Part shown: positions 1 through 64,000 of the stretch, piece after piece
How positions within the stretch are numbered: the stretch's first letter is position 1
How the letters are laid out: each line of letters begins with the position of its first letter
Source of the DNA: Pseudanabaena sp. FACHB-2040
Lineage (GTDB): Bacteria; Cyanobacteriota; Cyanobacteriia; Phormidesmidales; Phormidesmidaceae
DNA: 64,000 nucleotides
Assembly (NCBI RefSeq): GCF_014696715.1
Contig: NZ_JACJQO010000005.1
Location: 496,001 to 560,000, forward strand
Direction of reading: 5' to 3'
Notes under the pieces: generated by a model
Databases searched by the model: none
The model's input: only the letters and a program-made list of their open reading frames with translations
Told to the model about the DNA's origin: nothing
Program-made: the position numbers and the translations under genes

Positions 1-1064
1 CAGTCCTTGACAAAGGTAGCGCTAGGCATGTTGTCAATCACCTGCTGAAGAAACTGCTTTTGGGTATTGAGTTCATCCTGGGTGCGTTTAAGGTCAGTAA
101 TGTCCCAAAATACTCCCTGTACGCCAGTGATCTGACGATCTGCTCCATAAACAGGAGACTTGATCACCTGGACATAGATCTCCTCTTGCCCAGCAGGCGT
201 TTTGTGAGCTTCGACCGTGCGCAGTGTAGCGCCTGTTGTGGTCACACGCTCGTTGTCGGCCGTATATTTATCAGCTAAAGAGGGAGGGTAAAAATCATAG
301 GCGGTCTTACCTAAGCAATCTTCAATCGGCCTGTCTAAAGTTTTGAGAAAAGCCGGATTAGCAAAGATCAGGCGGCCTTCTACATCGGTTCGATAGAGGC
401 AATGGGGCAAAACTTCTGTAAGAGACTGGTAGAGGGCACGGCTCTCCTTAAGGGCATTTTCAGCCTGCTTTTGCTCCGTTGTGTCTCGAACGATGATTAG
501 GACTTCGTTTTCACCACTCGGCACAATTCTAGATTCTTCATACCGGCAGACACCGGCCTGCTCAAACTGGTATTCATGAATCTGCATTGTGCCTGTAGCC
601 AAGGCCTGACGGATGAAGTGCAGCCGTTCTTCCGCCATCGGCGAGGGCAGGAACTCAAAAAGATGTTTGCCTACCAATTCTTCAGCCGGGGCCAGCAGGA
701 AGACTTCGCCCGAATTCATCAGACTGAGGCAAATTCCGTCTCCAGAGTAGCGAACCAGCAGATCTGGAATGGCATTGAGGATAATGGCCTGAGTTGCTTC
801 ACTTTGTCGCAGCGCCTGAGTTCGCTCGGCTATTTGAGCTTCTAGGGCAAGGTTGTAGCTGGCCAGCATCCGTTCCGCTGCAACCCAAGCTTCAGGGTCG
901 TTCAAATCTAGCGTTTCAGAAGCCGCAACAGGGGCTCCGCTTGCTTGGGCCTTATGGGAAGGGGCACGAGAACTTTTCCAGAGCCCCTGTCTGATGCACC
1001 TAAAGGTCCGCCCTAGAAAGCCGAGGATTATCCGAAGAACCGCTTTGAGAGATAAACGGTACAC
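1..1064 (-). CDS. PAS-domain sensor protein, probable histidine kinase (partial, C-terminus beyond window)
   Basis: The reverse strand stays open from about 1150 to the left edge. A coiled N-terminal stretch (LEAQIAERTQALRQSEATQ) leads into a first PAS domain (NAIPDLLVRYSGDG), then a second PAS with a PAC tail (GVFWDITDLKRTQDELN) and the beginning of a third (QQVIDNMPSATFVKD). Stacked PAS/PAC units of this kind usually precede a HisKA/HATPase kinase or GGDEF module, which would lie outside the window, so kinase identity is inferred. The start is unsettled: GTG at 1064 or 1103, TTG near 905 or the first ATG at 869. It follows soxG on the same strand after more than 110 bases, so co-transcription is possible but not shown. 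Confidence 0.72.
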   Translation of the reverse strand, partial: MYRLSLKAVLRIILGFLGRTFRCIRQGLWKSSRAPSHKAQASGAPVAASETLDLNDPEAWVAAERMLASYNLALEAQIAERTQALRQSEATQAIILNAIPDLLVRYSGDGICLSLMNSGEVFLLAPAEELVGKHLFEFLPSPMAEERLHFIRQALATGTMQIHEYQFEQAGVCRYEESRIVPSGENEVLIIVRDTTEQKQAENALKESRALYQSLTEVLPHCLYRTDVEGRLIFANPAFLKTLDRPIEDCLGKTAYDFYPPSLADKYTADNERVTTTGATLRTVEAHKTPAGQEEIYVQVIKSPVYGADRQITGVQGVFWDITDLKRTQDELNTQKQFLQQVIDNMPSATFVKD

Positions 1065-1217
1065 AGTATTGAGAAGCCTCTCTAGGCAATTGAAACGTAC
1101 CACTAGGGCATGAGCGCAGCAGACAAGCTTTGAAGAGTTTAGCTCTTTCCCAAACTAGCAAGGGGAAGAGATGCAAGGACTCTAGGCGTAATGGGCAGTT
1201 AACAGTCTTACTTAACA

Positions 1218-1889
1218 TTAACTGCTTAACAATGTTATGGGCAGCGTCAGGGTGCCGCTAGGGAGTAGCCCCACACCTGTCCCTACATCCATCAACGCAT
1301 CAAACAAAGACTCAGATAGGTTTCTAGAATGCAAAACAACTTCTAGGCTGGAAGCCCGATAAAGCGTGCAGCGGATAGTGTGTAGCGTGGTTTGTAGGAC
1401 TGCCCCAACCAAAACAGAGTCCCGCCGTAGGTTGAGGGCTGTTGATCGCTCCAGCACCTCATCTCGCCTAGGGCCTGCTAAGGCAAAACAGCCCAAGGCC
1501 CCGCTTTGATCAGTAACGGCCAACGAGCCAGCCTCCAAGCGGGTCACGAGGCTGTCTGCCTGATCCGGCAGACATAGCATCAAATAGTCATTCATCGTTA
1601 ACCGCAGGGCAACTATCTGCCCAGCTATCTGGCTAGTCAATGGAGGCGCAGCAGCGGCCCCAGGAACGATCTGATCGACGCGCTCCGCTGCCCCTCGACC
1701 AGAAACCGACACTTTGCCCAGGCAGGCCCAATCGATCAAGACAGCGCCGGTCAGCCGCTGCTGCTGCTCCCGTTCGGGGTTGCCAAAGTGCCGAGCCATA
1801 CACCAGCCCGCCAGCAGCTCTGTTTGTACTGGGTAACGGCGGTAGACACCAGACAGGGGGCTAGTTTTAACCAAAGGCGTTAGCGTCAT
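1218..1889 (-). CDS. soxG: Sarcosine oxidase gamma-type subunit (SoxG/MgdD family)
   Basis: A 223-residue protein with the GcvT-like fold pattern of gamma subunits from heterotetrameric sarcosine oxidase and N-methylglutamate dehydrogenase. Recognisable family features are the early segment LTGAVLIDWACLGKVSVSG, the central NDYLMLCLPDQ strand and the late LHTIRCTLYRASSLEVVLH. Length is close to the usual 190-220. Its ATG lies three bases after the alpha-subunit stop, so it is translated as part of the same operon (synthetase, delta, alpha, gamma). In known complexes the gamma subunit is structural, packing against the alpha and beta chains. It has no catalytic motif of its own. Divergence from characterised members is considerable, so the exact substrate of the complex cannot be read from it. 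Confidence 0.75.
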   Translation of the reverse strand: MTLTPLVKTSPLSGVYRRYPVQTELLAGWCMARHFGNPEREQQQRLTGAVLIDWACLGKVSVSGRGAAERVDQIVPGAAAAPPLTSQIAGQIVALRLTMNDYLMLCLPDQADSLVTRLEAGSLAVTDQSGALGCFALAGPRRDEVLERSTALNLRRDSVLVGAVLQTTLHTIRCTLYRASSLEVVLHSRNLSESLFDALMDVGTGVGLLPSGTLTLPITLLSS

Positions 1890-1892
1890 GAT

Positions 1893-4778
1893 TTAAGAAG
1901 TTAGGCGAGTACCGTCTGGGTCGTAAGCAGCCTGAGCCAGAACAGTTGCCTGCACCTGTTGACCGCTGCCCAGCCGAATTGTAAATTCCCGCTCGGGCTG
2001 CGCCAGCTCCTCAGCGAGCCAAGCCAGGCCAATGCCTTTATCGAGGGTGGGGCTACGGCGAGAACTGGTGATCCGGCCGATGACCTTGCCCTCAGAAAAG
2101 GCCACTACCCCATCTTCAGGAACCGGATCTTGGGCATGGTTGAGCATAAAGGGCACCAGGCGGGTCTCTATCCCCCGCTGCTGAAAGGCCGACAGGGCAG
2201 TCTTGCCAACGAAGCTAGGTTTATCAGTTTTGACCGCAAAGCTGAGGCCTGCTTCGTAGGGGTTCGTCAGCGCATCGGTATCGACGCCGGGAATCAGGTG
2301 CCCTTTTTCCAGCCGCAGAATCCGCTGAGCTTCCACCCCAAAGGGCTTGATTTGAAGGGGCCGCCCTTGCTCCAGCAGAAAATTCCAGAGGGCCTCTCCA
2401 TACTCTGCTGGAAAGTGCAGCTCATAGCCTAGTTCGCCGGTAAAGCCAATGCGAAACATCAGGGCAGGGATTCCAGCAATCTGAGCCTGGCGGCTGCTCA
2501 TGTAGGGAAATGCTGGATTGGCCAGATCAATATCAACCAGCGGCTGCAAAAAATCTCGGGCCATTGGGCCGGTGACGTTGACGGCAGCATAGACAGCACT
2601 GAGGTTCTTAAACCGCACGTCAAAGGGTTCGACTGTCAGCCACCACTGAAATAGCGCGTTAATCGCCTCCTGATTGCCAGTGGTGGTCGTGAGATAGTAG
2701 CGATTTTCCTCCAGCCGAGACAGGGTGCCATCTTCAAACAAAATGCCATCTTCGCCCACCATGATGGAATAGCGGGTGCGCCCAACCGCTAGCTTGCCGT
2801 ACTTGCCGGGCAGCAAAAACTGTAAGAAGTTTAGGGCATCCGGCCCGCTCAACTCCAGCTTGCCTAGGGTGCTGATGTCGATTAGGCCGAGATGCTGGCG
2901 CACGTGTAAGGCTTCTAGTCCAGGATCACCATAGGCATAGGGCCGCTGCCAGCGCCCAGCTTCTAGAAATGTTGCCCCTGCCTGCTTGTGACACAAATGC
3001 ATGGGCGTTCGCTGAATCGGCTGCAGATGGTAGGAGCGGCCTGCCAAGACACCAAAGGAGACCGGGGCAAAAGGCGGCCGCAGGGTAGTGGGCACAGCCA
3101 TCTCAGCAGGGAGACCCGTATCTTGGGCTGCTAGTCGAGCGACGGCCTCGTAGCACTGCTTGCCCTGACACGGCCCCATGCCCATGCTGGTGTAGCGCTT
3201 TAGCGTTTCTACCGCGTCAAACCCTTCGGCGATTGAGCAGCGCACTTCCTGCCGGGTCACATCCATGCACTTGCAGATGATGTGGTGGGAGCCGCCCGAC
3301 TCAATGTCGGCAGGCAGGGCCGGAATTAGATCAGTTGCCTGCCGCGTAGACAGAGGTTGGGGGCTTCCTTGGGCAGCCGCTGTTCCCGCTAACCAGCCTT
3401 CTTCATAGAGCTGAGCAAAGCTGGCAGTGCCGTTGACGTCACCCGCTGCATAGAGCCCTGGGGGCAGTTCAGGGATGCGAAAAACCTGCCGCTGGCTGTC
3501 CCACACCGGGCGATAGCGTCCGGCTGAGAGCAAATTGAGTTGGGGCTTTAAGCCAACTGCGATCGCAACCAAATCACAGGCAAAGCTGCGCAGACAGCTG
3601 CGGCCATCCAAGCTACCAATATCAATGCTAGCGACCCAAGAGTCTCCGTAGGCTGCCTGAATTGTTTGCTCTCGGTAAATGGGAATGCCCAGCTGACTCA
3701 GGCGCTGCTCAAATGGCCCCGGAGTGCCTTCAGGGCGAGCATCTACCACTGCCTGCACCCGAGTACCCGCTCCCAGCATCAGAAGGGCAGTGTGATAGCC
3801 GCCGTCGTGGCAGGTCACCACTACCGCGTTTTCTCCCACTGCCAGTCGATGGCCAGCAATCAGACGCTCCACCCCGCGAGCTGTCAAAATGCCGGGAAGG
3901 TCATTGTTCTCAAAAACGAGATGACGGTCGGTAGCACCGGGTGCCAGCACCACGGCCCCTGCCCGGATCTTGAACAGGTCATTTCCCTGCTGGGCCGCCA
4001 CCAAATTGTCCTCGTAAAGGCCAAAGACAGCGGTGTTTCTCAGAATTTCCAGTCGGGGATGGTCTTTGAGGCAATCTGCCAGTTGGTGAACAGCTTCGTA
4101 TTCTGGCAGCTGATTGAGTACCGCCTCTCGGCAATTCTGCACCAGGGCAATGCTGTGTAGAGCATGGCCGCCTAGTTGGGGCCGATCGTCAATCAGCAAC
4201 ACCTGCCGACCGGCTGCTAGCGCTGCCTGGGCTGCAGCCAATCCTGCAGGGCCGCCTCCCACTACACAGACATCCGGAAAACGGTAGCGCTTCTCGTAGC
4301 GAACCTCATTTTCCCCAGCCTGCCGATCCACCTCTCCCAGTCCAGCGATGCGGCGAATCACCCGCTCAGCCAGCGGCCACAGCCACTTGGGCTTGTGAAA
4401 TAGCTTGTAGTAGAAGAGGTTGGGCAGTCGCGGCACCACCCAACCGTTGATCGCCATCAGGTCAAACTCTACCGAAGGCCAAGCATTTTGAGTGCGGACC
4501 TGCATCCCTTCTCGCACAGAGATCCGATCGGCTAGTTCATTGGGCGTGTTGTCTACCGTAACTAGCGTTTCTGGCCCCTGACCGTGGCCGTCATAGACAC
4601 TGCGCGGCCGGTGAAACTTAAAGCTACGAGAAAATAGACGAATGCCGTTAGCCAGTAAAGCCGAGGTAACGGTGTCGCCCTCAAAGGCAGTTAGGGTTTT
4701 GCCGTTGAAGCTAAAGGTGACGGGGCGGCCTAGGTCAGGCAGCTCTATTTCGGGGTGGTGGGTGATGCGCCGGAACAT
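1893..4778 (-). CDS. soxA: Sarcosine oxidase alpha-type subunit (SoxA/MgdC family) with BFD-like Fe-S motif
   Basis: A 961-residue multidomain flavoprotein. Residues 1-100 form a Fer2_4-like fold in which the usual cluster cysteines are absent (HRPRSVYDGHGQGPETLV). Residues about 170-480 form a pyridine-nucleotide/FAD oxidoreductase (VVGGGPAGLAAAQAAL; later GLYAAGDVNG). C502, C504, C537 and C542 form a CxC...Cx4C pattern like the BFD-type [2Fe-2S] site. Residues about 580-960 are a GcvT/aminomethyltransferase pair that in family members binds tetrahydrofolate and captures the one-carbon unit. It lies between delta and gamma subunit genes, while the beta subunit that carries the amine-oxidising flavin site in studied complexes is not present nearby. 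Likely role: NAD(P)- or folate-coupled demethylation of an N-methyl amino acid; substrate unproven. Confidence 0.85.
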   Translation of the reverse strand: MFRRITHHPEIELPDLGRPVTFSFNGKTLTAFEGDTVTSALLANGIRLFSRSFKFHRPRSVYDGHGQGPETLVTVDNTPNELADRISVREGMQVRTQNAWPSVEFDLMAINGWVVPRLPNLFYYKLFHKPKWLWPLAERVIRRIAGLGEVDRQAGENEVRYEKRYRFPDVCVVGGGPAGLAAAQAALAAGRQVLLIDDRPQLGGHALHSIALVQNCREAVLNQLPEYEAVHQLADCLKDHPRLEILRNTAVFGLYEDNLVAAQQGNDLFKIRAGAVVLAPGATDRHLVFENNDLPGILTARGVERLIAGHRLAVGENAVVVTCHDGGYHTALLMLGAGTRVQAVVDARPEGTPGPFEQRLSQLGIPIYREQTIQAAYGDSWVASIDIGSLDGRSCLRSFACDLVAIAVGLKPQLNLLSAGRYRPVWDSQRQVFRIPELPPGLYAAGDVNGTASFAQLYEEGWLAGTAAAQGSPQPLSTRQATDLIPALPADIESGGSHHIICKCMDVTRQEVRCSIAEGFDAVETLKRYTSMGMGPCQGKQCYEAVARLAAQDTGLPAEMAVPTTLRPPFAPVSFGVLAGRSYHLQPIQRTPMHLCHKQAGATFLEAGRWQRPYAYGDPGLEALHVRQHLGLIDISTLGKLELSGPDALNFLQFLLPGKYGKLAVGRTRYSIMVGEDGILFEDGTLSRLEENRYYLTTTTGNQEAINALFQWWLTVEPFDVRFKNLSAVYAAVNVTGPMARDFLQPLVDIDLANPAFPYMSSRQAQIAGIPALMFRIGFTGELGYELHFPAEYGEALWNFLLEQGRPLQIKPFGVEAQRILRLEKGHLIPGVDTDALTNPYEAGLSFAVKTDKPSFVGKTALSAFQQRGIETRLVPFMLNHAQDPVPEDGVVAFSEGKVIGRITSSRRSPTLDKGIGLAWLAEELAQPEREFTIRLGSGQQVQATVLAQAAYDPDGTRLTS

Positions 4779-4860
4779 AGATATAGAAGTTCAACAAATT
4801 GGTCTGGACAAGCCTTGGAGCTTATCTATAAACCCAGGTTTCAATTTAGTGAATCGGTTT

Positions 4861-5145
4861 TTAGCGTGAGGGGTCTTCTGGCATCCCCTGCAAATCTCGG
4901 TACCAAAAACTCCGGTGCTGAGTGTTGTCTGTGGTATCGCGCTCAACTAAAAACCAGGACTGGCAGCCACTGCGGTGATACCACCATTCCAGCTGCCGCC
5001 CCCGACGGTTTTGCCTGAGATAGAGGTAGTCGGTCCAGTCCAATAGACCTGCATCAGGCAGCGGCCGGGGAGTAAATTCACCTTTACAGGCAAACTCACT
5101 GACCGAACGCCTGCCGCAGTTAGGACAGGTAAGTTGAAAGCTCAT
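4861..5145 (-). CDS. soxD: Sarcosine oxidase delta-type subunit (SoxD/MgdB family), zinc-binding
   Basis: A 94-residue protein with the SoxD signature: an N-terminal CPNCG pair of cysteines followed by a C-terminal HRSGCQSWF segment, together forming the small Zn-binding site of delta subunits. Aromatic-rich text between them (DYLYLRQNRRGRQLEWWYH) is typical. Family length is 80-110. Its ATG is one base beyond the stop of the upstream glutamine-synthetase-family gene (TGA-T-ATG), indicating translational coupling. An 82-base spacer separates it from the alpha subunit. In sarcosine oxidase and N-methylglutamate dehydrogenase operons the order is beta, delta, alpha, gamma; here the position of beta is taken by the synthetase. 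Confidence 0.85.
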   Translation of the reverse strand: MSFQLTCPNCGRRSVSEFACKGEFTPRPLPDAGLLDWTDYLYLRQNRRGRQLEWWYHRSGCQSWFLVERDTTDNTQHRSFWYRDLQGMPEDPSR

Positions 5146-5146
5146 A

Positions 5147-6469
5147 TCAGCAGTTGACGTACTGTTTCATTTCCCAGGGAGTAATACCGGCGTGGAAAGC
5201 ATCCCACTCGCTGTACTTAAATTCAAAGTAGGTCTTGGTCGCCAGCTCCCCAATCACATCCATCAGCAGGCTGTCGTTTTTAAGGGCTTCCAGCGCTTCC
5301 AGCAGGTTTGAGGGCAGACGCTGCAGGTCAAACTCAGACCCTCGAACGAACAGGTTTTCATCGATGCGCTGGCCGGGGTTGGCCTGGGTAGCGATGCCCT
5401 CCAACCCAGCAGCTAGCAGCCCCGCCAGCACTAGGTACAGGTTGGCAGCCCCGTCTACCAAGCGGCACTCAAACCGTCCAGCCTCCGGAATTCGCAGCAT
5501 GTGGGTGCGGTTGTTGCCGCCATAGGAGATGTATTGAGGGCTCCAGGTGCTGCCAGACTCGGTCATGGCAGCACCCAACCGACGGTAGGAGTTAATGGTT
5601 GGGCCACACAGGGCTGTAAGGCCCCGCCCGTGGGCCAAAACCCCGCCCAGGAAGTGATAGCCTACAGCAGAGAGGCCCCCGTCATCTGCCCCGTCGGCGA
5701 ACAAATTGTTGTCGCCCTGCCAAAGGCTGTTGTGAATATGAGCCCCGTTACCCGTCAGATGACTAAAGGGTTTGGGCATGAAGGTTGCTGTCAAGCCCTG
5801 CTGTTCTGCCAGGGTTTTGACCATGTATTTAAAAAAGACGTGGCGATCAGCGGTGACTCTGGCATCGTCATAGGTCCAGTTGATCTCAAACTGGCCGTTA
5901 GCATCTTCATGATCACACTGGTAAGGTTCCCAGCCCAGTTCCTCCATATAAGTCACCAGCTTGGAGATCAGGTCAAACTGGCGCATCAGGTTGAGCTGGT
6001 CGTAGCACGGACGGGTGGCGGTGTCGTGGGCATCTGCGATCGCATATCCCGTCTCAGTCTGCCGCAGCAGAAAAAATTCAGCCTCCACCCCTGCCTTGTA
6101 GCTGTAGCCCAGCTCAGCCGCCTGAGTCAGCACCCGGTTCAAAATCATGCGAGGAGCCGCTGGAAAAGGCGCTCCATTGAAATACACATCGCTAGCTACC
6201 CAGCCCACATTAGGCTGCCAAGGCAACACAATCAAAGATTCAGGATCAGGGATAACGGCGATTTCTGCAGCATCAGGTCCCAGACCCAAATTAGAGGCAA
6301 AAGACGCAAAAAAAGCGCCGTTTCGCTCCACCGAGCTGATTTTAGCAGCAGGTACGAGCTTGGCCCTCGTCCCCCCCAGCAGGTCAGTGTAAGACACCAG
6401 AAAGAAGTTTAAGCTGTGCTCCTGCGCCAGTTCAGCCAGGGTTTTGCCCTGGGTCAACGTTGCAACCAT
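5147..6469 (-). CDS. gmaS: Glutamine-synthetase-family enzyme, GlnT/gamma-glutamylmethylamide synthetase type
   Basis: A 440-residue glutamine synthetase homologue. The beta-grasp start (TLAELAQEHSLNFFLVSYTD) resembles gamma-glutamylmethylamide synthetases, and the catalytic part has the glutamate/ATP motifs NGAHIHNSLW, the arginine-rich SGSTWSPQYISYGGNNRTH and FECRLVDGAANLYL. Family members ligate glutamate with ammonia or an amine using ATP. The ATG at 6469 is preferred over an ATG at 6508 because GGAG lies about 8 bases upstream and the family begins there. It leads the sox-like operon and is preceded by a perfect NtcA palindrome. Coupling to SoxD/A/G points to an amine such as methylamine rather than ammonia as substrate, but ordinary GlnT function is possible; the symbol is by similarity. 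Confidence 0.75.
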   Translation of the reverse strand: MVATLTQGKTLAELAQEHSLNFFLVSYTDLLGGTRAKLVPAAKISSVERNGAFFASFASNLGLGPDAAEIAVIPDPESLIVLPWQPNVGWVASDVYFNGAPFPAAPRMILNRVLTQAAELGYSYKAGVEAEFFLLRQTETGYAIADAHDTATRPCYDQLNLMRQFDLISKLVTYMEELGWEPYQCDHEDANGQFEINWTYDDARVTADRHVFFKYMVKTLAEQQGLTATFMPKPFSHLTGNGAHIHNSLWQGDNNLFADGADDGGLSAVGYHFLGGVLAHGRGLTALCGPTINSYRRLGAAMTESGSTWSPQYISYGGNNRTHMLRIPEAGRFECRLVDGAANLYLVLAGLLAAGLEGIATQANPGQRIDENLFVRGSEFDLQRLPSNLLEALEALKNDSLLMDVIGELATKTYFEFKYSEWDAFHAGITPWEMKQYVNC

Positions 6470-6614
6470 ACCGTTCTCCAGACCGCTTAAATTAAGACAG
6501 CGGGCCAATCACCTGGCCAACTCCTGAACCCCTTTTGTCATAACGTTATTTGTCACAGCCTTAACGCAGGGGATTCAGTTAAGCCCAGTAAATCAACCTT
6601 GTTATGACAAGTTT

Positions 6615-6628
6615 GTATCCCTAGATAC
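6615..6628. promoter_or_regulatory. NtcA-binding-site consensus (GTA-N8-TAC) upstream of the amine operon
   Basis: The bases GTATCCCTAGATAC match the full NtcA palindrome. The site sits about 150 bases ahead of the synthetase ATG, read on the minus strand. A poor -10-like TTTACT follows after 22 bases on the minus strand; this is the usual NtcA-activated spacing, but its second base deviates from TAN3T. No suitable -10 is visible on the plus strand, so the amine operon is the more likely target than pstS. Confidence 0.6.
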
Positions 6629-6747
6629 GACTGCGGCCTTCAAGTTCGCCTTTCCCCTCCTACGGGAGCCTCTTCTTGCCAACCAAAACTTTTCGTGATG
6701 TAGACGACATTCTGTATCAGCCTCTTGTGTTAGCGAAATCTGATTAT

Positions 6748-6766
6748 CTTAACCTCCTCTTTACGC
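6748..6766 (+). promoter_or_regulatory. PHO-box-like direct repeat upstream of pstS
   Basis: CTTAACCT, three bases, then CTTTACGC. Cyanobacterial PHO boxes are tandem 8-bp repeats of the type PyTTAAPyPy(T/A) spaced by 3 bp and bound by the PhoB/SphR regulator. The first copy is perfect and the second has one change in its core. It lies about 80 bases ahead of the pstS start. A lone CTTAACGC is also seen at 6560-6567. Confidence 0.55.
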
Positions 6767-6847
6767 AAGCCCTGTAACGTGGTCATCGAGACATCGTGCA
6801 AACCTCTATTGCGCAAACCACCTAATTGGCTAGGGAGTGAGAACCCA

Positions 6848-7903
6848 ATGGTTTTAACAACGCTTTTATCCCGTTCCGCTTATTCTGTTGCCCTGGCAGC
6901 TCTGGTAGCAGGCCTAGCAGCCTGCGGCGGCGATTCCCCAACCGCTACAACCGAAGGTACTGATGCCGGTGGTACCGATAGCCCTTCTGGTATAGCAGGC
7001 GATATTCAGGTTGACGGTTCTAGTACCGTTTTCCCCATTTCTGAAGCCATGGCTGAAGAATTTATGGCAGCCAACCCCGAAACCCGCGTAACGGTGGGTG
7101 TTTCTGGAACTGGCGGTGGCTTCGAGAAATTCTGTACGGGTGAAACCGACATCTCCAACGCTTCTCGCCCCATTAAGCAGGAAGAGATTGAAGCCTGTGA
7201 GCAGGCTGGCGTTGAGTTCGTCGAACTGCCGGTTGCATTTGACGGTATTACGGTCGTTACCAACACCGGCAACGACTGGGTTCAGTGCTTGACCACTGAA
7301 GAACTTAATACTATTTGGGCACCTGAAGCTGAAGGCCAGGTCGCCAACTGGAATCAGGTCAGACCTGATTTTCCCAACCAGCCTCTAGGGCTATATGGTC
7401 CCGGAACCGATTCAGGCACCTTCGATTACTTCACTGACGCCATTAACGGTGAGGAAGGGGCCAGCCGAGGTGATTACACTGCGAGCGAAGATGACAATGT
7501 AGTTGTTCAAGGGGTTGGGTCAGATGACGGTGGCCTAGGCTACTTCGGCTACGCCTACTACGAAGAGAACGAAGGCCAGCTCAAGGCCCTAGAGATTGAA
7601 AACGAAGCCGGTGAATGTGTGGCCCCTTCTCGCGAAACCATCGCTGACGGCACCTACGCTCCCTTAGCTCGGCCCATTTTCATCTACGTTAATCGGGAGG
7701 CTTACGAAACCAAGCCTCAGGTTCAAGCCTTTGTGGACTATCAAGTAGATCCTGCTAACGAAGAGTTGGTTTCTGAAGCAGGTTACATTGCGCTTCCTGC
7801 TGATATCTCAGAGAAAGTGGTCGCAAGAGTTAGCAATGCAACAACAGGCTCTATCTATGAAGGTGGCTCCTCTGTAGGCGTCAAGCTCTCTGATAAGCTG
7901 TAG
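6848..7903 (+). CDS. pstS: Phosphate ABC transporter substrate-binding lipoprotein PstS
   Basis: A 351-residue periplasmic binding protein. The ATG at 6848 is chosen because GGGAG stands just upstream and because it places a lipoprotein signal at the N-terminus ([20 protein letters not shown], lipobox LAAC with Cys26). Mature sequence shows PstS hallmarks: [18 protein letters not shown] for phosphate loops, [21 protein letters not shown], and [12 protein letters not shown]. The protein binds orthophosphate and delivers it to PstCA. It is first in pstSCAB, under a PHO-box-like element, divergent from the amine operon. A weak hairpin (AGGGGC 7918-7923 with GCCCCT 7943-7948) follows it and could dampen read-through so that PstS is made in excess. 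Confidence 0.95.
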
Positions 7904-8051
7904 AAACTAGGTGTTTTAGGGGCGGAAGTTACTGTTTCTTTTGCCCCTGCACTTTGGGATTCACCAGGTTCCTAGAAATGGCTTTGTGCTCCTGCGGGGC
8001 TGCATAGCTTTGCCCGTTGTGTGAGTTATTTATAGCAGGTGCGGTGTGTAG

Positions 8052-8987
8052 ATGACGGCTGAAGTACCTCCCCAAAGCTCGGCTTCTCTTTGGCGGCCTA
8101 ACCGTCAAAGAAGTAAACAAATTCAGAATCTAGTCGTCGTGATCACGGGGGCATTCGCAGCGATTTCTATCCTGACGACCCTGGGTATTGTTGCGACCTT
8201 GATGTTCGAGACATTTGAATTTTTCCGGGAAGTTCCTTTCTGGAATTTCCTCACCGATCGGCGCTGGACTCCACTGTTTAGCAGCAAGCAGTTTGGCATC
8301 TTTGTTCTAATCAGTGCGACGGTGCTGACCTCGGTTATCGCTATTCTTGTCGCTCTGCCCCTAGGGCTACTAGCTGCGATCTGCTTGAGTGAGTATGCTC
8401 AGCCAAAGACGCGCCGCATACTGAAGCCTGTTCTAGAAATCCTGGCAGGCATTCCTTCTGTCGTCTTTGGCTACTTTGCTCTGCTGACGGTTACACCGTT
8501 TCTGCAGTCTTTTATTCCTAATCTTCAGGGCTTCAATGCTCTCAGTGCAGGGTTAATTTTAGGAATTAGCATTACGCCCCTCGTGGCTTCTCTCAGTGAA
8601 GATGCCATTTATTCAGTGCCTCAAAGCCTGCGGGATGGTTCCTATGCTTTGGGGGCAACCAGGCGAGAAACAATTACTGCTGTAGTCTTACCGGCTGCTC
8701 TATCGGGGATTGTAGCGTCGTTGATCTTGGCGGTTTCTAGAGCTATTGGGGAGACGATGATTGTAACGCTAGCAGCAGGCCAAAACCCAACCCTTGGCTT
8801 AAATCCTTTTGTGCCAGTCATGACCATGACTGCCTACATTGTGCAGGTCAGCTTGGGAGACACGCCAGTGGGGTCGTTGGCCTTCAAAACGATTTTCGCT
8901 GTGGGCATGACTCTCTTCCTGATGACCTTGGTTCTTAACCTATTTAGCTTCTGGTTCGTGCGTCGCTTCCGGGAGAAGTATGAGTAA
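8052..8987 (+). CDS. pstC: Phosphate ABC transporter permease PstC
   Basis: A 311-residue inner-membrane permease with six predicted hydrophobic segments. The first is near residues 25-55 ([18 protein letters not shown]), and the BPD_transp_1 coupling loop reads [20 protein letters not shown] followed by [22 protein letters not shown]. PstC pairs with PstA to form the phosphate channel. It begins about 150 bases after pstS and its stop overlaps the pstA start (TAATGA), so the two permeases are translationally coupled. Length and motif content match the family; the permease order C then A is standard. Confidence 0.95.
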
Positions 8988-9910
8988 TGACGATTAATAC
9001 CTCACAAGAGCTTGCCAGTGGCGATGCTGCCTCCGGTAAAGAGAATTTTGATCAGAACTTGGCTGGACGCTATCGCGCTGACTCCATGTTTCAAGCTGCT
9101 GCTTGGGGGGCTGTTGCAATTGCGATCGCAGTTTTGGTCTGGCTATTGGTGGACGTCCTAATAGACGGCTTGCCTCATCTGGACTTGCAGTTTATCACCA
9201 GTTTTCCTTCCCGAAGGGCTGAGTCAGCCGGGATTGCCGCAGCCCTGGCAGGTACCCTCTGGGTTATGGCCCTAGTCGCCCTCATCTCCTTCCCAATAGG
9301 CGTAGGGGCCGGCATTTACATGGAAGAATTTTCCAAAGACAGCTGGTTTAATCGCTTTATTGAAGTTAACATCAGCAATCTTGCAGGTGTGCCCTCAATT
9401 ATTTATGGGTTGCTCGGCTTAGCAGCATTTGTGCAGCTTATGGGACCGCTAACCGGGGGCCGCAGCGTGATTTCAGGAGCATTAACGCTGGTGCTGTTGA
9501 TTTTGCCAATTATTATCGTGGCTACCCGTGAGGCGCTGCGATCTGTGCCAGACAGTATTCGGCAGGCAGGATTTGCCCTGGGGGCGACTCGTTGGGAAGT
9601 TGTTTGGGCCCATGTGCTGCCCTCCTCATTGCCGGGTATTCTTACCGGAGTCATCTTAGCCTTGTCCCGTGCAATTGGAGAGACGGCACCGCTGATTGCC
9701 ATTGGCGCTTTGACCTTTGTACCTTTTAGGCCAGAAGGTCTAAGAAGTCCTTTTACAGTGTTACCCATTCAAGTTTATAACTGGGTCAGCCGGCCTCAAG
9801 CAGAATTTCATAGCATTGCAGCAGCAGCCATTATTGGGCTGCTAATTGTGTTGCTTGGGATGAATGGAATTGCCATTTACCTGCGTAACCATTTCCAAAA
9901 ATCTCGCTAG
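8987..9910 (+). CDS. pstA: Phosphate ABC transporter permease PstA
   Basis: A 307-residue permease with about six membrane spans. The cytoplasmic N-terminus of about 40 residues is polar, then a span ([20 protein letters not shown]). The coupling loop [20 protein letters not shown] followed by [20 protein letters not shown] is diagnostic of PstA, and [18 protein letters not shown] is a conserved PstA helix. It shares one base with the pstC stop. A 92-base gap precedes pstB. Together with PstC it forms the transmembrane phosphate path. Confidence 0.95.
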
Positions 9911-10002
9911 TGACGCGGCCCTAGTCGCATTTGCTGATAGTGACTCCTAATGTGACGCCTAATAATAACTGCTACTCATCGTCTCGCTAACCTAACTGCG
10001 CC

Positions 10003-10809
10003 ATGTTACAAAATTCTCAGGCCCAAACCGCCAATGACATAGCTCTAGAGGTAGAGAATGTCTCGGTCTCCTACGGTTCGACGCTCGCAGTTCGGGACGT
10101 GTTCCTGGACGTTCCCAAAAACCAGATTGTGGCTTTTATTGGTCCCTCTGGCTGCGGTAAGAGCACAATTCTACGCTGCTTCAACCGCATGAACGACCTG
10201 ATTTCTGGAGCTCGTATGGAAGGTCGGATCACCTACCACGGTCGCAGTATCTACGACCGCTCAGTTGACCCGGTAGAGCTGCGCCGTCAGATTGGCATGG
10301 TGTTTCAAAAGCCCAACCCCTTTCCCAAATCAATCTACGAAAATATCAGCTTCGGTGCGCGCATTAATGGCTACCGGGGCAACATGGATGATTTGGTAGA
10401 ATCGTCCCTGCGGAGCTCTGGCCTGTGGGAAGAGGTGAAGGACAAGCTGAAGGAGAGCGGCCTCTCGCTTTCGGGTGGTCAGCAGCAGCGGCTATGTATT
10501 GCGCGTGCGATCGCAATTGAGCCCGAAGTGATTCTAATGGACGAGCCTTGCTCAGCTCTAGACCCAATCTCCACTCTCAAAATTGAGGAGCTGATGCAGG
10601 AGCTCAAAACCAACTACACCATCATCATCGTCACCCACAACATGCAGCAGGCGTCGCGGGTTTCTGATAAAACTGCCTTCTTCAACGCCCAAGCTACGCC
10701 TGCCGGAGGTAAAGTGGGCTACCTGGTTGAATATAACGATACTAAAGTTATTTTCAATAACCCCAAAGAAGAATACACCCGAGACTACGTGTCTGGTCGC
10801 TTTGGGTAA
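10003..10809 (+). CDS. pstB: Phosphate ABC transporter ATP-binding protein PstB
   Basis: A 268-residue ABC ATPase. Walker A is GPSGCGKST at residues 47-55, the Q-loop lies in [17 protein letters not shown], the ABC signature is LSGGQQQR near 155, Walker B is [13 protein letters not shown] and the switch histidine lies in [10 protein letters not shown]. The segment [14 protein letters not shown] is typical of PstB rather than other ABC ATPases. It powers phosphate import through PstCA and closes the pstSCAB unit; no phoU follows. A strong terminator lies just beyond. Confidence 0.96.
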
Positions 10810-10839
10810 ATTCTTTTCGTTAGCGTTACAGCACACCTT

Positions 10840-10878
10840 AAAAGCAGGGGAGGCAAGACCGTCGCCCCCTGCTTTTTT
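10840..10878 (+). terminator. Rho-independent terminator after pstB
   Basis: The arms AAAAGCAGGGG (10840-10850) and CCCCTGCTTTT pair around a G/A-rich loop and run into a T6 tract. It ends the pst operon before the convergent DUF445 gene. Confidence 0.85.
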
Positions 10879-10893
10879 ATTGAAAATAGAATT

Positions 10894-12123
10894 TTATTGA
10901 AAATAGAAATACAGCGCCTGCAGGCCCCCAATCAAAAAGCCTAAAATACCGCCCAGATTGACAATAGCCTGTAGTTCGCTCCGCACAATTCCTTGGATGG
11001 CCACCTCCAGCTCAACTGGAGATGTGGCATTGACTCGGTCGATAATGACCTGATCAATATTCAAAATCGGGATAATCTGAGCAACCAAATTTTCCAAGTC
11101 TCGCTCTAGGTAGCGCTCCAGGATAAGCGCCAGCTCCTCACTGACTGGATCGATCGAGCTAGTGACCACCTTGGACGATCGCAGCCGGTTAAGCAGCTGC
11201 GTAGCCAGCATTTCCCAGTTCACCGAACTGCTTAGCCCCTTCAAAAACTCAGGTCCTCGGGTGCGAACATAGTTTCGCACGGCATCCCGCAGGTCTCGCC
11301 GCAGCTGCCGCACCGTCGCCACTGGCAGCTGCTGTAGTGACAGGTTGAGAATCCATTCCTCTAGCCGGTATGACACCTTCAGAGTATCTATCAGTTCGGC
11401 AATCCGGGCGTTGCTGACCTCTCGCTCATCTAGACAAAAGCTGCGTAGTCGAGACAGCGCATTGCGAACCCCAAACAGGTTAGCCACGACCCAATAGGTG
11501 CCGCTGGTACGCTCGCGAAAGATGGTGTCAATCACCTGAATATTGCGGTCCGTGAGAAAATCCACCACGGCCTGGCGAATCTTATCTGGTGGGAACACGC
11601 CTGCCAGCAGCCATTGAGAGAGCTGTCGGGCTTGCTCCTCTGAAAACTGAAACTCCAGAAACACCTGATCAAAGAGCTGATTAACCTGCTCTTCTAAAAA
11701 GTTTTCTCGCCGAGCCCATACCCGCAGCAGTCGGGGCAGGGACTGGCCAAAGAGGTCTTTAAGAATGCTGCCAACGACGGTAGCGGTTCGATCCTGGGAG
11801 GTGGAGCGCAATTGCTCCAAAGCCAGCTCTAGCAGCCACTTGATTCCGGCCTGAATGCGCTCTGTCTGCAGCAGGCGGCGGGCCAGTTTTTGCAGCTCCT
11901 CAGGAGTCAGCAGCGTTCCCATGATGGTATCGGAGATACGCAGGGCCAAGCGACTCTGGTTGCTGGGAATTAGCCCCGGTGTAAACGGGAGCTGTCGCTT
12001 AAACAGATAAATTGGCCGATAAGGCCGAAACAGCATCTTGATGGCGATGTCATTGGTGAAGTAGCCAATCAAACCGCCAATCAGAGGAGGGGCCAGTAGT
12101 AACCGTAAATCAGACCAGTTCAT
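10894..12123 (-). CDS. DUF445 family membrane protein
   Basis: A protein of about 409 residues if started at the ATG at 12123 ([20 protein letters not shown]), which sits directly after the menG stop (TGA-G-ATG). An in-frame ATG at 12147 inside menG would add eight residues. The N-terminus carries a membrane segment followed by [15 protein letters not shown], the conserved DUF445 motif. A long helical, charged middle follows, and the protein ends with a second hydrophobic segment ([20 protein letters not shown]). DUF445 proteins have an N- and C-terminal membrane anchor around a soluble helical domain; their biochemical role is not established. Coupling to menG is visible in the sequence but no shared function is known. 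Confidence 0.85.
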
Positions 12124-12124
12124 C

Positions 12125-12850
12125 TCAATGGGCTGCCACGAGAACACCCATCATGCCGCCTGCAATGGGGTAGTGGACTGCCTGACTAAAGCCTGCCTCT
12201 AGAGCCAATGCCACCTGTTTCTGACCAGTGGGAAAACGATCCACGCTGGGGGCGATATAGGCATATTCATCTGGCAGCCCATAGCGCTCAGCTGCAGGCA
12301 CTACCACTTGGTCCAAGTACCACTGCTGAAACTGCTGCATCAAGGGATTGGAAGGGCGATGAAAATCGAGGATTGCTGCTGTACCGTTGGGTTTTAGAAC
12401 GCGGCGGAGCTCAGCTAATCCCTGGGGAATATCTGTCAGATTTCGCAGGCCGTAGCCCATGGTAACAGCATCGAACTTAGCCGCCTCGAAGGGCAAGTCC
12501 AGCGCGTCGGCCTGCTTCCAAGCAACAATTTTAGAGAGGCGAGCGGATTCAGAGCGCTGCTGTGCGATCGCAAGCTGCTGAGCCGAAAAGTCCACGCCAT
12601 ACACTTGCCCCTTCACCCCTACCTGCTGCGCCAGCATTAGAGCCAGATCACCACTGCCGCAGCACACGTCCACGCAGCAATCACCCGCCTCTGCTCCGCT
12701 CCACAGCACCGCCATCCGTTTCCAAACTCGATGAAACCCCAAACTCAAGGTCTGGTTTAGCTCATCGTAAACTGGAGCAATGCGGTCAAACAGCGCCTGA
12801 ATTTCCTGGGTACTGGGTCGCAAATCGGAAGGGGCCACCATACAGGGCAC
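12125..12850 (-). CDS. menG: Demethylphylloquinone/demethylmenaquinone methyltransferase
   Basis: A 241-residue class I SAM methyltransferase of the UbiE/MenG family. Visible are [20 protein letters not shown] at the N-terminus, the SAM-binding motif [12 protein letters not shown] near 60-71, [17 protein letters not shown] with the conserved Asn, and [19 protein letters not shown]. In cyanobacteria this enzyme makes the last methylation of phylloquinone, the secondary electron acceptor of photosystem I; a role in another quinone is less likely. The first ATG (12850) or the one at 12841 could start the protein. The stop leads directly into the DUF445 gene. Confidence 0.9.
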
Positions 12851-12971
12851 ACAATTAAAGGTAAAGGGCTTCTTGCACTACTCTAACAAGTCCGTCCTAC
12901 CCAAATGGGCAACCCTTAACCTCTATTAGCGATTTACCCTCGGTTACACAGCAATAGCAGCAGACGTTTCA

Positions 12972-13904
12972 CTAACCTTGCAGGCACATCAGAGCCAAGG
13001 CCAGATGGCCCGTAGCCAGAGCCAAACCTTCCTGCTGAGATTCGGAAAAGCGGCGTGGTACGCGCCAGCGCAGAGCCATAACGGCCACAACCTGATTGCG
13101 GTACAGAGTCGGCGTCAGCAGTAGAGAGCACATGTCCGAAGGGCTAGGGCCTTCAATGGCGGCTACCGCCGCAGCTTCGTTGATCCGCTGCACCTGCCTT
13201 TGTGCGATCGCAGCTGCCACCAAGGGGCTACTGCTAAAAGCTGCTGCATCGACTAGAGAACCTGCGGTTCCAGGGACTCCAACAGGCTGACCATCGGCAA
13301 CTAGCTGAATAACACAGCCATCAGCCTGAAAGGTTTCAGCAAAGACAGACGCAATGGACGGTAAGGCAGCTTCCGGGTGGTCAACGGTCTGGGCAATTTG
13401 AGTAATGCTGCTTAGCAGAACAGTCTGAATATGAGCCCGATACAGCTCATCAGTACGCTGCTTGAGCGCCTCGTAGGTATCCACCGCTCGACGCACGACC
13501 TGCCGCAGCTCTTCAGGATCCCAGGGCTTAGTAATGTAGCGATAAACCTGCCCGGCATTGATCGCATCTACCAGGTCTTCGACATCGGTAAAACCAGTCA
13601 GAATTATCCGCATGGTGTCGGGAAACTGGGGAACCGTGCGGCTGAGAAACTCAGTCCCCTTCATTTCCGGCATCCGCTGGTCAGAAATGATGACAGCGAC
13701 TTCTCCCTCTTCAGCCAAGACTGCTAGCGCTTCCTTACCGCTAGCGGCCCGCAAAATCTGAAAGTCCCTTCGAAATGTCCGGTAGAGCAGATCAAGGTTA
13801 TCTGGCTCATCATCAACCACCAGCATTCTCGGCCGAGAAGGTTTACGAGAGCGAGGAGATTCGTCAGGGGCAGTCAAGATTGCAGAAGTCATGGTCATGG
13901 TCAA
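12972..13904 (-). CDS. Response regulator with N-terminal receiver and C-terminal GAF-like domain
   Basis: A 310-residue protein. The receiver domain spans about 25-150, with acidic pair D31-D32 (MLVVDDEPDNLDLL), phosphoacceptor D75 (VIISDQRMPEMKGTEF), a switch Thr in ILTGFTD and Lys in YITKPWD. This RpfG/HupR-like receiver (QRMP, TKPWD) is often joined to an output domain. The rest (about 165-305) resembles a GAF sensor domain (SSITQIAQTVDHPEAALPSI; later YRNQVVAVMALRWRVPRRFS) rather than a DNA-binding domain. No kinase is adjacent. Output could be a protein interaction; function unknown. Confidence 0.8.
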   Translation of the reverse strand: MTMTMTSAILTAPDESPRSRKPSRPRMLVVDDEPDNLDLLYRTFRRDFQILRAASGKEALAVLAEEGEVAVIISDQRMPEMKGTEFLSRTVPQFPDTMRIILTGFTDVEDLVDAINAGQVYRYITKPWDPEELRQVVRRAVDTYEALKQRTDELYRAHIQTVLLSSITQIAQTVDHPEAALPSIASVFAETFQADGCVIQLVADGQPVGVPGTAGSLVDAAAFSSSPLVAAAIAQRQVQRINEAAAVAAIEGPSPSDMCSLLLTPTLYRNQVVAVMALRWRVPRRFSESQQEGLALATGHLALALMCLQG

Positions 13905-14014
13905 CCTGCAGGAATAAAAACAGTGACTGAACGCTCTAGCATGAACAGCCCATTTACCCTACAGATCTGTTGACACCAAAGGGTACTGGCTTAAATACCA
14001 CTCGAAAGTTTGAG

Positions 14015-14051
14015 TTGGGCAAGAGGAATCCCTCCTCTTAATTGTGCCCAA
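14015..14051 (-). terminator. Nested hairpin after the rpsU-VOC genes
   Basis: Outer arms TTGGGC (14015-14020) and GCCCAA (14046-14051) enclose inner arms AAGAGG (14021-14026) and CCTCTT (14034-14039). It lies just past the VOC gene stop on the minus strand. There is only a short T-tract, so termination is plausible but not certain. Confidence 0.4.
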
Positions 14052-14076
14052 ACTGCCTAAAGAAGCCAACAGGCCC

Positions 14077-14442
14077 TTACCCCTGGCTCATCTCAATTAC
14101 ATTGCTGTCTGGGTCCTGTGTAAACAAGGCGGCCCTACCAGACGCACTGAGCTGAACCGGGTAACCTGCAGCTACCAATACAGCCTTAGCAGCCTTGAGA
14201 TCTTTGACAGCCAAAGCCAGATGCGGGTTGCGGCCCCACTTCTCTGAATTTTGCAGCGGTTTTTGCAAACCCTGGGCCACAATTAAGTGAATCTGGAAAG
14301 CACCTACCTGATACCAACTGCCCGGAAAGCTCATGGGACGATTTACTTTCTCTAGCTGCAAAAGCCCACCATAGAAAGCCTCTGCCCGTGACAAATCGCT
14401 CACCAGCACAGCGATATGAAGAGGAGCCTCAACCGCAATCAT
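14077..14442 (-). CDS. VOC (glyoxalase/bleomycin-resistance) superfamily protein
   Basis: A 121-residue single VOC unit of two beta-alpha-beta-beta-beta modules. Metal-site-like residues are His in [18 protein letters not shown], His in FQIHLIVAQ, His in [11 protein letters not shown] and Glu in SNVIEMSQ, the standard spacing. Members act as glyoxalases, dioxygenases or drug-binding proteins; nothing here chooses between them. Its start overlaps the rpsU stop by four bases, so it is translated with the ribosomal protein S21 gene, an unexpected pairing. Confidence 0.8.
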
Positions 14443-14636
14443 TGCCCTTGAGCTCGAGAGCGAAAACGGCGCTTCTTACGGCGGGACAACGCCTTCCGCT
14501 TTTCCTTTTGTAGAGGCGTTTCAAAGTGGCGGTTCTTTTTGATGTCTGAGAAAATATCCGCTTTAGAAACCTGACGTTTAAAGCGGCGTAGAGCTGATTC
14601 AATCCCTTCGTTTTCACCCAAAATGACTTGAGCCAT
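14439..14636 (-). CDS. rpsU: 30S ribosomal protein bS21
   Basis: A 65-residue basic protein with the bS21 pattern: [20 protein letters not shown], then [19 protein letters not shown], and a Lys/Arg-rich tail ([18 protein letters not shown]). It joins the small-subunit platform near the anti-Shine-Dalgarno. The gene lies downstream of an RRM RNA-binding protein on the same strand, the rbp-rpsU arrangement known from Anabaena and other cyanobacteria where the pair is cold-responsive. A hairpin terminator between the two would reduce read-through from rbp. Confidence 0.95.
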
Positions 14637-14716
14637 GGCAACCCCTTCAGTGAATTAACAGCTGTAAAATCATAAAATCAATGGATTAGCAAATTGCTAG
14701 TCCGAACAGAGACGAT

Positions 14717-14772
14717 AAAAATACAAAAGCTTCCAGCAGAGCGGGAGAACTACCCGGTTCTGGCTGGAAGCT
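14717..14772 (-). terminator. Terminator between rbp and rpsU
   Basis: AGCTTCCAGC (14729-14738) pairs perfectly with GCTGGAAGCT (14763-14772). On the minus strand the stem is followed by a T-rich run (TTTTGTATTTTTATC). It would end rbp transcripts, with partial read-through or a separate promoter serving rpsU. Confidence 0.75.
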
Positions 14773-14817
14773 CTCATATTTTAAAAGATCAGGCAGCTAG
14801 AAATTTAGCAACTGGCC

Positions 14818-15135
14818 CTAGTAGCGACGATCGTTACGACGGCCACGGTCACCACCGCCGCCGCCACCCCAACCACCGGAGGCAGGCCGCTCTTCACGGG
14901 GTCTAGCCTTATTGACTTTAAGGTCACGGCCCATCCACTCAGCTCCGTCAAGGGCATCAATGGCAGCCGTTTCTTCAGCTTCTGAGGACATTTCAACGAA
15001 CCCGAAGCCGCGCAGACGACCTGTTTCCCGGTCGGTAGGCAGTTGGACCCGCTTAACGGTGCCGTACTCTGAGAAGATTTCGCTGACTGCCGCCTCGGTT
15101 ACCTGGTAAGACAGGTTTCCAACGTAGATTGACAT
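14818..15135 (-). CDS. RNA-binding protein with single RRM and glycine-rich tail (Rbp family)
   Basis: A 105-residue protein. The ATG at 15135 gives the family start MSIYVGNLSY; an ATG at 15144 would add three residues. RNP2 is IYVGNL (3-8) and RNP1 is RGFGFVEM (42-49), with the aromatic residues that stack on RNA present. Residues after about 86 are Gly/Arg-rich (GGWGGGGGGDRGRRNDRRY). Cyanobacterial Rbp proteins of this design accumulate in the cold and affect mRNA fate. The leader region upstream is long (more than 500 bases without a gene), consistent with post-transcriptional cold control, though no element was identified. It precedes rpsU. Confidence 0.92.
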   Translation of the reverse strand: MSIYVGNLSYQVTEAAVSEIFSEYGTVKRVQLPTDRETGRLRGFGFVEMSSEAEETAAIDALDGAEWMGRDLKVNKARPREERPASGGWGGGGGGDRGRRNDRRY

Positions 15136-15636
15136 GAAATACAACTACTCCAGTCTAAAAACAGTGTAGAGAATCAAATAAGTCGGAGAGTTGTCTGTCA
15201 GCCTAGTGAAAATACAACTAAACACCGAATATCAAATCTCAGAATTCATACTAGCTCAGTTTGAAAATTATGGCTAAGGATTATCTCCCGTCCTTACGGA
15301 ATTTTGCATTTCTGTATTTTCTTAAATTTCTGTATCATTCGGCCTAAAGACAGGAACCTGAAGATTTTTCTTCGTTTTACTCAGCCTAATTCCTTATGAC
15401 AGCCATTTGTGTCCGTTATCTTCCATTTTAGCCGCTTAAGTCCAACCGACGACAGCTACCTAATGAGCATAGCGGGAGCAGGGGGCTGGTGCTGCTCTGC
15501 AGCAGGGGGCAGCACCCACTCTACTACGTTGTCCAGGGCTTTAGGCCGCTGCCCGAAGCGCATTCAACGACATTCGAGGCAGGAGTAGAGCCTATAAGCT
15601 AGCTCACCATTTCTTGAGTTCGCTCGTTTAAAGCTA
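15136..15636. other. Gene-free stretch upstream of rbp
   Basis: No convincing ORF. The right part holds G-rich text with a 7-bp inverted repeat (GGTGCTG at 15488, CAGCACC at 15510). The part next to rbp is AT-rich and probably contains the promoter and a long 5' leader. I could not identify a specific element. Confidence 0.4.
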
Positions 15637-15666
15637 TGAAAAAATCCCCCTGCTATCGAGGGGGAT
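15637..15666 (-). terminator. Terminator after the small acidic protein gene
   Basis: ATCCCCC and GGGGGAT arms (about 15644-15650 and 15660-15666) with an 8-9 base loop. On the minus strand they are followed by a T6 run. Confidence 0.8.
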
Positions 15667-15722
15667 GATTGGGAGCAATCCCACGGCATCTGAACCTTTA
15701 CGCGCGGTAAAGGTCAGCAGAA

Positions 15723-15932
15723 TTAACGGGCGTCGGTTCCCTGGTTGGGGTTGCCAGGAACAACGTCGTTCTTGTGGCCAGGGGCTTCGGCTTCAGCACC
15801 AGGGCGCACATCTTCTTCCATGGCTTGCTGTCCAGTCTTCCGAGACATCTCATCAATGGGCGTCTCACCCTCTTCCGGATCGGGGTCTAAATCAATATTT
15901 TCTAGCAGCTTATCTTGGTTATCGTCAGGCAT
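15723..15932 (-). CDS. Small acidic hypothetical protein
   Basis: A 69-residue, strongly acidic, low-complexity protein starting MPDDNQDKLLENIDLDPDPE, with no hydrophobic segment or cysteine. It has its own terminator at 15637-15666, and the upstream base composition fits a short monocistronic unit. I do not recognise a family. It shares Glu/Pro/Gly-rich, probably disordered character with the next gene upstream (16167-16616), which may mean a related stress role, but this is only inference. Tetrapeptide-like sections such as DEMSRKTGQQAMEED suggest some helix. Confidence 0.6.
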   Translation of the reverse strand: MPDDNQDKLLENIDLDPDPEEGETPIDEMSRKTGQQAMEEDVRPGAEAEAPGHKNDVVPGNPNQGTDAR

Positions 15933-16078
15933 AATTTTTCTTCCTTGTGGTATTCAAAAAACAGGGGGGTTTCTATGTATTACCCCGCATGTCTTCTTCA
16001 GGATAGGCAAATGAAGCAGACAGCTTAATCTACCTAGAGTAAGGAAAGAGAGCCAAAAACTAGGCTGAAAACGCAGAA

Positions 16079-16112
16079 AAACGCGGTCAGAGTTTAATAT
16101 CTGCCGCGTTTT
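16079..16112 (-). terminator. Terminator after the DUF6335-like gene
   Basis: AAACGCGG (16079-16086) pairs with CCGCGTTT (16104-16111). On the minus strand the stem runs into a T5 tract. It separates the two acidic-protein genes. Confidence 0.7.
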
Positions 16113-16166
16113 CTCTAATACAATCAATGTCGCGAAAGCAAAGCCTCTAGCCGGCCCATACTAAGG

Positions 16167-16616
16167 CTAGGCTTCGCTCGGACGCCCGTCTGATTCGGGA
16201 TCTAATTCCCAACGCCGCTCGTCTCTGGCATACATTTTATCGGTCACATTGAGTGGGTGACCATCCGGCACTTGTACCCCAACTGACTCAGCAATATCAT
16301 CTGCTACGTTCTGGCCAGGCAGCGAGACAGTGCCTCCAACCGCTTCGTCACCAACTACTTTTGTCTGTTCTGGTAGGCTAGACAACCCTCCCCCTGTAGG
16401 CGGTGGCTCGGCTTCCATATGAGCTGTGTCTGTTTCGACCTCGGCCCCTAAGAGCTGACTATGGTCAGCCATACCAATGCGAGCAGCCTCAGCTTCATCG
16501 TCGCCTGCTTCAATACCAATGTTTTCTTGAAAGGCTGACTCAGAGGGGTACTCAGAACCCTGGCTCAGGTCTTGGTCTGACTCAAGAAATGCCTCTTCCG
16601 CTGGATTATTCATCAT
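16167..16616 (-). CDS. Acidic DUF6335-like hypothetical protein
   Basis: A 149-residue acidic protein. The first two thirds are rich in Glu, Ala and Ser and look disordered. The C-terminal part (GVQVPDGHPLNVTDKMYARD, then ERRWELDPES) resembles the conserved end of a cyanobacterial family I remember as DUF6335; that assignment is from memory. No catalytic motif is visible. The second Met (MNNPAEE) could be the true start. It sits between a membrane protein and a smaller acidic protein, all on the minus strand but with separate terminators. Confidence 0.65.
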   Translation of the reverse strand: MMNNPAEEAFLESDQDLSQGSEYPSESAFQENIGIEAGDDEAEAARIGMADHSQLLGAEVETDTAHMEAEPPPTGGGLSSLPEQTKVVGDEAVGGTVSLPGQNVADDIAESVGVQVPDGHPLNVTDKMYARDERRWELDPESDGRPSEA

Positions 16617-16650
16617 GTCATCTGATCCTCAAATTCGATTTTTAAAGGCC

Positions 16651-17145
16651 CTAGAACCAGCCAAACAACACCAGTGCAGCTAACCAGCCGCAGACAATGC
16701 CGTAACAGCAGCTCACCAGTGCCTCAAAGGAGTTCCGGCGCTTGTAGCGCCAGATCAACGTTGCCAGGGTGAGGGAAAACAGCAGTTCTCTAAACGGCAA
16801 GCCCACAAAATCGTAGGTTCGCTCAAGCCCAATAATGAGTAATGTCCAAAGGGTGAAGATAACGAAGTTGTTAATGGCTGGAGATCTGCTTTCGTTGGCC
16901 GGAACCTTTAGATTGAGCAGAAAACCCACGTAGACAGCTATCAAAATCGGTAGGATGCCTGCAGCCAGGCTCCGCAGACCTAGGCCAAAGTCGTTGGCAA
17001 AGCTGACTAAAATGGGGCCAATTAGATTAGTCAGCAGAAAGGCTAGGGCTAATGTGACAGTGATGTAGTTTAAGGCGCGGCGGAGTACAGCCGGCACACC
17101 TGGAGGGGAGGTTTTTTGTCTGGAGGGAATGCGGCTGTAGGGCAT
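16651..17145 (-). CDS. Hypothetical integral membrane protein
   Basis: A 164-residue protein with a basic N-terminal tail (MPYSRIPSRQKT) and four to five hydrophobic segments, including LNYITVTLALAFLLTNLIGP, AAGILPILIAVYVGFLL, FVIFTLWTLLIIGL and CYGIVCGWLAALVLFGWF. No charged pore residues or known motif are visible. It ends 35 bases before the acidic-protein gene. Function unknown. Confidence 0.7.
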   Translation of the reverse strand: MPYSRIPSRQKTSPPGVPAVLRRALNYITVTLALAFLLTNLIGPILVSFANDFGLGLRSLAAGILPILIAVYVGFLLNLKVPANESRSPAINNFVIFTLWTLLIIGLERTYDFVGLPFRELLFSLTLATLIWRYKRRNSFEALVSCCYGIVCGWLAALVLFGWF

Positions 17146-17400
17146 TGCAGTTCACAGTTTGCCTGTGAGAAAGGAATAAACGGGCTGGTAGGATGCTGGA
17201 CAACCCCAGACGGTTTGGGGCCTATTATCGATGCTAACAAGGGTGGTAATTGCGCTAAATCGTTCGCAGGAGTGATTTGGTGGCTTCTCTCCAGACTCTG
17301 CTGTTTCTTTACCTCCACGATCCCACCGTCTGATAGACTGTTTGGTTGAAGCTGGGAACGTCAGACCCACGAAAAATAGGCAGTTTGGAGGATAAGTCCC

Positions 17401-18438
17401 GTGGAAAATACCCTCGGATTGGAAATTATTGAGGTCGTCGAGCAGGCTGCGATCGCATCTTCCCGCTGGATGGGCAAGGGCGACAAAAACACCGCTGACC
17501 AGGTGGCGGTAGAGGCAATGCGGGAGCGTATGAACAAAATTCATATGCGGGGCCGCATCGTCATTGGCGAGGGCGAACGGGACGATGCACCGATGCTCTA
17601 CATCGGTGAACAAGTGGGTATCTGCACCCAGCCCGATGCCGCTGACTTCTGCAACCCCGATGAGCTGATGGAAATCGACATCGCGGTAGACCCTTGTGAG
17701 GGCACCAACCTGGTGGCCTATGGTCAAAACGGGTCGATGGCGGTGCTGGCGATTTCCGAGAAGGGCGGTCTGTTTGCCGCACCCGACTTCTATATGAAGA
17801 AGCTAGCAGCTCCTCCTCAGGCTAAAGGCAAAGTAGACATCAATAAGTCTGCGACTGAGAACCTTAAGATTCTCTCTGAATGCCTGGATCGAGCTATTGA
17901 AGAGCTAGTCGTAGTGGTGATGAAGCGCGATCGCCACACCGATTTAATTAAAGAAATCCGGGAAGCGGGGGCTCGCGTCAAGCTGATCTCCGATGGCGAT
18001 GTCTCTGCTGCCATTGCCTGTGCCTTTTCCGGAACCAACACCCATGCCCTAATGGGTATCGGGGCTGCTCCCGAAGGCGTTATTAGCGCTGCCGCAATGC
18101 GCTGCCTGGGTGGACACTTCCAGGGGCAGCTAATCTACGATCCGGCAGTGGTGAAAACGGGCCTGATTGGTGAGAGCAAGGAAGCTAACCTGGCACGCCT
18201 ACGGGAAATGAACATCAACGACCCCGACAAGGTCTACGACACCCATGAACTAGCCTCTGGTAATACCGTTCTCTTTGCTGCTACTGGCATTACGACCGGG
18301 GAACTGATGGAAGGTGTGCGCTTCTTCCACGGCGGTGCTCGCACTCAGAGTCTGATTATCTCTAGCCAGTCCAAGACCGCTCGCTTTGTCGACACCATTC
18401 ACATGTTCGAAGCTCCCAAAGCCCTGCAATTGCGTTAG
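17401..18438 (+). CDS. glpX: Class II fructose-1,6-/sedoheptulose-1,7-bisphosphatase
   Basis: A 345-residue GlpX-family phosphatase starting at GTG, with GGAGG nine bases upstream. Family motifs are [19 protein letters not shown], the metal-binding [20 protein letters not shown], the [12 protein letters not shown] phosphatase loop, [15 protein letters not shown] and [18 protein letters not shown]. In cyanobacteria this enzyme dephosphorylates both fructose-1,6- and sedoheptulose-1,7-bisphosphate in the Calvin cycle. Length is standard. It stands alone between a divergent membrane-protein gene and a strong terminator. Confidence 0.95.
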
Positions 18439-18515
18439 GTTGCTTAGAGGTTACTATCAGTAGGCGTGGGGTTAGACTCTCTGTTGGCCCCACTCTTAAA
18501 TGCCTTTGGATTGTT

Positions 18516-18550
18516 ATAGAGACGTGGCCTGCTGCGTCTCTATCTTTTTT
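18516..18550 (+). terminator. Rho-independent terminator after glpX
   Basis: ATAGAGACG (18516-18524) pairs with CGTCTCTAT (18535-18543), followed by CTTTTTT. A second weaker stem (GTGGGG with CCCCAC) lies about 45 bases earlier. Confidence 0.85.
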
Positions 18551-18772
18551 GGGGCAAACTAATAGGAACTTAACAACAATTTGATGGACTTTTGTTGAGA
18601 TTTCTTGAGTTGTGGCTTATTTCTCTCTAAGTTCAAAAATGTTGGCTTTGTGCGAAAGTGGCTGAGCTTGTGGGTTTTCAGGCCCAACTGGCATAGTACT
18701 CGCTGCCATTTAGGCCACTGCGATCGCACAATTTAAATTACAGGCGCATAAGATAACCCGAGTGGAGGAAGC
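18551..18772. other. Upstream region of hemA
   Basis: No ORF. It contains a GCGATCGC-like HIP1 sequence at 18720 and a GTGGAGG ribosome-binding site directly before the hemA ATG. No clear regulator site was recognised. Confidence 0.4.
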
Positions 18773-20065
18773 ATGAATATTGCCGTTATTGGCCTTAGCC
18801 ATAAAACAGCCCCCGTTCACGTTCGTGAAAAACTCAGTATCCCAACGGCCCAAACGGCAGATGCGATCGCGCAACTCACCAGCTATCCCCACGTCAACGA
18901 GGTCTCTATTCTCAGCACCTGCAATCGACTCGAAATCCACATCGTTACCGAAGAAGTGGAGCAGGGTGTCCGAGAAGTGACCCAGTTTCTAGCCGAACAC
19001 AGCAAACTGCCCCTACCCGAGCTGCGGCAGCACCTCTTCATCCTGCTGCATCAAGACGCAGTCATGCACCTAATGCGGGTAGCAGCAGGGCTAGACAGCT
19101 TAGTGCTGGGCGAAGGCCAAATTCTCTCCCAGGTTAAGCACGCTCACCAGCTAGCCCAGCAAAACAAAAGCGCAGGCCGCATTCTCGACCGGCTGCTGAA
19201 GCAGTCAATTTCAGCTGGAAAGCGTGTTCGCAGCGAAACCAGTATTGGCACCGGAGCTGTCTCAATTAGCTCTGCTGCCGCCGAACTAGCCCGCCTTAAG
19301 GTGCCTAACCTGCATGGCTGCCGCATTAGCATCTTGGGTGCGGGCAAAATGGCCCGGCTTCTGGTGCAGCACCTTTTCTCCAAATCTCCCTGCGAACTCA
19401 CCATCCTCAACCGCACGATTAACCGGGCCAACGAACTAGCCACTCAGTTTCGAGAGGCTACCATTCACACCGGCACCCTTGACAGCATGATGGAGGTCGT
19501 TAAAGTCTCTGATGTGGTCTTTACCTGCACTTCTGCCACCGAGCCTCTGCTGCACCGGGACAACCTCAAGGAGATCCTTGAACCAGGCCGCCCTCTAATG
19601 CTGTTTGACATCTCTGTGCCCCTCAACGTTCACTCCAACGTCAGCGAGTTAGACAATGTCTTTGCCTTCAACGTAGACGACCTCAAAGCCGTCGTGGCCC
19701 AAAACCAGGCCAGCCGCCGCCGCATGGCGCTAGAGGCAGAAAGCCTGCTAGAGGAAGAGGTCGAAAGCTTTATGGACTGGTGGCGCTCCCTGGATACAGT
19801 CAATACCATCAGCTGTCTGCGGACCAAAATCGAGACCATTCGCGAGCAGGAGCTAGAAAAAGCGCTCTCTCGGCTGGGCAGCGAGTTTGCCGAGAAGCAT
19901 CAAGAAGTAATCGAGGCGCTGACTCGCGGCATTGTCAATAAAATTCTCCACGACCCTATGGTACAGCTCCGCACCCAGCGAGATATCGAAGCTCGCAAAC
20001 ATGCCATGCAGACCTTGAGCGTGCTGTTCAACCTAGAAACAGCCTCTAGCGAGAAGTTTAGCTAA
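18773..20065 (+). CDS. hemA: Glutamyl-tRNA reductase
   Basis: A 430-residue enzyme of the C5 tetrapyrrole pathway, reducing glutamyl-tRNA(Glu) to glutamate-1-semialdehyde with NADPH. The catalytic Cys50 lies in [11 protein letters not shown], the substrate domain has [17 protein letters not shown], the NADPH domain has SILGAGKMA, and the C-terminal dimerisation helix is [17 protein letters not shown]. Length agrees with other cyanobacterial HemA proteins. The start has GTGGAGGAAGC upstream. The gene feeds chlorophyll, haem and bilin synthesis. Confidence 0.97.
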
Positions 20066-20088
20066 CTCACAGACGAGGATCTATCTAG

Positions 20089-20124
20089 AAGCCGTATTCT
20101 CAGACTTGCTTGGGAATACGGCTT
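20089..20124. terminator. Bidirectional hairpin between hemA and recQ
   Basis: AAGCCGTATTC (20089-20099) pairs with GAATACGGCTT (20114-20124). It lies between two convergent genes. Downstream T-tracts are short on both strands. Confidence 0.6.
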
Positions 20125-20151
20125 TAGACTCCTCTGTCATGACGGCTTAAT

Positions 20152-22386
20152 TTAATGACTTTGAGTCGCCGCTTCCTTGCCAGACTGAGTCAGACTAGCT
20201 AGCACCAAGCGAATCTCTGGGTAATCGTAGATCAACCCTAGGTGATTGCGAATGGCCGTTGCAGAAGGGCTATCCACTGCAGCAATGGCGGCTCGAATGG
20301 CGCTTTGCCGCTCTGGAGACACCAGGCGATCCAGGTCAACTTCATGACCATTAAGCAGCAGCCGCTCAAAATGACTAATTACAGTGCTGTAGCGCAATTG
20401 GCGGCGCTCGATGATGTCTGGCACAGACAGTCCTTCATGGTGTAGGGCTAATGTCTGTAGGTGCGTATCTCCCAAAGACTGCCGTTTGCGAGTAGCCGGG
20501 GCAAACGAACTGGTAGAAGCACTGTCTTCAGGCAGGTCATTCTCCTGACAGAAGCGGCGAATTTCTTCAGTAAATACCTGGCCGTATTGCTCCAGCTTGC
20601 GGCTGCCCACCCCTGAGATACGAGCAAAAGCATCAGGAGTTTGGGGCCGCTGCTGGGCCATCTGCCGCAGGGCCGACTCGGCAAAAACCACATAGGGCGG
20701 TACAGCTTGTTCGTCAGCTAGGCGCTTACGCAGCGATCGCAACCGCTCCAGCAGCTGCACAACCTCTAAAGAATCCTCAGGGGGAGTTACTTCGACCACT
20801 TGCTGCAACCGTTCTGGAATCGCTATCTGCACGGAAATTTGCTTTCGCAGAACCTGCCAGCTGCCTGCATTCAGCTTGAGCACCGGATAGCCATCAGTGG
20901 TTTCCTCCAGCAAACCCTGATGCAGCAGAGAGCGACTCAGTAGCCGCCACTCATCTACAGATCGATCTTTACCGATGCCGTAGGTAGATAGCTCATTGTG
21001 CTTTAGCTCCAACAGCCGCTGCTTTTTGGCTCCCCGCAGTACATCAATAATGTGGCCTGCACCAAACCGCTCACGACAGCGAGCAACGCAGGAGAGAAAC
21101 TTTTGCGCTTCGATAGTCCAGTCTTCAATTGGTGGGGGTGAGAGGCAGTTATCGCAGTGACCGCAGGGTTCTGGCAAAATTTCGCCAAAGTAACCCAGCT
21201 GAATCCTGCGTCGGCAAACTGTACTTTCGGCATAGTCAATCATCTGGCGCAGCTGCTGCCGGGCAATGCGCTGCTCCTGCTCATCCGGTTTTTGGCCGAT
21301 CAGGTATTCAACGGTAGCAACATCGGCATAGCTGTAGAAAAGCGTGCAGTGAGCAGGTTCTCCATCACGGCCGGAGCGGCCCGACTCCTGGTAGTAGCTC
21401 TCTAGGTTGCGAGGAATGTCGTAGTGGATGACAAAACGCACATCAGGCTTGTTGATGCCCATGCCAAAGGCCAGGGTAGCCACCATCAGCCGCACATCAT
21501 CTCGAATGAAACGTCTCTGATTTTCAGCCCGATCAACGTCGCTCAACCCCGCATGGTACGGCAGCGTCGCAATCCCATCCTGCTGCAGGCGAGCGGCCAG
21601 CTCATCAACCCGCTTACGGCTGAGGCAGTAAATAATGCCTGCCCCATCAGTCTCCCGCACCTGCTTCAAAAGCTCCAGGTAGGACTGGCGCTGCTTAGGC
21701 CGGACTTCGTAGAAAAGATTGTGCCGATTGAAGCTCGAAACGTGCAGCAGCGGGTCATTAAGCCAGAGCTGCTGCAGAATATCCTGCCGCACCCGCTCGG
21801 TGGCAGTAGCCGTAAGGGCCAAAATGGGCACCTGAGGAAAGGTCCGCCGCACAGTCGAGAGCTGACGGTACTCAGGGCGAAAGTCGTGGCCCCATTCTGA
21901 GACGCAGTGGGCTTCGTCAATGGCAAAGGCAGCAATGCCGAGCGTTTGACTGAGGTCGCGCAGCAGCTGCAAAAAGCCAGGGCTAACCAAACGTTCTGGA
22001 GCTACATAAAGCAGCTTGATACGGCCAGCACGCAAGGCCGCTTCGCGCGATCGCACCTCCTCCAGCTTCAAAGTGCTGTTCAAAAAGGTGGCGGCAATGC
22101 CGTTGTCTCTCAGGCTATCTACCTGGTCTTGCATCAGCGCGATTAGGGGCGAAACCACTACCGTTAGCCCAATCTTCAGCAGAGCAGGCAGCTGGTAGCA
22201 GAGGGACTTGCCTCCACCTGTCGGCATAACCACCAGAACGTCACGGTTTTTAAGCACCTCTTCGATGACCTGCCGCTGACCTAGCCGAAACTGGTCGTAG
22301 CCAAAGTGGTGCTTAAGGGCTCTTTCTAAAGAAGGAAATGTGTTTGCGGCTGCAGCCCCAATCGTCATAGCTTTGTTCTGAGACAC
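20152..22386 (-). CDS. recQ: ATP-dependent DNA helicase RecQ
   Basis: A 744-residue superfamily 2 helicase. Motif I is VVMPTGGGKSLCYQLPAL near 52-69, motif II is AIDEAHCVSEWGHDFRPEY, and the motif IV-VI region has GIIYCLSRKRVDELA and YYQESGRSGRDG. A Zn site with cysteines in CRRRIQLGY and CGHCDNC belongs to the RQC domain. An HRDC domain follows near 560-640 (RMAQQRPQTPDAF-like; SGVGSRKLEQYG), then about 70 residues of C-terminal winged-helix-like extension. It unwinds DNA for repair and fork restart. The start at 22386 could be moved to the Met at residue 7. Confidence 0.95.
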   Translation of the reverse strand: MSQNKAMTIGAAAANTFPSLERALKHHFGYDQFRLGQRQVIEEVLKNRDVLVVMPTGGGKSLCYQLPALLKIGLTVVVSPLIALMQDQVDSLRDNGIAATFLNSTLKLEEVRSREAALRAGRIKLLYVAPERLVSPGFLQLLRDLSQTLGIAAFAIDEAHCVSEWGHDFRPEYRQLSTVRRTFPQVPILALTATATERVRQDILQQLWLNDPLLHVSSFNRHNLFYEVRPKQRQSYLELLKQVRETDGAGIIYCLSRKRVDELAARLQQDGIATLPYHAGLSDVDRAENQRRFIRDDVRLMVATLAFGMGINKPDVRFVIHYDIPRNLESYYQESGRSGRDGEPAHCTLFYSYADVATVEYLIGQKPDEQEQRIARQQLRQMIDYAESTVCRRRIQLGYFGEILPEPCGHCDNCLSPPPIEDWTIEAQKFLSCVARCRERFGAGHIIDVLRGAKKQRLLELKHNELSTYGIGKDRSVDEWRLLSRSLLHQGLLEETTDGYPVLKLNAGSWQVLRKQISVQIAIPERLQQVVEVTPPEDSLEVVQLLERLRSLRKRLADEQAVPPYVVFAESALRQMAQQRPQTPDAFARISGVGSRKLEQYGQVFTEEIRRFCQENDLPEDSASTSSFAPATRKRQSLGDTHLQTLALHHEGLSVPDIIERRQLRYSTVISHFERLLLNGHEVDLDRLVSPERQSAIRAAIAAVDSPSATAIRNHLGLIYDYPEIRLVLASLTQSGKEAATQSH

Positions 22387-22446
22387 CCTGAGGGATAGTA
22401 CCCTGGTACTGCTGTCAAAGCAAGAACCAGCCCCCAGGTTTAACCC

Positions 22447-22890
22447 CTAAATTAAAATGCCCAGCCGAACTAGTTTTTCGCGGATCTTACGACTAACAGA
22501 GCGACTAGCGGTTGAAGTAGAGTCTGCCGTAGCCCGATCAAAAGCAGCATAGGCTTCTGGGTAGCGCCCCAGTCGCTGGAGGGCAACACCTCGGAACATC
22601 CAAGCGCGGGAATAGTCAGGATATTGAGCCAGAATGCGATCGCACCGCTTTAGCGCCGCCTGCGGCTGCTGCAAATGAATCAGACAGACTGCTGTATAGA
22701 GCAAACCCTCTGCGTGGGTGCTATCAATGGCTAGAGCCTCCTCAAAATAACGCAGCGCTTCACCGTAGTGGCCTAGGTCCGCTAAAGCCTCTCCCTGGCT
22801 ATACCAGTTGGCAAAGTCAGCAGCAGTCTCTTTCGGGAAACTGCTGTCTGTAAACTGCTCGAAGCCACCGTTTCGAGAAACTGACATCAT
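22447..22890 (-). CDS. Tetratricopeptide repeat protein
   Basis: A 147-residue protein with about three TPR units: FANWYSQGEALADLGHYGEA, EALAIDSTHAEGLLYTAVCL and DYSRAWMFRGVALQRLGRYP, each with the W/G/Y/A/P spacing of the repeat. A short Arg-rich C-terminus follows (SRSVSRKIREKLVRLG). No signal peptide, so probably cytoplasmic. It likely acts as a protein-interaction scaffold. It is separated from recQ by about 60 bases on the same strand. Confidence 0.8.
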   Translation of the reverse strand: MMSVSRNGGFEQFTDSSFPKETAADFANWYSQGEALADLGHYGEALRYFEEALAIDSTHAEGLLYTAVCLIHLQQPQAALKRCDRILAQYPDYSRAWMFRGVALQRLGRYPEAYAAFDRATADSTSTASRSVSRKIREKLVRLGILI

Positions 22891-22985
22891 CTCGCGATCT
22901 ATGTCCTAATAGGTGATTTAAAGATTGAGGGCTGAAGAAGACTCAGTGGGAAGCGTTCGCATGATCTACCTCACAGTCTTACCGT

Positions 22986-23013
22986 AGATAGCTTCAAAGC
23001 ATTGAAGCTATCT
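22986..23013. repeat. Perfect 12-bp inverted repeat in a gene-free spacer
   Basis: AGATAGCTTCAA and TTGAAGCTATCT around the loop AGCA. It has no T-tract on either strand. Further AGCTTCAAG-like copies follow at about 23039, 23052 and 23082, two of them in a tandem 13-bp arrangement. Confidence 0.7.
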
Positions 23014-23380
23014 GGAGGGGGAGTAGGACGTTAGCACTGGCTTCAAGACTTAGCTTCAAGACTTTGAATGAGTGAGACGCTAGCTTGAAGAGCAGATAGA
23101 GGCCGTGAACGGGTAGAAGCATTGAGTGGCAACACGGAGGGCAAACTTGCTGTTGTCCCATTTTCCCTGTCAACAAAAAGTATATCGTCGCTTCCTGAGA
23201 AGCCTTTGGAAAGCGTTGCACAAGTTAATAACTGTTTAACAACGCTGCACATTTGGCTGAACTTACCTGCCTAGGGCCTTTTGAGCGGAGTTTTCACCTT
23301 TGCTGCTCCCTGTTCTAGAGGTCAGCCTATCAGCGCGCTGTTATTAACAAATGTTACGAAGTTGACGCCATACTGGCATG
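23014..23380. other. Gene-free spacer between TPR and RHH genes
   Basis: Two short minus-strand ORFs (22994-23252) overlap each other and have no recognisable content. The spacer contains AGCTTCAAG repeats near its left end. I see no other element until the promoter before 23439. Confidence 0.4.
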
Positions 23381-23385
23381 CTGGC

Positions 23386-23414
23386 TTGACAGTATCTAGA
23401 AAAGCCCGTTAATG
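23386..23414 (+). promoter_or_regulatory. Sigma70-type promoter of the RHH gene
   Basis: TTGACA (23386-23391), 17 bases, then TTAATG (23409-23414). The -35 is perfect and the -10 is weak. It stands 25 bases ahead of the 23439 start codon. Confidence 0.5.
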
Positions 23415-23438
23415 TGAAATCCATACCCGGGTAATCCT

Positions 23439-23807
23439 ATGTTGAAGTGTGATATGCAAGAGCAAAAGGCTACAAAGGTCACGTTGTATTTACCACCCGA
23501 CCTGCACCGCCAACTAAAGATCCGCTCTGCGGTCGATGGTGAAGCGATGTCTGCCATTGCACAGCGCGCTATTGATTTTTACCTGACCCACTCTGAGGTG
23601 GTAGAGGGTCTAGAATCTGCCTACGGACAGGTTCATCGTGTTCATAGCTGTCCTTCTTGCTCTACCTCCGTGGTGATGCGTGAAGGTGAGTTAGTGCAGT
23701 TAGCTAAAGTAGCTGCATCGGATACGACAGACGATCTGTCAGTGGATGTTCAGGAAATCGTAACAGATACCCGGCAACCCGAAGAGGGAGAGTTAGTGGT
23801 TTGCTAG
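23439..23807 (+). CDS. Ribbon-helix-helix-like DNA-binding protein with Cys pair
   Basis: A 122-residue protein. Residues about 12-50 (TKVTLYLPPDLHRQLKIRSA, then GEAMSAIAQRAIDFYL) match the strand-helix-helix pattern of RHH/CopG-type regulators or antitoxins. A CPSC motif near residue 70 could bind metal or form a disulfide. The C-terminal 50 residues are acidic. An alternative ATG at 23454 removes five residues. No toxin gene is adjacent; the next gene on the strand is the ycf46 AAA ATPase. It may be a transcription factor; its target is unknown. Confidence 0.65.
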   Translation: MLKCDMQEQKATKVTLYLPPDLHRQLKIRSAVDGEAMSAIAQRAIDFYLTHSEVVEGLESAYGQVHRVHSCPSCSTSVVMREGELVQLAKVAASDTTDDLSVDVQEIVTDTRQPEEGELVVC

Positions 23808-23970
23808 ACCACCTAGGCTCAAATGCCAGCTCCATCAACCTAATTTAATCAATACGTTAAGAGCGAGTTTTGCAATAGGCATCTCTAAATCAGGTGTCCC
23901 CCTGTAATCGCAGGATTCGTGTCCCTTCTGTACCTGGTTTGAGCCATCTGTCGTTAGGAGAGCGGTGGTC

Positions 23971-25485
23971 ATGAGAGAAGATCTCAGTGTTCTAATACAG
24001 GCCCAATATCCTCTGGTCTATTTAGTTACCTTTGAAGAGGAGCGGGCGGAGCAGACTATCGCTTCAGTTGCCCAGCGGCTAAAGCCCCACCGCCGAGTTT
24101 ATACCTGGACCATGACTCATGGAGTTGTGGAATATGGGCAGCCCCGTAATGTCACCCAGCACAACAGCACTGTTTCTCCAGAAGCCGCCATTGAGTGGGT
24201 TATGCGTCAGCGGGAGCCGGGCATCTTTGTCTTCAAAGATCTCCATCCCTTCAAAGACTCCCCGGCTGTAACGCGATGCTTAAGAGATGCGATCGCAGGT
24301 TTCAAAGGCACCCAAAAAACCTTCATTCTAATGTCTCCGGTTCAAGAAGTGCCGATTGAGCTAGAAAAAGAGGTCGTTGTTCTTGACTTTGACCTGCCTA
24401 ACATGGGCGAGTTGAATCAGGTCCTGACCGATGAGCTAGACCAGGCTCGCAACGCCAACATTTCTACCGATGTGCGGGAGAAGTTGCTAAAAGCAGCCCT
24501 TGGACTGACCCGTGATGAGGCAGAAAAGGTCTATCGTAAAGCCAGGGTCATGACTGGTCGCCTGACGGAAGACGAGGTCGATATCGTTCTGTCGGAAAAG
24601 AAGCAGCTAATTCGCCGTAACGGCATTCTAGAATATATAGATGTCGATGAAACCATCGATTCTGTAGGTGGGCTAGAAGAGCTCAAGCACTGGCTACATC
24701 AACGCTCCAACGCCTTCACCGAACGAGCCCGCGAGTATGGCCTGCCTCAGCCTAAAGGAATGCTCATTTTAGGGGTACCTGGCTGCGGTAAGTCTCTAAT
24801 CGCCAAGACCACTGCTCGTCTATGGGGTCTACCCCTGCTGCGCCTAGACCTAGGCCGCGTGTATGACGGTTCAACAGTAGGTCGATCTGAGGCCAATCTG
24901 CGGAGTGCGTTGAGAACGGCAGAGTCAATTTCTCCAGCTATTCTCTTCATCGATGAAATCGATAAGGCTTTCGCAGGTACTACAGGTTCCTCAGATTCTG
25001 ACGGCGGCACTTCTAGCCGTATCTTTGGCACCTTCCTCACTTGGATGCAGGAAAAGACCTCCCCGGTATTTGTCATGGCCACTGCCAACCGGGTAGAGCG
25101 GCTGCCTAGCGAGTTTTTACGCAAAGGACGCTTTGACGAAATCTTCTTTGTGGATTTGCCCAACGCCGAAGAGCGTCAAGAGATTTTCCAAATTCACCTG
25201 CAGAAGCGTCGCCGCGATATTGCCCGCTTTGACCTTGACCAGCTTACCAAGGTCTGCGAAGGATTTTCCGGAGCTGAAATCGAACAAGGTTTGGTTTCAG
25301 CCATGTATGAAGCATTTGCCCAAGGGCGCGAGTTCACTCAGTTGGACATTATCGCCGCCATCCGGGCTACGCTGCCCCTGTCCAAGACCATGAGTGAACA
25401 GGTGACGGCCCTGCGCGATTGGGCACGTCAGCGGGCACGACCCGCAGCAGCCTCCGTCGCTGAATATCAGCGAATGGAGTTCTAA
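23971..25485 (+). CDS. ycf46: AAA+ ATPase of the Ycf46 family
   Basis: A 504-residue protein. The ATG at 23971 is preferred to a GTG at 23965 because AGGAG lies about ten bases upstream. The N-terminal half (YPLVYLVTFEEERAEQTIAS; IFVFKDLHPF) is the Ycf46-specific domain. The AAA module begins near 260: Walker A GVPGCGKS, Walker B ILFIDEIDKAF, sensor 1 MATANRV, and arginine finger in FLRKGRFDEIFF. Ycf46 is conserved in cyanobacteria and red-lineage plastids, with a proposed link to inorganic carbon or photosynthetic regulation that is not settled. It is followed by the Ycf35-like gene. Confidence 0.9.
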   Translation: MREDLSVLIQAQYPLVYLVTFEEERAEQTIASVAQRLKPHRRVYTWTMTHGVVEYGQPRNVTQHNSTVSPEAAIEWVMRQREPGIFVFKDLHPFKDSPAVTRCLRDAIAGFKGTQKTFILMSPVQEVPIELEKEVVVLDFDLPNMGELNQVLTDELDQARNANISTDVREKLLKAALGLTRDEAEKVYRKARVMTGRLTEDEVDIVLSEKKQLIRRNGILEYIDVDETIDSVGGLEELKHWLHQRSNAFTERAREYGLPQPKGMLILGVPGCGKSLIAKTTARLWGLPLLRLDLGRVYDGSTVGRSEANLRSALRTAESISPAILFIDEIDKAFAGTTGSSDSDGGTSSRIFGTFLTWMQEKTSPVFVMATANRVERLPSEFLRKGRFDEIFFVDLPNAEERQEIFQIHLQKRRRDIARFDLDQLTKVCEGFSGAEIEQGLVSAMYEAFAQGREFTQLDIIAAIRATLPLSKTMSEQVTALRDWARQRARPAAASVAEYQRMEF

Positions 25486-25632
25486 CAGGCTTTCTTCCCG
25501 GTACTCAGCCGGTGGAAAGGCTAGCGTAAGCTAGCAGTACAACAGCCCAGCAGTCGGTCATTTCTGGCTAACGGGTCACTCTCTAACTCTCAAACCTCGT
25601 TGTCTCTCAATTTCTCGCAGGAGGAAACTCAC

Positions 25633-25983
25633 ATGTCTCACTTCAGCACTCTTCGTACCAAAGTTACCGAAGCTGAAATTCTCAAGCAGTCTCTGCGCGA
25701 CCTAGGCATCAGCGTTAAGACTGAAGCTGATGTTCGTGGCTACAATGGCCAGCGCGTTCGGGCTGACATCGTTGCCGTTCTGGAAGGTGAGTATGATCTG
25801 GGCTGGTCTCGCAATGCCGACGGCTCCTTCGATCTAATCGCTGACCTGTGGGGCGTTGCCAAAAAGCATAACCAAACTGAGTTGATCAACTCCATCAACC
25901 AGAAGTATGCCGTGAACAAGACCCTCGCTGAAGTTAAGCGTCCTGGTCTGCAAAACGCCAACGTCAAACTGGTGCTCCAGTAA
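25633..25983 (+). CDS. ycf35: DUF1257 protein, Ycf35-like
   Basis: A 116-residue protein; the ATG at 25633 follows AGGAGG by about eight bases. It starts MSHFSTLRTKVTEAEILKQS and carries LGISVKTEADVRGYNGQ and DLGWSRNADGSFDLIADLWG, the DUF1257/Ycf35 pattern. The family is universal in cyanobacteria and plastid-encoded in red algae, but its function is not established. It has a strong ribosome-binding site and a strong terminator, so it is probably well expressed. It is separated from ycf46 by about 150 bases. Confidence 0.88.
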   Translation: MSHFSTLRTKVTEAEILKQSLRDLGISVKTEADVRGYNGQRVRADIVAVLEGEYDLGWSRNADGSFDLIADLWGVAKKHNQTELINSINQKYAVNKTLAEVKRPGLQNANVKLVLQ

Positions 25984-26005
25984 CCTCTCAACGCGTTCCC
26001 AAATA

Positions 26006-26046
26006 ATGGGTTGGCCAACCTAATCGGTTGGCTGACCCATTTTTTT
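26006..26046 (+). terminator. Terminator after the DUF1257 gene
   Basis: ATGGGTTGGCCAACC pairs with GGTTGGCTGACCCAT (two mismatches) and is followed by T7. Confidence 0.88.
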
Positions 26047-26088
26047 ATGCGTTCCAGTAGACTGACAGGGTGAGACACACTTAACACC

Positions 26089-26976
26089 ATGCAAGACCTG
26101 ACCGAGGCCCAACTGTCAGCGATTAAACAGATTCTACTGGACTGCGGCAAAGAGGCTCGTCAGCTGGCGGCTCAACCGTTTCAGGTGTTTGAAAAGGGTC
26201 TCAACGACTATGTCACTACCGTAGATCAGGCCCTAGATAAACGACTGCTGGCGGTCTTTCAAGCGCTCTTTCCCCAAGACGGCATTATCACTGAGGAAAA
26301 CTTCAGGTCTCAGCAGACCTACCAGCATGATTATGCCCGCTACTGGCTGATCGATCCCATCGACGGCACTGAGGAATTTATGCAGCAGGGACAGAGTTAC
26401 GCAATTATGGTGGGACTCGTGACACAGCACCAGCCGCGAGCCGGCTGGGTCTATGCTCCTGCCTATGACCATCTTTACTGGGGTGGGTTAAACTGGGGCT
26501 TGTTTGAGCAGCGCTCAGGCGCAGCGCCAGCTCCCCTAGTTCCTCAGATACCGGTTCCTGTTGGTGGGCCAGTCTGCCCGATTATGATTGGGGATAAGGA
26601 TCAGCGGCGGTTTGGCGATGCGATCGCACAGGCAATTCCCACTACCCAGTTCGCAACCTCCGGCAGCTTCGGCCTAAAAGTTTTAGAAGTGATTAAAGGC
26701 CAGGTTGGTCTTTATCTCTACCTTAACGGCCGGGTCAAACTGTGGGACACCACTGGGCCCATCGCCCTAGCCCAAGCTGCAGGGCTTATCTGCTGCGATC
26801 TAGAAGGCAACCCGCTGCGCTTTGACCCCGAAGTCATCGATCCCGCCACGCTTGCTCACCAGCAGAGCATTTTAGTCGGTTGGCCCCAATACATAGAAGC
26901 GCTACGACCCACCATCAAGCAAGCTGTGGCTCAGGTTCTCGCCCAGGAAGTCGAAGCCAAAATTCGCCCTCAGTAA
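26089..26976 (+). CDS. Inositol monophosphatase/CysQ-family phosphatase
   Basis: A 295-residue Mg2+-dependent phosphatase. Metal-site motifs are ITEEN (Glu), WLIDPIDGTEEFM (the DPIDGT core) and KLWDTTGPIALAQAAG in place of the usual WD..A segment. Family members hydrolyse inositol phosphates, or 3'-phosphoadenosine 5'-phosphate from sulfate assimilation (CysQ). The sequence fits the CysQ side slightly better because of the compact DPIDGTEEF and missing inositol-type N-terminal extension, but this is not decisive. It is transcribed alone. Confidence 0.85.
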   Translation: MQDLTEAQLSAIKQILLDCGKEARQLAAQPFQVFEKGLNDYVTTVDQALDKRLLAVFQALFPQDGIITEENFRSQQTYQHDYARYWLIDPIDGTEEFMQQGQSYAIMVGLVTQHQPRAGWVYAPAYDHLYWGGLNWGLFEQRSGAAPAPLVPQIPVPVGGPVCPIMIGDKDQRRFGDAIAQAIPTTQFATSGSFGLKVLEVIKGQVGLYLYLNGRVKLWDTTGPIALAQAAGLICCDLEGNPLRFDPEVIDPATLAHQQSILVGWPQYIEALRPTIKQAVAQVLAQEVEAKIRPQ

Positions 26977-27130
26977 GCTGCAGCTGGGGCAGTCATTACA
27001 AATCCACGCTTGGCATTAGGAAATACTCAGATTTCTAGTTACTATGAGCATTGGTGAAGGGTTATCCGTTCGGAGTGGGCAAGCTAAACCTAAGTGAACC
27101 CTTCCTTCCTTTACCACCAAAAACAAACCT

Positions 27131-27829
27131 GTGATTAGCCTTTACATGCAGCCTGACACTTTTAGCACGCTGTTCCCTTTGTTCAATGCGGCCAGTCCAG
27201 AAACCGTTGAGTGGTTGTTATCCGTTGCGACGGAGCATGAATATCCCGCCGATCGCGCTGTGCTAATGGAAGATGCTTGGGGTAATGCAGTTTATTTTAT
27301 TGAATCGGGCTGGGTCAAAGTTCGCCGCCATGCAGGAGAAGGCTTCTTAACGCTAGCCGTTTTGGGGCAAGGAGACTTCTTCGGTGAGATGGCTATTTTA
27401 GACGAATCTCCCCGCTCAACCGACGTAGTAGCCCTGACCAGTGTAAAGCTGCTAAGTATTTCTGCTCAGCGGTTTATTCAAACCCTTTTCAAAGATCCTC
27501 AGCTGCATCACCGTATGCTGCAGCTAATGGTGCAGCGGCTGCGCATGACCAACTTCCGATTCCAGCTCCGGAATCAGCCTCCGGCAGTTAAGCTAGCCAA
27601 TACCCTAGCGGTACTTAACGAAGCCTATGGCAAACCCAGCGGCGACGGCAGCGAAATCCTCTACATTCCATTCAAAGACCTAGCCGACGTTACCGATATT
27701 ACTGAAGACGAAGCCAGCAAAATTATGGCCAAACTGGCTGAAAAAGGCTGGTTGAGAGTAGAGTCTGACCGCCAGGTGGTTACGCTGATCAATCTGAAGC
27801 AGCTCAACCATTTGGCCGGACGACTGTAG
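27131..27829 (+). CDS. Crp/Fnr-family transcription regulator
   Basis: A 232-residue protein starting at GTG (27131), or at an ATG five codons later. The N-terminal cyclic-nucleotide-binding fold spans about 20-125 (AVYFIESGWVKVRRHAGEGF, then VLGQGDFFGEMAILDESPRS). The dimer helix is rich in Arg (MVQRLRMTNFRFQLR), and the C-terminal winged helix has DLADVTDITEDEASKIMAKL. The FGEMAILDESPRSTDV stretch is near the CRP phosphate-binding cassette. The ligand cannot be predicted. Upstream TerB and IMPase genes are separate. Confidence 0.88.
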   Translation: MISLYMQPDTFSTLFPLFNAASPETVEWLLSVATEHEYPADRAVLMEDAWGNAVYFIESGWVKVRRHAGEGFLTLAVLGQGDFFGEMAILDESPRSTDVVALTSVKLLSISAQRFIQTLFKDPQLHHRMLQLMVQRLRMTNFRFQLRNQPPAVKLANTLAVLNEAYGKPSGDGSEILYIPFKDLADVTDITEDEASKIMAKLAEKGWLRVESDRQVVTLINLKQLNHLAGRL

Positions 27830-27951
27830 ACCCCGCTAATTCTGTAGACATTAATAACATCCACAACCAGACCATGAGCGGCATGATACGGTGATCCAAA
27901 GTCAGCATTGTCATCGGCTGGCTGATTGCTGTTGGATTGAGGACACGACTA

Positions 27952-28440
27952 ATGACCCTACAGCCCCCACCGCCACCGTCTATTTCCCCTCGTCAGATGA
28001 CGCTCATGCGAATTGTGGCGTCTCTCGCCTGGAGCGATGGCAACCTGGCGACCGAAGAAGTAAACCTAATGCTAGATCGGTTTAGCAGCCTATTTTCTGT
28101 TACGGCAGAGCGGCAGCAAATCCTGCGCCAAGAACTGCAGGATTATCTGATGCAAAACATTCCACTAGAAGAACTGGTGCCCAAACTTCCTGCCCAGGAA
28201 GAGCGTGAGGTTGTGCTGCAGCTAGCCTATGAGGTTATCAGTGCCAGTGCTCGTGCACCAGAAGAGCCAGTTATTAACCCCGAAGAAGAAGCAGCCTATC
28301 AGCGGCTGGTGGCGCTGTTGGATCTTCCCACTAGCGTAGTGGAGAAAGTAGAGCAGGAAGCCAAAGCCGACCTGCAACAGCCCCAAAACATCGTAGATCG
28401 GATGACAGACCGCTTGCGGCGCTTCATTGAGCATCCCTGA
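27952..28440 (+). CDS. TerB-like (tellurite resistance) domain protein
   Basis: A 162-residue protein; the ATG at 27952 is preferred to 27937 but both are open. The Pro-rich start (MTLQPPPPPSISP) leads into MTLMRIVASLAWSDGNLATEEVNLML, the TerB helical fold (LAWSDG... with acidic residues). TerB-like domains of this type occur in many cyanobacterial proteins of unknown role and are not proof of tellurite resistance. C-terminal helix: VEQEAKADLQQPQNIVDRMT. It is convergent with nadA. Confidence 0.8.
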   Translation: MTLQPPPPPSISPRQMTLMRIVASLAWSDGNLATEEVNLMLDRFSSLFSVTAERQQILRQELQDYLMQNIPLEELVPKLPAQEEREVVLQLAYEVISASARAPEEPVINPEEEAAYQRLVALLDLPTSVVEKVEQEAKADLQQPQNIVDRMTDRLRRFIEHP

Positions 28441-28524
28441 TCTGGCTTCTGGCTATTGGCAAAATTGGGCTCAGGCCGCCTCCTCACAATAGGTAATCAG
28501 TGGGCTAGGAAGGAGTTTGCTCGG

Positions 28525-29490
28525 TCAAGCGCTCATTTCTAACATCCGCTGGATCGGACGCAGTGCCGCTACTCGAGTACTTTCAGACAAAGTCACCTCG
28601 GGCTGCCGGTTCTTCATGGCAAGATAAAGCTTCTCCAGCGTGTTGAGCCGCATGTGAGGGCACTCATTGCAGGCACAGCTGTGGTTGGGCGGCGCTGGGA
28701 TAAACAGCTTGTCTGGCATCTGCTTCTGCATCTGGTGGATAATCCCTGGCTCAGTTACCACAATAAATTGGTCACGAGGGCTGTTCTGAACATACTTCAG
28801 CAGAGCCGTAGTAGAACCTACAAAGTGAGCATGTCGCAGCACGGGCTCTTCACATTCGGGATGAGCCACGATCTCTGCCTGGGGGTACTCCATCCGCAGC
28901 TGTACCAGCTTCTTCTCAGAGAAGATCTCGTGCACCATACAACTCCCCTCCCACAGCACTAGGTCACGCCCCGTTTGATGCATAACATAGCGGCCCAAAT
29001 TGCGATCGGGGGCGAAGATAATGGGCTGATCTAAGGGAATTTGCTGGACGATTTTGACAGCATTGGAGCTAGTGCAGATAATGTCGCTAAGGGCCTTAAT
29101 CTCCGCTGTGCAGTTGATATAGGACACAACTACGTGATTGGGATGGGTAGCTTTAAAGCGGGCAAACTGCTCTGGTGGGCAGCTGTCTGCTAGAGAACAA
29201 CCAGCATTGAGATCGGGCAGCAGCACAAGCTTGTTCGGGTTTAGAATTTTGGCAGTTTCTGCCATAAAGTGAACCCCAGCAAACACGATGACATCTGCAT
29301 CAGTCTCTGCTGCCTTCTGAGAAAGCCCTAGAGAATCGCCGATGTAGTCGGCCACATCCTGAATATCGGGCTCTTGGTAATAGTGAGCCAGGATAATGGC
29401 GTTTAACTCTTGCTTAAGAGCCTCGATGGCTTCAAACAGGTCTTGCTGAATATCCGCTGACGCAGAAAGGGGTGAGACACTGGTAAACAC
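28525..29490 (-). CDS. nadA: Quinolinate synthase A
   Basis: A 321-residue iron-sulfur enzyme condensing iminoaspartate with dihydroxyacetone phosphate to quinolinate in NAD synthesis. Motifs are [49 protein letters not shown] and the [4Fe-4S] cysteines in [26 protein letters not shown] and CACNECPHM. Length is standard for the short NadA type. Transcribed on the minus strand, convergent with the TerB-like gene, with nrrA upstream on the same strand 185 bases away. Confidence 0.95.
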
Positions 29491-29675
29491 GGCGATTATT
29501 TTTAGTCTGAGCCATTCATTAGGATGTTTTGAATTATAGTTGTTTTCACCATAAAAGCGCAGGGGGAGATCCGACTTTTTGGGTACCTTTTTGGGTTCGG
29601 ATGACTATTAGAGCCAGTTTCAATGGGCTGCAGCTGATTTGGTCTTTTGCGTTCCCGATAGAACCAAATCCAAAA

Positions 29676-30425
29676 TCAGGAGGATGCAAGACTGGGCTGA
29701 CTGATGTGGCCGTTATGGTTTTGGGCTGCGGCTTCAGCAATGGCGCGCTCGATATTGAACCGATAGCCAACGTTGCGAACGGTTTGGATAATGCTGGGTT
29801 GCCGGGGGTCAACCTCGATCTTCTTGCGTAGAGAGAGAATATGCGTATCAACGGTACGGGGGTTATCAATGGCATCGGGCCAGGCCCGACGCAGCAAATC
29901 AGTGCGGCTCAGAGGCGAGCCTGCTGCTTGGGTCAGCACAAAGAGCAGGCTAAACTCCTGAGGCGTAAGATCAATAAAGTCGTTGCGGAACCGAACTCGC
30001 CGCTGTACTAGGTCGATATTAAGGTCACCGTAGGCTAGAGAAGCGGGCGCTGCTAGGGTGCGAATGCGACGGGTTAGGGCTTCTACCCGCGCCAAAAACT
30101 CCTGCATCCCAAAGGGCTTAGTCAAATAGTCATCGGCTCCTGCTTTGAGGCCAGTGACAATATCCGACTCCCCGTTGCTAGCGGACAAAATCAGCACCAA
30201 AGGTTGCCCCTGCCCATGCAGCCAGCGACACAGCTCTAAACCGTCCCCGTCAGGAAGTTGAGAGTCTAAAATAACCAGGTCTGGGTGGCGGGTTTGGAAG
30301 GTTTCTCTTGCCCGCGCGATATCTGCTGACTGGTAGACCCTATAGCCAGCCTGCTGGAGGTGCCAGCCGAGCAGCGATCGCAGATGGGGATTGCCTTCAA
30401 TGATTTGAACTGAAACAGATCCCAC
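29676..30425 (-). CDS. nrrA: OmpR-family response regulator, NrrA/Rre37-like
   Basis: A 249-residue regulator. The receiver holds the phosphoacceptor D54 (LVILDSQLPDGDGLE), LILSAS and LTKPFGMQEF; the upstream acidic pair is E10-G11 rather than D-D. The winged-helix output domain (about 145-225) has DLVQRRVRFRNDFIDLTPQE and TVRNVGYRFNIE. This sequence pattern recalls NrrA of Anabaena and Rre37 of Synechocystis, nitrogen-responsive regulators of glycogen breakdown and carbon flow that are activated by NtcA. Here a full NtcA-activated promoter lies upstream. Symbol is by similarity plus promoter. No kinase gene is near. Confidence 0.78.
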   Translation of the reverse strand: MGSVSVQIIEGNPHLRSLLGWHLQQAGYRVYQSADIARARETFQTRHPDLVILDSQLPDGDGLELCRWLHGQGQPLVLILSASNGESDIVTGLKAGADDYLTKPFGMQEFLARVEALTRRIRTLAAPASLAYGDLNIDLVQRRVRFRNDFIDLTPQEFSLLFVLTQAAGSPLSRTDLLRRAWPDAIDNPRTVDTHILSLRKKIEVDPRQPSIIQTVRNVGYRFNIERAIAEAAAQNHNGHISQPSLASS

Positions 30426-30465
30426 TGAAGTTCACAGGAGAAACAGCGCGAAATTAATGCCTCTA

Positions 30466-30507
30466 AGACTAACAAACGAAAATAGGAGGTTTTGTAGCTA
30501 GCGTTAC
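30466..30507 (-). promoter_or_regulatory. NtcA-activated promoter of nrrA
   Basis: On the minus strand the site GTAACGCTAGCTAC (30507-30494) matches GTA-N8-TAC. It is followed by 22 bases and then TAGTCT (30471-30466), which fits the TAN3T -10 box. This is the class II NtcA-activated layout, with a predicted start about 35 bases ahead of the nrrA ATG. Confidence 0.75.
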
Positions 30508-30734
30508 TCTCCCTAGGAGACAGGCGCTTCCAGTGAAATTGATATGGGTATGGGAGCGAAAAGGTTTGTGAGGAGCACTTAAGACTGCCTAAATAAAAAC
30601 TTATGTGTTTAAATTCGAAACAAATGTTACGAAAAGCCCTCTTTTGTTTCTACCCTTGGGGTATGCTGCTCGCAAGCTTTTTTGCTTACAGTTAGAGCTA
30701 TATCCGCATCCCCAACCCATATTTTCGCGAACCT

Positions 30735-30983
30735 ATGCTTCAGGACGCTCGAACGATCCGATATTATCAGCGCATCACTGATGCCCTTATGGAGCAGTGG
30801 AACCGAGGATACCGCACCGATGAGCTGCGCCTCTATTTGGAAGGTTACCTAACTTCCCTACGCCACTCCGATGCCCTAGAACCTTACCTGATCCACCGCC
30901 TTGAGGAAGAAGTGCTGCGCTTTCTGCACGACACGTCTAACTTTGTTGTGCCTGAACCAGAATCTGAGCCCGATTATTTCTAA
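30735..30983 (+). CDS. Small conserved cyanobacterial protein, DUF6761-like
   Basis: An 82-residue, mostly helical, charged protein starting MLQDARTIRYYQRITDALME and containing LRLYLEGYLTSLRHSDALEP and YLIHRLEEEVLRFLHD, ending in acidic Pro/Glu residues. It matches my memory of the family DUF6761, conserved across cyanobacteria with unknown function. It is divergent from nrrA. Tandem 14-bp repeats and a terminator belonging to the convergent grxD gene follow it. Confidence 0.75.
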   Translation: MLQDARTIRYYQRITDALMEQWNRGYRTDELRLYLEGYLTSLRHSDALEPYLIHRLEEEVLRFLHDTSNFVVPEPESEPDYF

Positions 30984-31009
30984 TTCTCTTGAGAGAACCC
31001 CTTAGAGAA

Positions 31010-31051
31010 ATCTGACCCACTGCATCTGACCCACTGCATCTGACCCACTAC
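31010..31051. repeat. Three tandem 14-bp repeats
   Basis: Two identical copies of ATCTGACCCACTGC and a third ending in ACTAC. They lie between the DUF6761 gene and the grxD terminator. Probably slippage-prone spacer DNA. Confidence 0.85.
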
Positions 31052-31079
31052 AAAAATAGGGGCGTCTGACACGCCCCTA
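31052..31079 (-). terminator. Terminator after grxD
   Basis: TAGGGGCGT (31057-31065) pairs perfectly with ACGCCCCTA (31071-31079). On the minus strand a T5 tract follows. Confidence 0.85.
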
Positions 31080-31103
31080 GGAATCAAGAGCTTCAATAGC
31101 TGT

Positions 31104-31427
31104 TTAAGAAGCTAGGGCGACCTCAACCATTTCCCGAAGCTGCCCGTTTTGGTATAGCTCAATCAGGATGTCAGAACCGCCGACGAATTCGCCATTGACG
31201 TAGACCTGAGGAATTGTGGGCCAGTTTGAAAACTCCTTGATGCCCTGACGGATCTCCTGATCCGCAAGCACATCACAAGTTTCAAACGGAACACCCAACA
31301 CGTTAAGAATCTGAACAACGTTGTTGGAGAATCCACATTGGGGCATCAGCTTGTTGCCCTTCATGAACACCATAATCTTGTTGTCTTGAACGAGCTTTTG
31401 AATTCGCTCTTGGGTTTCGAGTGCCAT
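31104..31427 (-). CDS. grxD: Monothiol glutaredoxin (Grx4/GrxD type)
   Basis: A 107-residue glutaredoxin with the monothiol active site MPQCGFS (Cys31). The ATG at 31427 ([10 protein letters not shown]) is chosen because the upstream in-frame extension is not conserved-looking. Lys22 (MKGN), TIPQV and GGSD form the glutathione site. CGFS glutaredoxins bind [2Fe-2S] clusters with glutathione and often form a heterodimer with BolA. The next gene upstream on the strand is bolA, so the pair is likely co-transcribed and works in iron-sulfur handling. Confidence 0.93.
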
Positions 31428-31465
31428 AACTGCAAAGGTCTCCTTAAAAACTAACGGTATTACAC

Positions 31466-31723
31466 TTAAGCCGAACGACCGGAAGCCCAAGCATCCGGGG
31501 TGAAAGTTTTGAGGGCCAAGGCGTGAATGGCTTCAGAAGACATGGCTTGCCGTACAGCCCCATAAACGAGCTGATGCTGCTGCACCAGGCTGCGGCCCTC
31601 AAACTGAGACGAAACGACGGTGACCTGATAGTGGTCACCGCCGCCAGTTAGATCCTCAACCTGGACCTGTGCATCGGGCAGCCCGGCCTTGATCATCGCT
31701 TCAACCTGATCTGGGCTGATCAT
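31466..31723 (-). CDS. bolA: BolA-family protein
   Basis: An 85-residue protein with the BolA fold: [40 protein letters not shown], and the conserved C-terminal [20 protein letters not shown] containing the His cluster ligand. It lies upstream of grxD on the same strand with about 40 bases between, the usual BolA-monothiol glutaredoxin neighbourhood. Predicted cytoplasmic. Confidence 0.92.
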
Positions 31724-31828
31724 GCAAATTTCCTCAATACTGGTTCGATAATAGAAATCGATACGACTTCGATCAACTCCAGTTTAGCGAATCAGGTTCC
31801 CCTCCAGCGGGTTTGTGCTGCAGCAGAG

Positions 31829-32428
31829 CTACCGAGTAGAGGAGGCCGAACCGCTGCCGTAGGGCTCATCCACAAAGCCTAATTCGAACAGCTGCTGGTA
31901 AGCTCGCTGACCCAGATCACGGGTGGGTTGTTGGCTTCGCAAAATTTCCATTAGCAGGGGAACCGCCTGATCAGCGCGGTTTTGAGCGCGGTAAACCAGA
32001 GCTAGCTGGTAAGTAGCCTGATCGCGTAGCTGGGCAGTTTCCAGAGCTTTGCCGCGATTGCTCTGGGTGAGCCGGCTATCGACGCCCAAAAACATGTTCG
32101 ACAGTTCCTGGTAGAAATTAGACATTTGGTTAAATGCCTCTCGAGCCGCCTGCAGCTTTTCGGCTGCCTGGGCATAGTTTTGGCTAGCAATGGCGGCAGT
32201 GGCTTCCTGCATCAGCTGCTGGCCAGAAGCAATACTGAGGTTGCTAGATGCCTGGTTAAGTGGTCGCAGTTCGTTGAGTTCTTGAGTCTGCTCTGGGGGG
32301 GCGACTTGGGAGGAGGGATCGCTCAGCTGAGCCCGAACTGGCTGAGCCTGAAGCAGGAGTGGAGCTAGTGCTAAGGCTGCACCGGCAAACACGGTGGGCA
32401 AAAAGCGAACCTTGGGAGAAGCGGCCAT
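31829..32428 (-). CDS. Exported TPR-like protein
   Basis: A 199-residue protein with a Sec signal peptide (hydrophobic FAGAALALAPLLLQ, cleavage near PVRAQ). The mature part is helical with TPR-like units (LMQEATAAIASQNYAQAAEK; DQATYQLALVYRAQNRADQA). It is probably periplasmic or lumenal and may scaffold other proteins. Its Gln/Ala/Ser-rich N-terminal part before the repeats is of unknown role. It lies downstream of nothing obvious; the next gene is the divergent subtilase. Confidence 0.7.
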   Translation of the reverse strand: MAASPKVRFLPTVFAGAALALAPLLLQAQPVRAQLSDPSSQVAPPEQTQELNELRPLNQASSNLSIASGQQLMQEATAAIASQNYAQAAEKLQAAREAFNQMSNFYQELSNMFLGVDSRLTQSNRGKALETAQLRDQATYQLALVYRAQNRADQAVPLLMEILRSQQPTRDLGQRAYQQLFELGFVDEPYGSGSASSTR

Positions 32429-32662
32429 GGATGTTCTATTCTACAGGTAAAAAAAACAGCCGATTAAAGACGATACTGGGGTATCTTATCATTTCAATAT
32501 GCTTCGATCTGCCCACGGTATTCTCTAGGGAAGATGTCACTATAAGCAGAGCGCATTTGAGTTAGACGACCAGATTAAGCTAAAGGTTCCTTTTACTGGA
32601 GTAGCGACCATCTGCCTGCTTATTGCTTGCCTCCAGATCAAAAATCGGCGCATCAAGCGATT

Positions 32663-34795
32663 ATGACTGAAACAAATCAGATGGGCAACAGCAGCCAGTT
32701 GGGCGTCAGTGCTGGTCACGAGGGGCTAATCTTGCAGCGGGGGGGAGAAGAACTGCTGCTGGAGAAGGTGTCTGACCGCTTTACGACCCGGTTGCGACAA
32801 CCTGAAGATCTAGAAACTGTGCGGGCGCGCCTCCAGCCGCAGTCGGTGCGGCCTGTTGCCCAAGGGCAGTTAATAGAGTGGACAGTGCCACCTCAACGGC
32901 TGGAGGAAATCTTAGCAGCGGCACGGCAGTCAGCTGAAGTCATCTTTGCCAGTCATGTCTATCGGCTAGCGGTGAGTCTCCAGACCTGGGTCTACCTGAC
33001 TGAGCAGCTAACAATTCAATTTGACCTAGGGGCTGCGGCTCAAGGGCAAGATGCAACACTCCTTGAGGAGCGGTCTTTAGCCATCGCATCCCAATTCGGC
33101 CTGATCCGTAGCCGACCTTTGGAGGGTATTCCCAACACCTACATTTTTGAGGTGTCGCCCACTGCTACAGAGAACCCGATCAAGATTGCCAATCGCCTGA
33201 TGCGGTTACCTGAGGTGCTGACAGCAGAGCCTAATGTGGTTGTTCAGATAGACACGCTCTATCGACCCAGCGACAACCTATATCCTAAGCAGTGGCACCT
33301 GTTTCACAGCGGCAGCGGCGGCGGATTGGCCTCCTCTTCTCACATTGACATTGAGCCAGCCTGGAACCTAACTCGGGGTAGCCGCTCGGTTGTCATCGCC
33401 ATCAGTGATGATGGCTTTGATCTAGAGCACCCTGACTTACAGGGTCTGGGGAAGCTGGTTGGACCTGCCGACTTGAAGGATCGAGACAGCGCTCCTCTGC
33501 CTATGACTGCCGATGAAAACCATGGCACGTCTGTAGCTGGGTTGGCTATTGGTGAGGAAAACGGCAGTGGCATTGTGGGGGTCGCTCCGGGCTGCTCATT
33601 CATGCCGATCCGGACAACCGGATTTTTGGATGATGAGTCGATTGAGCGGCTGTTTGACGGGGCGGTGGAGCGGGGGGCCGACGTGATTTCCTGCAGCTGG
33701 TCTCCGGCCTCAGTGTATTACTCGCTGTCGTTGCGGCAGCAGGCGGCGCTTAATCGGGCGGCTACTAAGGGGCGCGGGGGTAAGGGCTGCGTTATTTTGT
33801 TCTCGGCAGGCAACGCCAATCGCCCGGTCAGCGGCACAGTGAATGAGCGGAACTGGCCCAACAACGTGGTGCAGGGTCAGACTAAATGGCTCAGCGGTTT
33901 TGCGGTGCATCCAGACGTGATTGCTGTGTCGGCTTCGACTAGCCTAGGGCAAAAGGCAGCCTACAGCAATTGGGGGGAGCACATTGCTATTGCGGCTCCT
34001 AGCAATAATGCTCCACCCAATATGGCGTTGCCCCGAGTTGGCGCTGTGGCAACTGGGCCGACTATTCAAAAATCGCTACCGGGCTTGGGGATGGTGACTA
34101 GCGATCGCATTCAGGGCGCGGGCTATAGCAGCGACAGTTACACCAACAGCTTTGGCGGCACCTCCAGTGCTTGCCCGGTAGCGGCTGGGGTGGCTGGGCT
34201 CATTTTATCGGCCAACCCAAATCTAACGGCCCGTGAAGTGCGCGAGATTTTGCAGAGCACAGCCGACAAGGTCGTGGATGCTAACCCCGACCCGCAGCTG
34301 GGTCTGCACTACGGTAGCTACGACAAAAATGGCCACTCCCTCTGGTTTGGCTATGGTAAAGTCAACGCCTTTAAAGCTGTGCAGGAAGCTCGCCGACGGC
34401 TTTATCTAGGCAGGTCAGTGCAGCGGGTAGTGCGATCGCAATCAACATCTGCTGTTGCCATTGCCGATGCCAATCCGGCGGGGACAAGCAGCTCTATTCG
34501 GATCACAGACCAGGGCCAGGTACAGGACATCCAGGTTCGAGTTGAAATAGATCACGAATTTTTGGGCGACATTGATGTGTCAGTGGTTGCCCCTGACGGG
34601 GAACGGGTGCTGCTCCAGGGGCGCACTCTGGGAAATCAAACCCAGCTGCGACAAACCTATACACTGGCGACCACGCCAGCGCTAACCCGCTTGCTTAGAC
34701 GCACGGCCGCTGGTAACTGGCAGCTGCGGGCTGTTGATAATGCACCGGGAGCTACTGGGCAGATTTTGCAGTGGGAGTTGATTTTAGGGATTTAG
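32663..34795 (+). CDS. Subtilisin-like (S8) serine protease with P-domain
   Basis: A 710-residue protease starting at the ATG 32663; a TTG at 32627 is the alternative. The catalytic triad is visible in D-H-S order: Asp249/250 in AISDDGFDLEHPDL, His287 in ENHGTSVAG and Ser501 in GTSSACPVAAGVAG; the oxyanion Asn is probably in FSAGNANRPV. The N-terminal 200 residues form a propeptide-like domain with two repeats. The C-terminal 140 residues (DIDVSVVAPDGERV; LQWELIL) match the proprotein-convertase P-domain. No signal peptide is evident, so its export route is unclear. Confidence 0.9.
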   Translation: MTETNQMGNSSQLGVSAGHEGLILQRGGEELLLEKVSDRFTTRLRQPEDLETVRARLQPQSVRPVAQGQLIEWTVPPQRLEEILAAARQSAEVIFASHVYRLAVSLQTWVYLTEQLTIQFDLGAAAQGQDATLLEERSLAIASQFGLIRSRPLEGIPNTYIFEVSPTATENPIKIANRLMRLPEVLTAEPNVVVQIDTLYRPSDNLYPKQWHLFHSGSGGGLASSSHIDIEPAWNLTRGSRSVVIAISDDGFDLEHPDLQGLGKLVGPADLKDRDSAPLPMTADENHGTSVAGLAIGEENGSGIVGVAPGCSFMPIRTTGFLDDESIERLFDGAVERGADVISCSWSPASVYYSLSLRQQAALNRAATKGRGGKGCVILFSAGNANRPVSGTVNERNWPNNVVQGQTKWLSGFAVHPDVIAVSASTSLGQKAAYSNWGEHIAIAAPSNNAPPNMALPRVGAVATGPTIQKSLPGLGMVTSDRIQGAGYSSDSYTNSFGGTSSACPVAAGVAGLILSANPNLTAREVREILQSTADKVVDANPDPQLGLHYGSYDKNGHSLWFGYGKVNAFKAVQEARRRLYLGRSVQRVVRSQSTSAVAIADANPAGTSSSIRITDQGQVQDIQVRVEIDHEFLGDIDVSVVAPDGERVLLQGRTLGNQTQLRQTYTLATTPALTRLLRRTAAGNWQLRAVDNAPGATGQILQWELILGI

Positions 34796-34888
34796 AGGTA
34801 AGGGCAGAGGGCAGAAGAGGGGGCAGGCTTCTAGCCTCACTAGGATTTAGGGCCTACTTTTCCCCAGTATGTGAAGCATGACTATGCT

Positions 34889-35653
34889 TTAGGCATCGGC
34901 TGAGGGATATTGGGGATCTTCTGAGAGGATGATTAGGGCCTTTTGTAGGTCAGCTGTGAGGAGCTTGGCATTGGCTTTGAGGGTATCGGCATTGGGATTG
35001 TCTCCCACGTAGTTAGCCACTAGAATTGGCCTACCGATGACAATCTGAACATTACTGCGCCAGGTGGGAAAAGGGGTGTCGTAATGCAGACTGATAGGGA
35101 CGATTTGCACGTCTAGCTTTGGATTAATCGCCTCGGCCTGAACAGCTAGGCGGGCTAAGCCGGGCTTTAGGCGGTGTACCCGGTTGTCGCGAAAAATGCC
35201 GCCTTCCGGAAAGATAACCAGCATCGCTTCGCCTAGAAGGAGGTCAATGCCGTGGCGCAGGCTAGAAATGGTAGGCCGTCTCACGTTAACAGCAAAGCCG
35301 CCCAGTCGCCGAATAAACCAGCCCTGCAGACCTTTGACCTCGTCAGCAGTGACCATGAAGCGCAGGTCACGTCCGGTGGCGGGTCGGCCCGCTACCATGG
35401 GCAGCACTAGAGAATCCCATCGCGCCCGGTGGGTAGGGGCCAAGATCACAGGGCCGCTGGTAGGCAGGTTTTCCTGACCGCTCACTGAGATTTTGCCAAA
35501 GTAAAAGGGAAGAACAAGGCGCTGGCCCAGAAAGTAGGCCAGGGGCGTTAGTAGCGGGGAGCAGCGGGAGGTCGTGGGTTTAGTTTGGGTCAGCGCCACT
35601 TTTTTGGTTGGAAGCTGGAGAGTTGGCATAGTTAACGGGAACAGTGAAACCAT
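34889..35653 (-). CDS. plsC: 1-acylglycerol-3-phosphate acyltransferase family protein (PlsC-like)
   Basis: A 254-residue acyltransferase. Motif I is THRARWDSLVL (His-x4-Asp), followed by RFMVTADEVKGLQGW, motif III IFPEGGIFRD and motif IV NPKLDVQIVPISLHYD. This arrangement matches PlsC enzymes that acylate lysophosphatidic acid in membrane-lipid synthesis, though some family members act on other acceptors. The N-terminus (about 50 residues) is short on hydrophobic text. ATGs at 35653 and 35629 are both possible starts. Confidence 0.8.
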   Translation of the reverse strand: MVSLFPLTMPTLQLPTKKVALTQTKPTTSRCSPLLTPLAYFLGQRLVLPFYFGKISVSGQENLPTSGPVILAPTHRARWDSLVLPMVAGRPATGRDLRFMVTADEVKGLQGWFIRRLGGFAVNVRRPTISSLRHGIDLLLGEAMLVIFPEGGIFRDNRVHRLKPGLARLAVQAEAINPKLDVQIVPISLHYDTPFPTWRSNVQIVIGRPILVANYVGDNPNADTLKANAKLLTADLQKALIILSEDPQYPSADA

Positions 35654-35823
35654 AGCGACAAGACCCGTGAAGACCCCTAATCAGTTTTGTTAGTTACACA
35701 TTACTGGGTCTCTTGAAAGCTGTCTTATGGATAGGGACAGTTTTGCTGGTGTCCTGTGTCTACCTATAGAAATAGATTGCCCAGCTGATCCCCAATGTTA
35801 ATTACCCGAGTTGATTGACCCGC

Positions 35824-36336
35824 TCACGACTGGCGATTAGTGCTGCGGCGGTCGGCAAACCAGGTGCGTAGCTGTTGACGGCAGGGAGTTGTCAAAATGC
35901 CGGGTAAAACGGCCAAAACATGATTGGAACAGGCGCTGTCTGGCAGGTTCAAAACCGTTCTAATAGCGCCTGCTTTGGGATCATCGGCTCCATAGACCAG
36001 TAGCCCTAACCGGCTTTGAATGAGGGCACCGGCACACATAGGGCAGGGCTCCAATGTGACATATAGGGTGCAGTCATTGAGATGCCAGGTACCTCGAACT
36101 TGGCCGGCTTGCCGCAGAGCCAAAATTTCAGCATGGGCAGTGGGGTCGTGGTCTCGTTCCCGGCGGTTGGCAGCCTCGGCAATGAGCTGATCCTCGGGGT
36201 CAATAATGACGGCTCCTACGGGCACTTCGCCTGCTTCGCCTGCCGCTTCTGCCAACTCTAGCGCCCGCCTCATCCAGTGTCGGTGGCGTAGATAAGTGGG
36301 GTCTGATAGAGCCGATGGGGGAATTTCAAAGGGCAT
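35824..36336 (-). CDS. tadA: tRNA-specific adenosine deaminase
   Basis: A 170-residue deaminase from the ATG at 36336 (MPFEIPPSALSDPTYLRHRH). Starting at 36402 would overlap the binding-protein gene and add a non-family extension. Zn/catalytic motifs are HAEILAL (HAE) and PCPMCAGALIQSR (PCxxC), with GAVIIDPEDQLI and the conserved Asn in NRRERDHDP. It converts wobble adenosine-34 to inosine in tRNA(Arg). It follows the amino-acid-binding protein gene on the strand, but no functional link is evident. Confidence 0.9.
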   Translation of the reverse strand: MPFEIPPSALSDPTYLRHRHWMRRALELAEAAGEAGEVPVGAVIIDPEDQLIAEAANRRERDHDPTAHAEILALRQAGQVRGTWHLNDCTLYVTLEPCPMCAGALIQSRLGLLVYGADDPKAGAIRTVLNLPDSACSNHVLAVLPGILTTPCRQQLRTWFADRRSTNRQS

Positions 36337-36361
36337 TATTTCTAACGGGTTGCCTTTGGCC

Positions 36362-37174
36362 TTAGGGAACCTTAGCGGCGGCTGTGCCGAACCATTTTTC
36401 ATAGATCTGAGTGTAGGTGCCGTTTTCTACCAAGGTTTCTATGGCTTCGTTGAGGGTGGCGGTGTGGGGCGATTCTGGGGGCAGTGCGATGCCGTAGACC
36501 TGATAGGTCAAAGGTCGCTTCAGCAGGCGAACGGTGTCTAGATTTTGGGTTGCGATCGCATGTAAAACCGCAGGCTTATCGTGAATCACGGCATCAGCCC
36601 TGCCCTCAACCAAAGCTGCAATAGCTTCATCTGCCGTGCTGAAGGGGATAATTTTAGAGCCCATAATCTCAATAGCCTGACTGGCCCCTGCCGTATTGAG
36701 CTGCACCGCTAGGGTTTTGCCCTCAAGGTCAGCTTCAGAGGAGATAGCTTGCTCGTTCTGGCGCACCGCAATCACCAGCCCTGCGTCCAGGTAAGGATGG
36801 GAAAAATCGACGGCTTGCGATCGCTCTGGGGTAACAGAAATAGCGCTAATTGCGGCATCTAGCCTACCGTCTTGAAGTGCTGGGATAATTTCCTCAAAGG
36901 CCAGCGTTTCGATCTCAAACGTTTGCCCTGTCTGTTCACTAATAGCGGTCAACAGATCAATATCAAACCCCACTAGTTCACCCTGGGCATCCTTCATTTC
37001 AAAAGGCGGAAAAGGGGGGGCCGTGCCTACTTTCAAAGGCTTGTCCAAGTCAACTGGAGCGCTGTCTGCTGGTGGCGTCGTTGTGTTGCGGTTCACGCTA
37101 CAGGCCACCGCTAGAAATCCAACTCCTAAGCTCAAAGCAAATCGGCGCAACAGCTTTGAGCGAGTCACCTGCAT
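36362..37174 (-). CDS. Amino-acid ABC transporter substrate-binding lipoprotein
   Basis: A 270-residue solute-binding protein of the polar-amino-acid (GlnH/FliY) class. The N-terminus is a lipoprotein signal (LALSLGVGFLAVACS-like, Cys after LAVA). Motifs include FPPFEMKDAQGELVGFDID, DGRLDAAISAISVTPERSQA and DFSHPY, the usual ligand contacts. Permease and ATPase genes are not adjacent, so it is an orphan receptor or works with distant partners. Ligand unknown. Confidence 0.85.
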   Translation of the reverse strand: MQVTRSKLLRRFALSLGVGFLAVACSVNRNTTTPPADSAPVDLDKPLKVGTAPPFPPFEMKDAQGELVGFDIDLLTAISEQTGQTFEIETLAFEEIIPALQDGRLDAAISAISVTPERSQAVDFSHPYLDAGLVIAVRQNEQAISSEADLEGKTLAVQLNTAGASQAIEIMGSKIIPFSTADEAIAALVEGRADAVIHDKPAVLHAIATQNLDTVRLLKRPLTYQVYGIALPPESPHTATLNEAIETLVENGTYTQIYEKWFGTAAAKVP

Positions 37175-37327
37175 GTGTACTGGCCTTTCTACTAATGGTC
37201 ATGCCCTGAGGGGCATCCAAAATTCTGACACGAATAGGCAGCAATTGCTTCTGATAGGCTGCTCTTGAGGCTCGTCTGTAGCTGCGCTCAGCTAAAATCA
37301 ACCTGATCTAAGCAATTCTGTAGGGAC

Positions 37328-37954
37328 ATGGCGATTACCTGCGAGCATTTGATTGACGCCCATCCAACCGCCTGGCAGCAGGCCACTGTTCATCCTTTTT
37401 TGAGCGGCTGTCAGACCGGCACGATTCGCCCGGAGCAGTTTAATACCTGGTTGGTGCAGGACTATCTCTTTGTCAAGGAGTTTACCCGGATGCTGGCTCG
37501 GGTACTGGCAGCTGCCCCAGACACCAATCTCGACAGCCTGCTAAGCGGCCTTGGAGCCCTAAAGGATGAACTGCTCTGGTTTCAGGCCAAAGCCGCCGAG
37601 CGGCAGCTAGAGCTAAACACACCCCGTCAGGCCACCTGCCAGCAGTACTGCGAGTTTATGGCCAGCCTAGTAACAGTGCCCTATGCCGTTCAGGCAACGG
37701 CTCTTTGGGCCATTGAGTATGCTTACAATCAGGGCTGGCAACTGCCGGGGCCTATGCCCCAGCCCTACAGTGAATTTGCCGACCGCTGGGGCAATCTGGG
37801 CTTTACTGAATATGTCAAAATCTTGGCTCAGCAGGCTGATGTCGCGCTGGCAACAGCAACCCCAGAGGCGCAGCAGCAGGCCCAGGCAGCTTTTCTGCGG
37901 GTAGCCGCACTAGAGGCAGACTTTTGGCAAATGGCTTTCAACGCAGTTGTGTGA
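37328..37954 (+). CDS. tenA: TenA/thiaminase-II family protein
   Basis: A 208-residue all-helical protein (EHLIDAHPTAWQQATVHPFL; FNTWLVQDYLFVKEFTRML; WGNLGFTEYVKILAQQAD). The fold matches TenA. The catalytic Cys of TenA_C enzymes, usually in a C-rich region around 135, is not seen at the normal spot (VTVPYAVQATALWAIEYAYN); the sequence is closer to TenA_E types that may act on thiamin breakdown products or other substrates. It is directly followed by a GNAT gene after ten bases. Confidence 0.78.
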   Translation: MAITCEHLIDAHPTAWQQATVHPFLSGCQTGTIRPEQFNTWLVQDYLFVKEFTRMLARVLAAAPDTNLDSLLSGLGALKDELLWFQAKAAERQLELNTPRQATCQQYCEFMASLVTVPYAVQATALWAIEYAYNQGWQLPGPMPQPYSEFADRWGNLGFTEYVKILAQQADVALATATPEAQQQAQAAFLRVAALEADFWQMAFNAVV

Positions 37955-37964
37955 GGGAAACAGG

Positions 37965-38384
37965 ATGGATATCCGCTATGCCCGATCTGAAACCGAGTTG
38001 AGCCGCTGCTTTCCGGTGATGGTGCAACTTAGACCGCACCTGAGCCAGGCAGAATTTATCAACCGGGTTCTGCAGCAGCGACAGGAGGGCTATCAGCTGG
38101 TCTACGTTCAGGCGGAAGATGGGGTAAAAGCCGTAGCAGGCTTCCGGATTCAGAATCTGTTGGCCCACGGCCGCATTTTATATGTCGATGATTTGGTGAC
38201 CGATGCGAGCAGCCGCTCCCAAAGCTACGGCAAGCAGCTCATCACCTGGCTCCATGAGCAGGCCCAAGCCCAAGGCTGCAGCTCTTTGCAGCTAGACAGT
38301 GGCGTGCAGCGAGCCGATGCTCACCGCTTTTACTTCCGAGAAGGGCTGGTGATCACGTCGTTTCGCTTCGTTAAGCCCCTCTAG
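37965..38384 (+). CDS. GNAT-family N-acetyltransferase
   Basis: A 139-residue acetyltransferase from ATG 37965, preceded by AGGGAAACAGG. The acetyl-CoA site follows the GNAT pattern in LYVDDLVTDASSRSQSYGKQ (motif A; Q/R-x-x-G-x-[GA] weakened to RSQSYG), followed by SLQLDSGVQRADAHRFYFRE. It lies ten bases behind tenA, so the pair is probably co-transcribed. Substrate unknown. Confidence 0.78.
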   Translation: MDIRYARSETELSRCFPVMVQLRPHLSQAEFINRVLQQRQEGYQLVYVQAEDGVKAVAGFRIQNLLAHGRILYVDDLVTDASSRSQSYGKQLITWLHEQAQAQGCSSLQLDSGVQRADAHRFYFREGLVITSFRFVKPL

Positions 38385-38390
38385 ATCTGG

Positions 38391-39209
38391 TTAGAGGTTA
38401 GGAGGATTACCGCTGCGGTGGTGAGGCTCACTGTGGAGCACAAGAGAGTGCGGCTTTTCCAGCCCGTGGGCTTCCATGAGGGCCTGGTTGCCCATAACTT
38501 CTCTAGCGTTGCCATCGGCAATTACCCGGCCATCGTCGATGAGTAAAACGCGATCGCACACCTCCAGCACAAACTCTAAGTCGTGGGAGGAAATCAGCAG
38601 GGTTTCAGGAGCCTGCTGCAAAAAGTGGATCAGCCGTCGCCGAGTGCGCAGGTCGAGGCTAGCGGTGGGTTCGTCGTAGAGCAAAATGCGGGGCTTCATA
38701 GCGAGCAGACCTGCGATCGCAACCATCTGCTTCTCCCCCCCAGACAGATGGTGGGGAGGCCGGTTTGCCAACCGCTCTAGCCCTGTCAGCGCCAGCGCCT
38801 CCTGCACCCTCACTGCCACCTCCGCATCCTCTAAGCCCATGTTCTGCGGCCCAAAGGCAATATCATCGGCCACGGAGGCCGAAAAAAGCTGATCATCTGG
38901 GTCTTGAAACAGCAGGCCCACCTCAGGCCGAAACTGCCCTGGCTGCACCGGCTCGTCAAAGAGCCAAACGTTTCCCTCAGAAGGCGTCAAAACCCCGCAC
39001 AGCAGCATAAACAGCGTCGTTTTGCCACAGCCGTTATGGCCAATGATGCCTACCCGTTCCCCAGCGGCAATGTGCAGCGAGACGTTGTCTACCACCCTAG
39101 AACTGTCAGGGTAGGAAAAGCTAAGCGCCTCAGTCATAACGGCAAGCGGTTGCCCAGTCGTCGCTGCCGCCTCAGCAGCAGCCGTGGATGGCACAAAAGT
39201 TGAACTCAT
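38391..39209 (-). CDS. cbiO: Energy-coupling ATPase of the nickel/cobalt ECF transporter (CbiO/NikO)
   Basis: A 272-residue ABC ATPase. Walker A is GHNGCGKTT near 50, the Q-loop is LFQDPDDQLFSASV, the signature is LSGGEKQ, Walker B is ILLYDEPTASLD and the switch His is in ISSHDLEFVLE. It is typical of CbiO/NikO, last in an operon with CbiM- and CbiQ-type partners. It overlaps cbiQ by four bases. Cobalt against nickel cannot be decided from the ATPase. Confidence 0.93.
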   Translation of the reverse strand: MSSTFVPSTAAAEAAATTGQPLAVMTEALSFSYPDSSRVVDNVSLHIAAGERVGIIGHNGCGKTTLFMLLCGVLTPSEGNVWLFDEPVQPGQFRPEVGLLFQDPDDQLFSASVADDIAFGPQNMGLEDAEVAVRVQEALALTGLERLANRPPHHLSGGEKQMVAIAGLLAMKPRILLYDEPTASLDLRTRRRLIHFLQQAPETLLISSHDLEFVLEVCDRVLLIDDGRVIADGNAREVMGNQALMEAHGLEKPHSLVLHSEPHHRSGNPPNL

Positions 39210-40012
39210 AACCTCGACAGCGCCACCTCAGCAACCACAAAACCAACCGCTAGCGACAGGGTTGCCCCCGTCAAGGCCCAACCTACTTTATCAGGCAGCC
39301 GCTTTTGCCCTGCCCTGACTGTTTTGACTGGCTCCTGCGGCCTGCCATACCCACGTAGCCGCATAGCCTTATACACCCGCTCTGAGCGCTCGTAGCTCCG
39401 AATCAGCAGGGTACCGATCAGCGAGGCAAGCTGTTGCAGCACGCGCCGATCTAGCCGCAGCCGCCGCTGACGGGTCTGACCAAAGCCTCGCAGCTGCATC
39501 GCCTGCTGCATGATTGCCAAGGTATCGGCAATTTCGTAGAGATAGCGGTAAGACAGTAAGGTCATGTCAGTCAAAATCGCAGGCAACCCCAAGGAACGCA
39601 TGGCCTTAATCAGGGATAAAAACGGGGTAGTCCCTAACAAAATAAAGCCTAATGTCAAAATTGACAAAAATCGGCCCAGCACTAACCCCATAGTCTGCAG
39701 TCCTTCCTGCCGCACTGCTAGCCAGCCCCACTGCCACAAGACAGTCTCTCCCGACGCCAGTGGCAGCACTAGCACGACCGCCAGAATAAACATGCCTGGA
39801 TAGCGCAGCCGCTGACCTAGAAAGGAAATGGGCAGCTGCGATAGGCCATACAAAACTGCCGTGACCGCCAGCATAGGCACCAGCAGCGCCAGTTGCCGCA
39901 CCGCAGCAAAGGCAAACATGAGGGCAAAAAGGCCAATCAGCTTTTGCTGGGGCAGCCAACGGTGAATCGGCGATGCCAGCTGAATATAAGCCTCTTGATG
40001 CGTCAGGATCAC
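39206..40012 (-). CDS. cbiQ: Transmembrane coupling protein of the nickel/cobalt ECF transporter (CbiQ/NikQ)
   Basis: A 268-residue T-component with about five membrane spans. The C-terminal coupling helices have RGFGQTRQRRLRLDRR and SERVYKAMRLRGYGRP, the two Arg-rich motifs (A-R-G) that touch the ATPase. It lies between cbiM (four-base overlap) and cbiO (four-base overlap). Function: transmits ATP-driven movement to the metal-binding CbiM. Confidence 0.92.
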   Translation of the reverse strand: MILTHQEAYIQLASPIHRWLPQQKLIGLFALMFAFAAVRQLALLVPMLAVTAVLYGLSQLPISFLGQRLRYPGMFILAVVLVLPLASGETVLWQWGWLAVRQEGLQTMGLVLGRFLSILTLGFILLGTTPFLSLIKAMRSLGLPAILTDMTLLSYRYLYEIADTLAIMQQAMQLRGFGQTRQRRLRLDRRVLQQLASLIGTLLIRSYERSERVYKAMRLRGYGRPQEPVKTVRAGQKRLPDKVGWALTGATLSLAVGFVVAEVALSRL

Positions 40013-40665
40013 GATTTACCCACACCTTCTAGTAGCTCTGGCTTGACCCGCTGCAAAAACAGAACCAGCGTTGCCGTAAAGGCTCCTTCGATCACCATTA
40101 ATGGAATATGAGCAATCGAGAGGCCCACAATTGCTGTTTGCTCAGTCGTCGCATCAAACCCAGAGGGAATGGTTGTAATCACTAGAACAAAGAAGACCAA
40201 GGCTGCTAGCCCCAGACCCAATGCCCCGCCCAAAAAGGCAAACAGCCCCGTACCCCAGGTGCCTGGCAGGGAGCGGCCTAGAGAGTGGCGCAGCTGAAAG
40301 ATGTGGTAAGCCAGCAGCGCCGGAACCCCCATCATGGTCGCATTTACCCCCAGGGTTGTCAGTCCGCCGTGGCCGATAATCAAGGCCTGAAAAAACAGCC
40401 CGATCAAAATCGCTGGAAAGGCAAAGTAGCCCAGAACAACCCCCATCAACCCATTCAAGATCAGGTGAATGCTGGTAGGCGGAATGGGAATGTAGATGGA
40501 AGATCCGACGAAAAACGCCGCTGTTAGCAGCGACGCCTTGGGAATCTCTGCCGTTGGGTCGGATTTGCGGTTGATTTGGCGCAGGGAATACCAGGTGACT
40601 AGACTTGCGATCGCATAGCCCCCCGCACTAACTTGAACCGGCAAAATACCGTCGGGAATATGCAC
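40009..40665 (-). CDS. cbiM: Metal-binding S-component of the nickel/cobalt ECF transporter (CbiM/NikM)
   Basis: A 218-residue membrane protein beginning MHIPDGILPVQVSAGGYA; in CbiM/NikM the free N-terminus, the His2 and later conserved histidines form the Ni/Co site. A second His-rich part (TSIHLILNGLMGVVLG; IIGHGGLTTLGVNATMMGVP) agrees. Six to seven membrane spans. It follows the CbiN-position gene (overlapping by one base) and precedes cbiQ. Confidence 0.93.
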   Translation of the reverse strand: MHIPDGILPVQVSAGGYAIASLVTWYSLRQINRKSDPTAEIPKASLLTAAFFVGSSIYIPIPPTSIHLILNGLMGVVLGYFAFPAILIGLFFQALIIGHGGLTTLGVNATMMGVPALLAYHIFQLRHSLGRSLPGTWGTGLFAFLGGALGLGLAALVFFVLVITTIPSGFDATTEQTAIVGLSIAHIPLMVIEGAFTATLVLFLQRVKPELLEGVGKS

Positions 40666-41177
40666 TAACGCTTACCCCGCGAAAAGAACAGCGCCGTGCC
40701 AATAAAGCCCCAAATCACCGATCCCACCATGATCCCCTGCTGCACCGGCGAAGGCCCAGCGGTGGCGGCCTGAGGGCGAGCAGACATTGTCTCTGAGTTG
40801 GAGGTGGCCTCGCCGCCACCAGACCCAGACCCCTCAGCAGTGGTCGCTACGGAAGTGCCTTCAACCGGGATCGCGACGATGCCGCCGTGACCGGCTTGGC
40901 GCACAGACACTTCCCAAGTGCCGGGCAGCGACGCATCAGGCGAAAACAAAAACCTCCCCTGCGCGTCGGTTGTGCCCTCAGCCCAAGGTTCCGACGGGCT
41001 CTCGGGAGAATACACCAAAACCTGAGCATCGGCCATCGGCTCCCCATTGTCGAAGGTAGCCTCCACCGCAATGCTGTTGGCGGGCTGGTAGTTAAGCACG
41101 ACTCCGTGCGCCAGGGCAGGGGCAGCCCCCGCTGCTGCCCCAATACATCCCAAAATGATTGGTATTACACGTCTCAT
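40665..41177 (-). CDS. Secreted Ig-like accessory protein of the nickel/cobalt transporter (NikL/CbiN position)
   Basis: A 170-residue protein with a signal peptide ending APALAHGVVLNY, so the mature protein begins with His-Gly and can contribute a metal ligand. An Ig-like/carboxypeptidase-regulatory fold follows (VEATFDNGEPMADAQVLVYS; GRFLFSPDASLPGTWEVSVR). A low-complexity linker and a C-terminal membrane anchor (MVGSVIWGFIGTALFFSRGKR) complete it. NikL-like proteins of nickel ECF systems have this design. It overlaps its neighbours by one to four bases. Confidence 0.78.
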   Translation of the reverse strand: MRRVIPIILGCIGAAAGAAPALAHGVVLNYQPANSIAVEATFDNGEPMADAQVLVYSPESPSEPWAEGTTDAQGRFLFSPDASLPGTWEVSVRQAGHGGIVAIPVEGTSVATTAEGSGSGGGEATSNSETMSARPQAATAGPSPVQQGIMVGSVIWGFIGTALFFSRGKR

Positions 41178-42046
41178 GCAGTCAAATTCGTCTCTTCGCA
41201 GTGGCCCTCGCCGACATGGCCGAGGCTGGGCAGGATTTCTAGAAGCTTCTGGTAATCAGCAGGGGCAAGACGTTCGCTAAGCTGCTGACTATTTGCCTCA
41301 ACCCGACCCCCTTCAGCCAGCGCCGCAAGGGGATCAAAGCCCAAAGCGCCTGTATTAATTTCGTCGTCAGCAGGGGCTTCGCCATCGCCAAAGAGGTGGT
41401 CGAAATGGAAGGTTGCCTCCAAGTCAGCCTCATCATCGCCGCTTAGAATGCCTTTGCGCTGATCCCCAACGAAGTCGCCGCAGGTAAACGCTAGCTCCTC
41501 AGACAGTCTCAAGACAAAGGGCAGGGTTTGCCCATCGCGAGTTGCCGTACCCTGCAGCACTATGGAATAGCCCTCGGCTGGACCTTCAGGGGCCGCGACC
41601 ATCTCCCACGATAGGGCATTGTAGCGACCCTCGGGCGCTTTGACCTCGGCAACCATGACCGGATCTGCAGCCTCATCCCCCTCAGCCAAATCCACCGTAA
41701 TTGGCTCCGACACCGAAACGGTCTCCTGAGCATTGATTTCTTGGGTAGCTTGCGGATCAAACGGCGGATCGGTTTGGTAGGCAGTAACGTTGGCCAGCGT
41801 CACATAGACGTTGTCAAATTCCATTTCCCACCCATCACTGGTGGTGAACCCTTGGCGCACAAAGTCCTCACCATTGGCTCGAACGACTAGAGTTCCTTCC
41901 CCTGCAGTTCCAGATGCCGCTATCTGAGGATCTGGGCTAGCAGTATCGGTAGCCGTGGGCGAATCACCGCCACAGGCCTGTAGCGTCAGGGGCAGCAGGA
42001 CTGCCAACAGTCCTGCCCTAGCCAGTCTGATCACCGTTTCTTGCAT
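41174..42046 (-). CDS. Lipoprotein heading the nickel/cobalt transporter operon (MbnP/DUF4382-like)
   Basis: A 290-residue lipoprotein. The signal ends at LQAC, giving a diacylated Cys. The mature part is an all-beta, acidic protein (LVVRANGEDFVRQGFTTSDG; MEFDNVYVTLANVTAYQTDP) with several Asp/Glu and a late stretch rich in His and Asp (ATFHFDHLFGDGE), a plausible metal site. It overlaps the next gene by four bases and so is translated with the CbiMQO-type genes. I recall similar genes beside cyanobacterial cbiM; the family name is uncertain. Possible role: periplasmic metal capture. Confidence 0.7.
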   Translation of the reverse strand: MQETVIRLARAGLLAVLLPLTLQACGGDSPTATDTASPDPQIAASGTAGEGTLVVRANGEDFVRQGFTTSDGWEMEFDNVYVTLANVTAYQTDPPFDPQATQEINAQETVSVSEPITVDLAEGDEAADPVMVAEVKAPEGRYNALSWEMVAAPEGPAEGYSIVLQGTATRDGQTLPFVLRLSEELAFTCGDFVGDQRKGILSGDDEADLEATFHFDHLFGDGEAPADDEINTGALGFDPLAALAEGGRVEANSQQLSERLAPADYQKLLEILPSLGHVGEGHCEETNLTA

Positions 42047-42073
42047 CGTGTCCTCTAAAGAAACTATGGGGGC

Positions 42074-42176
42074 TTGCCTAACTTACTGGCTCGCTTGGAT
42101 TGAAGCTACTTAGCTTAAATCAGTTAACCGCTACGGCTTTAGCTGTTCAATGCCCTAGGGGGGGACGGTTAGGCAA
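42074..42176 (-). promoter_or_regulatory. Candidate structured leader of the nickel/cobalt operon
   Basis: A 9-bp closing stem TTGCCTAAC (42074-42082) and GTTAGGCAA (42168-42176) brackets about 85 bases with small internal hairpins (AAGCT...AGCTT, CCG...CGG). It ends about 27 bases before the operon ATG and next to its GAGG. I found no cobalamin-riboswitch box. Could be chance. Confidence 0.3.
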
Positions 42177-42348
42177 ATTTCGTCATTTTTCAAGATTTAC
42201 GAATAAGCTTAGAAGCCTTGGAATTTCAGCGATAGGGTGTCTCACAAGGGGCAATACCCTGCCTTCGGATAGATTTTTAGGTTAACGCAGCTAGAAGGGC
42301 TAGTTTTCATAAAATAGAAAGGCTACAAGCCCCTTTGGAGGTGTTGAC
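42177..42348. other. Spacer before the esterase gene
   Basis: AT-rich, with no ORF. It ends in TTGGAGG, the ribosome-binding site of the 42349 TTG start. Promoter location for the divergent operon probably lies here. Confidence 0.4.
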
Positions 42349-43020
42349 TTGACGCTTAAGGTACTGTCTTTGGGGGCTGAGGTAGGGGAGGCAGATTGGC
42401 TGCTAGTGGCACTGCATGGTTGGGGAGCCAATGCTGAAGACTTAGCCAGTCTAGCCCCGTACCTGCAGCTCTCAGGGTTTCAAATGCTGTTTCCCAATGC
42501 CCCCTTTCCCCATCCTCAAGTGCCGTTGGGCCGTATGTGGTATGGGTTTCCCTACAGCTATGACTTTCGCCGCCCCTACGATTTTGCAGAGCAGGCAGAT
42601 TTTCAGGAAAGTCGTCGGCTGCTGCAGGACTGGCTGAACTCATTGGCAGATAGCACTGGAATTCCGCTTAGCCGCACGATCTTAGCCGGGTTTTCCCAAG
42701 GTGGGGCAATGGCGCTAGATGTGGGCAGTGCGCTACCGCTGGCAGGACAGATGATCTTAAGCGGCTATCTTCATGCTCCCTTAGAAGCCTCAGTTAGCAA
42801 CCGCCCTGTGCTGCTGGTGCATGGTCGGGTTGACCCGATTGTGCCGCTACCCAAAGCTCATCAAGCTAAGGCTGCATTAGAAGCGCAGGGAATCACTGTG
42901 CAATATCACGAGATGGCTATGGGGCATGAAATCTTACCCGACGTTATCCGGCTTATGACTGTCTTTTGCGAAGATTTGCGGCAAGGGCAGAGTGGAGTGA
43001 CTGCTAAATTATTAGGATAA
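42349..43020 (+). CDS. Alpha/beta-hydrolase, phospholipase/carboxylesterase family
   Basis: A 223-residue serine hydrolase starting at TTG (42349) with GGAGG seven bases upstream. The nucleophile elbow is AGFSQGGAMAL (Ser), the acid is in VHGRVDPIVP and the His in MGHEI. HGWGANAEDLASLAPYLQ near the start makes the oxyanion region. This is the acyl-protein-thioesterase/lysophospholipase family. Substrate not known. Stop is 75 bases ahead of the DUF2555 gene. Confidence 0.88.
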   Translation: MTLKVLSLGAEVGEADWLLVALHGWGANAEDLASLAPYLQLSGFQMLFPNAPFPHPQVPLGRMWYGFPYSYDFRRPYDFAEQADFQESRRLLQDWLNSLADSTGIPLSRTILAGFSQGGAMALDVGSALPLAGQMILSGYLHAPLEASVSNRPVLLVHGRVDPIVPLPKAHQAKAALEAQGITVQYHEMAMGHEILPDVIRLMTVFCEDLRQGQSGVTAKLLG

Positions 43021-43095
43021 AGGGGTTGATCCGTCTTTGAGCAGCCAAAAGCTGGCGTCTCTAGATGGACGGAGTCCACAACGGGGGGAAAGACT

Positions 43096-43308
43096 ATGGC
43101 GACTATTCATGTGTCTCAGCAGGAAGTTTCTGCGATGACGCCCGAAACGGTGGCTGAACTGGCTAGCCGGTTGGAGCAAGATGCCTATGACAATGCCTTT
43201 GAAGGGCTCAATGATTGGCATTTGCTGCGCGCGATCGCATTTCAGCGACCCGAACTGGTTAAGTCTTACGTGTATCTGCTCGACATTGAACCCTTTGATG
43301 AAGAGTAA
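43096..43308 (+). CDS. DUF2555 small protein
   Basis: A 70-residue acidic helical protein starting MATIHVSQQEVSAMTPETVA, with LEQDAYDNAFEGLNDWHLLR and RPELVKSYVYLLDIEPFDEE. This is the cyanobacteria-specific DUF2555 family, function unknown. It is 12 bases ahead of coaBC, so the two are probably co-transcribed. Confidence 0.82.
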   Translation: MATIHVSQQEVSAMTPETVAELASRLEQDAYDNAFEGLNDWHLLRAIAFQRPELVKSYVYLLDIEPFDEE

Positions 43309-43320
43309 GCAACCGTAGGC

Positions 43321-44550
43321 TTGAGCCAGAAACAGCGGGTTCTGATTGGCATGGGTGGGGGCATCGCAGCCTACAAGGTCTGTGATGCCATTTCTGCGTT
43401 GGCAAAATCGGGAACTGAGGTGCGCGTTTTGCTGACTGAGCGGGCGCAGCAGTTTGTTACGCCTTTAACCGTGGCAACGCTAGCCCGCCACCCTGCCTAT
43501 ACTGACGCGGATTTTTGGAATGCAAGTCAAGGTCGCCCGCTGCACATTGAGCTGGGCGAGTGGGCTGACGTGTTTTTAATCGCCCCGCTCACGGCGAATA
43601 CTCTGGCGAAACTGACCCACGGCTTTGCTGACAACCTGCTGACCAATACCGTACTGGCCTCGACCTGCCCTATCCTGCTGGCCCCAGCCATGAATACTGA
43701 CATGTGGCAACAGCAGGCAGTGCAGGAGAACTGGCAGAGAATTTTGACCTTTTCCCGCTATCACAGCGTGGGGCCGGGGGAGGGAGTGCTGGCTTGCGAT
43801 CGCATCGGCACCGGACGCATGGCCGAACCTGCAGACATTCTGGCTCACCTCAAATCGCTGCTGCACACGGGCGGCAACCGGGATCTGGCTGGGCAAACCG
43901 TTCTGATCAGCTCAGGCAGCACCCGCGAACACCTCGACCCAGTCCGCTTTATCGGTAACCCCTCGACCGGCAAGATGGGCCTGGCTCTAGCCCAGGCGGC
44001 GCTGCATCGAGGCGCACAGGTAACCCTGGTGCATGGACCGATGGAGGAGAGTTTGCGATCGCGGCTGCTGGGAATTCAAGCTATTCCCGTCACCACTGCT
44101 GCCCAGATGCAGCAGGCAATGCTCTCGGCCCTACCCCAGGCCGACTGGATCTTTATGGCAGCGGCAGTGGCCGACGTTAAACCTGCGGTGCAGGCAGAAA
44201 CTAAGCTAGCAAAGCAAGACTTGCCAGAGTCCCTACCTTTAGAGCAAGTGCCGGATATCGTGGCGACCCTAGCCCAAAGACGAACACCTCAGCAGCACCT
44301 AATTGGCTTTGCCGCGCAAACTGGAGACATCATTCCCCCTGCTCTAGATAAGCTCAAGCGTAAGGGGCTAGATGCGATTGTGGCGAACCCGGTAGACCAG
44401 CCCGGCAGTGGCTTTGGGACGGATACTAATCAGGCGGTGGTGCTGCAAAAAGGGGGGAGGGAAGATGCGATTGCTCCCTGCTCTAAGCTGGAAATGGCTC
44501 ACCGCATTTTGGATATCCTCTTGAGCAAGCCTTGTAGGCTGCTGCAATAA
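43321..44550 (+). CDS. coaBC: Bifunctional phosphopantothenoylcysteine decarboxylase/synthetase
   Basis: A 409-residue bifunctional enzyme of coenzyme A synthesis starting at TTG immediately after the DUF2555 gene. The N-terminal flavoprotein (CoaC) has [15 protein letters not shown], the His in [11 protein letters not shown] and PAMNTDMW. The C-terminal synthetase (CoaB) begins near 190 with [20 protein letters not shown], has [10 protein letters not shown] and [16 protein letters not shown]. It decarboxylates and forms 4-phosphopantothenoylcysteine. Length is standard. Confidence 0.95.
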
Positions 44551-44654
44551 GTGGGTTGTCCCACTCTTCGTCCAGGCTGTAACTGTATTCATCTGGAATG
44601 GCTAGACGTAGAGTTGAAGCTTGTCTATAAGCTCTAGGAACAACTGCAAATCTT

Positions 44655-46193
44655 ATGCTTGATGTGATTCAAACCAATCGTCGGTGCGCGTTTTGTGAAA
44701 AGGGCGAGCTCGGCGTCGATTATTTGATTGCAGGACCATCGAGCTTTATTTGTAACGAATGTGTAACCAATGCAGCCGATTTATTAGCTGCGCGAAACGG
44801 ATATACAGATGTTGATCCAACACAGCCTTTACGAGTTGGGTTAGAGCCGAGCAAATTTGTTCATACGGTGCTCAAGAAACATTTCTACCCAACCTATGTT
44901 ACTGACGTTGTTACCTCCAGTCGGGTTTTTCCTGCCAGAATGCGGGCTGACTTGCAAAAAGCGTTAAATCACCTGTTCAACCAGCGTGAAGGCGTCACTT
45001 TTTTGGGAGTCCATGTTAGCTATTCCTACGAAACCTGCACCTTCTCATTGCTGTTAGATGACATTCGAGAGACAGCTGTAATCGCTCCTGCCCGCTATGA
45101 AGAAGTTGACATCGGAGAAGACGAACCTGTCCGATGTTTAGAGAATGGGTTATGGCTCGTCAGCGAACACAACGTCCGCTATGCTGTCTTGTTATCACCC
45201 CAGAAGGAACACAGTAGATGCGTCGGTTCTCACTTGGAAGTTGCTGTGCTGGCAGGAACAGAGGGGCAAACTATTGTCTCCGAAATTTTTAAACAGGCTG
45301 AAAACGCGATCGCTCAAGCAAAATCCTACCGGGGCAAAGTGCTTTCCCTCGAAACAGGTGATAACTACTCGGGGCATAGTGTGGGGGTCACCGTTCATCG
45401 ACTTGATCCGATCGATCAAGACGATCTGGTGTTGCCTGCTGCCACCATTGAGCTGCTGAGGCGCAATGTCATTGAGTTTGCCCAGCGGCGCAAGGAACTG
45501 GCAGCCTTTAACATGCCTCTCAAAAAAGGCTTGTTGTTCTACGGTCCACCGGGGACAGGCAAAAGTTTTACCATCCGCTATCTGGCAACGCTCTTACCCG
45601 GACACACCACCCTATTAGTCACTGCCGAACAAATTGGGTTAATTCGTGAATACATTGCACTGGCACGATTGTTACAACCGTCGATGGTGGTAATTGAAGA
45701 TGCCGACCTGATTGCACGCGATCGCGACACTATGTCAGGCTCTTGCGAAGAAGCGATGCTCAATCGACTGCTGAATGAAATGGATGGGTTAGCAGAAGAT
45801 GCTGAACTCATTTTCATTCTCTCCACCAACCGCCCAGAGACGATTGAAGCCGCTGTCGCAGGTCGTCCGGGGCGCATTGACCAGGCGATCGAATTTCCGT
45901 TACCTGATGAAGCTGGGCGTAAAAAGCTGGCAACGGTCTACGCCAGAAATGTGCCGGTTGCCGACGACGTTCTCAACGGGATTGTTGCTAAGACAAAGAA
46001 TGTCAGTGCCGCATTCATCAAAGAATTAATGCGACGAGCAACTCAGTTTTACCTCGAAAACAACCGCTCAGGGTCGCTCTCCATACAAGACATTGACGAA
46101 GCACTCACCGAAATGTTGTTTACCGGAGGGCAACTGAACGTAAAACTTCTTGGTGGTGACATCGGTTCCTTAGCTGAGAAAGACATCTCCTGA
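44655..46193 (+). CDS. AAA+ ATPase with N-terminal ClpX-type zinc finger
   Basis: A 512-residue protein. Residues 11-36 form a C4 zinc finger (CAFCEKGELG ... CNEC), the ClpX N-terminal type. A middle domain of about 200 residues is unassigned. A Cdc48/FtsH-like AAA module follows: Walker A GPPGTGKS at 297-304, Walker B region VVIEDADL, where the usual D-E pair reads E-D, sensor 1 ILSTNRP, and arginine finger in AGRPGRIDQAIEFP. It may act as an unfoldase that recognises targets through the zinc finger. No peptidase is adjacent. It opens a repeat-rich accessory stretch. Confidence 0.82.
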   Translation: MLDVIQTNRRCAFCEKGELGVDYLIAGPSSFICNECVTNAADLLAARNGYTDVDPTQPLRVGLEPSKFVHTVLKKHFYPTYVTDVVTSSRVFPARMRADLQKALNHLFNQREGVTFLGVHVSYSYETCTFSLLLDDIRETAVIAPARYEEVDIGEDEPVRCLENGLWLVSEHNVRYAVLLSPQKEHSRCVGSHLEVAVLAGTEGQTIVSEIFKQAENAIAQAKSYRGKVLSLETGDNYSGHSVGVTVHRLDPIDQDDLVLPAATIELLRRNVIEFAQRRKELAAFNMPLKKGLLFYGPPGTGKSFTIRYLATLLPGHTTLLVTAEQIGLIREYIALARLLQPSMVVIEDADLIARDRDTMSGSCEEAMLNRLLNEMDGLAEDAELIFILSTNRPETIEAAVAGRPGRIDQAIEFPLPDEAGRKKLATVYARNVPVADDVLNGIVAKTKNVSAAFIKELMRRATQFYLENNRSGSLSIQDIDEALTEMLFTGGQLNVKLLGGDIGSLAEKDIS

Positions 46194-46563
46194 GCAAATG
46201 GAGTGCGAGGATGGGCAATGCTCGTCTCCTTGCTGTTGTTAGGCTGAATACGCTTGTTGTTGCGATCGCAAAACGCTTTATGGTGTCGAGTGTGATCGTT
46301 TTGAAAGGTACGTCGTCTAGACATGTGCACCAAATTTGAACGCACTAAATAACATCGGACTTAAGGGCACTATTCACCAAAAGTGCTAGACAACACCCTC
46401 AATCTCCACAGCTGATATAAGGCCTTGAGTGCTTGAGTTTTAAGATTTACTTCAATACCAGTTTTTTTGTTGCCTGTACATTAAAAAGCCTTTTTAAGAA
46501 TTAAGTTGTAAATTACTCACGCTTGTTCTAAAGAGTGCTTTCATTATTTGAGGCAAAACAACC
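46194..46563. other. Spacer with repeat copy R1 and a palindrome
   Basis: No supported gene. It holds a 32-base repeat copy R1 at 46261-46292 (begins TGCGATCGCAAAACGC) and an AT-rich palindrome TTAAAAA-GCC-TTTTTAA at 46481-46497, which could be part of the promoter of the carbonic anhydrase gene. Confidence 0.5.
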
Positions 46564-47334
46564 ATGAAACATTCCTCGAATCAGCAAAATTTTTCAAGAA
46601 GGAATCTCCTTCAATTTGGTGCAGGGTTGATTGGCACAAGTTCATTGACAGCTTGGTTAGGAACGGGTGCATTAGCCCAAGCCGTCGAACGCGGGGGATC
46701 TCGTACTAAGCAAGATCAACTTGTTGCGGCCACTCCCGGCGGGGCTCATCCCCAGAGCACTTTGACTCCCGATCAGGCGCTGGCGCAACTCATGGAAGGA
46801 AATCAGCGATTCGTTGCAAGAAGACAGAGCAATCCTCATCAAGATTTTGCCCGCCTTACTGAAGTTGCAACAGGGCAAGCTCCCTTTGCCGCCATTCTCG
46901 GTTGTGCAGACTCACGAGTGGTGCCAGAGATCGCGTTTGACCAGGGAATTGGCGATCTCTTTGTCGTCCGTGTGGCTGGCAATATTGCCATCACTGAAGA
47001 CATTGCTAGTGAAGAGTATGCCGTGGGTGTATTGGGAGCCCCCCTGCTCATGGTTTTGGGACATGAGCGATGTGGTGCAGTGGCGGCAGCTCTAGAGGGG
47101 GGTGAATTGCCAGGTGTTATTGAATCACTCGCAATAGCAATTCGGCCGGCAGTTCAATCCTCGGAGGGAGAAGCAGGCGATCGCCTCACAAACGCAGTCA
47201 AAGCAAATGTGCGCTTACAGGTAGAACGATTACAAACCTCTTCTGTAATTGCTGCAGCTGTGCAAGAAGGCACACTCAAAGTCGTTGGTGCCTACTATGA
47301 CTTGGATACAGGCGAGATTAGTTTAGTCAGCTAG
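46564..47334 (+). CDS. Beta-class carbonic anhydrase with Tat signal
   Basis: A 256-residue enzyme. The N-terminus has the twin-arginine motif SRRNLLQFGAG followed by a hydrophobic stretch and an AQA-type cleavage site, so it is exported folded across the membrane. The zinc site matches beta carbonic anhydrases: CADSRV (Cys, Asp, Arg) and GHERCGAV (His, Cys). It interconverts CO2 and bicarbonate in the periplasm or lumen. It resembles the periplasmic EcaB of Synechocystis; assignment of that symbol is not certain. Lies between repeat copies R1 and R2. Confidence 0.9.
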   Translation: MKHSSNQQNFSRRNLLQFGAGLIGTSSLTAWLGTGALAQAVERGGSRTKQDQLVAATPGGAHPQSTLTPDQALAQLMEGNQRFVARRQSNPHQDFARLTEVATGQAPFAAILGCADSRVVPEIAFDQGIGDLFVVRVAGNIAITEDIASEEYAVGVLGAPLLMVLGHERCGAVAAALEGGELPGVIESLAIAIRPAVQSSEGEAGDRLTNAVKANVRLQVERLQTSSVIAAAVQEGTLKVVGAYYDLDTGEISLVS

Positions 47335-47367
47335 GATGACGTGAGAAGGCTTGAGCTAGAGTTTGAT

Positions 47368-47400
47368 GTTGTGGCTGCACTTAGAGAATGCAGCCACAAC
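47368..47400 (+). terminator. Strong hairpin after the carbonic anhydrase gene
   Basis: GTTGTGGCTGCA pairs perfectly (12 bp) with TGCAGCCACAAC around a 9-base loop. Only a short ACTTTAG follows, so it is terminator-like rather than a certain terminator. Confidence 0.6.
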
Positions 47401-47408
47401 ACTTTAGT

Positions 47409-47590
47409 GAGATCGCAAAATACTTTGTGGTGTCGGGTGAGATGGTTGATGCGATCGCAAAATACTTTATTGCATCTATGCAATACGTCATTGTCATAGA
47501 TTAATACCTCAGTTGCAGCACTTGCGACGTTGATGCGATCGCAAAATACTTTCTTGCATCCGTGCAATACGTCGTTGCCGTAGACTAATA
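47409..47590. repeat. Repeat cluster R2-R4 before the MazF-like gene
   Basis: R3 (47447-47506) and R4 (47531-47590) are 60-base direct repeats, 53 of 60 positions alike, with an internal palindrome (TTGCATCTATGCAA in R3). R2 (47409-47439) is a diverged copy resembling R1 at 46261-46292. All contain ATCGCAAAAYRCTTT. R4 ends 23 bases before the MazF ATG. Confidence 0.85.
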
Positions 47591-47612
47591 TCCACTCGAT
47601 GGCGGAACAGCT

Positions 47613-47945
47613 ATGTTGATCGACCGGGGCAACATCTACTGGGTCACGCTCGATTCCGACATTCCCCACCCCTACGTCATCCTTCAGGACAACCTGTTTA
47701 ACCACAGCCGCCTCCCCACCGTGGTCGCCTGCGCCCTCACGACCAACCCCAAGCGTGTTGGCCTCCCCGGCAACGTGGCCCTTGAAGCTGGCGAGGCCGG
47801 ACTCCCGAAGCGAAGCGTTGTCGAGGCGGGCAAACTCACGTCTCTGCAAAAAACTCAGCTTGGCCCCTATATCGGCACCCTCACCGAGGCGCGGGTGACC
47901 GAGATTCTCGACGGCATCCGGTTCCTTCAACGGATTACCCGATGA
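47613..47945 (+). CDS. MazF/PemK-family endoribonuclease toxin
   Basis: A 110-residue protein with the PemK/MazF fold: RGNIYWVTLDSDI at the N-terminus, PYVILQDNLFNHSRLPTVVA, LTTNPKRVGLPGNVAL (KR-type active-site region) and SVVEAGKLTSLQKTQLG. Family members cut mRNA at short sites and are normally held by an antitoxin encoded upstream. No antitoxin-like ORF is found upstream; that space holds the R2-R4 repeats. It could be an orphan, or the antitoxin could be elsewhere. A longer minus-strand ORF over this gene is a shadow. Confidence 0.8.
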   Translation: MLIDRGNIYWVTLDSDIPHPYVILQDNLFNHSRLPTVVACALTTNPKRVGLPGNVALEAGEAGLPKRSVVEAGKLTSLQKTQLGPYIGTLTEARVTEILDGIRFLQRITR

Positions 47946-47965
47946 GGGTCGACCGACCTGTCCCA

Positions 47966-47990
47966 ATGCGTTACGGCTACGCCTAACACA
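47966..47990. repeat. Interspersed hairpin repeat after the MazF-like gene
   Basis: TGCGTTA and TAACACA arms around a GGC-TAC-GCC inner hairpin. This ATGCGTTACGGCTACGCC-type motif is one I recognise as widespread in cyanobacterial intergenic DNA. One arm mismatch and one bulge. Confidence 0.55.
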
Positions 47991-48395
47991 TCCTACTTTC
48001 ACTGGGGAACTTGAAGTCTTTGGGGCCGATTTTGCGATTGTGGCAGCAGGTCAATACCCTGATCTAGGCTGAAATCGCTGAGTGACGCTGTCACCGACAC
48101 TAGCCGCACTGACATTTTGGCCTGGGTTGCCTAAAGACGTTATTTCACTTCTAAATTGCAGCGGAGCATCGGTTTCGGCAGCAATTGAAGCAATCAAGCC
48201 AGAAGATCGGCTAGAACAAGTTTATAGATCAGACATCCTCAACAATCGGAAAACCTATACAAGAAGCCAGAATATAACCCATTTGAGTAGCGGCAGGCCC
48301 TTGCTGATAATGAGTCTCTGGTTGCATGCTCTAGAAGCCGCTAATGCCTTATTAACAACAAAGACGACCCACTAACAATCGAGGGAGAAAAAACG
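47991..48395. other. Gene-poor stretch before the alcohol dehydrogenase gene
   Basis: A GTG-started 97-codon ORF (48082-48375) is open but has no recognised content and no clear ribosome-binding site; I do not count it as a gene. The stretch may hold the remains of an older gene. A GAGGGAG ribosome-binding site for the next gene lies at its end. Confidence 0.4.
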
Positions 48396-49454
48396 ATGAC
48401 GATGGATGTACTGGGATACGCCGCAAAATCTGCTGCAGATGCTCTGGTTCCCCATAGCTTTGTGCGCCGCGATCCGCGTGCTGACGATGTGGTGATCGAA
48501 ATTCTTTACTGTGGCGTTTGTCACTCTGATTTGCATACTGCTCGAAATGACTGGGGGGGAACTGAATACCCGGTTGTGCCTGGCCATGAAATTATTGGTC
48601 GTGTTGTCAGTGTCGGGCCAGAGGTGACGCGCTTCAAACCCGGTGATCAGGTCGGTGTTGGGTGCATGGTCGATTCCTGCCAGCAGTGCGCCCCCTGTAA
48701 TCAAGGCTTGGAGCAGTATTGCGAGGAGACTGCAACCTTTACCTATAACAGTCATGACCGCTATGATCAAATGCCCACCTTCGGCGGCTATTCCGAGAGA
48801 ATCGTCGCGTCGGAGAAATTCGTTCTGAAGGTTCCCGATGGGCTAGATCTCAAGGGGGTTGCGCCCTTACTCTGCGCCGGAATTACCAGTTGGTCACCCC
48901 TGCGTCACTGGAACGTGGGTCAAGATAGCCATGTAGCGGTTATCGGTTTGGGAGGGCTGGGACACATGGCCCTGAAACTGGCAAAAGCACTTGGCGCGAA
49001 TGTCACCCTGTTTACCCGTTCCCCCAGCAAGGAAGAGGATGCACGTCGCCTTGGGGCAGATAGCATCGTGATCTCTACCGACGAAGCGCAAATGGCAGCC
49101 GTGAAAGGACGCTTCGATCTGATTATCGATACCGTCCCGACAGAGCACGATCTCAACCCCTACCTGCCAACGCTGTCGCTCAGCGGCACTCTGGTGCTAG
49201 TCGGATTTTTGGGCGGTCTGGTGCCAACCTTAAATACGGTTCCCTTGATCATGGGGCGTAAATCGATTGCGGGTTCCCTCATCGGTGGCATCGCTGAAAC
49301 TCAGGAAATGCTCGATTTCTGCGGTGAGCATGGCATCACTTCCGATATTGAAGTGATCGAGATTCAAGATATCAACGAGGCGTATGAACGCATGCTGAAA
49401 AGCGATGTGAAATATCGCTTTGTCATTGATATGGCTTCGCTAACGAAGAACTAA
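48396..49454 (+). CDS. Zinc-dependent alcohol dehydrogenase (YahK/CAD type)
   Basis: A 352-residue medium-chain dehydrogenase. Catalytic zinc: CGVCHSD, GHEIIGR and a later Cys; structural zinc: Cys in MVDSCQQCAPCNQGLEQYC. The Rossmann motif is GLGGLGHMALKLA. The sequence is closest to NADP-dependent aldehyde reductases/cinnamyl alcohol dehydrogenases (YahK-like, GCMVDSCQQC and TYNSHD). It reduces a range of aldehydes, so a detoxification or biosynthetic role is possible. It stands alone in the accessory stretch. Confidence 0.92.
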   Translation: MTMDVLGYAAKSAADALVPHSFVRRDPRADDVVIEILYCGVCHSDLHTARNDWGGTEYPVVPGHEIIGRVVSVGPEVTRFKPGDQVGVGCMVDSCQQCAPCNQGLEQYCEETATFTYNSHDRYDQMPTFGGYSERIVASEKFVLKVPDGLDLKGVAPLLCAGITSWSPLRHWNVGQDSHVAVIGLGGLGHMALKLAKALGANVTLFTRSPSKEEDARRLGADSIVISTDEAQMAAVKGRFDLIIDTVPTEHDLNPYLPTLSLSGTLVLVGFLGGLVPTLNTVPLIMGRKSIAGSLIGGIAETQEMLDFCGEHGITSDIEVIEIQDINEAYERMLKSDVKYRFVIDMASLTKN

Positions 49455-49905
49455 TCCCTAGCGTGGGCAAGTTCGTCGGGAGAAGCGGGATAGAGCCTCA
49501 GTAGCCCACCAACCCAGGGGGATTGATCGGCTGCTAGCAGAAGGGTCTATTAGCTTGCGGGCTTTCTCCGTTTTCCTCAACTCGAAAACGGAGAACTTTC
49601 TAGCGGTCTCAAGTGGAGGTAATCGAAGATGCTAGCGCATAGAATGCACTTAGGGCATCTCACTTACCCGGTTTAAGTCGGGATGTCACAGGGGGGTTGG
49701 GAAGTTGCACCTTTCCAAATTCCTGCCTAGATACATTCTCCGCAACGTTGAGAGTACAAGAACTGCCCCGAGAGTTCAACCGTGTAGAGCTAACCTAATC
49801 TAAAGGTGGAAGGTGGTTTGAGACAAATTTATTGGTACTTAAAGCTTCAATTGGTTGAAGTGGTCAATAAAGCAGTGATTGAAAGATTCTTTGTGAGTAA
49901 TCAAT
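49455..49905. other. Gene-free stretch with several hairpins
   Basis: No ORF. It contains a perfect 12-bp hairpin (TTCTCCGTTTTC at 49564-49575 with GAAAACGGAGAA at 49584-49595), a CTGCTAGCAG palindrome, and smaller CCCG...CGGG and CTTCAA...TTGAAG stems. The first may terminate the dehydrogenase transcript. The remainder could encode a structured RNA; no known family recognised. Confidence 0.45.
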
Positions 49906-50295
49906 ATGTTTAAGCATGTTTCTGAAGTCATGTATTTCGTCTCCAATCGTCATGCTGCCGCTGCGTGGTATTCAAATTTGTTTGGCATCGAGATTACATG
50001 GTTGGAAGATCCAGAACACTTCTTTATTCGGGTAGGTAATCAAGAGGTGTGGTTTCATCAATCAGATAGCAAAGTACCATCAGGAGCGGCAGGACATGTA
50101 GCCTATTGGCAAGTTGCAGATTTTGATGCCGTGCTTGAGCGGGCTACACAACTGGGTGCGAAGCTCTATCGAGGTCCATTGGATCGGCAGGATGGAACCT
50201 ACATGTGTCAAGTAAAAGATCCTGATGGAAATCTGATTGGTTTAATTGGTCCAAGGTATAGCTTGCAGAGTCCTCCCAGAAACCCGGTTTCTTGA
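49906..50295 (+). CDS. VOC (glyoxalase/bleomycin-resistance) superfamily protein
   Basis: A 129-residue VOC protein: MFKHVSEVMYFVSNRHAAAA, WYSNLFGIEITWLEDPEHFF, HVAYWQVADFDAV, CQVKDPDGNLIGLIGPRY. His/Glu metal ligands follow the usual order (HVSEVMYF, VWFHQSDS, HVAYW, NLIGLIG). Substrate unknown. The last six codons and the stop are formed by a palindromic intergenic repeat, so its C-terminus may be a repeat-derived extension. Confidence 0.82.
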   Translation: MFKHVSEVMYFVSNRHAAAAWYSNLFGIEITWLEDPEHFFIRVGNQEVWFHQSDSKVPSGAAGHVAYWQVADFDAVLERATQLGAKLYRGPLDRQDGTYMCQVKDPDGNLIGLIGPRYSLQSPPRNPVS

Positions 50296-50311
50296 AGAAA
50301 CCGGGTTTCTG
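50277..50311. repeat. Palindromic AGAAACCCGGTTTCT repeat at convergent gene ends
   Basis: CAGAAACCCGGTTTCTT pairs with AAGAAACCGGGTTTCTG, nearly perfect over 16 bp. It spans the VOC stop codon and probably works as a bidirectional terminator. The AGAAACCCGGTTTCT core is a common cyanobacterial repeat in my knowledge. Confidence 0.8.
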
Positions 50312-50321
50312 GCCCCCGTGA

Positions 50322-50555
50322 TTAACCTACATTGGGTTTAGGTGCGCTCTTTCTAATGAGTACGCTGATGTATTCGCTGCTCATGCCTATCGGTTGCGGG
50401 TCGCTCCAAAACTTCTTCTCTGCGAACTTAACCACAGCTAAAAAGTCCTGCGTTCTGAGCACTGCATCGAGGTCGCCCATCAAAACGACCTTCAGCTTCT
50501 CCTGATTGCCAGACGGAATTGCCCGGAGAATGTCCAGGTTTAGAGATGTTGTCAT
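50322..50555 (-). CDS. Small hypothetical protein
   Basis: A 77-residue protein. The ATG at 50555 (MTTSLNLDILRAIPSGNQEK) is preferred because AGGG lies about eight bases upstream; the track permits 50606. The sequence is soluble with a hydrophobic centre (KLKVVLMGDLDAVLRTQDFL). I do not recognise its family. It is convergent with the VOC gene. Confidence 0.5.
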   Translation of the reverse strand: MTTSLNLDILRAIPSGNQEKLKVVLMGDLDAVLRTQDFLAVVKFAEKKFWSDPQPIGMSSEYISVLIRKSAPKPNVG

Positions 50556-50639
50556 TGTTGCCCTACTTTTTTGGGTAAAGGAAAGCAAGGCGGCAGCGCT
50601 AGCCACGCCTCAAAGTAGGTTAAAGAGTTCGCCGAGATC

Positions 50640-50669
50640 TTATGATTGATCCAGCGTTTCAGCCTACCG
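50640..50669 (+). repeat. 30-bp direct repeat, left copy, beside the Uma2 gene
   Basis: Matches 51461-51490 at 28 of 30 positions (starts TTATGATTGATC, ends GCCTACCG here). The pair frames the Uma2 gene. Confidence 0.9.
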
Positions 50670-50792
50670 GGTTTAGGTTGGACGTTAGGGGGGATTGGGG
50701 TGTATCAGACCTCTCTCCTCCCGCTAGGCTCATCGCCTTGCATCTCTCAAATTATCAGAACCAATTTAGAAGTACAACCGTAGGGGCTCAAT

Positions 50793-51419
50793 TTACCGCC
50801 CAGCTCCCAGCACAGCTTCTGCTGTCAGGGTCAATTTAGGGAAAACGGCAGAAACGATCGGCTGATCGCCTCGCAGAATTTGTCGCTCATAGCGACCCTC
50901 TTCGTTCAAGACACAAACGGTTAAGGTTGGCTGTTTTGGGCGACCGATGAAAAACTCACCGCCCAGCCCTTGATAATCTGCAATCCAATATTCTGGAATG
51001 CCAAGCAGGGCATAGTCTTCAAATTTACGCGCGTAGTCGTTTTGCCAATTGCTGCTGACAACTTCAGCCACGAACTTGATGGTGCTACCTAGAGTCACGA
51101 CGGGCTGGCTAGCCCACAACGGCTCTTGAGGCAGCGCAGATCGATTTAGCACAATGACGTCTGGTCGGAACCCAGTCCCTGTTGCCAGGGGCTTAATGAG
51201 ACAGCGATGGGGAATAAAGTAATCGAAGCCTTGCTGAATAATCTCGTAATTGAGCCATCGGGCAATAACTGCAGCAACCTCCTCATGTGGTCCAGTAGGT
51301 TCCAAATCAAACAGTTCTCCGTCAATCAATTCATAGCGAGCATCATCGCCATAGTGAGCGAGGAAATCGTCAAAACTTAACGGCAGAGGTTGAGTAGATC
51401 GATCAGTTGCGAGTGCCAT
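50793..51419 (-). CDS. Uma2-family (DUF820) PD-(D/E)xK nuclease
   Basis: A 208-residue protein of the Uma2 family, abundant in cyanobacteria. Conserved features are the N-terminal LSFDDFLAHYGDDARYELID, GELFDLEPTGPHEE, RPDVIVLNRS (acidic site) and KFVAEVVSSN, then DYALLGIPEYWIADYQG. Its role is unknown; many copies are mobile or under selfish spread. Here it lies between two 30-bp direct repeats at 50640 and 51461, consistent with insertion of a cassette. A shorter plus-strand ORF overlaps it and is rejected. Confidence 0.85.
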   Translation of the reverse strand: MALATDRSTQPLPLSFDDFLAHYGDDARYELIDGELFDLEPTGPHEEVAAVIARWLNYEIIQQGFDYFIPHRCLIKPLATGTGFRPDVIVLNRSALPQEPLWASQPVVTLGSTIKFVAEVVSSNWQNDYARKFEDYALLGIPEYWIADYQGLGGEFFIGRPKQPTLTVCVLNEEGRYERQILRGDQPIVSAVFPKLTLTAEAVLGAGR

Positions 51420-51460
51420 GATTGCCTCGGCAGTTGCATCGGTCGCGGCATATAGTCAGT

Positions 51461-51490
51461 TTATGATTGATCTAGCGTTTCAGCCTACTG
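51461..51490 (+). repeat. 30-bp direct repeat, right copy, beside the Uma2 gene
   Basis: Second copy of the 50640-50669 repeat with two changes. It lies about 40 bases ahead of cobO, so it may belong to the original cobO upstream region. Confidence 0.9.
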
Positions 51491-51527
51491 TAGAGAGGTT
51501 GAGCATTTTAAGACGTTCTGAATTCTG

Positions 51528-52214
51528 ATGCCCGCCATGCCTAACGATTCCCAACCGGCTGAAGCCCTCGATGATGCCGCAGTTCGCCTTGATGATGAAG
51601 CGGTGGCAGCGGGATTGTCTGACGAGCAGTATCGGCGCAAGATGCAGCGTCGCAAAGAGGTGCAGGAGCAGCGGCTGGCAGAGCGCACCCTAAAGAAGGG
51701 GCTGATCATTGTCCACACCGGCAACGGCAAGGGCAAGACCACAGCAGCCCTGGGCATTGTCATGCGATCGCTCGGCCACGGGTTCAAAGTAGCGATTGTT
51801 CAGTTCATCAAAGGAGCCTGGGAGCCGGCGGAGAAAGCCGTGCTAGAGCGCTTCTCAGAGCAGCTCACCTTTCAGGCTATGGGCGAAGGCTTTACCTGGG
51901 ATACTCAGGATCGGGAGCGAGACATTCAAAAAGCGACAGAAGCTTGGGAAGCAGCCCTGTCCTACATTCGCAATCCCGAGTACAAGACTATCCTGCTCGA
52001 CGAGGTCAACATTGCCCTCAAGCATGGTTTTCTCTCGGTCGAGCAGGTGCTAGCGGGTTTAGCCGAAAAGCCAGAGCAAACCCACGTCATTTTGACCGGA
52101 CGGGGTGCGCCACAGGAGTTGATCGACCAAGCTGACCTGGTGACCGAGATGAAGCTGGTGAAGCACCCGTTCCGGGAGCAGGGGGTTAAAGCCCAGCCGG
52201 GAATTGAGTTTTGA
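51528..52214 (+). CDS. cobO: Corrinoid adenosyltransferase (CobO/BtuR type)
   Basis: A 228-residue protein with P-loop HTGNGKGKTTAALGIVMRSL, then QFIKGAWEPAEK and EGFTWDTQDRERDIQ (typical CobO/BtuR) and LLDEVNIALKHGFL. It transfers adenosyl from ATP to cob(I)yrinic acid a,c-diamide or cobalamin, completing adenosylcobalamin. The N-terminal 40 residues are helical and charged. A second ATG at 51537 is possible. A small exported ORF overlaps the 3' end on the other strand. No other cob genes are near. Confidence 0.92.
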   Translation: MPAMPNDSQPAEALDDAAVRLDDEAVAAGLSDEQYRRKMQRRKEVQEQRLAERTLKKGLIIVHTGNGKGKTTAALGIVMRSLGHGFKVAIVQFIKGAWEPAEKAVLERFSEQLTFQAMGEGFTWDTQDRERDIQKATEAWEAALSYIRNPEYKTILLDEVNIALKHGFLSVEQVLAGLAEKPEQTHVILTGRGAPQELIDQADLVTEMKLVKHPFREQGVKAQPGIEF

Positions 52215-52425
52215 GCACAAACTTCTGGAGCAGCAGAGCAGTATCTTCGCCGTCGGGCAGGCCGATGACGTTTTCATAGATCCGGGGGTGTTCGATGGGG
52301 GAAAAGTCTGATTCAGCAGCAGCCGGATCGGGAGCGACAACCAGCAGCGATGCGATCGCACCGACAAACCCAAACACAAACATCCACACCAGAACAGGCA
52401 ACTGCCTGGAAATTTTTCGGTTCAT
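52186..52425 (-). CDS. Small exported hypothetical protein
   Basis: A 79-residue ORF with a basic start (MNRKISRQL) and a strong hydrophobic stretch (WMFVFGFVGAIASLLVVAP) ending near AAAESDF, the pattern of a signal peptide. The mature part is 40 residues (PRIYENVIGLPDGEDT). It overlaps the cobO 3' end by 29 bases antisense. No family recognised. It may be real because of the signal, but is unproven. Confidence 0.45.
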   Translation of the reverse strand: MNRKISRQLPVLVWMFVFGFVGAIASLLVVAPDPAAAESDFSPIEHPRIYENVIGLPDGEDTALLLQKFVLKTQFPAGL

Positions 52426-52616
52426 GGAGGCCCTTACAATTCAACCCGGTAGCTCAAGGACAGTATGCCCAAAGGCTCCAGCGTTCCATTCTAACCATTT
52501 CATCTACCCTTTGACTAAGACGCTGCCTGACGTCAGAAAGTTCAAAGAAATTTGGCCTGCATCTAGCGTATTCATACTATTATCGAGAGCCATGACCCGC
52601 TACATCTGGCCTATGC

Positions 52617-53207
52617 ATGGCTGAGTACCAACCCTCTTTTTTACCTGAAGCTGACCTGCGGGCGGCAGACCTCTCTTGGGCCTATAACCGCACCCCTCAA
52701 GCCGACATCCCCCCAGCAGAACTACAGGACTGGAAACGCCGCATCCTTGATTTTCAGCAGGCGGTTCAGGCGGCTCCCCAGGCCGAGCAGGGTTCTCTCT
52801 TTAGCGCCTGGGAAGCCCCCAACCCAGTCGATGCCCTTGACCCATTTACCCTACCCCAGCGCAACGCCGAGTTTTGGCGCGGCCAATTTAGCGAGTCAGG
52901 AGTGCCCGCACTCTACTTTGTCGTCGATCACGAGCTGCCAATCTTGCTCTATGTAGGCGAAACCATCAAGTCAAACCAGCGCTGGAAAGGCGAACACGAT
53001 TGCAAACGCTACATTCTCAACTACATTGCCGCCCATCGGCCCCACGATTTGCCTGTTAGCGTCAACATTGGCTTTTGGCCGTTTGCCCCGTGCGATCGCA
53101 AAGCCCGCCAGTCCCTCGAATCAGACCTAATCTGTCGCTGGCGATCACCTTTTAATAAAGAAAACTGGACATTTTGGAGCACTCCCTTCGTCGGTGGAAA
53201 AGAGTAA
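52617..53207 (+). CDS. GIY-YIG nuclease-like protein
   Basis: A 196-residue protein. The GIY-YIG core is suggested by ALYFVVDHELPILLYVGETI (strand, strand with LLYVGET) and the Arg/His-rich segment KGEHDCKRYILNYIAAHRP, followed by Glu in QSLESDLICRWRSPFN, a plausible metal-binding Glu. The N-terminal 95 residues are unassigned. The reading frame continues without stop for 64 codons after the TAA, so a degenerate C-terminus or a stop-codon change is possible. Confidence 0.6.
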   Translation: MAEYQPSFLPEADLRAADLSWAYNRTPQADIPPAELQDWKRRILDFQQAVQAAPQAEQGSLFSAWEAPNPVDALDPFTLPQRNAEFWRGQFSESGVPALYFVVDHELPILLYVGETIKSNQRWKGEHDCKRYILNYIAAHRPHDLPVSVNIGFWPFAPCDRKARQSLESDLICRWRSPFNKENWTFWSTPFVGGKE

Positions 53208-53379
53208 AGGGCGATCGCCTACTTTCAGGCCAAGCCCGACTACCAAGAGCGGTGCTACCAAGCGCTGAATGTGCGATCGCCCTTTACAGTGGCGGAGGGG
53301 CTAGATCTACTAGCAGCAGATTTTCATCTACCGCCTACTGAGCGCACCTCCCTAGAAGCCATTCATCCAATTGATGACT

Positions 53380-54555
53380 CTAAGTTCCAAAGCGGATCTT
53401 GAGGTAGTCATCCTCCATCTTGGCCCCTGAGGGTTGTAGGGCTGCTAGGGCTTGAGGCAGCACCAAGTTGCGGCGATGATTGCCAATGCGAATATTGAGT
53501 TCATCCGCAGACTTGCTCAGCTCAATTTTGTCTTTAGGAATGCCCGGCAGATAGACCTCTAGGCTGTAGGCGTTATCGGCCTGCACCACCCGCAGCGTAG
53601 TTTCTTTGTAGTAGACCTGAGCCGGGTCTTCTTCGCCGTAGAGAATGTCCTTTAGACGTTCTAGGGCTGCTAGGCCACACATTTCTTCTGAGAACAGCGG
53701 CACTTCTTTGACCGGCAGCGGGTGGAAGTTCTCATGAATTTCTTGGCGGTACTGCTGCTGGCTTTCCTTCCATCGCTGGAAGAAGGGGTCTTGCACGCTA
53801 TCGGGAATAATGCGGTTGGCAATAATCAAGTCCGTGCCCACATTGTAAAGACTCAGGTAGGCATGAGCCCGCAGAGACTCCTTGATTACCATCTTTTCAG
53901 GGTTGGTCACCAGGCGAACGGAAGTGACGCTAGCATCGGTCAAAACCTTTTCCAACGCCTCTAGCTGCTCGTAAAACTCGTAGGGGGCATCCATGACCTC
54001 CTGAGTAGGCAGGGAGAACCCAGCCACCGGGCGAAAGATCGGCTCAACCAGGGGCCGCAAAGCTGCTGAAACTGCCTGAAAGGGCTTGTAGAGACGACGC
54101 ATATACCAGCCCGCTACCTCCGGCAGGCTCAGTAGCCGTAGGGCCGTTCCGGTCGGAGCAGAGTCGATAATCAGTACATCGAACTCGCCCTCGTCATAGT
54201 GGCGCTTCATCCGCACCAGGCTAAAGATCTCGTCCATGCCGGGGAGAATGGCTAGTTCTTCGGCCTCAACCCCCTCCAACCCCCGCGCCTGAAGCACCTG
54301 GGTAATGTAGCGCTTGACCGCGCCCCAGTTGCCCTCTAACTCCATCAGGGCGTCGAGTTCGGCTCCCCAAAGGTTGGGCTTGACCTGTTTGGGCTTGTGC
54401 TCTAGCTCTATATCGAAGCTGTCGGCCAGGGAGTGAGCCGGGTCGGTGCTCAGCACCAGGGTTTTGTACCCCAGTTCGGCGCAGCGCAGCCCTGTAGCCG
54501 CTGCAACGGAGGTCTTGCCAACCCCGCCCTTGCCAGTCATAAGAAGTACGCGCAT
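53380..54555 (-). CDS. ArsA/Get3-family ATPase with C-terminal HSP20-like domain
   Basis: A 391-residue ATPase. The P-loop is GKGGVGKTS (from the ATG at 54555; one more Met lies upstream), followed by [13 protein letters not shown] (switch I) and [16 protein letters not shown] (switch II). The C-terminal 90 residues ([30 protein letters not shown]) form an alpha-crystallin-like beta sandwich seen in the ArsA_HSP20 family. Relatives insert tail-anchored proteins (Get3) or drive arsenite efflux; the cysteines needed for arsenite sites are not seen. It is divergent from glgA. Confidence 0.88.
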
Positions 54556-54558
54556 CAA

Positions 54559-54953
54559 AATCCAGCCCGTCTCAGAAACGTTACATATCTTCTAATCTAT
54601 CGGCTTTGCGAAGGGTTCGGCCATTGAACTCTTGTGGGAATGGGTGCGATCGCTGCCAAAGACCTTTGAATCGACAGTTGATCAACGGTCTGAATTAGAG
54701 GCCGTTAGCTGCATAAAACCCACCGCATAAAACCCGTCGCTACGTATTTTCAGCCGACTGATTGTTTGTCCGATCATAGGCTACCTGATGCGGTCTTGCC
54801 CGGTGTTAGCCGCCCCTTCAACCCTTCTTCATTTCCTCTACCGATTTACTGATTTACAGCATGGTAAAAACGCCACCTTTGTCACTTGCCTCATTTCCAA
54901 CATCCTGTTTGAATGAAAGCTATAAAAATGAAGTTTTATAACGGGAAAGCGGC
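54559..54953. other. Divergent promoter region between the ArsA-like gene and glgA
   Basis: No ORF. It has two copies of GCATAAAACCC (54711-54721 and 54725-54735), 14 bases apart, and an inverted repeat TATAAAA...TTTTATA (54921-54940) just before the glgA ATG. Both could be regulatory. No NtcA or PHO consensus was noticed. Confidence 0.4.
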
Positions 54954-56429
54954 ATGTACATTGTGCAGATTGCCTCAGAGTGCGCTCCGGTAATCAAAGC
55001 AGGTGGTCTGGGAGACGTGGTTTATGGTCTCAGCCGGGAGCTGGAGAGCCGAGGCCACACAGTCGAGCTGATTTTGCCTAAGTACGACTGCATGCGCTAT
55101 GACCACATCTGGGGTTTGCACGATGCCTACCGGGATCTCTATGTACCCTGGTACGGCCATGCGGTGCACTGCTCGGTTTACTGCGGCTGGGTCCACGGAC
55201 GGCTGTGCTTCTTTATTGAGCCGCACAACGATACGGGCTGGTTCAACCGGGGCGCTTACTACGGCTGCGACGACGATGCCATGCGGTTTGCCTTCTTTAG
55301 CAAGGCCGCTCTAGAGTTTTTGCTGAAAAGCAACAAGCGCCCCGACATCCTTCACTGCCATGACTGGCAGACGGGTCTAGTGCCTGTGATGCTGTACGAG
55401 ATGTACAAGTACTACGGCCTGGAGTCTCAGCGGGTGATGTTTACCATCCACAACTTTAAGCACCAGGGCTTTGCGGGCAGCGACATTCTCCATGCCACAG
55501 GGCTAAATCGGGAGGAGTACTATTTCAGCTACGACAAGCTGCAAGACAATTTCAACCCCTTCTCGCTCAATTTCATGAAGGGCGGCATTCTCTACTCCAA
55601 CCACGTCAACACAGTGTCACCTCACCATGCCTGGGAAGCCCGCTATGGCGACTGCAGCTTTGGCCTGGGTCACACCCTCTCGCTGGTTGAAGATAGGTTC
55701 TCCGGCATTCTCAACGGCATCGATTACGACGTGTGGAACCCAGAAAAAGACGATTACATCCCCTATCCCTTTGGGCTCAGCACCTTTGAAGACAAAATTC
55801 TCAACAAGAAAGCATTGCGGGATCGCCTGCTGCTCCAGCAATGCGACAAGCCTCTAATTGCCTTTATTGGCCGGTTAGACGACCAAAAGGGAATGCACTT
55901 GGTCCACCACGCCATGTATTACGCGCTGGAGCAGGGAGCCCAGTTTGTGCTGCTAGGTTCGGCAACAGATCGTCGCACCAATGACTGGTTCTGGCACGAG
56001 AAACGGTTCCTCAATGACAACCCGGATTGTCACCTGGAGCTGAGCTTCAATGAGGAACTGGCCCACCTAATCTATGCAGGTGCCGACATGATTTTGGTGC
56101 CGAGTAACTTTGAGCCTTGCGGCTTGACCCAGATGATCGGCCTAAGATACGGCACAGTGCCCATCGTGCGCGGTGTGGGCGGCCTGGTAAACACCGTCTT
56201 TGACTGGGACTACGACCAGAATCGCCCCCCTGAGGAGCGCAACGGCTTTGTGTTCTACCAGACCGATAATGTTGCCCTAGAGTCGGCCATGAACCGAGCA
56301 CTGGGCTTCTACAACAACGCTCTAGACGGTTTTAAGCAACTGGCCCTGCAGGGCATGCAGTACGACTTCTCTTGGAAGAGTTCAGCGGATGAGTACCTAA
56401 AGGTGTACGAGTACATTCGTCACAAGTAA
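54954..56429 (+). CDS. glgA: Glycogen/starch synthase
   Basis: A 491-residue glycosyltransferase (GT5). ADP-glucose binding: KAGGLGDVVYGLSRELESRG at 16-35. Others: HCHDWQTGLVPVML, NTVSPHHAWE, FIGRLDDQKGMHLVHHAMYY and PSNFEPCGLTQMIGLRYGTV (the C-terminal EPCGLTQ). It extends alpha-1,4-glucan from ADP-glucose. Cyanobacteria carry two GlgA isoforms; this shorter-insert form resembles GlgA2-like types but this is not certain. It is divergent from the ArsA-like gene and has no other glycogen genes nearby. Confidence 0.95.
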   Translation: MYIVQIASECAPVIKAGGLGDVVYGLSRELESRGHTVELILPKYDCMRYDHIWGLHDAYRDLYVPWYGHAVHCSVYCGWVHGRLCFFIEPHNDTGWFNRGAYYGCDDDAMRFAFFSKAALEFLLKSNKRPDILHCHDWQTGLVPVMLYEMYKYYGLESQRVMFTIHNFKHQGFAGSDILHATGLNREEYYFSYDKLQDNFNPFSLNFMKGGILYSNHVNTVSPHHAWEARYGDCSFGLGHTLSLVEDRFSGILNGIDYDVWNPEKDDYIPYPFGLSTFEDKILNKKALRDRLLLQQCDKPLIAFIGRLDDQKGMHLVHHAMYYALEQGAQFVLLGSATDRRTNDWFWHEKRFLNDNPDCHLELSFNEELAHLIYAGADMILVPSNFEPCGLTQMIGLRYGTVPIVRGVGGLVNTVFDWDYDQNRPPEERNGFVFYQTDNVALESAMNRALGFYNNALDGFKQLALQGMQYDFSWKSSADEYLKVYEYIRHK

Positions 56430-56569
56430 CTACTTTTGTCTTGCAGCCTGTGTTGCTGTGCAAAGATTGAGGCAACCCTAACAGTAGGAGAGCTACTGCT
56501 CGGATGTTCTAACCTGGCTGTGCCTTGAGTGACCATACAACTGTTAGAAAAGCCAGTCAGCAGCGTACT

Positions 56570-57496
56570 TTAACTCGGGCCGGCTCGGCTCTGCAGCCCT
56601 TTTCCCAGCAGGTCGTTGGCAATTGCAGTTCCCAGCAAGATCAGGCTGCAGCCCGCCACCATTGAAGCCGTCACGGTTTCTTCCAAAACTGTGACTCCCC
56701 ACAGCATGGCAAACAAAGGAACCAGGTAGGTGACAGTTAGGGCCTTCGTCGAACCAACGTTTTGAATCAGGCGGAAGTAGAGAATATATGCCAGCGACGT
56801 TGAGCATAGGGCCAGGGCTAGCACGGCTGCCAGAATACTCGCTGAAGGGGGCGCTACTGGCAAGGTAAACGGCAGGGCTGGCAGCAGAAACACGGCTGCA
56901 CTCAGCTGGCTAGCTGTTGCGATCGCAATCGGCGGCACACCCGCTAGCTGCTGTCTGGCGTAGGGTGCTGCGATCGCATACAGTGAAGACGCCAACAGCC
57001 CCGCAGCTACCGCTCTAAAGAAGGCAGGCGTCATGACAACAGGCTGCCAGCCGATTAAGACCGTCACTCCCGCAAAACCCAAGGCAAATCCTAGCAGGCG
57101 GCTGCCGGTTAACCTTTCCTTGAGCCAAACTGCTGCTACGACAGAGCCAAACAGCGGCGAGGTCGCGTTGACAATTGAAGTAAACCCAGCAGGCAGAGAC
57201 AGAGAAGCAAAGGCAAGCAGAGAAAAGGGCAGGGCCGAATTGATGCAGCCCACGACAAATAGCGGCAGGGCCGCCCGCCGCACATGAGGCCACAACTTCA
57301 GGCGAAGCAGCAGCGGCAGCAGTGCCAGCCCCGCCACCAAAACCCGCAGCTCAATTAGCCAAATGGGTCCAAGGACAGGCGCTGCCAGCCGCATAAACAG
57401 AAAGGAGCCACCCCAGAGGGCAGCTAGCAGCAACAGTTCGGCCAGGTCTGAAAGTCGCATAGCGGGTTGGCTAAAGGATTGCAGAATGGGATGCAA
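56570..57496 (-). CDS. EamA/DMT-superfamily transporter
   Basis: A 308-residue membrane protein with about ten membrane spans in two homologous halves (LLLAALWGGSFLFMRLAAP; LAALFAMLWGVTVLEE-like in the C-half). EamA repeats have GGSFLFMRL and IWLIELRVLVAGLALLPLLL. These carriers export metabolites, often amino acids; substrate here is unknown. The C-terminus is short and basic. It lies alone on the minus strand between glgA and an oxidoreductase gene. Confidence 0.88.
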   Translation of the reverse strand: MHPILQSFSQPAMRLSDLAELLLLAALWGGSFLFMRLAAPVLGPIWLIELRVLVAGLALLPLLLRLKLWPHVRRAALPLFVVGCINSALPFSLLAFASLSLPAGFTSIVNATSPLFGSVVAAVWLKERLTGSRLLGFALGFAGVTVLIGWQPVVMTPAFFRAVAAGLLASSLYAIAAPYARQQLAGVPPIAIATASQLSAAVFLLPALPFTLPVAPPSASILAAVLALALCSTSLAYILYFRLIQNVGSTKALTVTYLVPLFAMLWGVTVLEETVTASMVAGCSLILLGTAIANDLLGKGLQSRAGPS

Positions 57497-57643
57497 CAGG
57501 ATTCTTCCCAGCTTGGCTATCTAGTCGGAGCACAAAGCCCGTCTTGTTACCAGAGAGGAAAAGCAGGGATAGAATCTGAGGCTGCATGGACTCAAGTTAT
57601 CAACCGTCCAGTCTCCAAGCCACCCGATTCTTGCGCTGATAGG

Positions 57644-58519
57644 TTAGCCCATTCCAGACTGCTGCCGCACGCTGCGGGCTAGAGCCGACACATCTTCGTC
57701 GCCAAACCCTTGAGCAATCAGGCCATTTTCGATCTGCTCCACAAAGGCTGCCATCGGTAGGCTCACTCTGAGTTCTCGTGCGGCTTCTAGTGCGATCGCA
57801 AGATCCTTGCGGTGCAGCCGCACCCGAAACCCCAGAGGATAGCTGTTGCTGATCATGTTGCCAGAGCGGTGAGTCAGCCCCCAAGAACCAGCCGCCCCAC
57901 TACCGACGGCCTGCACCACCTGCTCCATCTCCAGCCCAGCCTTTAAGCCTAGAGCCATGCCTTCGGCCACGGCCCAGTAGGTGCCTGCCACAATGATCTG
58001 GTTGATCGCCTTCGTGATCTGTCCAGCTCCAATAGGCCCAACATGGGTGAGGGTTTTACCCATCGCAGCCAGCACCGACTGCACCCGCTCAACCACTGCC
58101 GCCTCACCCCCAATCATGATCGATAGCGTGCCCTGCTTGGCTCCTTCCGAACCGCCCGAAACCGGCGCATCCAGCATCGCAATGTCTTTTGCCGCCAGTT
58201 CCCCAGCAATTCGCCGCGTTACCCCAGGGCTAATTGTAGACATATCAACCACCACTGTCCCCGGCTGCGCTCCGTAAATCACCCCGCCCTCACCCAGAAT
58301 GACGGTCTCTACGTCCGGCGTATCGCTAACGCAGGTGATCACCACCTCTGCCGCTGTCACTGCTGCCTGGGGAGACTCGGCCCGGCTAGCCCCAGCCTCC
58401 GCCACAGGCACCTCCCGCTCACGAGTCCGGTTGTGCACCGTGACCTCATGCCCCGCCTTGAGCAGGTTCAGCGCCATCGGCACCCCCATCGTTCCCATTC
58501 CAATAAAGGCAACCTTCAT
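57644..58519 (-). CDS. NAD(P)-dependent beta-hydroxyacid dehydrogenase
   Basis: A 291-residue oxidoreductase: Rossmann GMGTMGVPMALNLLKAGHEV, DMSTISPGVTRRIA (substrate Ser/Thr), the signature DAPVSGGSEGAKQGTLSIMI, the catalytic Lys in GAGQITKAINQIIV and GFRVRLHRKDLAIALEAARE. The family includes 2-hydroxy-3-oxopropionate reductase and 3-hydroxyisobutyrate dehydrogenase. Photorespiratory tartronate semialdehyde reduction is a reasonable role in a cyanobacterium but not proven. Confidence 0.9.
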   Translation of the reverse strand: MKVAFIGMGTMGVPMALNLLKAGHEVTVHNRTREREVPVAEAGASRAESPQAAVTAAEVVITCVSDTPDVETVILGEGGVIYGAQPGTVVVDMSTISPGVTRRIAGELAAKDIAMLDAPVSGGSEGAKQGTLSIMIGGEAAVVERVQSVLAAMGKTLTHVGPIGAGQITKAINQIIVAGTYWAVAEGMALGLKAGLEMEQVVQAVGSGAAGSWGLTHRSGNMISNSYPLGFRVRLHRKDLAIALEAARELRVSLPMAAFVEQIENGLIAQGFGDEDVSALARSVRQQSGMG

Positions 58520-58576
58520 CGATCGTGTTCTCCAGGTGGTTGTGGTCAGGTTATCACGAGGGAGTAGGTGGGTAGA

Positions 58577-58599
58577 GGGTGAAGGGTGAAGGGTAGGGG
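58577..58599 (+). other. Potential G-quadruplex motif
   Basis: Four G-runs spaced by TGAA, TGAA and TA, between a divergent pair of genes on the plus strand. It fits the G3-N1-7 rule. Confidence 0.5.
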
Positions 58600-58722
58600 A
58601 GTGGGGAGCAGAGACAACACAAGTCCCCTAGCTCATCTACTCATCTACTCTCCCACTCATCCACCCCGCGTCTTCTTCAGCAAAACGGTAGAATTTCATA
58701 CGACACTCTCACCCTCGAACCT

Positions 58723-59775
58723 ATGTTGGAATCGCTCAGGGCAGTCCAAAAAAAGGCTGGCGCTCAGTTTGATGATCAGGGAATTCCGCTGTCTTTTGGT
58801 CAGGATGGGGGGGCGCTGGCGGCGGTTGAGAAGGGGGTAGCGGTGTGCGATCGCAGTCATTGGGGTCTCTTGCAGGTTTCTGATGAGGATCGGTTGCGCT
58901 TTTTGCACAACCAGAGCACCAATGACTTTCAGCGGCTCAAGCCAGGAGAGGGGTGTGAGACGGTCTTTGTCACTTCGACGGCGAGAACAATTGATTTAGC
59001 GACCGCTTATGCCACAGAGGCAGCGGTGCTGTTGCTGACTTCTCCTGGTCAAGATGAGCGGCTAATGACCTGGATGGACCGCTATATCTTTTTTGCTGAT
59101 AAGGTCAAGCTGAAAAACTTAACGGCTGAAACAGCCATATTCTCACTGGTAGGGCCAGAGAGCGGCTCGCTGTTGACTCGGTTAGGGGAAGTTGCTTTGC
59201 CAGAGCCGCTGCATAGCCACACGCTCACCACCTTGGGCCAGGCAGAGGTGCGAGTTGCCGCAGGCAGTGGGCTAGCCTCCCCTGGATTTACCTTGCTGGT
59301 AGCGGTTGAGCAGGCAGCAGACCTCTGGCAGACCTTGGTAGAGGCTGATGCCGTTGCTGCGGGTGAAACTGTATGGAATCAGCTGCGGGTACAGCAGGGC
59401 CGCCCGGTGCCTGGCGCAGAGCTGACCGAGGACTACAACCCTCTCGAAGCGGGACTGTGGCAAACACTCTCCTTTGAAAAGGGTTGCTACATCGGCCAGG
59501 AAACCATTGCTCGGCTTAACACCTACAAAGGGGTTAAGCAGCAGCTTTGGGGCCTACAACTGCAGGGACAAGCCAGCCCCGGCACCCCCATTACCCTAGG
59601 CGACGACAAGGTTGGCTTGCTGACTAGTGTTGTGGAAACAGCAACAGGCACTTTGGGGCTGGGCTATATCCGTACCAAAGCAGGCGGCGCAGGGTTGACC
59701 GTTAGGGTCGGGGATACAAACGCAACGGTAATCGAGGTACCTTTCCTCTCACGGGGCTATTTGGCCGCTGAGTGA
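58723..59775 (+). CDS. ygfZ: Folate-binding protein YgfZ/GcvT-like
   Basis: A 350-residue GcvT-like protein. The diagnostic motif KGCYIGQETIARL near 247 carries the conserved Cys. The N-terminal section has LSFGQDGGALAAVEKGVAVC and SHWGLLQVSDEDRLRFLHNQ, folate-domain features. YgfZ proteins assist assembly or repair of iron-sulfur enzymes with tetrahydrofolate. Unrelated to the SoxA GcvT domain at 1893. It is divergent from the oxidoreductase gene. Length is normal. Confidence 0.9.
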   Translation: MLESLRAVQKKAGAQFDDQGIPLSFGQDGGALAAVEKGVAVCDRSHWGLLQVSDEDRLRFLHNQSTNDFQRLKPGEGCETVFVTSTARTIDLATAYATEAAVLLLTSPGQDERLMTWMDRYIFFADKVKLKNLTAETAIFSLVGPESGSLLTRLGEVALPEPLHSHTLTTLGQAEVRVAAGSGLASPGFTLLVAVEQAADLWQTLVEADAVAAGETVWNQLRVQQGRPVPGAELTEDYNPLEAGLWQTLSFEKGCYIGQETIARLNTYKGVKQQLWGLQLQGQASPGTPITLGDDKVGLLTSVVETATGTLGLGYIRTKAGGAGLTVRVGDTNATVIEVPFLSRGYLAAE

Positions 59776-59876
59776 ACTCTGCAAGAGGTTTATCCAGGGG
59801 ATTAAGGGGTGTCTCAGGCGAGCCCGTCTGACATCCTTAGTTGAGCCTCGAATTCCACGCGCCTTAAACGGATGGG

Positions 59877-60557
59877 TTAAGAGAATAAATTTCGCAGCCC
59901 TTCGGGAGCAGCTTGAAACAGGTTACGAAGCACTTCAGGCGATCGCCAAAGCAGATAGCCTAGGGTGCCAAACAAAACCGTGTTCAGGGCGGTTAACCCG
60001 TAGCTTACACAGAGCAACAGCCCGTCTTCCTCCAGGGTGGCAATGACAAAGGCCAGAATGCCGACGGTAGGAATAGGGTTGGTCATGGGCACAGGGCTCA
60101 TTAACAGCAGCGCCAGCCAGCTAATGCAGAAGCCGTTGATCTGCCACACCGCAGGATGTTGGGTAATGCCTGACCAGCGGGGATGAGCAATGCGCTCTAT
60201 CCAACGGCTCAGGCGCTTGAGGGGATTGAGCATTTGCTGGGCCAGTTTCTGGGGAAACTGAAAGCGGGCAATCCGCTCAGGCAGCCAAGGGGATCGCCGC
60301 CCCAGAGCCATCTGAGCAGACAGCAGCAGCGCTCCCCCGCCTAATACCGTGGTAAAACCTGGCGGCAGCGGCACGAGAAATGGCAACACCAGCAGCCCAA
60401 TCACCAGTGAGAATCCCCGTTCCTGGGTTTCAGCCAAAATTTGGCCGAGGGTAAGGGGCTGATCAATGAGCCTTTCCAGCAGAGCCCTAATTGCCTCAGA
60501 GAAGTGAACGGGCAAGTTCTCTGGCTCTTCTGGGGCTAGATTCGACGGTTCTTCCAT
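59877..60557 (-). CDS. exoD: ExoD-family membrane protein
   Basis: A 226-residue protein: N-terminal acidic tail, then [40 protein letters not shown] (conserved Pro-rich turn), [13 protein letters not shown] and [20 protein letters not shown]. This is the ExoD family; exoD of Rhizobium is linked to exopolysaccharide and alkali tolerance, but the molecular function is not known. Four to five hydrophobic spans. Its start overlaps the end of the P-type ATPase gene by 22 bases, so it is translated with it. Confidence 0.85.
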
Positions 60558-63334
60558 ATCTGAGTAAACAGTTTTTCTAGTTCAATCCAGACAAACATCA
60601 GAGTGCTGAAGCCAAAGCAGATTGCCAGCTCGCCTGCACTGAGGAAGTACAGACCAAAAAAGGCCCGCAGCGGTGGCGAGTAGATCAGCAGTAGCTGCAG
60701 CACGGTAGTCAGCACCACGGCCCCTAGCACAAAGGGGTTGGAGAAGGGGTTGAGCTGGAAGGTCATGCGGGTATCGGAGCGAACCGCCATAGCATGTCCC
60801 ATTTGGGCCAAGCACAAGGTAGTAAACACCATCGTCTTCCAGGTTTCGGGGGCACGGGGGTAGTCAGGGGCGTGAGTATGAGAGTAGGCCCAGACCATCA
60901 GAGCGATGGTTAGGATTGCTAGCACTACCCCCACTCGGAGCATGTAGGAGCCTAGACCCCGGGCAAAGATGCTCTCTCGAGGGTTATGGGGAGGCCGCCG
61001 CATGACGTCGGGCTCAGCCGGTTCCATCGCTAGGGCTAAGGCGGGTAGGCCATCTGTTACTAGGTTCATCCAGAGAATTTGCAGTGGGGAGAGGGGCACC
61101 CCCCCCAGGCCGATCAGGGGAGCTGCGCCAATTGTCAGCACTTCCCCAATATTGCTGCCCAAAATGTATTTAATGAAGCGTCGGATGTTGTCGTAAACAA
61201 CGCGGCCTTCTTCCGTGGCAGCGACAATGGTGGCAAAGTTGTCATCTAGCAGAACCATGTCGCTGGCCTCTTTACTGACGTCGGTGCCGGTAATGCCCAT
61301 AGCGATACCGATGTCGGCCTGCTTCAGGGCGGGGGCATCGTTAACACCGTCGCCGGTCATGGCCACAAATTCGCCTCGCCGCTGCAGCGCCTGCACAATT
61401 CTCAGCTTGTGTTCGGGGGCTACCCGAGCATAGACACTTACGTGAGACACTTTCTCTTCAAGCTGCTGCGGGCTGAGTTGCTCGAGTTCACGCCCAGTGA
61501 CAATCTCATCGCCAGGGCTAGCAATGCCCAGATTTTCTGCGATCGCTTTTGCCGTCAGCTGGTGGTCGCCGGTAATCATCACCGGACGGATGCCGGCCTG
61601 TCTACATTCAGCGACAGCGGTGCGGACCTCAGGGCGAGGGGCATCTAGCATGCCGACCAGGCCCAGCCAGACCAGATCTTGCTCCGCTGCCTCTAGCTCG
61701 CTTTCGGGAGGCAGGGCAAACAGGGTTTTGGTCGCAAACCCCAGCACCCGCAGGCCGCGACTGGCCATCTGGTTATTTTGCTCTAGGATGCGATCGCACA
61801 TGTCTCGCGTTAGCGGTTCCTGTGTGTTGCCGTGCTGCCAGAAACGGCAGTGCTCCAGCACCAGTTCGGGCGATCCCTTGGTCAGCATCACCAAGTCGTC
61901 GGCCCCTGCATCGGTTGATGACTGAACGACAACGCTCATTCGTTTGCGCTCAGAAGAAAAGGGAATTTCGCTGATGCGCCGATAGGTTTCGGCCAGCTTG
62001 CCTTTGTCAAAGCCACCTTTGCCCGCCAGAGCCAGCAGCGCCCCCTCGGTAGGGTCGCCCAAAATCGTCCAGATGCTGCCCTGTTTTTGCAGGTTGGCAT
62101 CGTTGCAGAGGGCGCAGGTCTGCATCAGCGTTTGTACTTCGGGCTGCTGCTCCAGGTCAACAGCCTGGTTTTGCCGCAGCAGTTCACCCGACGGTGCGTA
62201 GCCTTCCCCAGTCACCTGCAGGAGGTCGCTGGGGGTGGCAATTTGCTGCACCACCATCTTGTTTTGGGTTAAGGTGCCAGTCTTGTCAGAGCAGATAGTG
62301 GTGACTGAGCCTAGGGTTTCCACCGCCGGTAGCTTACGGATCAGGGCATGGCGGCGTACCATCCGCTGAGTTCCCAAGGCTAGGGTGACAGTGATGACGG
62401 CAGGCAAGCCCTCTGGCACCACGGCAACAGCCATACTCAGAGACACTTCCAGCAGCTCGTCAAACAGGCTCAGGTCGCCGGTTCGCACCAAGCCGAAAAT
62501 CACCACCAGTACCACCAGCACCATGGCCCCTGTGACCAGCACGTTGCCCAGCTGAGTCATACGCTGCTGCAGCGGCGTGGGCTCAGACTCGACTGACTGC
62601 AGCATGGTGGCAATGCGGCCCAGCTCAGTGTTCATGGCAGTGCCCGTGACCAGCACCTTGCCCCGCCCCTGCAAAACTTCGGTGCCCTGAAACACCAGGT
62701 TGAGCCGATCGCCTAGGGAAGCGTCTGCCTCTAATACCAACCCAGGCTGCTTATGCACTGCCTCAGCTTCACCAGTTAGAGCGGCCTCTCGAATTTGCAG
62801 ATTAGAGGCTTCTAGCAGACGGCCATCAGCAGGTACCTGCACCCCCGACTCCAGCAGCAGAATGTCGCCGGGAATCAGCTCTTTAGCCGCGACCTCCTGC
62901 TCCTGCTCGCTGCGGATCACCCGCACCCGGGGAGAGGTCATGTTCTTGAGGGCTGCCAGCGCCTTCTCAGCTCGGCTTTCCTGCACGTATCCCAAAATGC
63001 CGTTGAGGATGACGATGGCGAAAATTGCGATCGCATCCTTAGGAAACCCGCCCGCCCGCAGATCCAAGAACAGCGACACCAGCGCTACTGCAATCAGCAT
63101 CAGCAGCATGATGTTTTTAAACTGATCCCACAGGATTTCTAGAGCGCTGCGGCCAGCCGTCTCCTCCAGCTCATTAGGGCCATATTGGCTCTGCCGGTCC
63201 GCCACTTGGTCTAGGGTCAGCCCCACTTGGCGGTCACTATTGAGCAAAACCACAGCCTTATCAGGAGAGAGCGCATGCCAAGCCGTCGAGGATGCCTCAA
63301 GGGGAGCTGTTTTCAGGGAAGGACTGCTAGCCAT
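60536..63334 (-). CDS. pacL: P-type Ca2+-transporting ATPase (type IIA, PacL-like)
   Basis: A 932-residue P-type ATPase. The phosphorylated Asp350 lies in [12 protein letters not shown], the actuator loop is [10 protein letters not shown], hinge [20 protein letters not shown]. Ca2+-site residues match SERCA: PEGLPA in helix 4, SNIGE in helix 5 and NLVTDG in helix 6. Ten predicted spans. Synechococcus PacL has this design; the symbol is by similarity. It pumps Ca2+ out of the cytoplasm using ATP. It overlaps exoD and is divergent from the truncated ATPase gene, with a 33-bp palindrome between. Confidence 0.93.
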
Positions 63335-63407
63335 AAAAGATGCGTATTTTGAAATTGCTTATTTCGGGAACCAGGGAGACGGGCACTATAGAAAAGTACT
63401 CTGTTAG

Positions 63408-63440
63408 CCTTTATAGCACTATTTAATAGTGCTATAAAGG
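63408..63440. promoter_or_regulatory. 33-bp perfect palindrome, operator-like
   Basis: CCTTTATAGCACTATT (63408-63423), one T, then its exact inverse complement (63425-63440). It lies between the divergent Ca2+-ATPase gene and the truncated ATPase gene. Perfect symmetry of this length suggests a dimeric regulator binding site or a structured RNA. Confidence 0.6.
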
Positions 63441-63492
63441 TGTAAGGTTAAAGTCTTAATGCCATTAAGAATCATGCCCAACCTATTTCATG

Positions 63493-64000
63493 GTCAATAG
63501 TCCCTTCCTGCCGCAGCAGTTGATTGGCCGAAAAGCAGAGCTGCACCAGATCTGCCAGCTTTTAGACCAAGACAGCGACTTTCTAGTTGTCGGTGTTTCC
63601 GGCATTGGGCGGCGCACCCTGATTCAGGCTGCAGCCCACGCAGTGGGGGCTAGAATCATGACTATCGACTGCTTGCGGTGCCGCAACGGCAGTCAGTTTT
63701 TGCGGCTGTTGGCCGACAGCCTGACAGAAACATTCGCTACTTTAGGCGAACTGGCCCTAATGCAGCGGTGGATCACTGAGCACCCCCTTTCCCTAGATCA
63801 GGTTTCTTCCCCACCCCGCCTCACTTGGCCAGAAGGGTCGGGCCATGAGTGGTCCCGCTTTGAGGCCCTGCTGGCGCTGCCGCAACATTTGGCAGAAGCT
63901 CTCGACTGTCAGGTGGTGATTGTATTCCATAACCTGTCCCACATTCGCTCCTGGGATCGCAAGGGCCGCTGGGAGACCCATCTCAGGCAAAAAATCCAGG
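63493..64000 (+). CDS. P-loop ATPase-like protein (partial, runs off right edge)
   Basis: An open frame from ATG 63493 (MVNSPFLPQQLIGRKAELHQ) to the end, 169 residues so far. The P-loop region is VVGVSGIGRRTLIQAA, a weak Walker A with Arg-Arg in place of the usual Gly-Lys, and a Walker B-like QVVIVFHNL. The IGRKAEL start is typical of STAND/AAA proteins in which a nucleotide-binding domain follows a short lead. The rest is outside the window, so a family such as STAND or archaeal-ATPase-like is only a guess. Confidence 0.6.

Follow-up and report, generated by a model that had tools for sequence, protein, structure and literature searches.

The window, a 64,000-nucleotide stretch of the Pseudanabaena sp. 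FACHB-2040 genome, carries a gene for an OmpR-type response regulator with a promoter of the type activated by NtcA, and a second locus with an NtcA-like box upstream of a type III glutamine synthetase gene. The features on which the analysis turns are as follows.

5147-6508, minus strand: type III glutamine synthetase (576.2 bits against a cut-off of 469.6)
6587-6628, minus strand: putative second NtcA-like promoter upstream of the glutamine synthetase, made up of GTATCTAGGGATAC (6628-6615), 22 bases and TTTACT (6592-6587)
29676-30425, minus strand: nrrA orthologue, an OmpR-type response regulator of 249 amino acids with a GTG start (open reading frame; Pfam Response_reg and Trans_reg_C)
30459, minus strand: predicted transcription start, from the -41.5 geometry (script)
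30466-30471, minus strand: -10 box TAGTCT (TAN3T), by direct reading and script
30472-30493, minus strand: spacer AAAACCTCCTATTTTCGTTTGT, 22 bases, starting with AAAACC and ending with TTTGT (extended -10, TGn)
30494-30507, minus strand: NtcA box GTAACGCTAGCTAC (GTA-N8-TAC), centred at -41.5 from the predicted start, read directly and recomputed by script
30735-30983, plus strand: divergent neighbour, a small DUF6761 protein (Pfam PF20547), outside the promoter unit

Canonical NtcA-activated promoters have a box centred near -41.5 and a -10 box of the form TAN3T (available text of PMC3898017). The window promoter has both class II features, a GTAN8TAC box and a TAN3T -10 at the spacing that corresponds to about -41.5. 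An earlier note on this DNA had described GTA-N8-TAC, 22 bases and TAGTCT on the minus strand, which direct reading and a script confirm, and had placed the start near 30459, the same position that the script computes by counting 41.5 bases downstream from the centre of the box. The extended -10 is TGTTAGTCT and the predicted leader is 34 bases long. Both ends of the spacer, AAAACC and TTTGT, occupy positions that are conserved among orthologues (105 cluster representatives with a 22-base spacer). The claim of a canonical NtcA-activated layout ahead of an NrrA-like regulator is also borne out by the architecture and near-constant position of the promoter, which are kept in most sampled orthologues, and we are highly confident that 30466-30507 is the class II NtcA-activated promoter of the nrrA orthologue. 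As a promoter it is ordinary, another case of the already known link between NtcA and nrrA.

The downstream protein contains both a receiver and a Trans_reg_C output domain (Pfam). In a phylogenetic tree, all 33 chosen orthologues, including those of Anabaena lutea, Fischerella sp. PCC 9431 and Cylindrospermum, fall in one clade (support 0.965) from which all 29 other OmpR-type regulators, taken from four genomes, are absent; the clade has a UFBoot value of 100 in a tree with 25 of these 29 outgroup regulators, four having been dropped for divergence. With the Anabaena lutea orthologue as the query, a match at E <= 1e-100 was found in 188 of the 190 genomes in the family to which Anabaena lutea and Fischerella belong. 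The window protein scores below the equivalog cut-offs for RpaB (169.4 against 330) and PhoB (176.7 against 296.2). The published 5' end of nrrA at -27 in Anabaena 7120 (available text of PMC3141674) fits the same promoter geometry and equals the leader predicted for many orthologues: of the 209 with the exact promoter, 105 have a leader of 26 or 27 bases. It is highly improbable that the gene is a different OmpR-type regulator. All4312 and Sll1330 stand outside our alignment, and the best 25 of 88 NCBIfam families for the window protein all score below their cut-offs and include no nrrA model, but the clade of orthologues, its reach across the Anabaena lutea and Fischerella family and the agreement in leader length argue against a different gene. 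The name nrrA would follow from orthology and matching features (leader length and published NtcA control) rather than from an alignment with All4312. The earlier identification of the gene as nrrA is upheld by the orthologue clade, the conserved promoter, the leader length and the published control by NtcA. One genome (G005, with 6% contamination) has two nrrA copies, L003 and L028, both with an NtcA promoter, which may represent two organisms in one bin.

Within a single genome, the motif alone is weak and unconvincing evidence. The GTAN8TAC box has 5 matches in the window against 4.64 expected, and the complete layout has 18 matches in the 6.28-Mb genome against 11 for the backward pattern. 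What lifts the promoter far above chance is its conservation before orthologous genes; the single-genome count would not decide the matter. We found the exact promoter (GTAN8TAC-N22/23-TAN3T, at most 350 bases upstream) in 209 of 230 distinct orthologues, the window included, with a spacing of N22 in 181 and N23 in 28. A TG precedes the -10 in 196 of the 209, and its G is present in all 209. The N22 consensus, from 105 cluster representatives, is a box that mostly reads GTARC-N4-(G/A)YTAC, followed by AAAACC, with TG ahead of the -10. Among 217 distinct upstream regions, a set that predates 20 later loci included in the 230, the layout occurs on the strand of the gene in 197 and on the other strand in 4; read backwards it occurs in none of the 217, and inside the gene, on either strand, also in none. 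Dinucleotide shuffles contain it in 6 of 2,170 cases. After similar upstream regions were clustered, it remained in 126 of 144. A chance match without function, which the single-genome count would have permitted, was rejected on this conservation and is in our judgement a negligible prospect. An inverted repeat in the spacer consensus, ACAAAG-G-CTTTGT (mean of 2.50 of 6 pairs against 1.48 in shuffles), was dropped as a candidate feature, as it forms 0 pairs in the window and is uneven elsewhere.

These counts derive from orthologues detected in 27 of 29 genomes, this one included (E <= 1e-60), and in 232 of 290 genomes of the class (E <= 1e-50). Upstream DNA was compared for 153 of the 232 by our own count, with the other 79 outside the comparison, and genomes were picked partly by score and partly to broaden the range of families. 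The 230 distinct orthologues come from 268 loci; L027 and L159, whose N termini are cut, were taken out before counting, and loci from further genome searches for nrrA and for a HisKA protein (see below) were left out of the counts. The analysis confirms the link between NtcA and nrrA in one more lineage and shows that it varies very little among the sampled members of the class: the box is the same, the spacing is N22 or N23, the -10 is mostly extended and the leader is similar. Part of this conservation may already be in earlier work; Su and others reportedly predicted the NtcA regulon in 2005.

The exact promoter is missing in 21 of the 230 orthologues. In six of these, a relaxed box of the form GTN10AC is followed by a -10 at N22 or N23, which counts as weaker evidence; the other 15 are without even a relaxed promoter: five in f13, which we take to be Gloeobacter, seven in f5, presumably the hot-spring Synechococcus group, and one each in f9, f16 and f22. 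One of the f5 loci (L155) has only 61 upstream bases. The f9 locus (L022) has an exact NtcA-type promoter at -697 from nrrA, with only short open reading frames between, which could reflect either a long leader or a separate unit. A lack of NtcA was rejected as the cause of the missing promoters, as NtcA is present in all 18 other genomes checked, including all 15 without the promoter.

In Pseudanabaena sp. FACHB-2040, NtcA is encoded once (387.9 bits against the TIGR03697 cut-off of 244.95). In the available text of the relevant papers, nrrA is an NtcA target and served as the positive control of an NtcA chromatin immunoprecipitation (ChIP) study (PMC3898017), is NtcA-regulated and increases at 9 h without nitrogen (log2 5.15; PMC10287535), and in Synechocystis has a counterpart, rre37, with a promoter bound by NtcA in vitro in a 2-oxoglutarate-dependent manner (PMC4295605). 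It is very unlikely that the promoter is real but that its activator is another protein of the CRP family, for example the product of the CRP-like gene in the window. The genome does have seven further TIGR03697 matches, all below the cut-off (eight matches in total), the CRP-like protein of the window among them, but the box is the NtcA consensus, NtcA is the published regulator of nrrA (available text of PMC3898017 and PMC4295605), and NtcA is encoded both here and in each of the 18 other genomes. The CRP-family gene lies close to nrrA, at 27131-27829 on the plus strand; as a candidate for NtcA itself it was rejected (34.9 bits against 244.95).

By analogy with the model strains, nitrogen shortage would lead NtcA with 2-oxoglutarate to bind the box at -41.5, where it would substitute for a -35 element, and RNA polymerase would initiate at about 30459 from the extended -10. 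Newly made NrrA would then activate its own targets, which in model strains include glycogen-catabolism genes (available text of PMC4295605) and, in Anabaena, hetR, as published. The start point and the nitrogen response are predicted for Pseudanabaena sp. FACHB-2040, with NtcA binding and induction taken from the papers on Anabaena and Synechocystis.

The earlier note had further proposed that the promoter links two nitrogen-responsive loci in one window. An NtcA-like box does lie upstream of the type III glutamine synthetase. Among 20 of 21 homologues compared for promoter layout, nine, the window included, have GTAN8TAC-N22-TTTACT and one more has it with N23; the layout is absent in 10 of the 20, among them all five at 54% identity or less. 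In all likelihood the box is a true NtcA-type site whose -10 departs from the consensus, and the proposal of two nitrogen-responsive loci is plausible. Genes similar to soxA and soxG (1218-4778), both below their NCBIfam cut-offs, lie near the glutamine synthetase, and at a guess the locus may be part of methylated-amine use.

What sets the regulator itself apart is its receiver. In an alignment to KdpE, a protein whose structure has been solved, the window protein has Glu10-Gly11, Asp54, Ser81 and Lys103, with Gly11 aligned to the Asp of the Glu-Asp pair of KdpE. Asp54 is the phosphorylation site and Ser81 and Lys103 are the remaining active-site residues; the canonical five-residue active site is incomplete at Gly11, the second acidic position. 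The predicted receiver fold matches the KdpE receiver (TM 0.94 on the target, 1.1 Å); the structure prediction behind this match (mean pLDDT of 81.4 for the best model and 64-68 for the four others, pTM 0.50) served solely as support for the equivalence of residues. The complete acidic pair is missing in 225 of the 230 orthologues, usually at the second residue. Asp54 is kept in 206 and both Ser81 and Lys103 in all 230. The phospho-accepting Asp is replaced in 24 (by Ser in 12, Glu in 8, Asn in 2 and Ala in 2), equivalent by parsimony to seven changes on the tree, and all 24 keep the exact promoter. Among the 29 other OmpR-type regulators, 22 have the acidic pair (DD or ED), four are cut or gapped there and three (L299, L300 and L282) are without it.

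Two groups illustrate the replacements. In genus g35 of family f22 (L133 and L304-L312), Ser takes the place of the phospho-accepting Asp in 10 of 10 loci read, with the promoter kept. Two f12 loci, L025 and L146, the latter presumed to be perhaps Synechococcus elongatus PCC 6301, have Ala instead and a promoter with N23.

A pseudo-receiver is defined in the available text of PMC12632262 as a receiver without any one of the five active-site residues; on this definition the window NrrA is a pseudo-receiver through Gly11, and 225 of the 230 orthologues are likewise. The same source states that the second acidic residue contacts the metal directly, and calls the way in which pseudo-receivers are activated and inactivated a mystery.

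An intact acidic pair occurs only in the five f13 orthologues among the 230, and all five are without the promoter. At all five f13 loci (gene sets at L344:4389-5633, L345:4517-5770, L346:2740-3993, L347:1846-4711 and L348:4343-5231), an open reading frame of 69-74 residues overlaps nrrA, and its end lies 29 bases beyond the position that aligns with the window start codon. The small protein consists of a HisKA domain on its own, which scores 29.7 to 36.0 bits (cut-off 26.9) at the four loci of the five that were scanned, and the stretch RHD-x-GEPL-x-AIRLYA is invariant in it. A gene for a CheY-like receiver precedes the HisKA gene in four of the five loci (three of the four scanned by Pfam), and at L347, the only f13 locus scanned that far, a complete PilJ-HAMP-HisKA-HATPase kinase lies ahead of the CheY-like gene. 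A profile of the HisKA protein matched 4 of 195 genomes of the class at E <= 1e-6, all of them f13 and all at the nrrA locus; the fifth f13 genome, below the completeness filter, was outside this search. The same profile search found no match in the Pseudanabaena sp. FACHB-2040 genome, and a sixth f13 genome had no nrrA match at E <= 1e-60. A more distant promoter driving the f13 gene set was considered and rejected: none with a -10 lies within 1,300 bases upstream at any of the five loci, and exact boxes without a -10 occur in two of the five upstream regions.

The f13 orthologues form a clade (supports of 0.967 and 0.878, UFBoot 100), which all three trees place as sister to the other orthologues; the grouping of those others is weak (0.659, 0.577 and UFBoot 60). 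Since the acidic pair is lost in what counts as one event, the association between this loss and the promoter amounts to one contrast and is not a statistic. Family f5 has neither the acidic pair nor the promoter. With weak support at the root, we propose that NrrA became a pseudo-receiver dosed by NtcA in place of a phosphorelay; the f13 gene set could be ancestral or have been gained in that family.

Because the receiver is without a complete Mg2+-binding acidic pair for phosphorylation, NtcA-driven synthesis would be the main input of NrrA, and the promoter may be its chief switch. We place about even confidence in a broader reading of the sequences, in which NrrA in most cyanobacteria that have it is a pseudo-receiver dosed from an almost invariant NtcA promoter and no longer through phosphorylation, the output of a phosphorelay having been rewired into a one-component regulator; f13, on this reading, kept the intact receiver and the HisKA gene set, and has no recognisable promoter. 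The active site may still be used to some extent, given that Asp54 is kept in 206 of 230 orthologues and Ser81 and Lys103 in 230, and phosphorylation may still modulate NrrA. The rival reading, in which NrrA is still controlled by some kinase as well and the promoter sets only a ceiling, strikes us as possible but somewhat doubtful. These retained residues speak for it, as do the f13 orthologues with their intact receiver and HisKA neighbour, but 225 of 230 orthologues are without the complete pair, usually at the residue that binds the metal (available text of PMC12632262), the phospho-accepting Asp has been lost in 24 orthologues by seven parsimony changes with the promoter kept every time, and the HisKA neighbour was not found outside f13 among the 195 genomes. 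In the available text returned by literature searches on NrrA or Rre37 with phosphorylation or kinase, no partner kinase is named, and a search pairing 'pseudo-receiver' with 'NrrA' found no paper among those covered. If the rewiring of NrrA into an NtcA-dosed regulator is true, it would explain why no partner kinase turned up in the portions of the literature examined. The comparison also turns the question of how pseudo-receivers are switched into a testable case, with NtcA-driven synthesis as the switch and f13 against the other lineages as a natural contrast.

Spo0F-Spo0B-Spo0A is a system of the phosphorelay type. The f13 loci resemble it in having a CheY-like receiver (four of five), a HisKA-only protein (five of five) and an OmpR-type regulator next to each other, a putative phosphorelay-like set. 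In contrast to that system, the f13 HisKA protein stands alone, without an ATPase-like domain, and the window genome has no match to it. Among regulators with pseudo-receivers, GlnR also regulates nitrogen use. NrrA is like NblR, GlnR, ChxR and HP1043 in that at least one of the five active-site residues is missing (available text of PMC12632262). It differs from these four in keeping the Lys, the Ser and mostly the Asp, and in having a dedicated NtcA promoter, and its independence of phosphorylation is presumed from sequence. Among promoters, the closest parallels are rre37 (sll1330) of Synechocystis sp. PCC 6803, which is called an NrrA orthologue and has an NtcA-bound promoter (available text of PMC4295605), and nrrA (all4312) of Anabaena (Nostoc) sp. 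PCC 7120, where an NtcA-regulated promoter likewise precedes the orthologous gene. The -27 end of the Anabaena gene has its like in 105 of 209 orthologues, whereas the window promoter has a longer predicted leader.
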